Notes under the pieces: model-generated
What the model saw: the letters and a program-made list of their open reading frames with translations, nothing else
The model's database searches: none
What the model was told of the DNA's origin: nothing
Source: a virus
Direction: 5' to 3' (one strand)
Length of the DNA stretch: 38,612 bases
IMG/VR virus record: IMGVR_UViG_3300037042_001249
Coordinates: 1-38,612 of that record
Position numbers and translations under genes: made by a program
Part shown: positions 1 to 38,612 of the stretch, one piece after another
Numbering within the stretch: the first letter of the stretch is position 1
Layout of the letters: each line of letters begins with the position of its first letter

Positions 1-127
1 ATCAACAGACCGGAGATGTTACAAGTGGAAGAATACACGATTTCAGAACTGATCGACAAGCATCATGAAAAAAATCAAGAATTGCCGCGGCCCCACATGG
101 GCGCATCTTTGCTCGGGCATCCGTGTG
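1..127. repeat. Direct terminal repeat, left copy (assembly overlap of a circular genome)
   Basis: Bases 1-127 are identical, by eye, to bases 38486-38612. An exact 127-base end overlap is the signature of a circular contig from a de Bruijn assembler run with k=127. The repeat cuts through the start of the nuclease gene, so it is not an independent genetic element. The biological genome length is then 38,485 bp. Confidence 0.93.
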
Positions 128-1038
128 ATCGTTACCTATGGCTTGTTTTTCGCTGGGCGGTTGTTGAAAAATTTCCGGGCCGTATTTTGCGCATTTTTCG
201 ACGCGGCCAAAATGAAGAACAAACGATTGTCAGCGATCTTCGTGCTATTGGCATAGACATTCAAAAAACAGGCAAGGTACAAAGCCGCGTTGATTTTGGC
301 TCGCACGTTTCTGGCTCAGTTGATGGAGTAGCAGAGTGTGGAGTGCCTTTTGGTGATGGCAAACGATATGTCGTTGAATTCAAAACTCACAGCCTCAAGT
401 CATTCAAAAAGCTTGAGGAAGATGGCGTACATCTAGCGCATCCAAAACATTATGCGCAGATGCAGGTTTACATGCTTGGTATGAAAATTGATCGAGCGTT
501 ATACGTTGGCATTTGCAAAGACGACGATAAAATTTGGACGGAACAGATTAAGTTTGACAAAGATTTAGCAAATAAACTTGTCGAGCGTGGCAAGCGCATT
601 GCTTTGTCAGACCGTATGCCTGAGCCTATCAGCGCCGACCCGAGCTGGTATCAGTGTAAATGGTGCCCTGCAAATGAGTTTTGCCATAAGACAAAAACAA
701 CCAAAGAAGTGAATTGCCGAACTTGTGCGCATGTTACCGCCACGCCTGATAGCACTTTTACTTGTGCAAGATATGACGGCGCCGAGGTTCCCGTTGAGTT
801 CCAACGACAAGGGTGTGATGGACACGTTCTGCATCCGTATCTCGTGCCATGGCAGGTTCAACCAGGGCCAGATGACATGACTGCCGTTTATATAATTGAC
901 GGCAAGCCAGTGGCGAATGGCGAGCTAAACGAAACCACATTCACCAGCCGTGAAATTCTGGCTAACCATAAGACCTGCGCTAATCCTGATGATTTCATCC
1001 GTGAGATTCGAAGCGATGGCGGAAGGATTACAGGGTGA
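25..1038 (+). CDS. Cas4/RecB-like PD-(D/E)XK exonuclease with probable Fe-S cluster
   Basis: This is probably a DNA exonuclease working in replication or recombination. Numbering from the upstream ATG at 16, the catalytic core is visible as D103 (GSVDG), E121-x-K123 (VEFK) and the QxxxY motif Q148-Y152. C37 (GHPCDRY) together with C214, C217 and C223 (CKWCPANEFC) matches the four-cysteine Fe-S cluster layout of Cas4 and AddB nucleases. A further cysteine group at C234, C237, C250 and C267 may bind zinc, and it lies outside the usual family core. The GGAG at 12-15 touches the ATG at 16 but sits 9 bases before the GTG at 25, so GTG is the preferred start. The end overlaps the next helicase gene by 4 bases (GTGA), implying coupled translation. 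The gene follows the helicase-methyltransferase gene across the circle junction. The fold call is firm; the exact role is inferred. Confidence 0.85.
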   Translation: MEEYTISELIDKHHEKNQELPRPHMGASLLGHPCDRYLWLVFRWAVVEKFPGRILRIFRRGQNEEQTIVSDLRAIGIDIQKTGKVQSRVDFGSHVSGSVDGVAECGVPFGDGKRYVVEFKTHSLKSFKKLEEDGVHLAHPKHYAQMQVYMLGMKIDRALYVGICKDDDKIWTEQIKFDKDLANKLVERGKRIALSDRMPEPISADPSWYQCKWCPANEFCHKTKTTKEVNCRTCAHVTATPDSTFTCARYDGAEVPVEFQRQGCDGHVLHPYLVPWQVQPGPDDMTAVYIIDGKPVANGELNETTFTSREILANHKTCANPDDFIREIRSDGGRITG

Positions 1039-2687
1039 AACCCCGTGACTACCAACAACGTGCCATAGATCAGCTCTACGCGTGGTTTCGAGCCGGTAAC
1101 GCTGGCAATCCTTGCTTAGTTTTGCCGACTGGAAGCGGTAAGTCGCATATCGTTGCCGCTCTGTGCAAAGACTTTCTGCAAAACTGGCCGGACACGCGCG
1201 TGCTGATGCTTACGCACGTTAAAGAGCTGATCGAGCAAAACGCCGAGAAGATGCGCCAGCACTGGCCCGGTGCGCCGATGGGGATCTACAGCGCGAGCAT
1301 CGGGCGCAAGGACTTGGGCGAGCCGATCACGTTTGCCGGGATTCAGTCAGTGCGTACCAAGGCCGACATGCTGGGCCACATAGACTTGGTGTTGATTGAT
1401 GAATGCCACTTGGTAAATCATAACGAAGAAGGCGGCTACCGCACTTTGCTGGCCGAACTGCAAGTAATCAACCCGGCAATGCGCGTGATCGGTTTGACGG
1501 CCACCCCGTACCGTCTCGGTCATGGACTGATTACCGATGCCCCGGCAATCTTTGCCGATCTCATTGAGCCGGTGAGCATCGAGGAGCTTATATTCAAAGG
1601 CCACTTGTCAAAGCTTCGAAGCAAAGTGACAGGGGCCCGACTTGACGTGTCAGGCGTCAAGAAACGCGGCGGGGAATATATCGAGGCAGACCTGCAGCGC
1701 GCCGTGGATACCGCCGACCAGAATGAGTCCGTGGTGCGTGAGGTTATTGCTAAGGCAGGCGATCGTAAAGCCTGGTTGTTTTTTTGCACTGGCGTATCTC
1801 ACGCGCAACACGTGGCAGAGGTGTTGCAGGATTACGGCATCGACGCAGCGTGCGTGACTGGCAACACGCCCAAGGATGAACGTGCCGCAATTCTGCGAGA
1901 TTTTAAGGCTGGCAAACTCCGCGCCCTGACTAATGCCAACGTGCTGACTACCGGTTTTGACTACCCAGACATAGACCTGATTGCTATGCTCAAACCCACC
2001 ATGTCACCATCACTCTACGTGCAAATGGCTGGACGTGGAATGAGGCCAAAGAGCCATACCGATCACTGTTTAGTGCTGGATTTTGCGGGCGTGGTGGAGA
2101 TGCATGGGCCAATTACAGCGGTTCAACCGCCCAAGAAAGCCGGGTCAGGCAATGGAGAAGCGCCTGTTAAAGTGTGCGATACATGCAACGAGCTTTGCCC
2201 GATCTCAGCGCGTCAGTGCCCTGCTTGTGGCGCAGAGTTCCCAGCACCGGAGCCCAAAAAGTTTGAGCTGCGCACCGACGATATTATGGGCATCGAGCCA
2301 AGCGAAATGGCTGTGACTGACTGGCGGTGGCGAAAGCATGTAAGCAAGGCAAGCGGCAAGGAGATGCTCGCCGTGACGTACTACGGTGCTCTAAGCGACA
2401 AGCCTATTACCGAGTATTTGCCGATTAACCACGAGGGCTATGCAGGACAGAAAGCCCTCGGGCACTTGGTGCAGATGAAAGGCAAGAGTGGTGCACCTGA
2501 TACTGGCGTCCATTCTTTGGACGGCATCGCCCAGGCGATGAATGACGGCGCGCCACCTGCTAAGATTACTTATAAACAAGACGGCAAATTTTACAGGGTA
2601 ATCACACGCGAATGGAACGAATCCCAACTGAGCACGAGGAACAACGAGAGTTTGTTAAGTGGTTCCGCCAGTCTTTCCCTGGTGTAA
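1035..2687 (+). CDS. Superfamily 2 DEAD/DEAH-type DNA helicase with C-terminal zinc ribbon
   Basis: This ATP-dependent DNA translocase or helicase of the ResIII/UvsW type is likely used in replication restart or recombination. Visible motifs are a Q-motif-like start (PRDYQ), Walker A PTGSGKS at 31-37, DECH at 122-125, TATP at 155-158, TGFDYPD near 306-312, and motif VI QMAGRGMR at 330-337. A zinc ribbon follows, with C381, C384, C395 and C398. The roughly 150 residues after it resemble nothing I can name. The start is GTG, overlapping the stop of the upstream nuclease (GTGA), with GGAAGG upstream. The 3' end overlaps the VRR-NUC gene by 76 bases in another frame, which is unusually long for such a pair. 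Nuclease, helicase and second nuclease form one tightly packed unit. Confidence 0.9.
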   Translation: MKPRDYQQRAIDQLYAWFRAGNAGNPCLVLPTGSGKSHIVAALCKDFLQNWPDTRVLMLTHVKELIEQNAEKMRQHWPGAPMGIYSASIGRKDLGEPITFAGIQSVRTKADMLGHIDLVLIDECHLVNHNEEGGYRTLLAELQVINPAMRVIGLTATPYRLGHGLITDAPAIFADLIEPVSIEELIFKGHLSKLRSKVTGARLDVSGVKKRGGEYIEADLQRAVDTADQNESVVREVIAKAGDRKAWLFFCTGVSHAQHVAEVLQDYGIDAACVTGNTPKDERAAILRDFKAGKLRALTNANVLTTGFDYPDIDLIAMLKPTMSPSLYVQMAGRGMRPKSHTDHCLVLDFAGVVEMHGPITAVQPPKKAGSGNGEAPVKVCDTCNELCPISARQCPACGAEFPAPEPKKFELRTDDIMGIEPSEMAVTDWRWRKHVSKASGKEMLAVTYYGALSDKPITEYLPINHEGYAGQKALGHLVQMKGKSGAPDTGVHSLDGIAQAMNDGAPPAKITYKQDGKFYRVITREWNESQLSTRNNESLLSGSASLSLV

Positions 2688-2953
2688 AAATATTTGCAAT
2701 CCCAAATGGCGGTGCGAGGTCGCCTAGCGTAGCCGGACGGCTTAAGGCTGAGGGCGTATCCAAAGGCGTGCCAGACCTTTACATTCCTGCCTGGCGCACA
2801 TGGGTAGAAATGAAACGCACCAAAGGCGGTGTTTTATCGCCGGAACAAAAAGAATGGCATTCATGCCTTGAAAGCATTGGAGATTTTGTTATAGTAGGAA
2901 AAGGCAATGAAGATGCTCAAAGGCAAATTCTTGTCTTAAAAATGCTGGCGTAG
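2612..2953 (+). CDS. VRR-NUC domain nuclease
   Basis: This 113-residue stand-alone VRR-NUC protein belongs to the PD-(D/E)XK superfamily, whose phage members act on branched or flapped DNA. The family signature is visible: PNGGAR at 31-36, GVPD with D55, E66-x-K68 (VEMKR), and Q79 in the following helix (SPEQKEW). The whole length is the domain, as in other phage versions. It overlaps the helicase gene by 76 bases at its 5' end. Its last 10 bases, including the stop, are also the first 10 bases of tRNA-Thr. Co-transcription with a helicase and a Cas4-like nuclease suggests recombination or replication-fork processing. Confidence 0.88.
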   Translation: MERIPTEHEEQREFVKWFRQSFPGVKIFAIPNGGARSPSVAGRLKAEGVSKGVPDLYIPAWRTWVEMKRTKGGVLSPEQKEWHSCLESIGDFVIVGKGNEDAQRQILVLKMLA

Positions 2954-3020
2954 CTCAGTTTGGTAGAGCTCTCGCCTTGTAAGCGAGTGGTCGATGGTTC
3001 GATTCCTTCCGCCAGCACCA
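2944..3020 (+). tRNA. tRNA-Thr (anticodon UGU)
   Basis: A full cloverleaf can be drawn. The acceptor GCTGGCG pairs perfectly with CGCCAGC, the D stem is GCTC/GAGC, and the anticodon stem is CTCGC/GCGAG around loop CTTGTAA, giving anticodon TGT. The T arm has loop TTCGATT and one T-T mismatch in its stem. The discriminator A and an encoded CCA end complete it. The 5' end overlaps the VRR-NUC coding region, whose stop codon TAG supplies tRNA positions 8-10. It decodes ACA. There is no integrase to suggest that it is an attachment site, so a phage-borne translation aid is the better reading. Confidence 0.93.
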
Positions 3021-3163
3021 ACACGCATGAGGATGGTGAAAACCGCGTGCCCAGGGTTGCTCCCGATAGCCGTCCTCAGCCGTGTTGGCGGCAAACGACA
3101 GTCACGAGGAAAACGGGACGCCGGAATTACTCGTTAAGCGCGTTGGATTCGCGCCTGCCAACA
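3018..3163 (+). ncRNA. Candidate structured RNA with a tRNA-like 3' half and two exclusive folds
   Basis: No convincing gene occupies this stretch, but it is rich in pairing. Fold 1: CCAACACG (3018-3025, starting in the tRNA CCA end) pairs with CGTGTTGG (3081-3088), and GAGGATGG (3029-3036) pairs with CCGTCCTC (3070-3077). Fold 2: 3083-3091 pairs with 3155-3163 to make a 9-bp acceptor-like stem stacked on a T-arm-like hairpin, GCGCG-TTGGATT-CGCGC (3138-3154). In fold 2, ACGAG (3104-3108) pairs with CTCGT (3130-3134). Both folds need bases 3083-3088. It could be a decayed tRNA, a regulatory RNA, or a trailer for tRNA processing. I do not recognise a named family. Confidence 0.3.
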
Positions 3164-3166
3164 ACC

Positions 3167-3195
3167 CATAGAAACACATAGAAACCCATAGAAAA
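3167..3195 (+). repeat. Three tandem 10-bp repeats (CATAGAAAMM)
   Basis: CATAGAAAC-type units follow each other at 3167-3176, 3177-3186 and 3187-3195, directly before the terminator stem. Their function is unknown; they may be a slippage product. Confidence 0.6.
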
Positions 3196-3218
3196 CCCGC
3201 CCAAAAAGCGGGTTTTTT
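3192..3218 (+). terminator. Intrinsic terminator after tRNA-Thr
   Basis: AAAACCCGC (3192-3200) pairs with GCGGGTTTT (3208-3216) around a CCAAAAA loop, and a T run extends to 3218. It ends the replication/recombination transcript downstream of the tRNA. Confidence 0.88.
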
Positions 3219-3259
3219 ATTGCCCATAAACTTTTTTTACATTCTTTTGTTAAAAACAC

Positions 3260-3288
3260 TTGCACACTGCGCGCATTGTGCGTAAGAT
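3260..3288 (+). promoter_or_regulatory. Promoter for the left-end accessory operon
   Basis: TTGCAC at 3260-3265 and TAAGAT at 3283-3288 are separated by 17 bases. It lies between the terminator at 3218 and the start codon at 3328, so the accessory genes begin a new transcript here. The spacer is filled by a palindromic operator (separate entry). Confidence 0.6.
3268..3284. promoter_or_regulatory. 17-bp palindromic operator, site 1
   Basis: TGCGCGC-ATT-GTGCGTA has the same architecture as the sites at 30806-30822 and 31735-31751 (7-base arms, 3-base centre). Its position over the spacer and the -10 suits a repressor. The binding protein is unknown; the phage's own small HTH proteins are candidates. 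Confidence 0.55.
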
Positions 3289-3327
3289 TCAGACATCCAC
3301 AACGCAACACAACCAAGGATCTGCATC

Positions 3328-3663
3328 ATGCAAACACTTGAACAAATCGCAGAAATTCTTACTCAGGCCGCAGAAGTTAGCCGCGCAGAAGTAAAACGTG
3401 TTTTTACCAAAGAAAAAAACGAGCGTCGCCTTAATGCTTACTTCAACACTTGCTTCGAAGTAACGGTTCGCGGTGGGTTCCCCGTTCTTGTGTGGATGGA
3501 CATACGCTCAGCAGAGCCAGATGTTGGATATTCAAACCCTATTATTTGCGAATGGGAACTTTCCACCAAAAATTTTGGGAGTGTGTATTTCCTTGGTTTG
3601 ACAAATGACGAAAAAAACGCAGCAATGGAAACTGCGTATGACCAATATATGAGAAACCTGTAA
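3328..3663 (+). CDS. Hypothetical protein, 111 residues, first gene of the accessory operon
   Basis: I do not recognise this protein. It has a helical N-terminus (about residues 1-40) with many charged residues, then a segment rich in aromatic and beta-forming residues (FEVTVRGGFPVLVWMD), and no signal peptide or membrane segment. AAGGA precedes the ATG by about 9 bases. It is the only gene between its own promoter with operator (3260-3288) and a terminator right behind it (3673-3691). It is therefore likely the most strongly and separately expressed gene of this arm, perhaps an early takeover protein. That role is inferred from context only. Confidence 0.75.
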   Translation: MQTLEQIAEILTQAAEVSRAEVKRVFTKEKNERRLNAYFNTCFEVTVRGGFPVLVWMDIRSAEPDVGYSNPIICEWELSTKNFGSVYFLGLTNDEKNAAMETAYDQYMRNL

Positions 3664-3672
3664 TTATTAACC

Positions 3673-3691
3673 AGCCCCTTCGGGGGCTTTT
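3673..3691 (+). terminator. Short UUCG-loop terminator
   Basis: AGCCCC-TTCG-GGGGCT is followed by TTTTA. The six-bp stem with the stable UUCG loop and a short T run suggests partial termination. The genes downstream would then depend on read-through. Confidence 0.75.
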
Positions 3692-3703
3692 ACGGAGAAA
3701 AGC

Positions 3704-3916
3704 ATGAAAACAAAACAAGAATTAGCTCGCAGAGCGGTTCAAATTTTCCCGATGCGTGACTATGCGGACCGCAAAGCTGTAATTCACCAGCGCAAGGGTT
3801 GGTTGCGCAGTATGTTAAAGCTTGGCAAAAAATGGATTCTGTCCGCAGATCGTGATGATGCAGTTGTAATTACCTGCATTATGTGTGCGTGCGTATTATT
3901 TTTCCTGCCGGTGTAA
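3704..3916 (+). CDS. Small protein with C-terminal membrane segment
   Basis: 70 residues, not recognised. The N-terminal half is strongly basic (KTKQELARR, RKGWLRSMLKLGKK). The last 17 or so residues (VVITCIMCACVLFFLPV) form a hydrophobic, cysteine-containing segment suited to a tail anchor. GGAG lies about 6 bases upstream of the ATG. It follows the short terminator and leads the chain of overlapping small genes. Confidence 0.6.
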   Translation: MKTKQELARRAVQIFPMRDYADRKAVIHQRKGWLRSMLKLGKKWILSADRDDAVVITCIMCACVLFFLPV

Positions 3917-3918
3917 TT

Positions 3919-4131
3919 ATGGAGAAAATTGATCCTTTGGGAATGTTCGCTCAAATAACGAGGCAAATAATTCCATCAAAATGGGAGGAACAGAAAGAAA
4001 GAGAACGAGAACTGAGCAGGCAACGAAGAAGCAGCCCGGAATATAAGAAAAAAGAATCTGAAAGAAGGAAAAAAAATGCAAAACTTAAGACAAGCCGCCC
4101 AGCAGGCGCTGGAGGCGTTGGAGAGAGCTGA
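3919..4131 (+). CDS. Small highly charged helical protein
   Basis: About 70 residues. The middle is dominated by Arg, Lys and Glu and is probably one long helix. The start ATG lies 2 bases after the preceding stop, and there is no strong ribosome site, so coupled translation is likely. Its last 56 bases overlap the next gene in a different frame. The function is unknown. Confidence 0.5.
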   Translation: MEKIDPLGMFAQITRQIIPSKWEEQKERERELSRQRRSSPEYKKKESERRKKNAKLKTSRPAGAGGVGES

Positions 4132-4429
4132 CAAAATCAGCGGATATGGTAACAACCGCAAAGCCATCACCGATCTGCGCGCTGCGCTGGAAGAACAAAT
4201 TCAGTCCAAACAGTTTATGTATTTTGAAAGTCAGGACGGCGGGATGGACGAGTTCATGGTTAGTTCCGAGCAAGACCTTCAGCATCTTTGTGGCTGGATG
4301 AAAACCGCTGGTACTTTTGATTGCTTGCATGACGATCAAAAAATGGTTGATTGGATGAAAGTTGCGGATATTGGCGAGGTTCATTTTCATCGTCTTGGTT
4401 GTTTAGTTCGCCTTAAGGATAAAAAATGA
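4076..4429 (+). CDS. Accessory protein with N-terminal 'QALEALE' module
   Basis: 117 residues. The first 40 residues (LRQAAQQALEALE, then ITDLRAALEE) are the N-terminal module shared with the genes at 4426, 5409 and 29331. The C-terminal part differs completely from those. This family of modular small proteins is widespread in phages and prophages of Burkholderiales and relatives, with no known function. The stop overlaps the next start (ATGA). Confidence 0.7.
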   Translation: MQNLRQAAQQALEALERADKISGYGNNRKAITDLRAALEEQIQSKQFMYFESQDGGMDEFMVSSEQDLQHLCGWMKTAGTFDCLHDDQKMVDWMKVADIGEVHFHRLGCLVRLKDKK

Positions 4430-4842
4430 GCCTACGAGAAGCAGCACAGCAGGCGCTTGAGGCGCTAGAAGATATATTTGGAAAGAATAAAATTGATGTA
4501 GGCGCTATCACCGCCCTCCGCGCCGCGCTTTCCGATGCAACTTGTCAGGAATCCCGACAGGTTGAGCCGGCGGCGTGGATGTGGGACTACAGACAACTTG
4601 ACGGCCATATCATAACAAAAGTTATCTTTGCGAAGCATTACAGCCATTCACCCGGAGACTTGGCTTATATCTTAGACGGACAAAACGCTACGCCCCTCTA
4701 CCTTGACCCGCCCAAGCGCAAGCCGCTTACGGATGATGAGATTCACGACTGCTTCCAGCAAAAACACCGAGACAAGGTGATTGAGCGCAGGCTCATCACC
4801 CGAGCCATCGAAGCCGCTAACGGCATCAAGGGGAACGCATGA
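4426..4842 (+). CDS. Accessory protein of the 'EALEALE ... RAIEAANGI' modular family
   Basis: 138 residues. It has a conserved N-terminal helix (REAAQQALEALE), an ALRAALSD segment, a VEPAAW segment in the middle, PLYLDPPKRKPLTDDEI, and a C-terminal RAIEAANGIKG. This is the complete form of the module order in the family. A 74-base stretch (4507-4580) is almost identical to 5502-5575 in the gene at 5409. Its ends overlap both neighbours by ATGA. The role is unknown; such cassettes behave like freely recombining accessory genes. Confidence 0.75.
   Translation: MSLREAAQQALEALEDIFGKNKIDVGAITALRAALSDATCQESRQVEPAAWMWDYRQLDGHIITKVIFAKHYSHSPGDLAYILDGQNATPLYLDPPKRKPLTDDEIHDCFQQKHRDKVIERRLITRAIEAANGIKGNA
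4507..4580. repeat. 74-bp imperfect direct repeat, copy 1 (copy 2 at 5502-5575)
   Basis: I count four differences in 74 bases between the two copies, which lie about 1 kb apart in the same frame of two related genes. They encode ITALRAALSDATCQESRQVE plus the following few residues. This suggests recent duplication or gene conversion. Confidence 0.9.
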
Positions 4843-5021
4843 AAACCCAGCACTGCGATGAATGCAAACACGCCACAATGAGAGCACTACCTAAGCCAAC
4901 ACTTGTCTGCGACATGTTGCACAAGCCTCGCTTTTATGCGCCTGTGTACTTGTACTGGCTCAAGGATTCATGGGGTTGGAAGCGCAAGTGCGAAGACTTT
5001 ATGAAGAAGGAGCAGCCATGA
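4839..5021 (+). CDS. Small cysteine-rich (zinc-ribbon-like) protein
   Basis: 60 residues with C6-x2-C9 (CDEC) near the N-terminus and further cysteines at C24 and C51, which could hold one metal ion. It starts in an ATGA overlap and ends in another one with the next gene. Neither the family nor the function is recognised. Confidence 0.6.
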   Translation: MKTQHCDECKHATMRALPKPTLVCDMLHKPRFYAPVYLYWLKDSWGWKRKCEDFMKKEQP

Positions 5022-5176
5022 CAGTCGAACAGTATTGCAAGCAATGCAACGCTCCACATAAGCCTCTAGTGGCTGTGATGATGCGCTGCGGTTTGTGTGC
5101 CGTTATCAACGGAAAACTGCCGCCAACAAAATATCAACCACTCAAAGCCGCCCACGGCATCAAGGGGGCGAAATGA
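5018..5176 (+). CDS. 52-residue zinc-ribbon protein
   Basis: C7-x2-C10 (CKQC) and C24-x2-C27 (CGLC) make a compact zinc ribbon. The C-terminus KAAHGIKG copies the tail of the EALEALE family (compare RAIEAANGIKG at the end of the gene at 4426), pointing to recombination at module borders. The start is in an ATGA overlap. The function is unknown. Confidence 0.6.
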   Translation: MTVEQYCKQCNAPHKPLVAVMMRCGLCAVINGKLPPTKYQPLKAAHGIKGAK

Positions 5177-5412
5177 CTGACCGCGAAGATATTATCCGCA
5201 TGGCGCGGGAGGCTTGGAAAGATGCCGGAGAAGGGTGGGTAACAGAGCGCTGGTTTCTCGACAGAGCCGGTGCGCTTGAACGCTTTGCCGCCCTAGTCGC
5301 CGCTGCCGAACGTGAGGCGTGTTCGAGAGCGGCTTCTATTGCATTGCTTGGGGCGGATAAATCATTGAGCGACCGCGTTGTGAATGCAATCCGAGCAAGA
5401 GGTGAGAAATGA
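5173..5412 (+). CDS. Accessory protein with 'ERFAALVAAAERE ... IRARGEK' module
   Basis: 79 residues, all helical in appearance. The ALERFAALVAAAEREAC segment and the C-terminal AIRARGEK are modules also found in the minus-strand genes at 28913 (QLERFAALAAAAERE) and 28369 (AIRARGEK). This family is common in phages, with no known function. It has ATGA overlaps on both sides. Confidence 0.7.
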   Translation: MTDREDIIRMAREAWKDAGEGWVTERWFLDRAGALERFAALVAAAEREACSRAASIALLGADKSLSDRVVNAIRARGEK

Positions 5413-5783
5413 ACCTAAGAGAAGCGGCACAGTTGGCGCTTGATGCGTTAGAGAATGTGCGTCATTACGACAAAGAAAACTTGTACGGACTTGACGACGA
5501 CATCACCGCACTCCGCGCCGCGCTTTCAGATGCAACTTGTCAGGAATCCCGACAGGTTGAGCCGGTAGCGTGGATCTCATACGAATCTTTGGGAAGGCTG
5601 AAAAACGGAGGAAATTCCAGGGGTGCAGTTCCTGTCCACACGATACAAAGCCACACGGCAAAAATTCCACTCTACACCGCCCCGCGCGAGCCGCTGACGG
5701 AGGAGAAGTTGGTCGAAGCATATAAAGTAACGGCGGCGAACGGCACTTGTACGAAGTTCAAAAAACTGTTGATAGGGAGATAG
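5409..5783 (+). CDS. Accessory protein of the 'EALEALE' modular family with divergent C-terminus
   Basis: 124 residues. The N-terminal module (NLREAAQLALDALE), the ALRAALSDATCQESRQVEPVAW segment and PLYTAPREPLTEE match the gene at 4426. The usual C-terminal RAIEAAHGI tail is replaced by an unrelated basic end (KFKKLLIGR). It could be a truncated or recombined copy. It starts in an ATGA overlap. Confidence 0.7.
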   Translation: MNLREAAQLALDALENVRHYDKENLYGLDDDITALRAALSDATCQESRQVEPVAWISYESLGRLKNGGNSRGAVPVHTIQSHTAKIPLYTAPREPLTEEKLVEAYKVTAANGTCTKFKKLLIGR

Positions 5784-5786
5784 AAA

Positions 5787-5927
5787 ATGACAGAAAAAGA
5801 AAAGCAAGTGTGGAATGAGGCAATAAGTGCAGTCCTTGAGTTACTGCGTATTCACCCGATGCACAGGATAGGCGAGGCAGCATTTATGCGTCGTCTGATA
5901 GATTTAAAAATAAAACGAGGACAATAA
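5787..5927 (+). CDS. 46-residue small protein
   Basis: It begins MTEKEKQVWNEAI and is charged and helical, with a basic C-terminus. GGGAGA lies about 7 bases upstream of the ATG, and the stop overlaps the next start (TAATG). It is too short for a family call, but its position in the coupled chain and its ribosome site support it as real. Confidence 0.55.
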   Translation: MTEKEKQVWNEAISAVLELLRIHPMHRIGEAAFMRRLIDLKIKRGQ

Positions 5928-6175
5928 TGAACGCATCATCTGTTAGTCGTACATCATCAAATTCAACAATTGAATCAGTTAATAGCGTTCCATCAACCGT
6001 TAGAAATGGGAATTTATATCAACAAGAGCAACAAATACAAAACAAATTAAATAAAGAATTCACAAAAAACAATCAAATTAGGCCAAATGTTTTTGAACAA
6101 ATGATTGATGAACCAGCTCGCGCAATTTCTTTAAAAGAAAAACTTTTAAAAATGTTGTGTTGTAATCAAAATTAA
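5927..6175 (+). CDS. Hypothetical AT-rich protein rich in Ser, Asn and Gln
   Basis: 82 residues. The first half is low-complexity (many Ser, Thr and Asn), followed by a Gln/Asn/Lys-rich stretch and a short C-terminal helix ending in two cysteines. Its base composition is clearly more AT-rich than its neighbours, which suggests separate acquisition. It starts in a TAATG overlap. The function is unknown. Confidence 0.55.
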   Translation: MNASSVSRTSSNSTIESVNSVPSTVRNGNLYQQEQQIQNKLNKEFTKNNQIRPNVFEQMIDEPARAISLKEKLLKMLCCNQN

Positions 6176-6243
6176 TGTTGCTTTGCATCAAATTTGCACA
6201 TAAATTACATATTGAACCACCAACTCAAACACTTGGAGGCAAT

Positions 6244-6336
6244 ATGTTTTCTTGGTTTGGCATTGATGATGCAATGATAACAAGCGGTATCATGTTGGTG
6301 ATTTATGCAATTGTCGGCGGAGGATCTGATCAGTAA
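6244..6336 (+). CDS. 30-residue membrane peptide at the end of the plus arm
   Basis: GGAGG at 6235-6239 sits 4 bases before the ATG. The peptide has one hydrophobic segment (ITSGIMLVIYAIVGGG). Its stop codon lies inside the loop of the terminator stem at 6313-6350, so the last codons and the terminator share sequence. The 68 bases before it carry only a weak promoter candidate. It may be a lysis or membrane modulator, since it ends face to face with the holin gene. That is a guess from position. Confidence 0.5.
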   Translation: MFSWFGIDDAMITSGIMLVIYAIVGGGSDQ

Positions 6337-6350
6337 CCGCCGACTTTTTT
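6313..6350 (+). terminator. Intrinsic terminator ending the plus arm
   Basis: GTCGGCGG (6313-6320) pairs perfectly with CCGCCGAC (6337-6344) and is followed by six T. It is oriented only for plus-strand transcripts; the minus strand lacks a T run here. Confidence 0.85.
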
Positions 6351-6351
6351 A

Positions 6352-6543
6352 TCATTCATCCTTGAAAATAGGCGTGGTTGTGATCCACCGCAATACCATG
6401 TTGGCGAGCCCCACTGCCGATAAAACCAATCCAGCGTTTGCGCCTAGAAACGGCGTGATAAATTCGCCATTAGTTGCGATCCAATCAATCAACGGCAACG
6501 CAACGACTGCCCCATTGAATACGGCTGTTTTATATCCTTTCAT
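6352..6543 (-). CDS. Holin-like small membrane protein
   Basis: 63 residues beginning MKGYKTAVFNGAVV, with two predicted membrane segments (about 6-24 and 33-56) and a short charged C-terminus. This matches class II holin topology. The start overlaps the endolysin stop (ATGA). An upstream in-frame start would lie inside the endolysin gene and adds a non-hydrophobic extension, so it is rejected. It is the last gene of the minus arm and of the lysis cassette. Holins form membrane lesions that release or activate the endolysin. No sequence family was recognised; the call rests on topology and position. Confidence 0.68.
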   Translation of the reverse strand: MKGYKTAVFNGAVVALPLIDWIATNGEFITPFLGANAGLVLSAVGLANMVLRWITTTPIFKDE

Positions 6544-6971
6544 GCTGGCACCTTTCCTTTTTGCAAATCGGCAAGCGTGAGCCCGCCGGTGTATTGAAAA
6601 TGGGCAAACTCTCGAAGCTTGCCCGTCCATCGACCTGCCCATTCAAGCCCGACTGACTCGCCAATCTCGCCAACCTTACGCCATAGATCACCGTCCGGTC
6701 CTGACGTTCCCCAGACTGGCTTTCCGTTCCTAATCGGCACCACATCAAACGCACATCGCCAGTTATGCCACGATTGCCCTGGCTTTGCATTGGTCACGAT
6801 TGCGCCAGGCTTAGTTCGGCCTTGTGCAAACAACGTAGCCTGGCTTTCATGGTCACGATAGGTGCTGGTCACGATCAAGTCGATTCCGGCATCCTTGGCG
6901 AGCTTGAGAAACTTTTCGGCTCTTTCCTTACATGGCGGATGCAAGTCTGAAAGGTTCCGGCTGTTTATCAT
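6540..6971 (-). CDS. Endolysin, M15-family peptidoglycan peptidase
   Basis: 143 residues. This zinc peptidase is likely an L-alanyl-D-glutamate or related endopeptidase that cuts the peptide stems of peptidoglycan. Metal ligands are visible as H69 and D76 in SWHNWRCAFD (the family SxHxxGxAxD motif, with the usual Gly replaced) and H124 in EFAHF; E121 is the likely catalytic base. STYRD (36-40) and TLFAQGRT (47-53) are also typical of the family. There is no signal peptide, so export through the holin is expected. ATGA overlaps link it to the genes on both sides. Confidence 0.9.
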   Translation of the reverse strand: MINSRNLSDLHPPCKERAEKFLKLAKDAGIDLIVTSTYRDHESQATLFAQGRTKPGAIVTNAKPGQSWHNWRCAFDVVPIRNGKPVWGTSGPDGDLWRKVGEIGESVGLEWAGRWTGKLREFAHFQYTGGLTLADLQKGKVPA

Positions 6972-7249
6972 TTTCTATCCAGCCTATCAGAAACTTTCTC
7001 AAGGTTACGACGAATATCAACGAGGCTTTCTTTAATCTGCACCATCGCCTGATTAACTCGCTCATCCTGATTCTGATCAATCTGCGCCTGCACCCGGCGC
7101 GATTCTTCCAAAACCGTGAGTCTCCTATCAATACTAGACCACGCACCGAAACCTGTCAGGATGAACCCGACGAAGGTTAGAACGTGGCCTAGGTTGATTG
7201 TGGAGTCGAATTTCACCAGTTTTCTTTGGTTTTCATTGGGATTTGTCAT
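6968..7249 (-). CDS. Membrane-anchored coiled-coil protein of the lysis cassette (i-spanin-like or holin accessory)
   Basis: 93 residues with a polar N-terminus, one membrane segment at about 19-38 (INLGHVLTFVGFILTGFGAW), then a long charged coiled coil to the end (VLEESRRVQAQ ... KVSDRLDRK). An N-in, C-out anchor with a periplasmic coiled coil is the layout of inner-membrane spanins, but such proteins also occur as holin accessories. No outer-membrane spanin partner is visible nested in it. It begins 2 bases before the tailspike stop and overlaps the endolysin start. Confidence 0.6.
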   Translation of the reverse strand: MTNPNENQRKLVKFDSTINLGHVLTFVGFILTGFGAWSSIDRRLTVLEESRRVQAQIDQNQDERVNQAMVQIKESLVDIRRNLEKVSDRLDRK

Positions 7250-7250
7250 T

Positions 7251-9833
7251 TTAATAACGCGCCCTATCTGCCATTACTTTCCATGTGCCGGAACCTAGTG
7301 TAACGCTGCCGCCCGTTTCGTTCTGTACGCGCAGTTTGGTGTTGGTGCCGTCATAGTATGCGTACGCCATACAACCCTGAACGTCGTATGGAGGAGCTAC
7401 GCTGTATGCGCACCCAAATGCCCCGGCAACACCTGCTACTGTGGTCTCTACATACGTGCCATCGTTGATGGTTCCTGGATTCCAGACTGCCGCCCCGCCA
7501 CCAAACGCGCCGTCGTAAGTAACCACACTGCCCGTACCCGAATAATTCGTGACGTTCATATTCGGGTTTTGGTTCTTCATAACGCAAGACCCGCCAGCGG
7601 CTGGCACCCCAGTAAAAATAATCAGCCCTTGCGAACGCGGATCATACCCGCCAGTGCTGTACAAACGATTGTTTATAAACTGATGGTTTACGGACGATGT
7701 CGCGCTTGCGTAGGCCACGCCATAGATGCCACGCAACGGGTTGTATTTTTGCGTGATGATATTGTTTGAAAAATCCATCCGCAAAAAATTGATGTAGCCA
7801 ATATAAGCTAAACCGCCGTCAATTTCATTGTCGCGGATAGTGATAAGCGTTGGTGAATCATTGGCAAACATTTCCACCGACAAACCGTAAGTTCCGCCAA
7901 GATACCCAACCCCATCAAGATACCCATTACCCAAGTTCTTAATTGAATTGTTTCTAATAGAGACATTTAATTCCCGAATGAAAAGCCCAATACTTCCGTA
8001 CATTAAGGTGTTTTCGGAAATGTCGATGCTGTTAAACGAGCCGCCCGCAAAGCCTGTTTTGGAGATTGGAATGGCAGCGCGGATGTAATTTGATTTTATG
8101 CAATAGTTGTTACCAGTAGGCACAAGCCCTACATTGGTTTGACCGCATATGTTTGAAGAAATACAGGTGTTGCCAATGAGTTGAATATCTGACGAATTAT
8201 CGGAAGTTTCGATAGCACCAGAGCTAAAAGCAAAAGCATCGGTACTCAAACAATAATTGTTATTGATTTGCGAAAACTTAAACTTATTTACAGAGATAAA
8301 GGTTCGCGGGGAATAGATGTTGTTATTGTTGATTTGCGCCCCGATTACGTCGGTTGAAGATGTATATTCAATTCCCCAGCATGCACCCCGGATTGTGTTG
8401 TTTGAAATGATCAAGCCGGACTGATTGCTCATTGTCCCGGCAATGCCTTTAAAACGGGCATGAACGAAATCGCGGTAAGCGCCGGTGTTGTCTAACCAAC
8501 GCAGATCAATAGAATTCGAATCAAAACGTACATTGCTGCTGGTGGTGGTGCCAAGCCCGGCAAAACATTGCGCCACCGTGTTTGACAACATATCAACAAA
8601 GTTACAATTGACCGTCGAGGCGGCTATGTATCCATTTTTGAATGTGCAACTAGCAACACGAACTGAAGTGCAATTAGAGAAAAACAAAAACGAACCAAAG
8701 CTACCTGAGAAATCTTGTGTAGCGGATTCATTAACCAGCTTTACCAATGAAATTTTAGATATGTCGTATGCCGCGCCGGTATATCCAGAGATGGTGGAAT
8801 ACGTAGCATTTGGAACGATTCTTCCAGTCCCAACTTTGACTTGGAAGCTGGTCGCGCCGGTAATGTAATTAAAATTGCTGGAATACTGTGGGTTCCACTC
8901 CACGCTATCTCTGTAAAAACGCGGTGCGGCTGTGGCAACTCCAGAAGCAAACCCGGAATCAATAAACACAACGTACCTGTCTCCGGAGTTGATCGTATGG
9001 ATTGAAGAAAGCGCGCCGCGATTGATTGACAGCCCTGCGTCAGACGTAAGCGCCACTGTCACTACATTACCCACTTTTGTCGCAGTAGAGTTTGACGACG
9101 CCGCAGCGTTGGTGAGCAGTTCGGTTTGTGTGAATGAGTTGAAAAGATCGGCCATTGCCGACCCACTCAACACGACCTCATATTGTTGGCTATTTACCGG
9201 GCCGACAAAGTTCAGCGACACCGTGATATTGGTGCAAGATGAGAATGTCAACGCGGTGATGTTCGCCTGCGTCTTGATCGTGCCACCCGTCAGCAGAAGG
9301 TTGTTTTTGCCTGTGACGGTAATCCCAGAAGTAACAAGGAACACGCCGGGGAATCGAATCTCTGTGTATGCCGTTGCCGCATTGAGACACGCTTGGATCG
9401 CAGCGGTATCATCTGTCACGCCATCGCCAACCGCACCAAAATCTTTTACGCTCACAACATCTTGCATTTTGCTTTGTGATGTGCGCGACACTGCGCCAGT
9501 TCCTGACTGAACAAAACTAATGAACTCACTGCTGGTGAAGTCTGTTTCTTTTGGCGATGTATAAACAAACGCCCCGTTTTTGTCGCGCACCAGAATGCTG
9601 TAATCGCTGTTAGCGTAGAACCGAGCAGGGCTTCCGTTATAAATAGGGTAGCCGCCGCTGGTGCGAATCGGCTGTGCGGCCGCAATTGTCAGCGCAGCGT
9701 CCCAATAAACAGTAATCGGGTTTGATACCGGGTTTTGATTCGCTGTGCCGATGTAGATATAGGCATCATCCAGCGGCTGGCCGTCGGCATCGGTGAAAAT
9801 CGGAAAAGGTTGATTTACGGCGATTGCTGGCAT
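7251..9833 (-). CDS. Tailspike, P22-type head-binding domain plus beta-helix
   Basis: 860 residues. The first 110 or so (VNQPFPIFTDADG, YIYIGTANQNPV, NPITVYWD, IYNGSPARFYAN, YSILVRDKNGAFVY) match the head-binding domain of P22 gp9. Residues 127-150 (VVSVKDFGAVGDGVTDDTAAI) are the start of a pectate-lyase-3 type right-handed beta-helix. The rest has the Asn-rich, repeating character of a beta-helix and presumably binds and cleaves a surface polysaccharide. The start ATG overlaps the previous stop (TAATG); a start 63 bases upstream was rejected because the head-binding fold begins at the chosen Met. It is longer than P22 gp9 (667 residues). The C-terminal receptor part is specific to this phage. 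Confidence 0.93.
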   Translation of the reverse strand: MPAIAVNQPFPIFTDADGQPLDDAYIYIGTANQNPVSNPITVYWDAALTIAAAQPIRTSGGYPIYNGSPARFYANSDYSILVRDKNGAFVYTSPKETDFTSSEFISFVQSGTGAVSRTSQSKMQDVVSVKDFGAVGDGVTDDTAAIQACLNAATAYTEIRFPGVFLVTSGITVTGKNNLLLTGGTIKTQANITALTFSSCTNITVSLNFVGPVNSQQYEVVLSGSAMADLFNSFTQTELLTNAAASSNSTATKVGNVVTVALTSDAGLSINRGALSSIHTINSGDRYVVFIDSGFASGVATAAPRFYRDSVEWNPQYSSNFNYITGATSFQVKVGTGRIVPNATYSTISGYTGAAYDISKISLVKLVNESATQDFSGSFGSFLFFSNCTSVRVASCTFKNGYIAASTVNCNFVDMLSNTVAQCFAGLGTTTSSNVRFDSNSIDLRWLDNTGAYRDFVHARFKGIAGTMSNQSGLIISNNTIRGACWGIEYTSSTDVIGAQINNNNIYSPRTFISVNKFKFSQINNNYCLSTDAFAFSSGAIETSDNSSDIQLIGNTCISSNICGQTNVGLVPTGNNYCIKSNYIRAAIPISKTGFAGGSFNSIDISENTLMYGSIGLFIRELNVSIRNNSIKNLGNGYLDGVGYLGGTYGLSVEMFANDSPTLITIRDNEIDGGLAYIGYINFLRMDFSNNIITQKYNPLRGIYGVAYASATSSVNHQFINNRLYSTGGYDPRSQGLIIFTGVPAAGGSCVMKNQNPNMNVTNYSGTGSVVTYDGAFGGGAAVWNPGTINDGTYVETTVAGVAGAFGCAYSVAPPYDVQGCMAYAYYDGTNTKLRVQNETGGSVTLGSGTWKVMADRARY

Positions 9834-12259
9834 TATTGCTGCTCCTCTTGTTCCGGTTGAATTTGGATGCCTGACTGAATGGCAGATTGTAGCCACTGCA
9901 CGCGAGCATCGACAGAATCAGGCAAGCGCGCGGCTTTGGCGAATTCGTTGAAGGCCTTGCTCAAGGCGGTGCGCTGGATAATTTGCTGCGTGGGTTGGCC
10001 GCCCTGTGTAGCAGCTTGAATGGCAAATTCTTGAAACTCGGGGGAGGCAAACAGTTTTGCGGCTTTCTGCACGCCTGCGCCTTTGGCGTTTGACATGAAA
10101 TTTACAATGTCGGGTGCGATGAATCCGCCACCTGGCAATGCCGATGCTGCGCCAGTCACAAGCCTTTGCGCCGCACCGCTTGCCATTACCCTGCCGACCA
10201 TTCCCTGCACAGCGTTTTCACCAAGGATTTGATTTGCTTTGCCCGTGGTAGGAATCCGCGCTTGAGCATCAGCAACACGCCGCGAAACCTCGTAAAGATC
10301 GCGCGCCACCTGATCCCATTCTTTACCCATGATCTTGACCATCTGAGCATAAACAGGCGGATTAGCGCGCAGCCCACGGTAGACCTTGGTGTATTCGTTC
10401 GGGCTGAATACCGCCTCCGCAGCACCAGCGCGGCCAGCTGCACGCCCCGCTGTGGCAGACGCTAAAGCGGTCGCCAGCGTCTCCTTTTGCAATTCGGCAG
10501 GCACAACCTTAAGCAGCTTATTGAATGCCGCTGCATCGCCTTTAGATGCCGTTGCAATCGCGGTTTGCATACGTTGAGCGATGCTGCCGTCAATGTCCTG
10601 ACCGAATGCGCCGACGATGCGTTTTTCGAGCGCCTTTTGTTTTGCGGTCAAAAGATTGGCGGCACGCAATTCGCGGCGCGCTTCTTCCCCGGCGATAGAT
10701 GCGACGTTATCTAGTTGATCTTGAGCGAGTGCGCCATAAAGCCGTTTAAGGTCGCCTGATGCCATGTTTTCGTAAGGCGACTTCAGCCCGCCGACAGCTT
10801 GCCCAACGAGGTCTTTTTCGCGCTTCAAACCAAAATAAGTTAGCTCGCCTTTCTCCAGCATCTTTGCCAAGTTTGCCTCTTGTGGCGACATTCGGCCAGC
10901 CGCCCCGAGATTCACCTGCAAGTCATCAAGATAAGCTTTAAGGTTTTGCAGCTCCACTGGCGCGCTTTTCGGTACTGTCTCATCGATGCGTTTGTAAATT
11001 GCACCTGCATCGGCTTTAAGCTGATCGCGGTTTAATTTAAGCGAATCCAACACGCGCTGAGATGTAACGCCAGGCGCGGGCCTGCCTTCGATAAATGCCG
11101 CGTCAAATTGCTGCGAAATCTCGTCGGCACGCTCTACAGCACGCCGAACGGTTTTTTCCCATGCTGCTTCGGCCTCGCCAGCAACAAGCGCGCGAGTCAG
11201 TCCCACTGCGCTACGCACTTGCGGGTTATCGGCAAACACATCGAAAGGAAGGTCAATGCCGAGCCGTTCCGCCGCCGCCTTTGCTTCTGGATTGACTTGC
11301 GCAAGATCGGCAAGTTTTGCCTTTGCTGCGGCGGAACCCGGCAATACACTAGATGCCTTGCGAGCAAGGTTCAACACCTCGCCAACGCCGCCCGCGGTTT
11401 CTTCTACGGCTTGCGCTGTTGGGGTTGTCGCAATTGCTGCCTCGGGAATCGCAGCAGGCGCGATTTCACGCGCTGCTGCCATCGCTGGCGTAGGTTGCAT
11501 TGGTTCCACAGTAGGCTCAACGCGTGGCGCTGCTGCCGCTGGCTGTCTGCGCGCTGCTGCCCTAACCCCACGCACAACACCAGGCACTGCCGCGACACCA
11601 ACAGGAGCCATTGCCCCGCCAAGTGTTGCCGCGAGCTGCCCGAGGGTTCCTGCTCCGGCTTCCTGTGCTGCTTGCCCTGCGATCCCTGCACCAGCGCCGC
11701 CGGCCACTTGCAAAGCGGGCTGTGATGCCACCATGCGCGCGACTTGCTGAGTAATCGGTCGCGCTGCGCCGGCTGCCGCCTGCAAAGCCTGTCCAGCTGC
11801 TACGGTGCCGCCGGCTCCTGCCGCACCTGCTGCGGTGGCTTGGACGATTTTTTCCGCCTGCGTGCGCGGCTCCTGCACGCCGATGCGTGTGAGCATGTCG
11901 GACATTGCATCTGTCGGAAGTGTGTATTGCGTCCCGAAAAGGCTATTTATCGCGCCCACAATTGGATCGCCAACAACACCGGCAAGTGTAGCTGCACCAG
12001 CGCCGGCAACAGCGCCAGGGATCGCACCGACACCGGCAAACGGTGCGCCTGCTGCTGCGCCAAGTGCTGCCCCTGCTGCGGGCAACGCAAGGCCGCGAGT
12101 TATGGCACCGGCAACGCCTGCCGCGGTAGTCTTCGCGGGCTGCTGTTTTTGCGCATAGGCAGCTTGTGCAGCCTGAATTAATTGCGCATCCGTTGCGTTT
12201 TCCGGGCCTTCCAGCTCAATAACGCTACCGTCCGGGGCTTGCACTTTATAATTAGCCAT
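9833..12259 (-). CDS. Large Ala-rich DNA-ejection (pilot) protein, position of P22 gp16
   Basis: 808 residues. The N-terminus (YKVQAPDGSVIELEGPENAT) is a short beta domain common on phage ejection proteins. Residues 40-215 are very rich in Ala and Gly (membrane-prone helices), and the remainder is helical. By position before the tailspike, and by composition, it corresponds to the ejected virion proteins of P22 (gp16), which enter the cell envelope with the DNA. I see no lytic transglycosylase motif. Its stop overlaps the tailspike start. It is longer than P22 gp16 (609 residues). Confidence 0.75.
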   Translation of the reverse strand: MANYKVQAPDGSVIELEGPENATDAQLIQAAQAAYAQKQQPAKTTAAGVAGAITRGLALPAAGAALGAAAGAPFAGVGAIPGAVAGAGAATLAGVVGDPIVGAINSLFGTQYTLPTDAMSDMLTRIGVQEPRTQAEKIVQATAAGAAGAGGTVAAGQALQAAAGAARPITQQVARMVASQPALQVAGGAGAGIAGQAAQEAGAGTLGQLAATLGGAMAPVGVAAVPGVVRGVRAAARRQPAAAAPRVEPTVEPMQPTPAMAAAREIAPAAIPEAAIATTPTAQAVEETAGGVGEVLNLARKASSVLPGSAAAKAKLADLAQVNPEAKAAAERLGIDLPFDVFADNPQVRSAVGLTRALVAGEAEAAWEKTVRRAVERADEISQQFDAAFIEGRPAPGVTSQRVLDSLKLNRDQLKADAGAIYKRIDETVPKSAPVELQNLKAYLDDLQVNLGAAGRMSPQEANLAKMLEKGELTYFGLKREKDLVGQAVGGLKSPYENMASGDLKRLYGALAQDQLDNVASIAGEEARRELRAANLLTAKQKALEKRIVGAFGQDIDGSIAQRMQTAIATASKGDAAAFNKLLKVVPAELQKETLATALASATAGRAAGRAGAAEAVFSPNEYTKVYRGLRANPPVYAQMVKIMGKEWDQVARDLYEVSRRVADAQARIPTTGKANQILGENAVQGMVGRVMASGAAQRLVTGAASALPGGGFIAPDIVNFMSNAKGAGVQKAAKLFASPEFQEFAIQAATQGGQPTQQIIQRTALSKAFNEFAKAARLPDSVDARVQWLQSAIQSGIQIQPEQEEQQ

Positions 12260-12267
12260 GTTCGCCC

Positions 12268-13536
12268 TTATCTGATTACTTTAAAGCCGGATGGCATCGC
12301 CGGTACTTCTTGGGCCTTAGGTTGAGCAGAAGTAGTCGCACCCGGCGCTACTTCAGTGGGTGAGTAAAAGATATTCTCTGTTTTCAGCCCGTATCCAGTA
12401 GCAATTCTTTCAATTCCTTTTCTAACTTCTTTTTCTTTTACTGCTGCTGCTTCATAAAGCTTGTCAGCTTGTTTTTTGAACATATTTCTTTGATCGTCGG
12501 CCAACTTTTCTCCGCTTATAGCTTTGTTATATAAGTTTTGTATTCTTATTGGAATACTTGCGGCATTTGACGCACTTGCATACTCTCCTTCTCTAACTCC
12601 GGTCATTGGATCAAGAAGTTTCATAAAACCAAAAATCAAAGATATATCGCCAGCTGCCGTTTTATCTGACGCAAGAATGCGCTGGTGAGCCTCTTTTACT
12701 TCCGTGTAACCCTTCGTCTGATCGCTGTATTCCTTGCGGAATTTAGCTTCTGCCTCTGGGCGCTTATCAAGTGGAATCACGCCCGCGCCCATTTGTCGCG
12801 CTTCTGCCTGAGCGAGTGTGGCATCTGCGCCAGACTTTGCGGCAGCTGCACGTGATGCAGCAACAGCAGCTTTTGCTTGCTCCGTCTGTGCTTTTGTCAG
12901 ACCGAGATCGGCAGCAAATTTATCCGGTGCAAACTTATTGCTTATTTCTTTGCCGATAGCCTCTGCGCTTTCCTTGCGCATCGTGATCGGGGCCATTTCC
13001 ATAGCCCGTTTAGCCTCCATCATTTTGCTAAACGTTTCAGCAAACTTATCAGGTGCCATAATTCGAGAAAACATATCAATCGCTTGCACCGTGGCTGCTT
13101 TCGGGTCACGGTCAATCGCATCAACTAAAGATTGCAATCCGCTCACGTCCTGCCCTTCAGGAGTTGCAGCAATTCTTTGTTGCAGTAAATCCTTAGCAAC
13201 TTTTGCATTTCCAACGAATAGCGCGCTCATTACTGGCGAGCCTTGATTTATTTCGGCCTGTTGCCGTTTTTTATCAAGCGCACTCCATTGCGGTTCAATT
13301 ACTTTTTGATGCTCTGGAAAAAGCGTCATTACACGCAAAAATGCGTCTGGCGTTCCCTGTGTGTAAGCGTTTTCGATCTCGCCTCGATAAGCCTGCAATC
13401 GCTGTTCTTTTTGTTGCTTTTCTTGCGTCTGCTGTTGAAGCGCACGAATGGACGCCCCGAATTGCAATCCTTCGGCTAGAGATTTACCAATATCAACCTG
13501 CGGCATTGCTTCAAAATAATTTATTGGCTGAACCAT
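12268..13536 (-). CDS. DNA-ejection protein, position of P22 gp20
   Basis: 422 residues starting MVQPINYFEAMPQVDIG. After an N-terminal segment it is almost wholly helical with long Gln/Ala/Lys-rich stretches (LQQQTQEKQQKEQRLQ). This composition and the place between gp7-like and gp16-like genes indicate an ejected internal protein. The ATG at 13536 has GAGAGG upstream at a good distance. A TTG five codons earlier overlaps the preceding stop and is less likely. Homology to gp20 itself is not visible by eye. Confidence 0.7.
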   Translation of the reverse strand: MVQPINYFEAMPQVDIGKSLAEGLQFGASIRALQQQTQEKQQKEQRLQAYRGEIENAYTQGTPDAFLRVMTLFPEHQKVIEPQWSALDKKRQQAEINQGSPVMSALFVGNAKVAKDLLQQRIAATPEGQDVSGLQSLVDAIDRDPKAATVQAIDMFSRIMAPDKFAETFSKMMEAKRAMEMAPITMRKESAEAIGKEISNKFAPDKFAADLGLTKAQTEQAKAAVAASRAAAAKSGADATLAQAEARQMGAGVIPLDKRPEAEAKFRKEYSDQTKGYTEVKEAHQRILASDKTAAGDISLIFGFMKLLDPMTGVREGEYASASNAASIPIRIQNLYNKAISGEKLADDQRNMFKKQADKLYEAAAVKEKEVRKGIERIATGYGLKTENIFYSPTEVAPGATTSAQPKAQEVPAMPSGFKVIR

Positions 13537-13547
13537 TTTATTACCTC

Positions 13548-14258
13548 TCAAAATCCAGACGGCATGCGTAACCCTGTGCCAAGTTGGCCGCCACCGCCAC
13601 CGCCACCGCCACCGCCACCGCCACCGCCAAACCCCCCCATTCCGGCAACAATCGTCCCACCAATTTTTAGAGCATCACCGAAAGCTTGGCGCACTACTCC
13701 ACCATTTGCTAATTGCCCGCCCGCCAATGCAGCGCCGCGTTGTGCAAGCAAGTTGCCGATTGCGCCCGCGCTCTGCATTCCGGCCCCTGCCTGCCCAGCC
13801 GCAGACGCTTGACCGAGTGAAGTTAGCCCGCCCAGCCTTTCGTATTGCTGAGCAATCTGGTTCTCGAGCATTTGCGGACGGAATTGAGCGAGCGCTGCCT
13901 GAATGTTGCCGCCACGCAGGCCACCAGTGGCAGATGCACGTTGCAGCAACGCTTCTTCCCCTTGGCGAACCGCAGACTGGAAAAACGGGCTTTGTTCAAG
14001 CGCGCTTATTGCTGCCTGTTGTTCAGGCGCACCGCGGAGCCCGATTAATGACTGCTGCCCTTGCAGTGCAGGCTGGCCGGCTTCGACATATGGGCGCAGA
14101 AGCTCGGTGAGCATGTCAAACTGACGGCGCTGTTCTGCGATTGCTGCCTCAGCTGACCCGGCCTGAGTTGCCGCCGCACGTTCTGCTGCCTGCCCTTGTT
14201 GTTTGGCGCCAGTGATCCCGCCGACAATACTGCCAACTGCATTCCCGATAAAACTCAT
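13548..14258 (-). CDS. DNA-transfer protein, P22 gp7-like
   Basis: 236 residues (P22 gp7 has 229). It begins with a hydrophobic, glycine-rich segment (FIGNAVGSIVGGITGAKQQG), then has the family pattern EQRRQFDMLTELLRPYVEAG, SLIGLRG and ALEQSPFF, followed by Gln/Ala-rich helices. Such proteins are ejected ahead of the DNA and help it cross the envelope. Near the C-terminus lies a run of 14 glycines coded by a hexamer repeat, then a short tail GLRMPSGF. It overlaps the gp14-position gene by 4 bases. Confidence 0.85.
   Translation of the reverse strand: MSFIGNAVGSIVGGITGAKQQGQAAERAAATQAGSAEAAIAEQRRQFDMLTELLRPYVEAGQPALQGQQSLIGLRGAPEQQAAISALEQSPFFQSAVRQGEEALLQRASATGGLRGGNIQAALAQFRPQMLENQIAQQYERLGGLTSLGQASAAGQAGAGMQSAGAIGNLLAQRGAALAGGQLANGGVVRQAFGDALKIGGTIVAGMGGFGGGGGGGGGGGGGGQLGTGLRMPSGF
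13588..13629. repeat. Hexamer microsatellite coding poly-glycine
   Basis: Six perfect CCACCG units (13591-13626) with flanking partial units give 42 bases, read on the minus strand as 14 Gly codons in the gp7-like gene. Hexamer slippage would change the linker by two glycines without a frameshift. Confidence 0.95.
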
Positions 14259-14725
14259 TTTGCTGCCCTCCAGTCTTGCCGGGTCATGCCGAGGACATGA
14301 ACACTAACAAGCTCGCCATTTTTCATGCAGGCATCGCGGCGCGTGCCCTCGTTTTTGAATCCTAATTTCAGGCAATAATTCTTCGCGGATTCTAGGCCGT
14401 CAATGATGTATGCCGTGACTCGGTGAATATGCTTGTGAGCGAATGCCCACATAAGACAAAGCCGTCCAAACTCACGCGAATGTGGCAAAGCGCGTTTTGA
14501 CAGCATGGCATGAAGATCAAGCTCAACAAATCCGGATTCAATCACCATGAATGCGCCAACCTGATCGCCATTCAAGCGCGCAGACAAGTATTTCACGTGC
14601 GGGTGATTGATAGGCTCAAGCGGCCTGTGATCGTGACCGATGCGGGCAATGTACGGATCGCTGAACAGATCGTTCAGCGTGGCCAAATCTTTTACTGATT
14701 CGAGCGCCAGTGAAACCACAATCAC
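14255..14725 (-). CDS. GNAT-like / P22 gp14-position head protein
   Basis: 156 residues. The pattern of an N-terminal helix pair, a central beta strand pair (VKYLSARLNGDQVGAFMVIE), HSREFGRLCLMWAFAH, VTAYIIDGLESAKNYCLKLGFKNEGTRRD and a final strand resembles a GNAT acetyltransferase fold. The N-x-x-K/AKNYCLKLGF segment is typical of the acetyl-CoA-binding C-terminal half. In P22 the gene just before gp7 is gp14, a small head assembly protein (family DUF2824 as I recall it), so this is probably its counterpart rather than a free enzyme. CTAAAGGAG lies just upstream of the start. Confidence 0.7.
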   Translation of the reverse strand: MIVVSLALESVKDLATLNDLFSDPYIARIGHDHRPLEPINHPHVKYLSARLNGDQVGAFMVIESGFVELDLHAMLSKRALPHSREFGRLCLMWAFAHKHIHRVTAYIIDGLESAKNYCLKLGFKNEGTRRDACMKNGELVSVHVLGMTRQDWRAAK

Positions 14726-14823
14726 TCCTTTAGCAATTTGTGGCCGCTGGTCGCCTTAATCACTCAGCTTGATAAATTTTCGCACAAAAATACAGCAAAA
14801 CAAGGTATGCAATTTTTACATAA
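14726..14823 (-). promoter_or_regulatory. AT-rich intergenic gap, possible weak promoter
   Basis: This is the longest gene-free gap in the tail block. On the minus strand, TTGTTT (complement of 14798-14803) and AAAATT (complement of 14775-14780) are 17 bases apart, and TTGTGCG (half of the phage operator) abuts the -10, as at the two better promoters. The -10 match is poor. It could start the gp14-to-lysis transcript. Confidence 0.25.
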
Positions 14824-16317
14824 TTATGCCGTCACTGCTTTGATAACAGCAAAATTGAAAACAGGTTGTTCTGTCGTTGTTCCGCCTGTCGTGGCGAATG
14901 TTATCTGAAAACTTCCAGCTGCCACGTTTGTCACGTGGATCATGTAAAGGTCGGTGCCTGACTTTTGACACACCTTAACAACATCAGTGGATGCCACGGT
15001 GCTATTTGTAACCGTAAAACTTTGCCATGCTGTTGTTCCTGCCGCACTAACTAAAGTGATTGCGCCATTTGTTTTGTTAAGCGTGACACCTTGTGTGCGG
15101 GAGGTTGTTTGCGTTACAGCGCCGCCTGATCCGGTTCCGTATCCTATCCCGCCGGATCCAACAGCAATGACACTTTGAACTCCAGATAGGCTGTTTACAT
15201 TCTTCCAATAAGGCCCTGCGCTGTCATATTGCAGAATGTCATTTGGCTGAACAGAAGTAATTTTTACATTGTGCAGTTCGTCAAGCTCGTACCCATTATC
15301 AACCTTAATGAAGATTGATCCGACTGTGGCATGAACACGTTCGATAAACCCAAGTATCACCAAATGATTCGGCGCGACCGGCTTTGTTGTTGTCCATGAA
15401 CCCGGAGTCGTGGGTGATAGATAAACGGTATCTCCGGCAATTGTTCCGAACGTGTTTAATTTGTAAATCGGCCCGGATATTTGAACCCAGCCTTCGCCGC
15501 CAGATGTAATTGTGTCGGCAACGAATCCTATCGTGTGGGCTGAATTTACATCGCTATCAGCCTGCGCAAGCTTCACGGCAACACGATTACCCTGTGCGCC
15601 AGATATATAAACAACCTGCCCTTTTGTCAGAGTTGAGGCGGTATCGTTATAAACGCGAGCGTATTCTTGCTCCCCTATTAGGCAATCTACATTTCCGCCC
15701 TTAAGGTTGAGGCTTAACGTTCCATTGCCATCATCCCAATAGACTGTCCCTGGCGTAACGGTGCCAAGCGTAGGCGTATTGTTGAAACCAACATAATCAA
15801 GGTTAGTTGCCCGGCCATTGGTGATTGTCGGGTTTGTGAGTGCGGCATTCGTTCCGAACACAAGAGCGCCAGTTCCGGTTTCGTCCGTCACTGCAGTTGC
15901 CAAATTTGCGCTGCTTGGCGTGCCAAGAAATGTGGCGACCCCAGCGCCGAGTCCACTTACGCCAGTGCTGATCGGGAGCCCGGTGCAGTTTGTAAGCGTG
16001 CCAGATGCAGGAGTTCCAAGAATGGGGGCTGATAATGTCGGCCCACTTGATCGAACAACATTCCCGGTGCCTGTGCTGCTAACCCATTCCGGCGCATCGG
16101 CTGCTAAATTGACCTGCAAAACTTGCTCATATAAACCAATCGGCAGAAATGTTGTCACTCCTGCGCTTGATTGATACGGTATTGATCCAGCTCCCCCGCC
16201 AGCAAGTTGCGGATTATTTGCCGCTGAAAACAGGTTTTCAAACTGCTTTATTTGTTCATTGTCTTGCAAAAATGATGCAAGCTGATCGCGCGTCAGGTTT
16301 AGAGGTTTTCTAGCCAT
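14824..16317 (-). CDS. Tail fibre/needle-position structural protein
   Basis: 497 residues. The N-terminus (PLNLTRDQLASFLQDNEQIKQFENLF) is a short helical motif seen at the start of several podovirus tail proteins. Then follow Thr/Gly/Ser-rich segments (SGPTLSAPILGTPASGTLTN, GALVFGTNAALTNPTITNG) of the kind found in trimeric fibres, and a final beta-rich domain. It directly follows the gp10-like gene, where P22 has the needle gp26, and overlaps its stop (TGATG). The coiled-coil heptads of gp26 are not visible, so it may be a fibre replacing or capping the needle. Confidence 0.68.
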   Translation of the reverse strand: MARKPLNLTRDQLASFLQDNEQIKQFENLFSAANNPQLAGGGAGSIPYQSSAGVTTFLPIGLYEQVLQVNLAADAPEWVSSTGTGNVVRSSGPTLSAPILGTPASGTLTNCTGLPISTGVSGLGAGVATFLGTPSSANLATAVTDETGTGALVFGTNAALTNPTITNGRATNLDYVGFNNTPTLGTVTPGTVYWDDGNGTLSLNLKGGNVDCLIGEQEYARVYNDTASTLTKGQVVYISGAQGNRVAVKLAQADSDVNSAHTIGFVADTITSGGEGWVQISGPIYKLNTFGTIAGDTVYLSPTTPGSWTTTKPVAPNHLVILGFIERVHATVGSIFIKVDNGYELDELHNVKITSVQPNDILQYDSAGPYWKNVNSLSGVQSVIAVGSGGIGYGTGSGGAVTQTTSRTQGVTLNKTNGAITLVSAAGTTAWQSFTVTNSTVASTDVVKVCQKSGTDLYMIHVTNVAAGSFQITFATTGGTTTEQPVFNFAVIKAVTA

Positions 16318-17720
16318 CAGAACGCCAGCGCCTCAAGTTGAACTTCAAGCCTTACAAATGAAACATGCGATGCACTATCGCCTTGAAAGCGCTGGATACG
16401 CCAGTTTTTCATGTGCCCTTGCTGAAACCACACAAGGCGCTTCACGCGGTCTCCAATCTTGCCAGCATTTATATACTTTGGTTGGCTCCAAACCATGCCA
16501 TCAACCGAATAAGATGTGCTGATCTGCGGGTTATCGCCTAAAGATACACGGCCAGTCAGGGCCACAAGTTCGAGCTCGTTGAATATCGCGCCATTTCCTT
16601 CGTTATAAACGATCATGGTGCCGAATTCCCATCTGACAGTCTGCCCATAATGGTGGCTGATTTCGTTAGCCATGTATCCTATGGATGCGCTGGTAGGATC
16701 AGCTACAAGCCAACGGTTATAGGCCCACACAAAATTCTTTGCCCGGTACGGAGAAAAACCAGAAAGCGAACTTGTAAGTGTTACCCAGACAGGCTGCTGC
16801 ACAAGCTCTGTTGCGGATGCGTCAAAAACTATCGTCCTATCTGGCAGATGAACGTAGAGAAGTTTGTGATTCCTGTCGTTTCTAGCCTCAAGCTTTACGT
16901 TTGACAATTCCGCTTCGGTATAAGAAAGCAAAACCTCGTCGATTTCCTGCGTGCTGATCTTGTTTGCGTTGGCATTGGCTGCCAGATAAATTCCTGGTGC
17001 CTCATTTCTCCCTCCTCCTACAAACGCGACTTGCTCCATGAACACACAGCAAGCATGCGTTCCTAAAACCCCTTTTTGCACTTGTGCGCCGTCTATACGC
17101 TGGAAAGGAAAAACATCACCGCCAACGTTATCAAACACTTCTATAGTGTTTCTATTAAGCGCATATACCTCATTTCGAACCTTTAGCAGCGCAATCACTG
17201 GATCTGGGTCTGCCTCACTCGCGCCATATTTGAGCGGATTGACCTGTGTCGGGTCTGATAGTTCTGTTACCACTAAAAACTCGCCATCCGTGGTCATGAA
17301 ATAGCCATCCACCCAGACCATGTCTAGCACAGTGCCAAGGTCAGGATCGGTTACTTGCGTGAGCGTTGATCCATTCCAATAAAACAGATTTCCGCCGGAT
17401 GCAATCGCCAGTCGGTCGAAGCTGTAATCAAACGTGACAAGACCAGTGCCGCCAACATCGCCTAGCGTGGTTACAGTTCCTGTCGCAGATACTTCAACCA
17501 GTTTTGTGCCCATGACACGATAACAGGCGCCTTCCCAGTTTATTCCACCTCGATCAATGCCGGGGCCTGTCCCGTTTGAGATAAGCCCGTCAGCTGGCCG
17601 CAGATACCCTTCGCTGATACCATTGCTCTTTGGAACCGGCATCATATTTACCGGGTAACTGGTGCGAAGGTCTGGCCCGTTGTCGGTATAGATGCCGCTA
17701 ATCAGTGGGATCTGAGCCAT
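16317..17720 (-). CDS. Packaged-DNA stabilisation protein, P22 gp10-like
   Basis: 467 residues (P22 gp10 has 472). It is a tail hub protein that plugs the portal after packaging. Matching landmarks include YPVNMMPVPKSNGISEGYLRP near the N-terminus, ACYRVMGTKL, the IEVFDN and VQKGVLGTHAC region, YLAANANANKISTQEIDEVLLSYT, and HKLLYVHLPDRTIVFDAS, all in the same order as in P22. It ends overlapping the fibre/needle gene. In P22 it assembles onto gp4, whose counterpart lies five genes upstream here. Confidence 0.92.
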   Translation of the reverse strand: MAQIPLISGIYTDNGPDLRTSYPVNMMPVPKSNGISEGYLRPADGLISNGTGPGIDRGGINWEGACYRVMGTKLVEVSATGTVTTLGDVGGTGLVTFDYSFDRLAIASGGNLFYWNGSTLTQVTDPDLGTVLDMVWVDGYFMTTDGEFLVVTELSDPTQVNPLKYGASEADPDPVIALLKVRNEVYALNRNTIEVFDNVGGDVFPFQRIDGAQVQKGVLGTHACCVFMEQVAFVGGGRNEAPGIYLAANANANKISTQEIDEVLLSYTEAELSNVKLEARNDRNHKLLYVHLPDRTIVFDASATELVQQPVWVTLTSSLSGFSPYRAKNFVWAYNRWLVADPTSASIGYMANEISHHYGQTVRWEFGTMIVYNEGNGAIFNELELVALTGRVSLGDNPQISTSYSVDGMVWSQPKYINAGKIGDRVKRLVWFQQGHMKNWRIQRFQGDSASHVSFVRLEVQLEALAF

Positions 17721-17745
17721 TATTTCTTCCTGGCTGCGCGCATGT

Positions 17746-18129
17746 TCATTCCATGCTCACTGTCGGAAACCACGCAGGATCAAATGGCTCGACCGTATAG
17801 CCAATCACCCCATCTAGCAGCGCATCATCCGGCTTTTGAAACACCCACTGCCCTTGCACCGTTTGCCGTGCCACGTCCCACGCAGTTGTGTAGCCGTCGG
17901 CTGTTTGCTTGGCCCCGGTAGCCGCATTTACGCCAAAGATCGGGAAGTGCCTGTTGCCAGCATTAACTTGCACAGCTTGATCTGGGTGAATATCATCCTT
18001 TGGCACCACTTGCCCGGTCGCTACATCAAGCAAGTCAGGTGAATCAATCGACTCAACCATGTTTGAGTAGATGGCTTCAAGCGCGGTTTTTGCTTCGGCT
18101 TCGGTTTGGAAAACAAGGTAGTCGTTCAT
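17746..18129 (-). CDS. Hypothetical tail-region protein
   Basis: 127 residues starting MNDYLVFQTEAEAKTALEAI. It is acidic and lacks membrane segments. The N-terminal phrase recalls small phage proteins found beside fibre genes, but I cannot assign a function. It starts 2 bases before the stop of the LamG-like gene and is probably co-translated with it, so it may be an assembly partner for that protein (inference). Confidence 0.6.
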   Translation of the reverse strand: MNDYLVFQTEAEAKTALEAIYSNMVESIDSPDLLDVATGQVVPKDDIHPDQAVQVNAGNRHFPIFGVNAATGAKQTADGYTTAWDVARQTVQGQWVFQKPDDALLDGVIGYTVEPFDPAWFPTVSME

Positions 18130-18131
18130 GC

Positions 18132-19478
18132 TTACACCGTTGGCGGCAAAAGTTTATACGGGTGATCGGACGGCAGGTTGGATTCCAGACCCCATTTCCA
18201 AGCGAGGTAGCCTTCGAGGCGCTGGCGATCAGTGACGGACAGGTCGCCGCTCACGATGACGATCTCGCCGATCTGGCCGTCCCATGCAAAAGCGCCGGGG
18301 GTCGTTACCGAGTCAGCGCCGATACGAATACCAGAGGTTCCAATAGCACCGCCGCCCCCGGTACGCACAACATCTGCACCTCCGTTAACATTTATACCCA
18401 TTGCATCCGTTGCGACACCATCAGTCCCAAACACTTGACTAACTATGCTTGAACCAGACACACCGGACACAACAGGTGAAGTTGCATCAGTCCACCCACC
18501 AGACAATGCCAATGCGGTATTAGTGGGGCCTCCGGTACCAAGATATCCAACTTGATACCCACTTAGTGAAACCCATATCCGACGATAGTTCCCCCATGAC
18601 GGACTGTTTGCAACCACAAACGAGGAATATTTTCTGCTGACCGCCAGCGGGAATGCTGGAGTGTCTAAGAAAATACCGTTAGCGCCACTCCAGTTTATCG
18701 TAGGCTTGCCGTTAATATCTAATACGGAAATGCCTTCGGTTTTTTGATACGCCCCCAACACTGATGTGCGATTGACCTGCGCCCCCCAAATGTGCATTGA
18801 CAGTGCGCCACCAGTCACGCCGCGTATCAACATCCCACCGTACCCGCTTGGATCAAACACAAACGGCACGTTGACCGTGACGCCGGTAGTGGTTGCAGTA
18901 ATCCTCACCCACGCATCTGGAAGCTGCGCGAGGTCAATTGTCCAACGTCCATACAGGTTGTCATTAACCGTGTTTCCAATTGAAAACGTGCCGGTTGTGG
19001 AAATGCGCTTGATATAAATTGAAGGGGTAAATAACGCCCCCGGCGTGCCCATAACAAACGACAGGTAATTTGAGTTGTATATGTCGTTTGTGGTGGTATT
19101 AAGGCCGGACAGCCTGTCCGCTGTCAGCGTACCGTCCGGTGCTGTGGCATCGTTTGCCGTGATTGTTGCTGTTCCACGCTTGACCCAAAAAGCATTGTTA
19201 AACTGCTCGCTCCATTGCAACAGGTTTGATCCAGTGGCAAACGCCGGCTGCGCTGTTGCGGTAGCCTGTGTCGCATTTCGACCGTTTCCTGACTTGTCAG
19301 CCCACTGAGAAACGTTGGTGCCGTTGAGAGTAATGCTCGCCGTATCTTCGGCATCCAGCCACAGCGCTAAACTGCCCGCTAAGGCATTAGGACGCCACAA
19401 TCTCGGCCCACCAAACAAAGTACCGTCCCATCTATAGGGATGGTCATACGGTAATTGCCTGACAATTTCCATTGGCAT
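18132..19478 (-). CDS. LamG/concanavalin-like structural protein (long paralogue)
   Basis: 448 residues starting MPMEIVRQLPYDHPYRWDG. It contains ALWLDAEDTASITLNG, VSQWADKSGNGRNATQAT and a C-terminal RQRLEGYLAWKWG motif, which frame a jelly-roll carbohydrate-binding-like fold. A second beta-rich domain is inserted between them (about residues 75-240). It ends LPSDHPYKLLPP, echoing the DHPYRW near its own start. The start was chosen from the TAATG overlap with the shorter paralogue upstream; an earlier in-frame start was rejected. It is probably an external decoration or receptor-binding component. Confidence 0.72.
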   Translation of the reverse strand: MPMEIVRQLPYDHPYRWDGTLFGGPRLWRPNALAGSLALWLDAEDTASITLNGTNVSQWADKSGNGRNATQATATAQPAFATGSNLLQWSEQFNNAFWVKRGTATITANDATAPDGTLTADRLSGLNTTTNDIYNSNYLSFVMGTPGALFTPSIYIKRISTTGTFSIGNTVNDNLYGRWTIDLAQLPDAWVRITATTTGVTVNVPFVFDPSGYGGMLIRGVTGGALSMHIWGAQVNRTSVLGAYQKTEGISVLDINGKPTINWSGANGIFLDTPAFPLAVSRKYSSFVVANSPSWGNYRRIWVSLSGYQVGYLGTGGPTNTALALSGGWTDATSPVVSGVSGSSIVSQVFGTDGVATDAMGINVNGGADVVRTGGGGAIGTSGIRIGADSVTTPGAFAWDGQIGEIVIVSGDLSVTDRQRLEGYLAWKWGLESNLPSDHPYKLLPPTV

Positions 19479-20185
19479 TAGAAGCCCCCCCATTTCCAAG
19501 CGAGGTAGCCCTCAATGCGCTGCCTTGTTTCTGTATTTGCTATGCTGGACAACACAATTATTTCGCCCATTATTCCAGACCACGCACGATTCAGAGCCAG
19601 AGCACGGTCATTGCCGACACAGAATGATGCCGTTATTGCTCCAGCTGGCCTGTTTGAATTTAACAGCGCAGGCGGCAACGGCAATGCAGTAACGCCAGTG
19701 CTTACTGTCTGCGCTGCCCCGCCGTTTCTGCGTAACTGCCCAAACTCGCAGAATACGTACCACTTGTCTGGGGTATCACCAATCAGCCCAATATACGATC
19801 CCGTTCCTGCGCCGCCAAACAATCCTTGGTATGCCGCCAAAAAGCTCGATTGCGTGCCGTCACGGTAACGCGCCACAACAAATACATCCTGCGTCGCAAA
19901 ACTGGCCGACGTTTCCATAAAGCGATTGTTCAGCGCATCGGGCCACGTCAATACATTTTTGCCATTTAATACGGCTGTAGAATATGTTGGCTGATTAGCA
20001 GCCGTGGCCTGCGTGGCATGCCGATTATTGCCGCTCTTGTCCGACCACTGGCTCACCGTCGAACCATTGAGCGTGATTGTGCTTGTGTCGTTGGCGTCCA
20101 GCCACAGCGCGGTTTGTATAAGCGAAGGGGTCCATGCTGGACGGCCACGCCCATAAGCCATCAAACGAGTAGCACGTAGCTGCAT
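19478..20185 (-). CDS. LamG/concanavalin-like structural protein (short paralogue)
   Basis: 235 residues. ALWLDANDTSTITLNGSTVS, QWSDKSGNNRHATQAT and the C-terminal RQRIEGYLAWKWG are shared with the next gene, so the two arose by tandem duplication. The single jelly-roll-like domain fills the whole protein. Its stop overlaps the start of the longer paralogue. P22 has no counterpart between gp4 and gp10, so this is a lineage-specific insertion. Confidence 0.72.
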   Translation of the reverse strand: MQLRATRLMAYGRGRPAWTPSLIQTALWLDANDTSTITLNGSTVSQWSDKSGNNRHATQATAANQPTYSTAVLNGKNVLTWPDALNNRFMETSASFATQDVFVVARYRDGTQSSFLAAYQGLFGGAGTGSYIGLIGDTPDKWYVFCEFGQLRRNGGAAQTVSTGVTALPLPPALLNSNRPAGAITASFCVGNDRALALNRAWSGIMGEIIVLSSIANTETRQRIEGYLAWKWGGF

Positions 20186-20186
20186 A

Positions 20187-20552
20187 TTATGTCAGCTCTG
20201 TAAGTTCAAGAGTCCCATCAGTACCACCAGCACGAATAACAGCTATATTCGGTGTTGCAGGTAGCCGAAGATCAACTCGCTCTCCATTGGCAACAAAATG
20301 AGACGTTGAGGCATTAGCAGTTTGCGAGGTGCTTCCGATGGCATACCTAATATCGGCACCACGTGCAAAAATGCTAATTCGTCGGCATGTTGTGGTCAGT
20401 GCCGTGTTTGCGCTTGATGCACCTGCTGCCAATTGCCGAGCGACGGACGGAATTCCTAACGGCTCGCTTGCGACTCTTTCAGCCCAAGTTCCATCGTTCA
20501 TATCGACATTGCGTCGCGCAACGTCGTTGTAACTCTTGATGATGTCTGCCAT
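20187..20552 (-). CDS. Small structural protein, hypothetical
   Basis: 121 residues. The first 30 (DIIKSYNDVARRNVDMNDGTWAERV) are helical. The rest alternates Ala/Ser/Thr-rich beta strands (RYAIGSTSQTANASTSHFVA, DLRLPATPNIAVIRAGGTDG) as in capsid or tail decoration domains. It lies in the cassette between the gp4-like and gp10-like genes, with the LamG-like genes directly downstream. The exact role is unknown. Confidence 0.6.
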   Translation of the reverse strand: MADIIKSYNDVARRNVDMNDGTWAERVASEPLGIPSVARQLAAGASSANTALTTTCRRISIFARGADIRYAIGSTSQTANASTSHFVANGERVDLRLPATPNIAVIRAGGTDGTLELTELT

Positions 20553-20588
20553 GTTTCACCCCCTTAAGAATTATGGCTTAATTAAAGT

Positions 20589-20948
20589 TTAACCGATACG
20601 CCAGTTTGTTCCATCACAAAATACAGGAACAACATTTGCCCCGCCACCAACGACAATCGCGCCAATTCCTGCGGTCAGCGTTTGTGTTGCATCAGTCACG
20701 GCAGCCCGAGCGCCTGCACCTGCAACGGCAACAGATGGTAGGTTCGCCACTGTTTTTGTTGTGACTTTCGAGTACGTCGAAAGCGTAATCGTTTGTGATT
20801 GAACATCAACAAACGATTTTTCCATAAACTCACGCACTGTGTTAATGCTGGCTTTTCGCGCGTCGCCGTTATCGTTGGAATACACCACCAGCTTATCAGC
20901 CGAGGTGACTTCGTTGAGCGTCGAAAGCTGATTGATCGTTGGCATCAT
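20589..20948 (-). CDS. Small tail-associated protein, hypothetical
   Basis: 119 residues. The start (PTINQLSTLNEVTSADKLVVY, then DARKASINTVREFM) is a motif found at the N-terminus of many short phage proteins and fibres next to head completion genes. The C-terminal half is a glycine/valine-rich beta domain ending VPVFCDGTNWRIG. It is probably a virion component; the function is unassigned. Confidence 0.6.
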   Translation of the reverse strand: MMPTINQLSTLNEVTSADKLVVYSNDNGDARKASINTVREFMEKSFVDVQSQTITLSTYSKVTTKTVANLPSVAVAGAGARAAVTDATQTLTAGIGAIVVGGGANVVPVFCDGTNWRIG

Positions 20949-20954
20949 TGCCCC

Positions 20955-21431
20955 TTAATTAAAATCTATCGGCCCATCTTGCCCTGCAAGTACAGGATCA
21001 ACGGGTCCTGGCAAAAACACATCATACATCCATGGTTTATTGCCCGCACCCGAAGGCAACGTGTCTGGGAATTGTTTTTCTGTTGGGAACGTGGCTTGCG
21101 ATAAAATGGTGTTATAGGACGATTTCGCTGTTGCCATAGTGCCAGTCATTACCTGTTTCCCATATCCAGGCGCAATTCTCATCGCAAGGTTTGTAATGAT
21201 TGCCTGATTTGCAGAGTCTGGGACGTAGGTTTGCTCGTCTAGGTCTGATTGCTGTGGGCTTGCTGGCAGAGGATACCCAAGCCTGATTCCTTTTGCATTC
21301 CACTCTGCCATCATCGCATCAAGTCGGCGCATTGCGCTTTCGAGTTGTTCAGGTTGAAGGTCGAATACATAGTTCGCCATTCCGATTTCTTCGAATGCCG
21401 CTTCGACGTACTGGCGCTTGCTGTATCCCAT
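20955..21431 (-). CDS. Head-to-tail adaptor, P22 gp4-like tail accessory factor
   Basis: 158 residues (P22 gp4 has 166). Landmarks shared with gp4 are QPEQLESAMRRLDAMMAEWNAKGIRLGY, then NLAMRIAPGYG, TMATAKSSYNTIL, and a C-terminal LPSGAGN followed by a loop ending at FLPGP. The ring of gp4 extends the portal and receives gp10. Muramidase activity has been reported for P22 gp4, but I see no independent evidence for it here. It lies 1 base after the LEM-like gene. Confidence 0.85.
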   Translation of the reverse strand: MGYSKRQYVEAAFEEIGMANYVFDLQPEQLESAMRRLDAMMAEWNAKGIRLGYPLPASPQQSDLDEQTYVPDSANQAIITNLAMRIAPGYGKQVMTGTMATAKSSYNTILSQATFPTEKQFPDTLPSGAGNKPWMYDVFLPGPVDPVLAGQDGPIDFN

Positions 21432-21432
21432 T

Positions 21433-21738
21433 TCACCCCCTCAAAACTTCAGCGATTCGTTCAAGCAATTTACGGTCAGTCGTGCGTCCGTCAAACTTGA
21501 TGCCAAGTTCATTTGCCTTTTGCTCTATTTCATCGCGTGTTGGTGGCAGATCATCTTTGACTTGTTCTACATCTTCATTTTGGTAGTCAGATACTGCCAA
21601 AACAAGGCTTTCCCGCCATCCTTGCGAGATTGCTTCGAGCAGTTGTAGATCGTCCTTTACGCCACGCGATTCGTAAGTGGTGCCGCTAGGGCCAAAATGT
21701 GGGCCAGGGCAACGATAGACCATTGCTGGGTATTCCAT
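21433..21738 (-). CDS. Head-region protein with HeH/LEM-like C-terminus
   Basis: 101 residues. The N-terminus (YPAMVYRCPGPHFGPSGTTY, VKDD, ISQGWRESL) is typical of small proteins next to coat or adaptor genes. The last 35 residues (TRDEIEQKANELGIKFDGRT then KLLERI) form a helix-extension-helix, LEM-like module seen on many phage head proteins. Its start overlaps the preceding stop (TAATG). Confidence 0.7.
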   Translation of the reverse strand: MEYPAMVYRCPGPHFGPSGTTYESRGVKDDLQLLEAISQGWRESLVLAVSDYQNEDVEQVKDDLPPTRDEIEQKANELGIKFDGRTTDRKLLERIAEVLRG

Positions 21739-21908
21739 TACTTACCTTTTTTTGCAGGCGCTTTGCTTGGTTTTCCTGCCTTCATGGCAGCAGTGCGCGC
21801 GGTCGAAAGTGCAATTGCAACGGCTTGCTTTTGAGGTTTGCCAGATTTCATTTCTTTCGAAATGTTTGAGCTGATGCTCTTCTGCGAATAACCTTTTTTC
21901 AGCGGCAT
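21738..21908 (-). CDS. 56-residue basic protein, DUF6496-like
   Basis: The sequence begins MPLKKGYSQKSISSNISKEM, continues GKPQKQAVAIALSTAR, and ends in a Lys/Ala-rich tail. This is the pattern of the short DUF6496 family found in phages and bacteria (MPLKKG, KPQKQAVAIAL). The stop overlaps the next start (TAATG). It lies just downstream of a terminator, so it is expressed by read-through. The function is unknown; its basic charge suggests nucleic-acid contact. Confidence 0.75.
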   Translation of the reverse strand: MPLKKGYSQKSISSNISKEMKSGKPQKQAVAIALSTARTAAMKAGKPSKAPAKKGK

Positions 21909-21924
21909 TTTTATCCCTTTGAGG

Positions 21925-21948
21925 AAAACCCGAGGATTGCTCCTCGGG
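21925..21948 (-). terminator. Intrinsic terminator downstream of the capsid genes
   Basis: On the minus strand, CCCGAGGA-GCAA-TCCTCGGG (complement of 21929-21948) is followed by TTTT. The 8-bp stem has a GNRA-type loop. It lies inside the morphogenesis operon after the coat and decoration genes, so it probably lowers transcription of the tail genes relative to the capsid genes. Confidence 0.82.
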
Positions 21949-21961
21949 CTTATTTTACAGC

Positions 21962-22576
21962 TTAGGCAATGCGATAGGTGACAAACGTATCAGCAGCCGT
22001 TTTACGGGTGCGGAAACGAGCGGCAGCGCCAGATGTGCCAGCGGTAGCAGGTGCGCCAACGATGGTCATGTTGGTATTGACCGTGATTGTCAGGGCGAAC
22101 GCAGCCAGGGTAATCAAAGACCAGTCGAAGCTATCGCCAATGGCAAACTCGGTAGCTGCATCAAGCACAGCACCGGTTGGCAACTGGATGTTTCTGCCAG
22201 CGCTAGGGGTGGCCGTAACAATACCGCCGAGCAACGATGCCGCTGTGAAGGCCATTGAGCCGCCATCAGTGATATCAGTGGGCGCGCCTTGCACTTGCGC
22301 ATTCAGGCGTAGCTGTTGCACTTGCGGAGCGGTGCCTACTTCGTAATACACGGGCTGTGAGCCCACAGATTCGACCACAATAGTCGCGCCGGACGCATAG
22401 GAACCAAACACGGTTTGCCCATTGGTCACGGTGCCGATAAGCGTGGTTTGATCTGGGTAGTTGGGATAACCAAGAGTGCGAGAAACTTGCGCTTGCCCTT
22501 GCGTGAAGACGGCGATTGATTCATTCGCCGGAATGGTGATAGTGGCTTTGCCATTTACTGCAATAACGTTTGACAT
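21962..22576 (-). CDS. Probable head decoration/structural protein
   Basis: 204 residues beginning MSNVIAVNGKATITIPANES, beta-rich, with Gly/Ala/Thr repeats and no membrane segment. The first 60 residues resemble short surface beta-domains, and the rest looks like a second beta-sandwich (GSMAFTAASLLGGIVTATPS). Its place right after the coat gene and before the terminator suggests a protein made in large amounts, such as a head decoration protein. The family is not recognised. Confidence 0.65.
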   Translation of the reverse strand: MSNVIAVNGKATITIPANESIAVFTQGQAQVSRTLGYPNYPDQTTLIGTVTNGQTVFGSYASGATIVVESVGSQPVYYEVGTAPQVQQLRLNAQVQGAPTDITDGGSMAFTAASLLGGIVTATPSAGRNIQLPTGAVLDAATEFAIGDSFDWSLITLAAFALTITVNTNMTIVGAPATAGTSGAAARFRTRKTAADTFVTYRIA

Positions 22577-22604
22577 GGTGTTGTTCCTTTCAGAATGTAG
22601 AGAA

Positions 22605-22622
22605 GGCCGGGTTTCCCCGGCC
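22605..22622 (-). terminator. Hairpin between coat and decoration genes (weak terminator or processing site)
   Basis: On the minus strand, GGCCGGG-GAAA-CCCGGCC (complement of 22605-22622) is followed by TTCTCT, a poor T run. It may stabilise the coat mRNA 3' end or cause partial termination. Confidence 0.5.
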
Positions 22623-22630
22623 AGTCATGC

Positions 22631-23905
22631 TTAGCTTTGCGAGAACATGATTACGCCAGACATTTCGGGCTGCTTATTCACAACGCCGAACAGAGTGTCG
22701 AGACGATATTTTGTCTTCATGGTGTTAATGTCATACTGTTTTTGCATAACCAGTTCGATGCCCTGATCTGTCGAGGCACGCATCACAGCTGCGCCAGCGT
22801 CCTGCGGCACTGCGTAACGGCCAGGAAGGATCTCAAGCGCATCACGCTGCCAGAACGGGTTGATGAAGTTGGTCACGGTGTTCAGGAACACGATCGCGGA
22901 GTTCGAGGCGACGGTGTTGGCCACAACGTTTTGATACTGGACTTCAGCATCCGAGCCGCCCTGATTGCTGATGATCGGGGGGCTGATCACAAGGGTGGTC
23001 GAGGAAGGCACGCTGATGACGCGGAAGGTCTTCAGCTGGCCGGTGTCGCCCTTGGTGATGTGATGCACAGCGTTGAGACCTGCGATCGTGAAGGCATCGC
23101 CCGCAACCACGTTGGTCGTGCTGGAAACCGTGATGGTTTGGAAGCGGTTATCGACGTTGGAAGTTTCGCCAGTGGTCGCAACGGAGGTAGCCCGCGGCAC
23201 GTAGTAGTTACCGGCAGACGCGCGGGTGTCAACAGTCAGGCCAGCGCCGCCAGCGGCAGCAGTCTTGCGGTTGACTGAGCCAAGCTTGTATGTCTGGAAG
23301 CTCGCCATTTCGCCAACAAACGCCTTACGCAAAGCCTTGTCGCTGATCTCATTACCGAAGGAACGGGAGGCTTTTGACAGATCATTCGCCATGCCGTTGT
23401 AGTCGCGGGTGGAGAGAGCGAGATATCGGTCATACATCGGGACGCCTTGCTCGTTCATAATCGCTTCGCACTGCGCCACATCATCAAAACCCGAGGCAGC
23501 CGAGGCACGCTTCACAAATAGGGTGCCCTGGTTGGCAGCCACGTTCATGATTGCCACGTTAATATCGCTCGCCAGCTTTTGCTTGGCAGCGTCACCGAGA
23601 CGACCTTCTTGCAGGCTGTCACGCAGTTCAGTGGCGGTCATCACCCACGGCACAGACTTTGAAAAGCCGATGGTCGCGGGAACAGAAAGCTGCGTGAAGT
23701 CATCAAAGTTGCTCGACTGATCGGTGCCGTTGTAGCTGGTAGCGATGTAGGGCTGAGGCCGCCAGATAACGTTGTTGGTGCGCTCCATCATCGATTGGTC
23801 GGTGTTATACACCGCGACGTTTTTGGACAGCACTAAAGCGTCTTGAAACCCTTCAAGGATGTCTTCGAACGCTACGCGTTCCTCTTTACTGAACGAATTT
23901 GCCAT
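22631..23905 (-). CDS. Major capsid (coat) protein, P22 gp5-like
   Basis: 424 residues (P22 gp5 has 430). It has the HK97 fold with the P22-type inserted domain. Landmarks in P22 order are an N-terminal helix with MMERTNNVIWRPQ (P22 MQRSSNTIWMP), LRDSLQEGRL then KLASDINVAIMNVAAN (P22 LANNVELKVANMAA), the VDNRFQTITVSSTTNVVAGDAFTIAG region (P22 [26 protein letters not shown]), and FINPFWQRDALEILP. It assembles with the scaffold encoded just upstream. Confidence 0.93.
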   Translation of the reverse strand: MANSFSKEERVAFEDILEGFQDALVLSKNVAVYNTDQSMMERTNNVIWRPQPYIATSYNGTDQSSNFDDFTQLSVPATIGFSKSVPWVMTATELRDSLQEGRLGDAAKQKLASDINVAIMNVAANQGTLFVKRASAASGFDDVAQCEAIMNEQGVPMYDRYLALSTRDYNGMANDLSKASRSFGNEISDKALRKAFVGEMASFQTYKLGSVNRKTAAAGGAGLTVDTRASAGNYYVPRATSVATTGETSNVDNRFQTITVSSTTNVVAGDAFTIAGLNAVHHITKGDTGQLKTFRVISVPSSTTLVISPPIISNQGGSDAEVQYQNVVANTVASNSAIVFLNTVTNFINPFWQRDALEILPGRYAVPQDAGAAVMRASTDQGIELVMQKQYDINTMKTKYRLDTLFGVVNKQPEMSGVIMFSQS

Positions 23906-23921
23906 GATTTAAAACTCCTGA

Positions 23922-24857
23922 TTAGTTTGATTTTTGCCGAAGCTGGCGCTTATACGCCATCACCTTCGACAGGTTGCCGGTTTTGGCCGCTTCTTCCCGC
24001 AGCCGTTCAAGGGTTGAGTCCACCGCACCGCTCAGACTGCCAGTGCCTTTCACAGACCTTTCGGGCGGCGGCGCTGCCTTGCGATTCGTCACTTTCAATT
24101 GCGTCTCCAGTTTCGCGACCGCGAAGGCAAACTTCACGGGGTCTTTAATGTCAGCAAGCTCTTTCGCGCGCTTTGGATTCTTGCCTAGTGCATACACAAC
24201 CAACGCCGGGTTTTCTGCGCCTTGAAGCACTACTCCTTGTTGCGTCACGCTGAAGACTTCTTGAATCGCCATCTCGGCGTCATCAAAGTCTTTAACGCGC
24301 AGTCCGACTTTCGCCTGCCCATACGCATCAAGTTTTGCCTGCCAAGCTTGCTTCGTTTCTTCTTCCGCTCGCTTGGCCTGCTGCGCCTGCTCATCGGTCT
24401 GACGTTTCCGCTCAAACCAATCTGCCAACGCGGCTTCGTATTTCTCCGCGTCGTAATCGTGGGCTTCAAGCGTCGGCTTTGCCCCCAGCACAGCCGGCTT
24501 AGTCTCGGTCTGCGTGGTTTCTAGCTTGGCCTGCAATTCACGATTCTGACGCTGCAATTCCCGGTGTGACTTGCGCAACTCTCGCACCCATTCCGGCGCG
24601 CGCTGATCCTGCTCTTGAGGTGGCGTTTCCTCACCGATTGAAACGATTACTTCGTCGCCGCTTTCCTCTTGTGCTTCGGTTTCCGGTTCTTGGTCGGCGT
24701 CGGTATTTTGCTCGTCGCCCACGTTCTCAAGTTCCGGTTCCTGCTGCACTTCGATTTCGTCGGCTACTTCGTTTTCGTCCTCTCGCTCTGCCTTTTGCTT
24801 CATTTCAAACCCCATAAACTCACCCGAGAATGGCCGGGTGGATGCCATGAAAATCAT
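23922..24857 (-). CDS. Scaffolding protein, P22 gp8-like
   Basis: 311 residues from the first Met (P22 gp8 has 303). The N-terminal 80 residues are very acidic (EREDENEVADEIEVQQEPEL ...). A coiled-coil region follows (VRELRKSHRELQRQNRELQAKLE), and the C-terminus is basic and helical (AYKRQLRQKSN), as in the coat-binding end of gp8. It lies between portal and coat, as in P22. The first ATG overlaps the portal stop (ATGA). Internal starts at 24815 or 24803 are possible because the first 14 residues look uncharacteristic and a GGTGAG lies before the later ATG. Confidence 0.85.
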   Translation of the reverse strand: MIFMASTRPFSGEFMGFEMKQKAEREDENEVADEIEVQQEPELENVGDEQNTDADQEPETEAQEESGDEVIVSIGEETPPQEQDQRAPEWVRELRKSHRELQRQNRELQAKLETTQTETKPAVLGAKPTLEAHDYDAEKYEAALADWFERKRQTDEQAQQAKRAEEETKQAWQAKLDAYGQAKVGLRVKDFDDAEMAIQEVFSVTQQGVVLQGAENPALVVYALGKNPKRAKELADIKDPVKFAFAVAKLETQLKVTNRKAAPPPERSVKGTGSLSGAVDSTLERLREEAAKTGNLSKVMAYKRQLRQKSN

Positions 24858-26911
24858 TCCACGATTGGGGCGGCGGATTGCTGAAGCATCCCGCCCAACA
24901 TCTGAGCCGCTTCCATCGCTTGTTTCTGTTCTTGCAGATCAACCTTCGATAAGGTTTCCACCGTCTGAGCCCGCTTCAATTCCGCGCTCGCCACCGTCTC
25001 AACGGTATCGGCCCGCGCCTTCGCCGCCTTCGCCACGGCTTCTTCTGCCGCAGCTTGAAGGAAGATCGCGTTCGGGTCTTGCGGCTGATTTTGCATCGCT
25101 GCCATCATTTCCTGCGCTTCTTCCTCTGTCGGTTTCATCACGCCAAGATTGACAAGTTTCTTGCGGAAATAATCGCGCACGTCGTCGATGCCTTCGCCTT
25201 CCATGTTCATCATCGCCATAGATGTGAGCACTTGCCGGGTTTCCGGGTCATCAGACACCGCGATCATGTTTGTGATTGATCGCACCGTGGATTCGCGGCG
25301 TGAGACGAAAGACGGGCCAACGCTAGAAACAACATCAAACGAGGCTTCAGATAGATCGTTTTCCATCTCGATCTCGCCGGTTTCCTCGTCGATAGTTGGT
25401 TTCATCAACTCGACACTGCCCATTTCGCCCATGAGTCCGACCGTTTTCATCTTCCGGCCCGGCTCAACATATACATCGCGGGCCATGCCAAGCCAGATTT
25501 CACCAACACGGCGTACCAGCTTCGCTTGGTTGGACATGTAGATAAACGTCTGCATATCAAGCCGCGACTGGATAGATTCCACGGCCTTGCCGGAGATATT
25601 GGCGACCATCTTATCGGCGCCTTGCGGATTGCCGAGAATGTCGTTCATGTCCTGATCGGTTATCTGCAAGAGCCCGGCCAATGCCGGAGGAACTTGCGCT
25701 GATCTTGTGTAATCGACAGGTCCGCCTACCTGCTGCGAGCCATCGGGCCCGGTGATCGGGTTGATGAGCAGGTAAGGGTAATTCTTGATGTTGTCCTCAG
25801 CCCACATCATCTGATGGCCGGCGACTTGCTCAGGCGTCAGGATCGGCTTTTCAACGCTGGAAAGCGCGCTGATCTCGCCAAGCTTTGAGAGCTGCATATT
25901 CTTGAGTCGCTGCGCATCCTTCGCCAGTCGCACATGCCCCATGCAGCGCTCGACGTTATCGACAAACCATCGTTTGCCATACACCGGAACCACTGGAATT
26001 GACTTGCCGGCGATGTATCCGCAATCCTCGAGCACTGCGTTACCGCTCAGGATGTATTTGCGCACCTTCGTGCGTTTGACACGCTTCTGGCGAATTTCAC
26101 GGCTGCCAATAGCCCGCAGGGTTTCTTCGAGGTTTTCATCGGCGTCGAAGTCCGCCTGAGAATACCGTTCTTCCTCACCGTCGATGGTTTCGAAGATTCT
26201 GACGGTTTCTTTTACTTCTTCAAGGCGGTAATACTCAGCCACAAAAACAACGTCAGGCGTGAGCCAGTCAAATTCGTATTGGTGAATATCTTTCGGCCAA
26301 CTGGAAGGATCATCGTTCCATTCGGCCTGATACGCATCGCGCGTCATCGAGGTGATAACAAAGGCAAACTTTGCGTCCGCCTTGTCCTGGCGCTTAGCAT
26401 CCAGATCAAAAAACACGCTGGAATCGGCATCGTAAATCGGCTCGATGCGGATCCGCTGTTTTTCGTTTTCGTCGTCCTCTTCGTCCTCGTAGGCGGTGCG
26501 AAGGCGAACGGCACCAAAGCCCCCGCCGACAGCTTCTTCGAAGGCATTGTCGAAGGCTTCTTCAGCGCCAGAATCCTGCTCGTCGGCACGATAAAGGCCG
26601 TCGCAAAGGTCTGCGAGCTTGTCGTACTCCTCGCCTTCCTTGCTGACAAAATCCACCGTGATCCGATTGTTGCGGTATTCGTTGATAATCCGAATCACCG
26701 CGAGGTGGATTTTATTGACTTCAAACTTAGGCTTATTCTCGAATTGCTCGCCGAGCGGCCCTTCCCACTGCGCGCCGGCAATGGAATAAAATCGTCGGTC
26801 TTGAAGGCATTGCAGTCGCTCATCACGCAATGCCGACTGGATGTTGTCAAACTGGCGCATGGCCTCCTGATGCACTTGTGCCATCTTTTGTTCGTTTGAC
26901 ATTCGCGCCAT
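24854..26911 (-). CDS. Portal protein, P22 gp1-like
   Basis: 685 residues (P22 gp1 has 725). It forms the twelve-fold ring through which DNA is packaged and ejected. Recognisable parts are the N-terminal helix pair, FYSIAGAQWEGPL, FEVNKIHLAVIRIINEYRNN, EEAFDNAFEEAVGGGFGA, YDADSSVFFDLDAKRQDKAD, KRWFVDNVERCMGHVRLAKD, and a C-terminal helical barrel rich in Ala/Glu/Gln (about 600-685), as in P22. Its 3' end overlaps the scaffold start. AGAGGG lies upstream of the start codon. Confidence 0.93.
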   Translation of the reverse strand: MARMSNEQKMAQVHQEAMRQFDNIQSALRDERLQCLQDRRFYSIAGAQWEGPLGEQFENKPKFEVNKIHLAVIRIINEYRNNRITVDFVSKEGEEYDKLADLCDGLYRADEQDSGAEEAFDNAFEEAVGGGFGAVRLRTAYEDEEDDENEKQRIRIEPIYDADSSVFFDLDAKRQDKADAKFAFVITSMTRDAYQAEWNDDPSSWPKDIHQYEFDWLTPDVVFVAEYYRLEEVKETVRIFETIDGEEERYSQADFDADENLEETLRAIGSREIRQKRVKRTKVRKYILSGNAVLEDCGYIAGKSIPVVPVYGKRWFVDNVERCMGHVRLAKDAQRLKNMQLSKLGEISALSSVEKPILTPEQVAGHQMMWAEDNIKNYPYLLINPITGPDGSQQVGGPVDYTRSAQVPPALAGLLQITDQDMNDILGNPQGADKMVANISGKAVESIQSRLDMQTFIYMSNQAKLVRRVGEIWLGMARDVYVEPGRKMKTVGLMGEMGSVELMKPTIDEETGEIEMENDLSEASFDVVSSVGPSFVSRRESTVRSITNMIAVSDDPETRQVLTSMAMMNMEGEGIDDVRDYFRKKLVNLGVMKPTEEEAQEMMAAMQNQPQDPNAIFLQAAAEEAVAKAAKARADTVETVASAELKRAQTVETLSKVDLQEQKQAMEAAQMLGGMLQQSAAPIVE

Positions 26912-26942
26912 GTAATTTAAGCCCTCTGGTTTTCTACATTAT

Positions 26943-28166
26943 TCACCATCGGCTGATAGTTGGCAAGGCGGTGAAATTTATCGGCTTTTTTGGTGCCGCC
27001 CGCCGTATTCCTTCGCAGGCGTATCGAAGGGCATCGATAACGTGGTTTTTCTTATCCTCAAGGATTGGAAGAATCTTCCCTGTCAGCGGATCAGTCTTGT
27101 AGGAATAAAGCGTGAGTTCGTCAATCGTATGCACGCACCTAGGATGTACCACGATGTCGTAAGTCTTGAGCCACTCGATACCCTCGTCGAGCGACTTCGG
27201 TCCTTTAACGGCGCCCATGATCTTCGGGAAACCATGCTTTTGCATGAATGAAATGGTTTCCGGGCGTGCAGAATCGGCCACGATCGGCCATTTTTCCGAT
27301 TCCGGCACCGTCATGAACAGGTCTGGCGTGTCCATGATCTCGCAGCCCACCCGGTAGGCCTCAAAGTCAATGTAGAGCGTGCGCCCGATGATGTGACATC
27401 TAACAAGCGTGGTCGGATCAACAGCAAATCCCCAGTCAGCGCCTAGCCTGTGCATTGCATCGGCTGGCGCATCGAATTCCTCAACCCGCCAGTTTCGAAA
27501 CACCCGCGCTTCGCTGTTTGACAGGTAGCCACCGCGCCACACATGGTGAAACTTGTCCGGGTCGCGGCGCTTGTCGTACTCCATTTCATCGCGCAGGACG
27601 TCAGGAAACCAAGGGTTGTCATCGTAATTGACGGGCAGCACCACGGAATCAGGCGGTGGATTAGGCCCGCGCAATAGGTGATCCACCGGGTCAGATGCCT
27701 GCCGCGGGTTCCATGTGAACCACAGTTCGCTTTCAGGCTTTCGGATTGTCGGGCGTAGCAGATCAAGCGATTTCTGGCTCAAGCTTTGGGCTTCTTCCAC
27801 CCAGGCCCGGTCATATCCCTCAAGCGACTTGATCGAGTCGGCGGTGTGATTCTGCATGCCTTGGAAGATAATCAGGCCGTCGCCCTTCTTTGACTTAATG
27901 ACGGCCTCTTGCACCTCGAAGTAAGCGCCCGCGTTCATCTGCTCAATCTTCATCTCAAGAAGTCGTTTCACTGACTGGCTGAGAGACTTCTGCACCTCGC
28001 GCACGCACACACTGCGGCTTTTCGGGTCGATGATATGGGCTTCGATCATCATTTCCGCAAAACAGTGCGACTTGCCAGAGCCCCGGCCACCAAACGCGCC
28101 TTTATAGCGAGACGGCTTGAGCAGGGGCAGGGCCCAGCGGGGGGTTTGGATCTTGAGAATGGTCAA
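26943..28166 (-). CDS. terL: Terminase large subunit
   Basis: 407 residues. It is the ATP-driven packaging motor and headful nuclease. Walker A is GGRGSGKS at 26-33, Walker B with the catalytic Glu is AWVEEA at 121-126, and the coupling motif region is TWNPR near 151-155. The RNase H-like nuclease shows D244 (GADWGFAVDP), D298 (VADSARPE) and D378 (NHVIDALRYA). This is the compact PBSX/Terminase_3 type, shorter than P22 gp2 (499 residues). Its start overlaps the last gene of the small-gene cassette that separates it from terS. Confidence 0.95.
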   Translation of the reverse strand: MTILKIQTPRWALPLLKPSRYKGAFGGRGSGKSHCFAEMMIEAHIIDPKSRSVCVREVQKSLSQSVKRLLEMKIEQMNAGAYFEVQEAVIKSKKGDGLIIFQGMQNHTADSIKSLEGYDRAWVEEAQSLSQKSLDLLRPTIRKPESELWFTWNPRQASDPVDHLLRGPNPPPDSVVLPVNYDDNPWFPDVLRDEMEYDKRRDPDKFHHVWRGGYLSNSEARVFRNWRVEEFDAPADAMHRLGADWGFAVDPTTLVRCHIIGRTLYIDFEAYRVGCEIMDTPDLFMTVPESEKWPIVADSARPETISFMQKHGFPKIMGAVKGPKSLDEGIEWLKTYDIVVHPRCVHTIDELTLYSYKTDPLTGKILPILEDKKNHVIDALRYACEGIRRAAPKKPINFTALPTISRW

Positions 28167-28372
28167 GCACTTCCCCCCGTGGCTTTTGCGATTGCTGCCG
28201 CCGCTCGATCAACCCACGACAATCGATTGACTGCGTCATGATCGGAGAACACCTCTTGCAACGCCCCCACCAACTCCGCAACCGTCCTCCCTGCCTTTGA
28301 ATCAGGGCAGATTCCTTCAATCAACTGCGGCGAGCAGCCGATGCACGTCGTCATGTAGCAATAGGGCTTCAT
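28163..28372 (-). CDS. Small accessory protein upstream of terL
   Basis: 69 residues with several cysteines at the N-terminus (CYMTTCIGC) and a helical C-terminus VNRLSWVDRAAAAIAKA. It has ATGA overlaps with terL and with the gene before. An internal ATG at 28354 is a possible start. Its nearness to terL could suggest a packaging role, but nothing in the sequence shows that. Confidence 0.6.
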   Translation of the reverse strand: MKPYCYMTTCIGCSPQLIEGICPDSKAGRTVAELVGALQEVFSDHDAVNRLSWVDRAAAAIAKATGGSA

Positions 28373-28668
28373 TTCTCTCCCCTTGCGCGGATAGCGGCAC
28401 CCGGCCCACCGTTACCAAATTGTTTTTGCTCTGGGGTACACCATTCATCAGCAATTTGAGCGCAAGTTTCACGCTCGATCTTTGCGCCGCGCTGTTCAGC
28501 ACGCTTGATAATGTGCTTTGACTCGTCGGCAATACGGTCGGCCTCATATTGTGTGGCGTATTCAGCAAACCTAGCAAAGACCTGGAATAAATCGCGGTTG
28601 AGTGATGCCATGTGCGGAAAGTCAGCCCCGGACAATCTCATCCATTCTTCAATTTGTTCGCGTGTCAT
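28369..28668 (-). CDS. Accessory protein ending in the 'IRARGEK' module
   Basis: 99 residues, helical and charged. The segment KIERETCAQIADEWCTPEQK followed by AIRARGEK is a module found in many phage small proteins, and its tail recurs in the plus-arm gene at 5173. It has ATGA overlaps at both ends. The function is unknown. Confidence 0.65.
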   Translation of the reverse strand: MTREQIEEWMRLSGADFPHMASLNRDLFQVFARFAEYATQYEADRIADESKHIIKRAEQRGAKIERETCAQIADEWCTPEQKQFGNGGPGAAIRARGEK

Positions 28669-28916
28669 TCCTGACCCCTAATCATGTTGGCAACCATCTC
28701 ATAGCTCAACATCATGTGTCGGCGCAGCGGATCGGCCATGTATTTATCGTGCAGTGCGTCCCACTGTCTGGCGATCTGTTCCTGTTTATCGGCGGCGACA
28801 ATCTTTGCGAACTTCTCGGCCTTTTCAATAGTTGGTTTCCACTCAAACACGTTGGGAGATTCCTCATGCAACATCCCAGCTTCAGCAAGCAGGTCTATAA
28901 ATTGCCCCGGCGTCAT
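28665..28916 (-). CDS. Hypothetical small helical protein
   Basis: 83 residues. TPGQFIDLLAEAGMLHEESP suggests a compact helical N-terminal fold, followed by a charged helix (IEKAEKFAKIVAADKQEQIA). It belongs to the coupled chain (ATGA overlaps) between terS and terL. The family is not recognised. Confidence 0.6.
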   Translation of the reverse strand: MTPGQFIDLLAEAGMLHEESPNVFEWKPTIEKAEKFAKIVAADKQEQIARQWDALHDKYMADPLRRHMMLSYEMVANMIRGQE

Positions 28917-29149
28917 TTCCTCACCTCGAAAGCCCGAATATCATCATTCCCACCGTTCATGATGCCGTTGGCGATGGTCTTTGCGTCCAGCCCCACGCAC
29001 ATGTCCTCAACCCACGCCGCAATACGCTCACGCTCGGCAGCGGCGGCAAGGGCGGCGAAGCGTTCGAGTTGCCCCTCCCAGCAAGTCCATCCAAGGCCAT
29101 GCTTGGCTATTCCAGCCGCCTTTGCCATCTTCACGATGTCGTCGTTCAT
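28913..29149 (-). CDS. Accessory protein with 'ERFAALAAAAERE' module
   Basis: 78 residues. The middle (WEGQLERFAALAAAAERERI) is the same module as in the plus-arm gene at 5173; the rest differs. It ends FEVRK, as does the next gene downstream of its own start (LEVRK), another sign of shared module ends. It has ATGA overlaps. The function is unknown. Confidence 0.65.
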   Translation of the reverse strand: MNDDIVKMAKAAGIAKHGLGWTCWEGQLERFAALAAAAERERIAAWVEDMCVGLDAKTIANGIMNGGNDDIRAFEVRK

Positions 29150-29334
29150 TTCCTCACCTCCAACTCGTACAGCGGCATCCTCGCCCGCGTTTCATCCACC
29201 ACAAGCCGGCATAACGCCAGCAAGTGCATTTCGCTCATCATGTCCGGCCGGGTTGTTTCCGTCGATTGGCCAGCTATGTACCCCTTGATGATTTCGACCA
29301 GTCTTGAGTCAGGTACTACCGATCTGAACCTCAT
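29146..29334 (-). CDS. Hypothetical small protein
   Basis: 62 residues, mostly helical, ending MPLYELEVRK. It sits in the coupled chain with ATGA overlaps on both sides. Nothing in it allows a functional call. Confidence 0.55.
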   Translation of the reverse strand: MRFRSVVPDSRLVEIIKGYIAGQSTETTRPDMMSEMHLLALCRLVVDETRARMPLYELEVRK

Positions 29335-29768
29335 TCCTCACCCCCGATCCCATGCGCTCGTTCGATTGCGCGGGCGAATTCCAGTATTTCCTCAAATGCC
29401 ACACCATCAGGCCAATCCAATTCGTGAATTTGCGGCGCCGTCAGCGGCTTGCGCTGGGTTGGGGCGGTGTAGAGGGGGAAAACGTCAGAGTGATCTGCGT
29501 ACTCTTTGCCGACGATGTTGCGCCCATCGTGATAGCAGAATGGCTTCTGTTTTTGCTGCTTCCCCCACTGACTCAGCGGCACACCATTTGGGTGATCGTC
29601 ATCAACCACGGTGCAGTTGAATTTCACCGACTCCTGCTCCGGCTGTGCCAGCCTCTCGCGTAGGGCGTTCATGGCCGCAACGACCTTGTTAAGCTCACGC
29701 AAATGAAGTGGCCAAAAGATGCAATCCAACGCTTCCAGCGCCTGCTGCATTAGTTCTCTGTCTGTCAT
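29331..29768 (-). CDS. Accessory protein of the 'EALEALE ... RAIERAHGI' modular family
   Basis: 145 residues. The N-terminus ELMQQALEALD, then MNALRERLAQPEQE, the middle FPLYTAPTQRKPLTAPQI and the C-terminal FARAIERAHGIGGEE give the full module order of the family also seen in the plus-arm genes at 4426 and 5409. Members on both arms suggest exchange of cassettes inside the phage or with related phages. The function is unknown. Confidence 0.72.
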   Translation of the reverse strand: MTDRELMQQALEALDCIFWPLHLRELNKVVAAMNALRERLAQPEQESVKFNCTVVDDDHPNGVPLSQWGKQQKQKPFCYHDGRNIVGKEYADHSDVFPLYTAPTQRKPLTAPQIHELDWPDGVAFEEILEFARAIERAHGIGGEE

Positions 29769-30079
29769 TCCAAGCCCTTTCCAATTTCAGCAGCAGCGCG
29801 GACGATTGCGCGGCGGGTGGCGGCAAACGCATCAGGCTTGTGGTACTCGTCAACCCGCTCACCAACCGGACCAAAAACCCTTGTTTCAGGGTTGCGAGGG
29901 TCAATCTGAATACCGAGATTCACAGCCAGCCGCAACGCATCGCCGTCGTCGGTGAGGGGTTCAAAAACATCATGTCTGCCGTCTTTGGCATAAACATTTA
30001 ATGCGTCATCTTCCAGCCAATCCCACGACTCCCATCCCGCCGCCTTCGCAGCCAGTTCAAGTAGTTCTCGGTCAGTCAT
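29765..30079 (-). CDS. Hypothetical accessory protein
   Basis: 104 residues starting MTDRELLELAAKAAGWESWD. DDGDALRLAVNLGIQI and AATRRAIVRAAAEIGKG are phrases typical of a phage accessory family of unknown function. The start was set at the ATGA overlap with the 54-residue gene upstream. A start nine codons earlier would lie well inside that gene and is rejected. Confidence 0.68.
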   Translation of the reverse strand: MTDRELLELAAKAAGWESWDWLEDDALNVYAKDGRHDVFEPLTDDGDALRLAVNLGIQIDPRNPETRVFGPVGERVDEYHKPDAFAATRRAIVRAAAEIGKGLE

Positions 30080-30240
30080 TGTTTCCTCGCCCATGTTGCA
30101 ATGCAATCCGCCAGATACCGCGCATCCTCAGCCAGCCGAGCCACTTTTTCAGCATCTGGCGTGGCAAAGGCAAGCTCCTTCTGCAATTCCTTGCAGGTTT
30201 TTTTCAGCGCAATCAGGTCTGCCGCTGGGTTGTCATTCAT
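30076..30240 (-). CDS. 54-residue helical protein
   Basis: It starts MNDNPAADLIALKKTCKELQ and consists of two amphipathic helices, the second around EKVARLAEDARYLADCIA. It is probably a small coiled-coil hairpin. It overlaps the HTH gene end by 8 bases and the next start by ATGA, which is the main evidence that it is real. The function is unknown. Confidence 0.6.
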   Translation of the reverse strand: MNDNPAADLIALKKTCKELQKELAFATPDAEKVARLAEDARYLADCIATWARKQ

Positions 30241-30421
30241 CGTTTTTCACCTTCAGGCAAAAAAGTTCAAACAGCGCCGGACACATCTTGCGTTCGCCAA
30301 GTTCCCACTGTTGCCAGTTCCTGAGCGAGCGATAGATCAAGGATGCTGCCTTAGACGCGCTCAAACCCGCTTTTGCGCGGGTTTCGCGTATTAGTTCAGG
30401 GGTAGGGCTACTTTGAATCAT
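30233..30421 (-). CDS. Small HTH (XRE-type) DNA-binding protein
   Basis: 62 residues starting MIQSSPTPELIRETRAKAG. LSASKAASLIYRSLRNWQQW is a helix-turn-helix of the XRE type, followed by ELGERKMCPALFELFCLK. It is small enough to be a Cro-like repressor. The gene lies about 0.4 kb downstream of a promoter carrying the 17-bp operator (30802-30830), so autoregulation is plausible. The start overlaps the preceding gene by 14 bases; a start 15 codons earlier was rejected because the HTH fold is complete without it. Confidence 0.72.
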   Translation of the reverse strand: MIQSSPTPELIRETRAKAGLSASKAASLIYRSLRNWQQWELGERKMCPALFELFCLKVKNDE

Positions 30422-30602
30422 TAGAAAGCTTCTGGCGCAGTTCTGCGGCAAGTTTGCGAGCCGCACCTGCGTGAATTAATTTGTTTTCACCAATCCACGC
30501 ATCAGCCCGTTTTTCTAGCAGATCAACAGTCTGCAAGCGCAGATCGGAAATGATTTTTTCGGCAATAGGTTTTGCTTGTGTCGGCATTTTTACAGTTCTC
30601 AT
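30408..30602 (-). CDS. Hypothetical small protein
   Basis: 64 residues, Lys/Arg-rich and helical (RLQTVDLLEKRADAWIGENK, AARKLAAELRQKL). The start overlaps the previous stop (TAATG), and the end overlaps the HTH gene. The function is unknown. Confidence 0.6.
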   Translation of the reverse strand: MRTVKMPTQAKPIAEKIISDLRLQTVDLLEKRADAWIGENKLIHAGAARKLAAELRQKLSNDSK

Positions 30603-30763
30603 TACAAAGCCCTCGCCATGGCTTCGGCGTGGTCGCGCCGATCAAAGTAGCAAGAGCGCAGACCGCCAGCCGTTTGAACTTGATACTCAACTTCTTCGCC
30701 ATCCGGGGCGTGAGTGATGATTAGCGTGGCATTGCCAATGCTGCGGTAGGTTTGATAGCCCAT
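30602..30763 (-). CDS. 53-residue protein, first gene of the terS-terL cassette
   Basis: It starts MGYQTYRSIGNATLIITHAP, with strand-rich middle VEYQVQTAGGLRSCYF and a helical end. GGAGAT lies 6 bases before the ATG. A longer reading frame begins upstream near the promoter -10 and is rejected. It is the first gene after the promoter at 30802-30830 and leads a chain of eleven coupled genes ending at terL. The function is unknown. Confidence 0.65.
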   Translation of the reverse strand: MGYQTYRSIGNATLIITHAPDGEEVEYQVQTAGGLRSCYFDRRDHAEAMARAL

Positions 30764-30801
30764 TTTTATCTCCGGTTTGTTGTGTCGTGCTGACAACCCA
30801 A

Positions 30802-30830
30802 ATACTACGCACAACGTGCGTAACAGTCAA
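30802..30830 (-). promoter_or_regulatory. Sigma-70-like promoter between terS and the small-gene cassette
   Basis: On the minus strand, TTGACT (complement of 30825-30830) and TAGTAT (complement of 30802-30807) are 17 bases apart. It is the best promoter match I see on this arm. It overlaps the end of terS and would drive the small genes, terL and the structural genes. The spacer is a palindromic operator. Confidence 0.75.
30806..30822. promoter_or_regulatory. 17-bp palindromic operator, site 2
   Basis: TACGCAC-AAC-GTGCGTA is a perfect palindrome with a 3-base centre. It fills the promoter spacer and touches the -10. Confidence 0.65.
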
Positions 30831-31285
30831 GCATCATCTTCAACTTTTTTTAACGTTGCTCTTTGCTCAATAACGTCACCAATCACCACACGTTCGATTC
30901 GCTCAATCTTGAGCGGGTTTTCGGAGTCTCCACCTACAGTTACTTTATCGCCGTACTTCTTCGGGTTCCATTTCGCCAAAAGCTGCAAACGCGTCCATAT
31001 TCTGTTTTTCTGCCATGCGACATATCCAGCATCAACACCACCTCGATCAGTGCTTGGCGGCGGCTCATCTGCAATTGCCAATGTATCTGTAGCAATTATT
31101 TCGTGCCCAGCTTCTCTCGCGCGCGCGAATCGTTCGGCTAGTTCTGGCTTCGCATAAGTCCAGTCGTACCAAGTCGTAAGTCCGACTCCTACTTTCTTTA
31201 CCGCTTGCGCCAACGGGATTCCATTGCTTAAGCAATCAATAATTTCATTAGCTTTCGATTCGGTATAAGTAGAAACGCGCCCCAT
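30827..31285 (-). CDS. terS: Terminase small subunit
   Basis: 152 residues (P22 gp3 has 162). The N-terminal helix-turn-helix (YTESKANEIIDCLSNGIPLA, then VGVGLTTWYDW), the following KPELAERFARAREAGHEI, IADEPPP, and the late LQLLAKWNPKKYGDKV are the family signature. It recognises the packaging site and hands DNA to the large subunit. There is no good ribosome site of its own. The start lies 3 bases after the stop of a 21-residue reading frame with a strong ribosome site, so coupled translation is likely. It is separated from terL by about 2.7 kb. Confidence 0.88.
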   Translation of the reverse strand: MGRVSTYTESKANEIIDCLSNGIPLAQAVKKVGVGLTTWYDWTYAKPELAERFARAREAGHEIIATDTLAIADEPPPSTDRGGVDAGYVAWQKNRIWTRLQLLAKWNPKKYGDKVTVGGDSENPLKIERIERVVIGDVIEQRATLKKVEDDA

Positions 31286-31288
31286 ATA

Positions 31289-31354
31289 TCAATCCACAAA
31301 AAGAACAGCACTAACAATAACCACCACTACAAACGCAATGGCAATCTCAAACAT
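31289..31354 (-). CDS. 21-residue hydrophobic peptide, possible leader of terS
   Basis: AGGAGG (complement of 31360-31365) is placed 5 bases before the ATG. The peptide is one hydrophobic segment (IAIAFVVVVIVSAVLFV) with acidic residues near each end. Its stop is followed after 3 bases by the terS start. It could be a real micro-membrane protein or a leader whose translation loads ribosomes onto terS. Confidence 0.5.
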   Translation of the reverse strand: MFEIAIAFVVVVIVSAVLFVD

Positions 31355-31363
31355 TCTTTCCTC

Positions 31364-31483
31364 CTAAAAAGCAATAACAATCGGCCTGCAAACCAAAACA
31401 CCATCTTTCGTTTTCACACAAGTATAGTTTGCCTGCGCATCAACAAATGAACACGCCATAATCAAAAACAAAATAACTTTCAT
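31364..31483 (-). CDS. 39-residue secreted peptide
   Basis: It starts MKVILFLIMACSFVDAQA, a credible signal peptide with an AQA cleavage site. The mature part of about 21 residues contains a Cys pair (YTCVKTKDGVLVCRP) that could form a disulfide in the periplasm. AAAGG lies upstream of the ATG. Its stop overlaps the ribosome site of the 21-residue gene. A periplasmic role such as superinfection exclusion would fit but is speculative. Confidence 0.55.
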   Translation of the reverse strand: MKVILFLIMACSFVDAQANYTCVKTKDGVLVCRPIVIAF

Positions 31484-31493
31484 GCTTTACCTT

Positions 31494-31700
31494 TCATTCA
31501 TTCAATTTAATCAACCGGCCCAAGTAATCCTGCGCTTTCCTCAGATCCTCAACACCGCCCTTATCCTTCCACCGCGCCACGTACTTAATCACGTTGCCCC
31601 AGTAAAATCCCTGCAATTCTTCCCGCCCCATCCAACATGCCATAGCTTCTACTGGCTGGATGTCTTTTTGGTAGTGCTGCCCGCCGATCTGCTCTTCCAT
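31494..31700 (-). CDS. DUF3310 family protein
   Basis: 68 residues covering the whole DUF3310 domain: GGQHYQKDIQPVEAMAC, then FYWGNVIKYVARWKDKGG and DLRKAQDYLGRLI. The family is widespread in phages, often near nucleotide-metabolism or replication genes, and its role is unproven. The ATG was preferred over an upstream GTG at 31724 because the domain begins here and a purine-rich site precedes it. The operator at 31735-31751 lies just upstream. Confidence 0.85.
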   Translation of the reverse strand: MEEQIGGQHYQKDIQPVEAMACWMGREELQGFYWGNVIKYVARWKDKGGVEDLRKAQDYLGRLIKLNE

Positions 31701-31734
31701 CGCCCCACCCCTCAACCTTAGCACATTGTTCGTA

Positions 31735-31751
31735 TGCGCACAAAGTGCGCA
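31735..31751. promoter_or_regulatory. 17-bp palindromic operator, site 3
   Basis: TGCGCAC-AAA-GTGCGCA is a perfect palindrome with the same design as sites 1 and 2. It lies upstream of the DUF3310 gene. No good -35/-10 pair accompanies it, so it may act on a weak promoter or by another mechanism. Confidence 0.6.
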
Positions 31752-31905
31752 CCCCTAACCCCTGCCCCTGACGAATTGACAATGCCCCTACCGCCCCTGA
31801 CCTATAGGTGTCAGGGGCAGGGGCGGGGCGATTATTGTCAATTTTTCCACAATCGCCCCTAATCGCCCCTAACGCCCCTAGGGGCACTCAGGGGCATTTA
31901 GGGGC
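31752..31905. repeat. GC-rich pentamer array with nested inverted repeats, candidate replication origin
   Basis: About fourteen CCCCT/AGGGG-type pentamers lie within 154 bases. The core is a large imperfect hairpin: ATTGACAAT (31775-31783) pairs with ATTGTCAAT (31834-31842), GCCCC (31784-31788) with GGGGC (31825-31829), and GCCCCTGAC (31793-31801) with GTCAGGGGC (31810-31818). A second group (31855-31905) contains GCCCCTAGGGGC and CGCCCCTAA/TTAGGGGCG. The array runs into the 3' end of the primase-helicase gene. It lies next to the replication gene and resembles an iteron-type origin, but it could also act as a terminator. Confidence 0.5.
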
Positions 31906-33927
31906 GCCGTTTTTGCGCAGCAACATGGCGCTAACTTGGGCGTCTTGGACGAACACCCATCCATGCTCAAACGGCTCGATCATGCCAGCGTTGAGCATCG
32001 GCGCGATCAAACCATCGGCCCTGCTGGACTCTGTTTTATTTTTGGCGGTGCGCTCAGAAATACCATCCTGAATAAGTAACTCCCTCAATGCAGACCGGCT
32101 TATATATGGTTTGCCATCCCTTATTTCAGCCCCGCTATTAAACCACCCACGTTCCATCTTTCTGGCGTTTTCGTCATGCTTGCTGGGCCGCTTGTGTGGC
32201 TGTTCTGTGCTGGCGGATTCATCTGGTATTGCTACGCAAGTCGTGGCAGGTTTTCCGAACTTGGTGATACCCATCTCAACCACCTTAAGTTGAAAATAAA
32301 TGCTTTCACCTTTGCCTGATAGCTCTCGCTGTTTGGTAATGGTGGCAGACCTTATTCCGTCCTTTTCGACCACCTCGATTTCGGTATCAATATGCGCGCG
32401 AATTCCTGACCAACCGCGGGCCCCTTTGGCTTGATCCTTGCCGTTATGGTGGATAATTAAAATAGCCGCGCCGGTGGATTGTGCTACGGCATCGAACCTA
32501 GCCATGACTGGCCCCATATCCTCTCCGCTGTTTTCATTTGCCCCGGCTGACATTCGAGCCAATGTGTCGCCAATAATGAGTCGCACTGGCTGGCTTTTTA
32601 ATTGTTCAATCGTTTTTACCAGATCGATCACGTCATTGGCGTCGCCTTGATTGGCGTAAAAATTGAGCGGGACAGGCACCATCGCCAGCTTCTCAAGCGT
32701 GCAGCCAAATGCCTTTTTTATGGCCTGCATTCGTGAGCGGATGGATCCGGGGGCCTCGCTTGCCAAATACACCACAAGGCCAGGGTCAATTTGCCGCCCA
32801 AAAAATTCCTGTCCGCTGGCAATGTGGGCGGCCAAAGACAAAGCAAAAAATGTCTTGCCGCTGTTGCTGTCTCCGTACAGCACAGACATGCTGCCTATTG
32901 TGATCAAGCCCTCAACTAACTCGTTCGGTGCTTCGTAGTCGGCGGGCAACGCATCGCCAAAAACCACCTTCAGCTTATCGATGATCTTTTTGTCGGCCTG
33001 AGGATTTAACAACCCAGCCAGATCATTTCCCGCCTGCGCGTAATCGTTTGCATCCCCTTGGATCGACGGCATGACCATTCGAGCCCCGTACTTTGCGCAA
33101 GCTTGCTCCGCGTACTTTTGCCCAACACCGCTGGCATCGTTGTCAGCCACTATCACAATGTCCTGTGCTTGCCCGTATATGTCGCGCATGGTTCCAGTCA
33201 CCGGAACCAGATTGCTGGCGCTGTAGGCCACTACTACCGGCCTACCGCTCACTTCGTTGATGGTGGCGGCGGTGGCATAGCCCTCTGCCACATAAAGTAC
33301 GCCGGGCACGTCAAGAGTTCCGATCAGGCAAAACTTACCGCCTACGCTTCCGCCAGGGTGATAAAGCTTGCCGCCATCGGCATCAATGTATTGCAGGCTT
33401 GCGAGTACGCCCGACTCGTCAAACAGCGGAACCATAAGCCTACCGTCGCCGGTGATTTTTGCCCCGTGGGGCTGGATGCCCTTGCGTTTTAGGTACGGGT
33501 GCTCGGGGCTGGCTGCGGCACCTTCTGACCAGATGATATCGACTGTGCTGGCAGCGGCTTCGTTTTGTTTCTTTCGCTCGGCATCACGGGCGGCTTTGGC
33601 GGCGGCTATTCGTGCGACGTGGGCCATTTCCTCGGCCACGGTATATGGTTTGTTTGTGGTCGCTTTTATGGTTTTTTCTATGCCTTGCCGCCAGTCCCCA
33701 AAAATCATCGTGCAGATGCCGTCGGCATGGCCGACGTACCAGCCTGATCTATCGGTGCGCTTGTTGTCTGTACGAAACCGGCGCAGTTGGCCGTCCAAGA
33801 TAATTTCATCAGGCGGCGTGATGCCTGCCTCTAGCATCGCCTCACGAAACTGCACTTCGGGCGGAGCAAGTATCGGCGCTGGTGGCGGTGCCCACGGGCC
33901 CCCCAATATCTTAGTTAGATCAGCCAT
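31888..33927 (-). CDS. Primase-helicase (Toprim plus RepA-like ATPase)
   Basis: 679 residues. The N-terminal half is a primase-like region with a Toprim domain: E215 in VAEGYATAATI and D262/D264 in IVADNDASG. The C-terminal half is a hexameric RecA-type helicase: Walker A GDSNSGKT at 352-359, Walker B IIGDTLARM with D454, and IIHHNGKDQAKGARGWSGIR at about 491-510 as in RepA-like helicases. No zinc finger is visible at the N-terminus. It probably primes and unwinds at the phage origin. Its start overlaps the end of the HTH gene, and the candidate origin lies at its 3' end. Confidence 0.9.
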   Translation of the reverse strand: MADLTKILGGPWAPPPAPILAPPEVQFREAMLEAGITPPDEIILDGQLRRFRTDNKRTDRSGWYVGHADGICTMIFGDWRQGIEKTIKATTNKPYTVAEEMAHVARIAAAKAARDAERKKQNEAAASTVDIIWSEGAAASPEHPYLKRKGIQPHGAKITGDGRLMVPLFDESGVLASLQYIDADGGKLYHPGGSVGGKFCLIGTLDVPGVLYVAEGYATAATINEVSGRPVVVAYSASNLVPVTGTMRDIYGQAQDIVIVADNDASGVGQKYAEQACAKYGARMVMPSIQGDANDYAQAGNDLAGLLNPQADKKIIDKLKVVFGDALPADYEAPNELVEGLITIGSMSVLYGDSNSGKTFFALSLAAHIASGQEFFGRQIDPGLVVYLASEAPGSIRSRMQAIKKAFGCTLEKLAMVPVPLNFYANQGDANDVIDLVKTIEQLKSQPVRLIIGDTLARMSAGANENSGEDMGPVMARFDAVAQSTGAAILIIHHNGKDQAKGARGWSGIRAHIDTEIEVVEKDGIRSATITKQRELSGKGESIYFQLKVVEMGITKFGKPATTCVAIPDESASTEQPHKRPSKHDENARKMERGWFNSGAEIRDGKPYISRSALRELLIQDGISERTAKNKTESSRADGLIAPMLNAGMIEPFEHGWVFVQDAQVSAMLLRKNGAPKCP

Positions 33928-34096
33928 TCACCACCCCGCCGCTCAGGTAGTCAGACAGGGCCTTGATTACACGATGCGTCGGGTTTGCTTGATTTTTTAG
34001 GATGCTGCGGATGGTGTTGGGGTGAACTTTCGTCGCCCGCGCCACCATCGAAAGCTTTCTATCTGCCAATGCTTCCCTAATCTGTTCCAGCGTCAT
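33920..34096 (-). CDS. 58-residue HTH regulator (Cro/XRE-like) at the divergent switch
   Basis: It starts MTLEQIREALADRKLSMVAR. The helix-turn-helix VARATKVHPNTIRSILKNQA is followed by a helix (HRVIKALSDYL), as in small Cro-type repressors. AGGA lies 7 bases before the ATG; a longer frame starting at 34165 runs through the promoter region and is rejected. It is divergent from the plus-arm operon, and a palindrome between them overlaps the plus promoter. It is therefore the prime candidate regulator of the switch. Confidence 0.8.
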   Translation of the reverse strand: MTLEQIREALADRKLSMVARATKVHPNTIRSILKNQANPTHRVIKALSDYLSGGVVNG

Positions 34097-34122
34097 TTTT
34101 GGTCCTTTTGTTAAAAAAATGT

Positions 34123-34161
34123 CATTGCGTTGTTGCAATGTAGCAGATTGCTTGCTATAGT
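34123..34161 (+). promoter_or_regulatory. Plus-arm promoter with palindromic operator
   Basis: TTGCAA (34133-34138) and TATAGT (34156-34161) are 17 bases apart. CATTGC-GTTGTT-GCAATG (34123-34140) is a perfect inverted repeat covering the -35. A bound repressor would block this promoter, which drives the replication/recombination operon. Confidence 0.72.
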
Positions 34162-34216
34162 TCAACCACTGCGCGAACGGAATGGCCGACGGTGCAGATA
34201 TACAGGAGATAGCAAA

Positions 34217-34894
34217 GTGGCAATTAATCTTAAACGCTCAAGCCAGCTGGCAAGCGACGGCGTCAAGCTGTTGGTGTATGGGCAGGCAGGCGCGGGCAAA
34301 ACCAGCCTCATTAAAACACTGCCGAGCCCGGTGGTGTTGTCTGCGGAAGGCGGGCTGTTATCCATCGCTGACGCTGACGTTCCGTACATCGAAATTAGCA
34401 GTATGGACTATCTGCGTGAGGCTTATTCTTGGCTGCGTGACAGCGCGGAATCTAAGCAATTCAAGAGCGTGGCGCTGGATAGCATCAGCGAAGTGGCTGA
34501 GGTTGTGCTCAACGCTGAGAAGAAAGCCACGAAAGACGGTCGAGCCGCATATGGTGAGATGAACAGCGTCATGACAGAGCTTATCCGTTCGTTTCGTGAC
34601 TTGCCGGGACGGCATGTCTATATGTCAGCCAAGCTTGAAAAACTGCAAGATGAAATGGGCAAAGTGATGTATGGCCCGTCAATGCCCGGAAAAAGTTTGT
34701 CGCAAGGCTTGCCCTACTTCTTCGACGAAGTGCTGGCATTGAGGGTTGAGAAGGATTCGGAAGGCAATAGCCAACGGGCGCTGATGTGTGACGGTGACGG
34801 TGCTTGGTTAGCAAAGGATCGCTCCGGCAAGCTGGCAGCCTGGGAAGCGCCTGACCTTGGCGAAATCATTAAAAAGATTGGGGGTGTGGAATGA
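34217..34894 (+). CDS. RecA-fold ATPase, Sak4/AAA_24-like recombination protein
   Basis: 225 residues. Walker A is GQAGAGKTS at 22-30, Walker B is SVALDSI at 84-90, and GLPYFFDEVLALRV follows near the C-terminus, as in phage nucleotide-binding proteins related to the Sak4 single-strand annealing/recombinase group. The start is GTG with AGGAGA 7 bases upstream. An in-frame ATG at 34130 lies upstream of the promoter -10, so it cannot be in the transcript. First gene of the plus arm, coupled to a 58-residue gene by ATGA. With DUF669 downstream it forms a familiar phage recombination/replication set. Confidence 0.85.
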   Translation: MAINLKRSSQLASDGVKLLVYGQAGAGKTSLIKTLPSPVVLSAEGGLLSIADADVPYIEISSMDYLREAYSWLRDSAESKQFKSVALDSISEVAEVVLNAEKKATKDGRAAYGEMNSVMTELIRSFRDLPGRHVYMSAKLEKLQDEMGKVMYGPSMPGKSLSQGLPYFFDEVLALRVEKDSEGNSQRALMCDGDGAWLAKDRSGKLAAWEAPDLGEIIKKIGGVE

Positions 34895-35067
34895 ACGAAA
34901 ACGATCTCAACCTGCGTGACTTTTTCGCATCTCAAGCAATGGCGCATTACCTGCGCGAAACATCTGACCGCCAGGCTGTCAATGCAGGAATGGAAATCGA
35001 AGAGATGGTGGCTGTGCAAGCTTACATGATGGCCGATGCAATGATGGCCGTTAGGAATGACGAATGA
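34891..35067 (+). CDS. 58-residue hypothetical protein
   Basis: It starts MNENDLNLRDFFASQAMAHY and is helical, with a Met-rich C-terminus (YMMADAMMAVRNDE). It has ATGA overlaps with both neighbours. The function is unknown; its position between the ATPase and the DUF669 group suggests a replication accessory. Confidence 0.68.
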   Translation: MNENDLNLRDFFASQAMAHYLRETSDRQAVNAGMEIEEMVAVQAYMMADAMMAVRNDE

Positions 35068-35477
35068 ATGGATTTATTAATACATCTGAGCATGATCTGT
35101 TCCAGCTTTCTGAGTCGTGGTTAGAGGCAAAAGAGGCCGAACGGATGGCAATTGAAGCTCGCCGGGCAGTCGAAGATGAATTGATTTGTGCATTTCAAAT
35201 TTCGGAACAGATGGAAGGCACGTTCAATGCCAAGACCATCACCGGGCACCAGATCAAGATTGTCGGGAGACTGTCTCGCAAAGTTGATGCAGAAAAGGTA
35301 CAGGAATTGGCAGCCGAGCATGGCCTGACTGCTCACCTTGGAAACCTGTTCCGATGGAAACCTGAAATTAACATGACGGCGTGGAAGTCCACAGCGCCTG
35401 AAATAACAAAAGCTTTGGCCGATGCTGTAACTGTGACGGCAAGCCGCCCGTCATTTTCAATCACACTGGAGAAATAA
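35064..35477 (+). CDS. Hypothetical replication/recombination-cluster protein
   Basis: 137 residues. A long charged helix (SESWLEAKEAERMAIEARRA) is followed by a mixed domain with KIVGRLSRKVDAEKVQELAA and RWKPEINMTAWKS. Proteins of this kind commonly sit between the Sak4-like ATPase and DUF669 in phages. The biochemical role is unknown to me. The next start lies 1 base after its stop. Confidence 0.68.
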   Translation: MNGFINTSEHDLFQLSESWLEAKEAERMAIEARRAVEDELICAFQISEQMEGTFNAKTITGHQIKIVGRLSRKVDAEKVQELAAEHGLTAHLGNLFRWKPEINMTAWKSTAPEITKALADAVTVTASRPSFSITLEK

Positions 35478-35478
35478 C

Positions 35479-35982
35479 ATGGCTTTTCTTGACATCAAAC
35501 TGGACGACCTTCCCGAATCAAAATACAGCCTTATTCCAGAAGGCTGGTATCAAGCGAGCATCACTGAGGTAAAACTTACTGACACAAAAGACAAGACAGG
35601 ACAAAAGCTCGAGGTTAAGTTTGCGATCCTTGGTCCAGTTCAACAAGGTCGCTCAATCTTTGCCAACATCAACATCAAGAACAACAGCCAAAAGGCAGAG
35701 GAAATTGGACGTTCGCAGCTTGGAGATCTTATGCGCGCAATTGGCATGAGTCATGCCAGCGACACAGATCAGTTCATCGGCGGGAATTTGCAAATTAAAG
35801 TTGCGATCAAGCCGCCAAGCACTAACAAATTGACTGGCGAGCAGTATGACGAAAAGAACGAGATTAAGGGCTATAAAGCGATCGGTGATGGTATCCCTGC
35901 AATGGCTGCATCAATTCCATCGTTTCCAAAGACTGCCGCTGTTACACCTCACGCTCCAAAAGCTAGTGGGCTTCCTTGGTAA
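35479..35982 (+). CDS. DUF669 protein, probable ssDNA-binding partner
   Basis: 167 residues. The DUF669 features are PEGWYQASITEVKLTDTKDK, GQKLEVKFAILGP and AEEIGRSQLGDLMRAIGMS, with a strand-rich OB-like core, then a Pro/Ala-rich linker ending GLPW. DUF669 proteins accompany Sak4-like ATPases and are thought to bind single-stranded DNA. The short hydrophobic C-terminal tip recalls SSB tails but lacks their acidic residues. AGAAAT and a standard start follow the previous stop directly. Confidence 0.85.
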   Translation: MAFLDIKLDDLPESKYSLIPEGWYQASITEVKLTDTKDKTGQKLEVKFAILGPVQQGRSIFANINIKNNSQKAEEIGRSQLGDLMRAIGMSHASDTDQFIGGNLQIKVAIKPPSTNKLTGEQYDEKNEIKGYKAIGDGIPAMAASIPSFPKTAAVTPHAPKASGLPW

Positions 35983-36008
35983 AAGAAATAACATTTGACT
36001 AATCACGC

Positions 36009-36026
36009 CCGGCCAGCAATGGCCGG
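36009..36026 (+). promoter_or_regulatory. Hairpin before the HTH gene
   Basis: CCGGCCA-GCAA-TGGCCGG is a 7-bp stem with a GNRA loop and no T run. It lies between the DUF669 stop and the ribosome site of the next gene. It is probably an RNA-stability or translation element rather than a terminator. Confidence 0.5.
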
Positions 36027-36041
36027 TGACTGGAGAATCGT

Positions 36042-36251
36042 ATGCCATATAAACGCGGCAGTGAATTGCCCCACGCTAAACTTGACGAAGAAGACATTAA
36101 ATCAATTAGATCTGAGGTAAAACAACGCGAAAAGCTTCGTGATTACATTCACGAATCTTTAACTAATCAAGCACTTGCAGATAAATACAATGTTCATATT
36201 AAAACAATTGAACGGATTGTGCAGTTTCAAACGTGGAATCACGTTTTATAA
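36042..36251 (+). CDS. Small HTH DNA-binding protein preceding the helicase-methyltransferase
   Basis: 69 residues. NQALADKYNVHIKTIERIVQ is a homeodomain/resolvase-like helix-turn-helix. Upstream, GSELPHAKLDEEDIKSIRSE matches the N-terminal part of small phage DNA-binding proteins that often precede nucleases or methyltransferases. TGGAGAA lies before the ATG. It ends 9 bases before the fusion gene and may regulate it or supply DNA specificity (inference). Confidence 0.75.
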   Translation: MPYKRGSELPHAKLDEEDIKSIRSEVKQREKLRDYIHESLTNQALADKYNVHIKTIERIVQFQTWNHVL

Positions 36252-36260
36252 GGGAAAAAC

Positions 36261-38456
36261 ATGGACTATGAATTATTCGTCGCGTCAAAAAGACGCGCAG
36301 AAATTGCAACAGGGCATCAACCCGGAGATTTAAATGAGCATTTGTTTGATTTTCAGCACGCAATAGTTTCATGGGCTGTTCGACGTGGCCGTGCTGCCGT
36401 ATTTGCAGATACGGGGCTTGGCAAAACGCTCATGCAGCTGTCTTGGGCTGATGAGATTGCATCGCACACTGGCGGGATGGTTTTGATTCTGGCCCCGCTG
36501 GCAGTATCAGAACAAACTATTGAGCAAGGCCGCACGTTCGGCATTGATGTGCATCGAGTGCCTAATGGTGGCACGCCAAATGCTCCGGGCATCTGGATCA
36601 CCAATTACGAACGAATGGATGCCATTGATTTCACCGAGCTGCATGGGCTTGTGCTGGATGAATCATCCATCCTCAAAGCTCATGACGGAAAGACTCGCCA
36701 GCGCATCATTGATGCCGCGCAGGGGGTTCCATATCGATTGAGCTGTACCGCTACACCAAGCCCGAATGACTTCGAAGAGCTTGGCAATCAATGCGAATTT
36801 TTGGGCGTTATGTCACGAACCGAGATGCTTGCCACTTACTTCGTGAATGATACGGGAGACACCGGAACATGGCGGCTTAAAGGATGGGGCGCATCAAAGT
36901 TTTGGGAATGGATGGGTACATGGGCCGTTGTTCTGCGGAATCCTTCTGACATTGGCTTTGACGGCAGCAAATACATTTTGCCGATACCTCAATACATTGA
37001 GCACGTTGTAAAAACAGACGTTATTGGGGATGAGCTTTTTTCGCTCCCCGCAATGGGATTGGCAGAGCGCAGAAAAGCACAGCGCGACAGCATCGAGGCA
37101 CGATGCAAAGCACTGGCTGATGTAGTCAATGCAGAAAGTACAGAGCCGTGGTTAATCTGGTGCCACTTAAACGATGAGGCCGAACTATTAAAAAGCCTGA
37201 TTCCTGGCAGTGTAAATGTGCAAGGAAGCGACACGCCAGAGCACAAAGCAAAACAGATGCTTGCGTTTTCGCATGGCGAATTGCGCGTGCTAATCAGCAA
37301 GCCAAAGATATGCGGATTCGGAATGAACTGGCAGCACTGCGCTCGAATGGCTTTCGTCGGGCTTGATGATTCGTTTGAGAAGTTTTATCAGGCGGTTCGA
37401 CGTTGCTATCGCTTTGGGCAAAAGCGCCATGTGCAGGTGCATTTATTTACTGCTGAAAATGAAGGCCAGATCCTTGAAAACCTGAAACGCAAAGAAAAAT
37501 TACATAACCAAATGAGCGAAAACATGATTGATTACATGAAGGACATCATGAACAAGGAGCTTGAAGGACAGCAAAACATCGTTGATGAGTACCGTGAAGA
37601 TACCCACGAGGGTGATGGCTACACAGTGCATCTCGGTGATTGCGTGAAATGGGCAAAACGCATGGCGGATAACAGCATCGACTACTCTGTTTTCAGTCCT
37701 CCGTTTGCCGATCTGTTTGTGTATTCAAACAGCGATCACGATATGGGCAATTGTAAGAATGACGCCGAGTTTGTCGCACAACTTCGCTATCTGATTGCCG
37801 AGTTGTTCCGTGTAATTAAACCGGGTCGCAACGTCAGCTTTCACTGCATGAATTTGCCCACCACGAAGATGCGCCAAGGTTTCATCGGCCTGCGCGACTT
37901 CCGTGGAGATCTTATTCGTGCTTTTCAGGATGTCGGATTTATTTATCACTCAGAGGTCTGCATATGGAAGGATCCGGTAGTGGCAATGCAGCGCACCAAA
38001 GCTTTAGGGCTGTTGCATAAAACAATCCGCGAAAACAGCACCATGAGCCGTATGGGACTACCAGATTACGTTGTCACCATGCGTAAGCCTGGAGAATGTG
38101 CAGAGCGTGTTACTCATGGAGATGATCTTCCTGTGAAGATGTGGCAGAAATACGCCAGCCCGATCTGGGGTGACATCAACCAAGGCCGCACGCTAAACAA
38201 ACTTCCAGCCCGTGACGAAAACGATGAAAAGCACATGTGCCCACTGCAACTGGATGTCATTGAGCGATGCATTCATCTTTGGACGAATAAAGGCGATTTG
38301 GTGTTTTCGCCATTTACCGGAATCGGAAGCGAAGGATATTGCGCAATGAAAATGGGACGTAGGTTTATCGGAACCGAACTCAAGCCGCAATATTGGGATT
38401 TGGCTTGCGAAAATATTGGTGATGCAAAACGTGATCAAATTGATCTTTTTGCATAA
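36261..38456 (+). CDS. Fusion of SNF2-type helicase and beta-class DNA methyltransferase
   Basis: 731 residues. N-terminal SF2/SNF2 ATPase: motif I ADTGLGKT (49-56), motif II LDES (132-135), motif III TATPSPND (163-170), motif VI QAVRRCYRFGQ (377-387). C-terminal amino-methyltransferase from about 450: motif IV SPPF (479-482), then the S-adenosylmethionine loop FSPFTGIG (682-689) with GRRFIGTELKPQYWDLA. Motif IV before motif I is the beta-class order. SPPF is more typical of N4-cytosine enzymes than the DPPY of N6-adenine enzymes, but the base cannot be settled by eye. The region between these motifs probably holds the target-recognition part. The ATPase could drive processive methylation or remodel bound proteins. 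It is followed across the junction by a Cas4-like nuclease gene. Confidence 0.9.
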   Translation: MDYELFVASKRRAEIATGHQPGDLNEHLFDFQHAIVSWAVRRGRAAVFADTGLGKTLMQLSWADEIASHTGGMVLILAPLAVSEQTIEQGRTFGIDVHRVPNGGTPNAPGIWITNYERMDAIDFTELHGLVLDESSILKAHDGKTRQRIIDAAQGVPYRLSCTATPSPNDFEELGNQCEFLGVMSRTEMLATYFVNDTGDTGTWRLKGWGASKFWEWMGTWAVVLRNPSDIGFDGSKYILPIPQYIEHVVKTDVIGDELFSLPAMGLAERRKAQRDSIEARCKALADVVNAESTEPWLIWCHLNDEAELLKSLIPGSVNVQGSDTPEHKAKQMLAFSHGELRVLISKPKICGFGMNWQHCARMAFVGLDDSFEKFYQAVRRCYRFGQKRHVQVHLFTAENEGQILENLKRKEKLHNQMSENMIDYMKDIMNKELEGQQNIVDEYREDTHEGDGYTVHLGDCVKWAKRMADNSIDYSVFSPPFADLFVYSNSDHDMGNCKNDAEFVAQLRYLIAELFRVIKPGRNVSFHCMNLPTTKMRQGFIGLRDFRGDLIRAFQDVGFIYHSEVCIWKDPVVAMQRTKALGLLHKTIRENSTMSRMGLPDYVVTMRKPGECAERVTHGDDLPVKMWQKYASPIWGDINQGRTLNKLPARDENDEKHMCPLQLDVIERCIHLWTNKGDLVFSPFTGIGSEGYCAMKMGRRFIGTELKPQYWDLACENIGDAKRDQIDLFA

Positions 38457-38483
38457 AAAAATGCCCGAACGAATGTCGGGCAT
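38455..38483 (-). terminator. Intrinsic terminator facing the plus-arm operon
   Basis: ATGCCCGA (38461-38468) pairs with TCGGGCAT (38476-38483). On the minus strand it is followed by a run of T (complement of 38455-38460). In the plus direction there is no T run. It lies just after the fusion gene and would stop antisense transcripts before they enter that gene. Confidence 0.65.
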
Positions 38484-38485
38484 CA

Positions 38486-38612
38486 ATCAACAGACCGGAG
38501 ATGTTACAAGTGGAAGAATACACGATTTCAGAACTGATCGACAAGCATCATGAAAAAAATCAAGAATTGCCGCGGCCCCACATGGGCGCATCTTTGCTCG
38601 GGCATCCGTGTG
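38486..38612. repeat. Direct terminal repeat, right copy
   Basis: Exact copy of bases 1-127; see the left copy. It contains the ribosome site and first codons of the nuclease gene a second time. Confidence 0.93.

Follow-up and report, generated by a model that had tools for sequence, protein, structure and literature searches.

In a phage-like virus genome, a dense array of short repeats lies at the 3' end of a primase-helicase gene, and the question is what this array does and which protein reads it. The DNA analysed here, called the window, is the whole 38,612-base IMG/VR record IMGVR_UViG_3300037042_001249. With a 127-bp direct terminal repeat, the record probably represents the complete circle. 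It encodes P22-like portal and coat proteins, and a direct DNA similarity search of the window against phage records gave no match. Elsewhere in the window, at 36261-38456, a single open reading frame fuses a SNF2/DEAD-type helicase region to an N6/N4 DNA methyltransferase domain. A sequence-only reading had proposed that the array is an iteron origin. Comparison among relatives supports this proposal well and sharpens it: the array is very probably the replication origin of a P22-like phage, read by the phage's own primase-helicase.

Anatomy of the array and its hairpin

The array covers 154 bases (31752-31905) and contains eight CCCCT and five AGGGG pentamers; one extra CCCCT is found at 31708. 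The high density of units noted earlier was confirmed, but the exact count is 13 and not "fourteen or so". The hexamer AGGGGC/GCCCCT has 20 copies in the 38,612 bases, 11 of them at 31764-31905. The top 6-mer count per 154 nt was 11 in the array, compared with a maximum of 8 and a mean of 5.2 in 100 order-2 Markov genomes. The features are as follows.

31752..31769, no strand: flanking units on the DUF3310 side (CCCCT at 31752, CCCCT at 31759, GCCCCT at 31764)
31774..31843, no strand: hairpin element B, with words at 31784, 31793, 31813 and 31819
31843..31851, + strand: DnaA-box-like TTTTCCACA, which fits TTWTNCACA and is not the strict TTATCCACA
31855..31905, no strand: iteron cluster A (GCCCCT at 31855, 31865 and 31874; AGGGGC at 31880, 31890 and 31900)
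31888..33927, - strand: primase-helicase gene, 679 aa (Toprim primase, RSF1010-RepA-type AAA_25 helicase, C-terminal winged helix)
31954..32145, - strand: codons of the C-terminal winged helix, residues about 595-658, the presumed word reader from the AF2 model and word co-variation
32005..32067, - strand: codons of the putative recognition helix, residues 621-641 (624-632 SERTAKNKT), from the pairing of helix and word

The words of cluster A are inverted about CCCCTAGGGG with start-to-start spacings of 10, 9, 6, 10 and 10, a layout also found in relatives. In the window, a short AT-rich gap separates sets A and B and holds TTTTCCACA. As had been claimed, the array runs into the coding end of the primase gene, with the words at 31890 and 31900 inside the reading frame.

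The large hairpin described before was also borne out. Its outer arms AATTGACAAT (31774-31783) and ATTGTCAATT (31834-31843) are complementary at 10/10 positions, and its inner arms GCCCCTGAC (31793-31801) and GTCAGGGGC (31810-31818) at 9/9. The inner core (31793-31818) is GCCCCTGACCTATAGGTGTCAGGGGC, with a CTATAG tip and, on the primase-sense strand, a 2-nt bulge in the 5' arm. Folded as single-stranded DNA, the region 31740-31910 reached -48.6 kcal/mol (z = -7.0), which none of 200 shuffles equalled. The cumulative G-C minimum was found at 33,450, 1.6 kb off the array; since it lies near a switch in gene direction, it does not discriminate between the readings.

Next to the array, at 31716-31753, the inverted repeat GCGCACAAAGTGCGC and the related AACAATGTGC adjoin a stretch that resembles a promoter and precedes the DUF3310/terS operon. 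A motif of this type recurs in many of the loci L003-L020, and these repeats are possibly operators of a late-gene regulator.

The repeat word and the C-terminal domain among relatives

In Pfam, the primase-helicase matched only Toprim_3 and AAA_25, and a profile of the family found the RSF1010 RepA structures 1g8y/1nlf/1olo (E 1.3e-15). The C-terminal domain of the window protein had no Pfam match, and 59 members gave just weak, scattered ones. A solved-structure search with the C-terminal alignment returned nothing meaningful, and Foldseek with the AF2 model of the domain (mean pLDDT 82.4) gave no match at E <= 0.001. VIA matched the model to winged helices with Z up to 7.1, scores that according to the tool may reflect only a common arrangement.

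For the comparison, 200 primase loci were collected from IMG/VR searches, named records and the window. Of these, 26 had less than 180 nt downstream or a protein outside 600-759 aa and were left out. The 174 usable loci were reduced to 74 representatives at 90% identity; L083 and L084 (on the contigs of L017 and L054) and the partial L204 are not among the counted loci. A word was called enriched when its 6-mer had p <= 0.05 against Markov shuffles of the locus's own array. In 56 of the 74 representatives one word of 6-8 bp was enriched, in both orientations, 3' of the primase-helicase gene. The other 18 stayed outside the correlations, some of them with visible words (Salicola, p 0.119). No word was detected 3' of the gene in the cluster of L123, in L164 or in L089, and L089 has a degenerate C-terminal domain. 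The L123 cluster (11 loci) has a different C-terminal type (SRRNLIDGKNARY...) and no enriched word 3' of the primase, and may have another origin type or another origin location.

Three of the 80 IMG/VR loci end within 20 nt past the match, and a GCCCCT array was seen by eye in 75 of the 77 others. The two exceptions, L017 and L054, are 80-100% identical to the window protein per 40-residue block up to residue 560, compared with 27-36% in the last two blocks, and carry a TGTAGCG-type repeat with CAAG and 21-bp spacing. The word swap of L017, which is below the word threshold (p 0.095), rests on block identity and repeat comparison and lies outside the correlation set. Other words stand at the equivalent site in named phages: GGGGACA in Salicola CGphi29, GGTACA in Idiomarinaceae 1N2-2 and GGTTCA, 3' of the primase gene, in Alteromonas PB15 and XX1924. 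According to the sequence-only reading, an origin would be refuted if close relatives with the primase had lost the repeats. The outcome favours an origin: close relatives either retain the array or swap word and C-terminal domain together.

When arrays were used as the starting point of the scan, a primase was found within 200 nt for 88 of 105 new loci, among the matches listed. Twelve of the remaining 17 were inspected. Most of them matched by chance and had no array; in L326 and L328 the array sits at the end of the contig, and L228 has additional sequence between gene and array. The other five loci (L252, L287, L305, L306 and L313) each contain a primase match.

Across the 56 representatives, the partial Spearman correlation between word and C-terminal domain given the core was 0.475 (permutation p 0.0005), and that between word and core given the C-terminal domain was 0.066 (p 0.10). 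When core and C-terminal domain were at least 80% and at least 60% identical, respectively, 56 of 65 pairs shared the word; with the same core identity but a C-terminal domain below 60%, none of 35 did. L110 and L093, for example, are 97% identical in the core and 43% in the C-terminal domain, and have the words GGTAAC and AGGGGG. Conversely, L171 and the window have 45% core identity, 68% C-terminal identity and a common word, although the pairs are non-independent and all 13 listed same-word pairs with a core below 55% involve L171. Since the word changes together with the C-terminal domain, these comparisons suggest that this domain reads the repeat word.

At 70-80% core and at least 60% C-terminal identity, words differed in 34 of 75 pairs, which we attribute to the recognition helix. 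Pairs with 8-9 of 9 identical helix residues had the same word in 145/145 cases, those with 7 of 9 in 17/19, those with 6 of 9 in 16/54 and those with 5 of 9 or fewer in 24/1322. AGGG was seen by eye in the extended consensus of all 33 arrays whose helices have RT at positions 3-4 (32 of 33 by script on the top 6-mer); the remaining 23 helices are diverse.

The codons of the C-terminal domain and the array are contiguous, and they could recombine as a block without one reading the other, the array having some different function. Cassette exchange of this kind was seen in L110/L093 and in L017/window, and joint transfer explains part of the co-variation because word and C-terminal codons are neighbours. 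Linkage without reading is nevertheless unlikely. Every copy of the word changes in concert, those in both hairpin arms included (47/47 loci), and the helix has a partial correlation with the word of 0.343 given the rest of the C-terminal domain (rest given helix, 0.335). Moreover, compared with its group, L144 has K in place of R in the helix and AGGGTTA in place of AGGGTCA in the array.

Two neighbouring genes offer other readers for the repeats. One is the small terminase, which could bind them as a pac site. Its Sf6-type gene is located about 600 bp downstream in the window (30827-31285), and in the 19 representatives where it was found TerS starts 149-2136 nt past the primase stop. In 13 representatives, however, the word followed the primase C-terminal domain (0.819 given TerS) and not TerS (-0.053 given the C-terminal domain), and 15 pairs with TerS less than 35% identical have a common word. 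A search at E <= 0.001 for TerS of the Sf6 type came up empty for 8 of 16 records. DnaA boxes would also be unexpected at a pac site. The strict box TTATCCACA occurs 37 times in 25,677 nt of arrays and 22 times in 524,946 nt elsewhere (1.44/kb versus 0.042/kb, about 34-fold); it is present in just 20 of the 74 representatives, and the window carries the loose form only. We regard packaging as a very unlikely role of the array.

The other is the upstream HTH regulator. Repeated sites are read by many phage repressors, and the array is adjoined at about 31716-31753 by a region that resembles a promoter and contains inverted repeats of the GCACAAAGTGC type, so that the C-terminal domain or another repressor might use it as operators for the late promoter or its own operon, with no role as an origin. 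In those pairs that are informative, the word did not go with the regulator: the regulator is 78% identical between the window and L017, with different repeats, and 82% between L160 and L111, with different words, whereas the window shares its word with L171 and L021 at 37% and 36% regulator identity. In L110/L093 (41%), L106/L093 (27%) and L138/L095 (53%) regulator and word both differ, and these pairs are non-discriminating. The array stays 3' of the primase gene even with a different downstream gene, and operators would leave the DnaA boxes and the strand-specific hairpin (see below) unexplained. An operator array is thus quite improbable.

The hairpin in relatives and its wider occurrence

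Among 70 loci of the AGGGGC type, 13 core types were found, 12 of which are perfect palindromes after two bases of the 5' arm are omitted. Outer arms could be parsed in 69 of the 70 loci; they fall into 12 types, with full complementarity in 11 types and 68 loci, and vary widely in sequence (AATTGACAAT, CCAGT, CCCAT, CCGTG). The hairpin arms turn over compensatorily. L008, L042, L044, L047, L049 and L075 keep the AGGGGC words and have a different hairpin, in L075 still with CTTTAG in the loop; hairpin and words can be exchanged separately.

Across all words, 55 of the 74 representatives had a hairpin with a listed tip and 8 bp or more (CTTTAG 22, CTATAG 18, CTTAG 5, GTATAC 4, CTTAAG 4, CTATATAG 1, CTTATAG 1). 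The reverse tips CTAAAG, CTAAG and CTATAAG were absent from the 74. With a slightly narrower tip list, the hairpin was found in 54 of 74 arrays and in none of 370 control windows. The tip list was picked after a scan that required no tip; the strand test and the unselected tetraloop tally (CTTTAG 22, CTATAG 18, next 4) are independent of this choice. In all 47 tip-hairpin loci with an enriched word, the two arms carry the word and its complement, respectively. The bulge was in the 5' arm in 45 of 47 hairpins when the tip was required; with no tip required (at least 12 bp, n = 44) it was in the 5' arm in 30 and in the 3' arm in 14. The arms therefore change with the word whereas the tip stays independent of it, and the hairpin is tied to one strand. 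We infer that the words are read by the C-terminal domain and the hairpin by another part, perhaps the primase or helicase core. A priming signal is a reasonable guess for the hairpin, helped by the strand-specific tip.

Strand specificity on the coding strand and co-varying arms would also be expected if the primase mRNA ended in a 3' structure such as a terminator, attenuator or stability hairpin. Against this, Watson-Crick pairs are kept (12 of 13 core types perfect, outer arms complementary in 68 of 69 loci), further copies of the word lie outside the hairpin in either orientation, the word tracks a domain of DNA-binding type, and a terminator scan gave none at the array. An RNA element is an extremely remote explanation.

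Similar structures occur beyond these phages. In L205-L225, mostly on Burkholderiales chromosomes, genes of the RepA type were seen with a word array and a CTTTAG hairpin on their 3' side; the loci are probably prophages and weakly suggest related hosts for the window phage. Of these 21 bacterial loci 20 were tested, and eight had a tip hairpin of 7 bp or more; GAGACA, GACACA and GATGCA are among their words. Five of the eight (L206, L207, L208, L213 and L215) have a C-terminal domain of another type. Some bacterial loci are RepA-only reading frames of 366-412 aa, and at L213 a short protein from the preceding gene looks like a primase zinc-binding domain. Eight further named records were examined. 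Arrays (GTATAA; CTACAA) together with a CTTTAG hairpin that has a two-base 5' bulge were found in three Roseobacter phages. Arrays lacking the CTTTAG tip were found in Rhizobium phage 16-3, Edwardsiella phage eiAU and a Klebsiella plasmid, and L338 and the IncQ2 plasmid pQ7 have no such tip hairpin. In Rhizobium phage 16-3 (L334), 3' of p101, CGTGAC/GTGACA occurs 15 times in 470 nt around the end of a RepA-like gene, which makes this segment of a classical temperate phage a candidate origin.

A candidate origin and its relation to known systems

The origin reading draws on the anatomy and conserved position of the array, the exchange of word with C-terminal domain, the compensatory arms, the strand-specific tip and the enrichment of DnaA boxes. 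Initiation might then proceed as follows. The C-terminal winged helix of the primase-helicase would bind the AGGGGC words, as the co-variation suggests. The RepA-type helicase domains would assemble at the words and open the AT-rich gap, perhaps helped by host DnaA in relatives with DnaA boxes. Unwinding would free the primase-sense strand, on which the hairpin with its TWTA tip could form. Least certain is the last step, in which the hairpin may be the first priming or assembly signal, like ssiA/ssiB of RSF1010.

We see about even chances for a broader proposal, a phage-wide class of origins in which one protein corresponds to RSF1010 RepA, RepB' and RepC together. In this class an exchangeable C-terminal winged helix would read one of many words of 6-8 bp, a natural recognition code with domain swaps, and the helicase/primase core would take its start signal from a shared strand-specific hairpin (tip CTTTAG/CTATAG, 5'-arm bulge of 1-2 nt). 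Exchange of the cassette of word and reader would then leave related phages that share a cell blind to one another's origins. If the reading is true, origins become predictable from one gene in many uncultured and cultured phages, and some nine residues suffice to tell the specificity of each initiator. L110/L093 and similar natural pairs are ready-made chimeras for studying how iterons are recognised, how origins become incompatible and what the hairpin contributes to priming.

No description of such an array was found in the accessible parts of the open-access literature, including those on CGphi29 (PMC6518143) and a roseophage (PMC12629253). TIGR arrays were considered as PMC12045711 names CGphi29, and were set aside because units in the phage array are 6 bp with about 10-bp spacing, from which TIGR arrays presumably differ.

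Several known systems share part of this arrangement. The alpha protein of satellite phage P4, with ori/crr, combines a Toprim primase, a helicase and a DNA-binding domain in one protein acting on iterons. The phage protein likewise has a Toprim primase fused to a helicase, but this helicase is of the AAA_25/RepA type, and that of P4 alpha belongs to a different family. We know of no such word family or tip hairpin in P4.

In SaPI/PICI elements the origin, with short iterons, lies directly 3' of the initiator-helicase gene and is recognised by the C-terminal domain of Rep; a primase is sometimes fused (PMC6092414, PMC7581432). The phage array shares the position of the iterons immediately 3' of the initiator gene. 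A SaPI/PICI origin also has two iteron sets on either side of an AT-rich region, to which sets A and B of the window, with the short AT-rich gap between them, may correspond. The Reps of SaPI and SCCmec Cch2 have DUF927 or Primase_Cterm/D5 helicase domains (PMC7581432), whereas the phage helicase is of neither type and has AAA_25 and Toprim only, a RecA-type helicase like RSF1010 RepA with a Toprim primase, here in phages. A hairpin with a conserved tip and the word in its arms is absent from the SaPI/PICI descriptions in the accessible portions of PMC6092414 and PMC7581432.

At RSF1010/IncQ oriV, RepC acts on iterons, RepA is the helicase and RepB' acts on the ssiA/ssiB hairpins (PMC4234260). 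The phage helicase domain is homologous to RepA, and both systems have iterons and a hairpin. In the phage, however, these functions lie in one 679-aa polypeptide with no separate RepC or RepB', a Toprim primase takes the place of RepB', and the array is 3' of the gene. The IncQ2 plasmid pQ7, where RepA and RepC are apart, showed no hairpin with a CTWTAG tip.

The Sulfolobus plasmid pRN1 has an operon of a repressor and a primase-helicase-winged-helix protein, and a stem-loop directly 3' of the primase-helicase gene is required for replication (PMC4234260). It has an archaeo-eukaryotic primase and an SF3 helicase, neither of which is present in the phage, and lacks iterons (PMC4234260). Like that of pRN1, the phage hairpin is a stem-loop 3' of the replication gene with structure conserved over sequence.

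The geminivirus origin stem-loop has a conserved tip. Short iterons in geminivirus origins match the cognate Rep and differ between close relatives (PMC12548392, PMC10653810). With a rolling-circle Rep and a ssDNA genome, geminiviruses are an analogy only. Taken together, the array is most likely a replication origin bound by its own primase-helicase. It would be comparable to SaPI/PICI rep-ori, to P4 alpha or to RSF1010 with its functions joined in a single polypeptide, and would differ by its RecA-like helicase and conserved hairpin.
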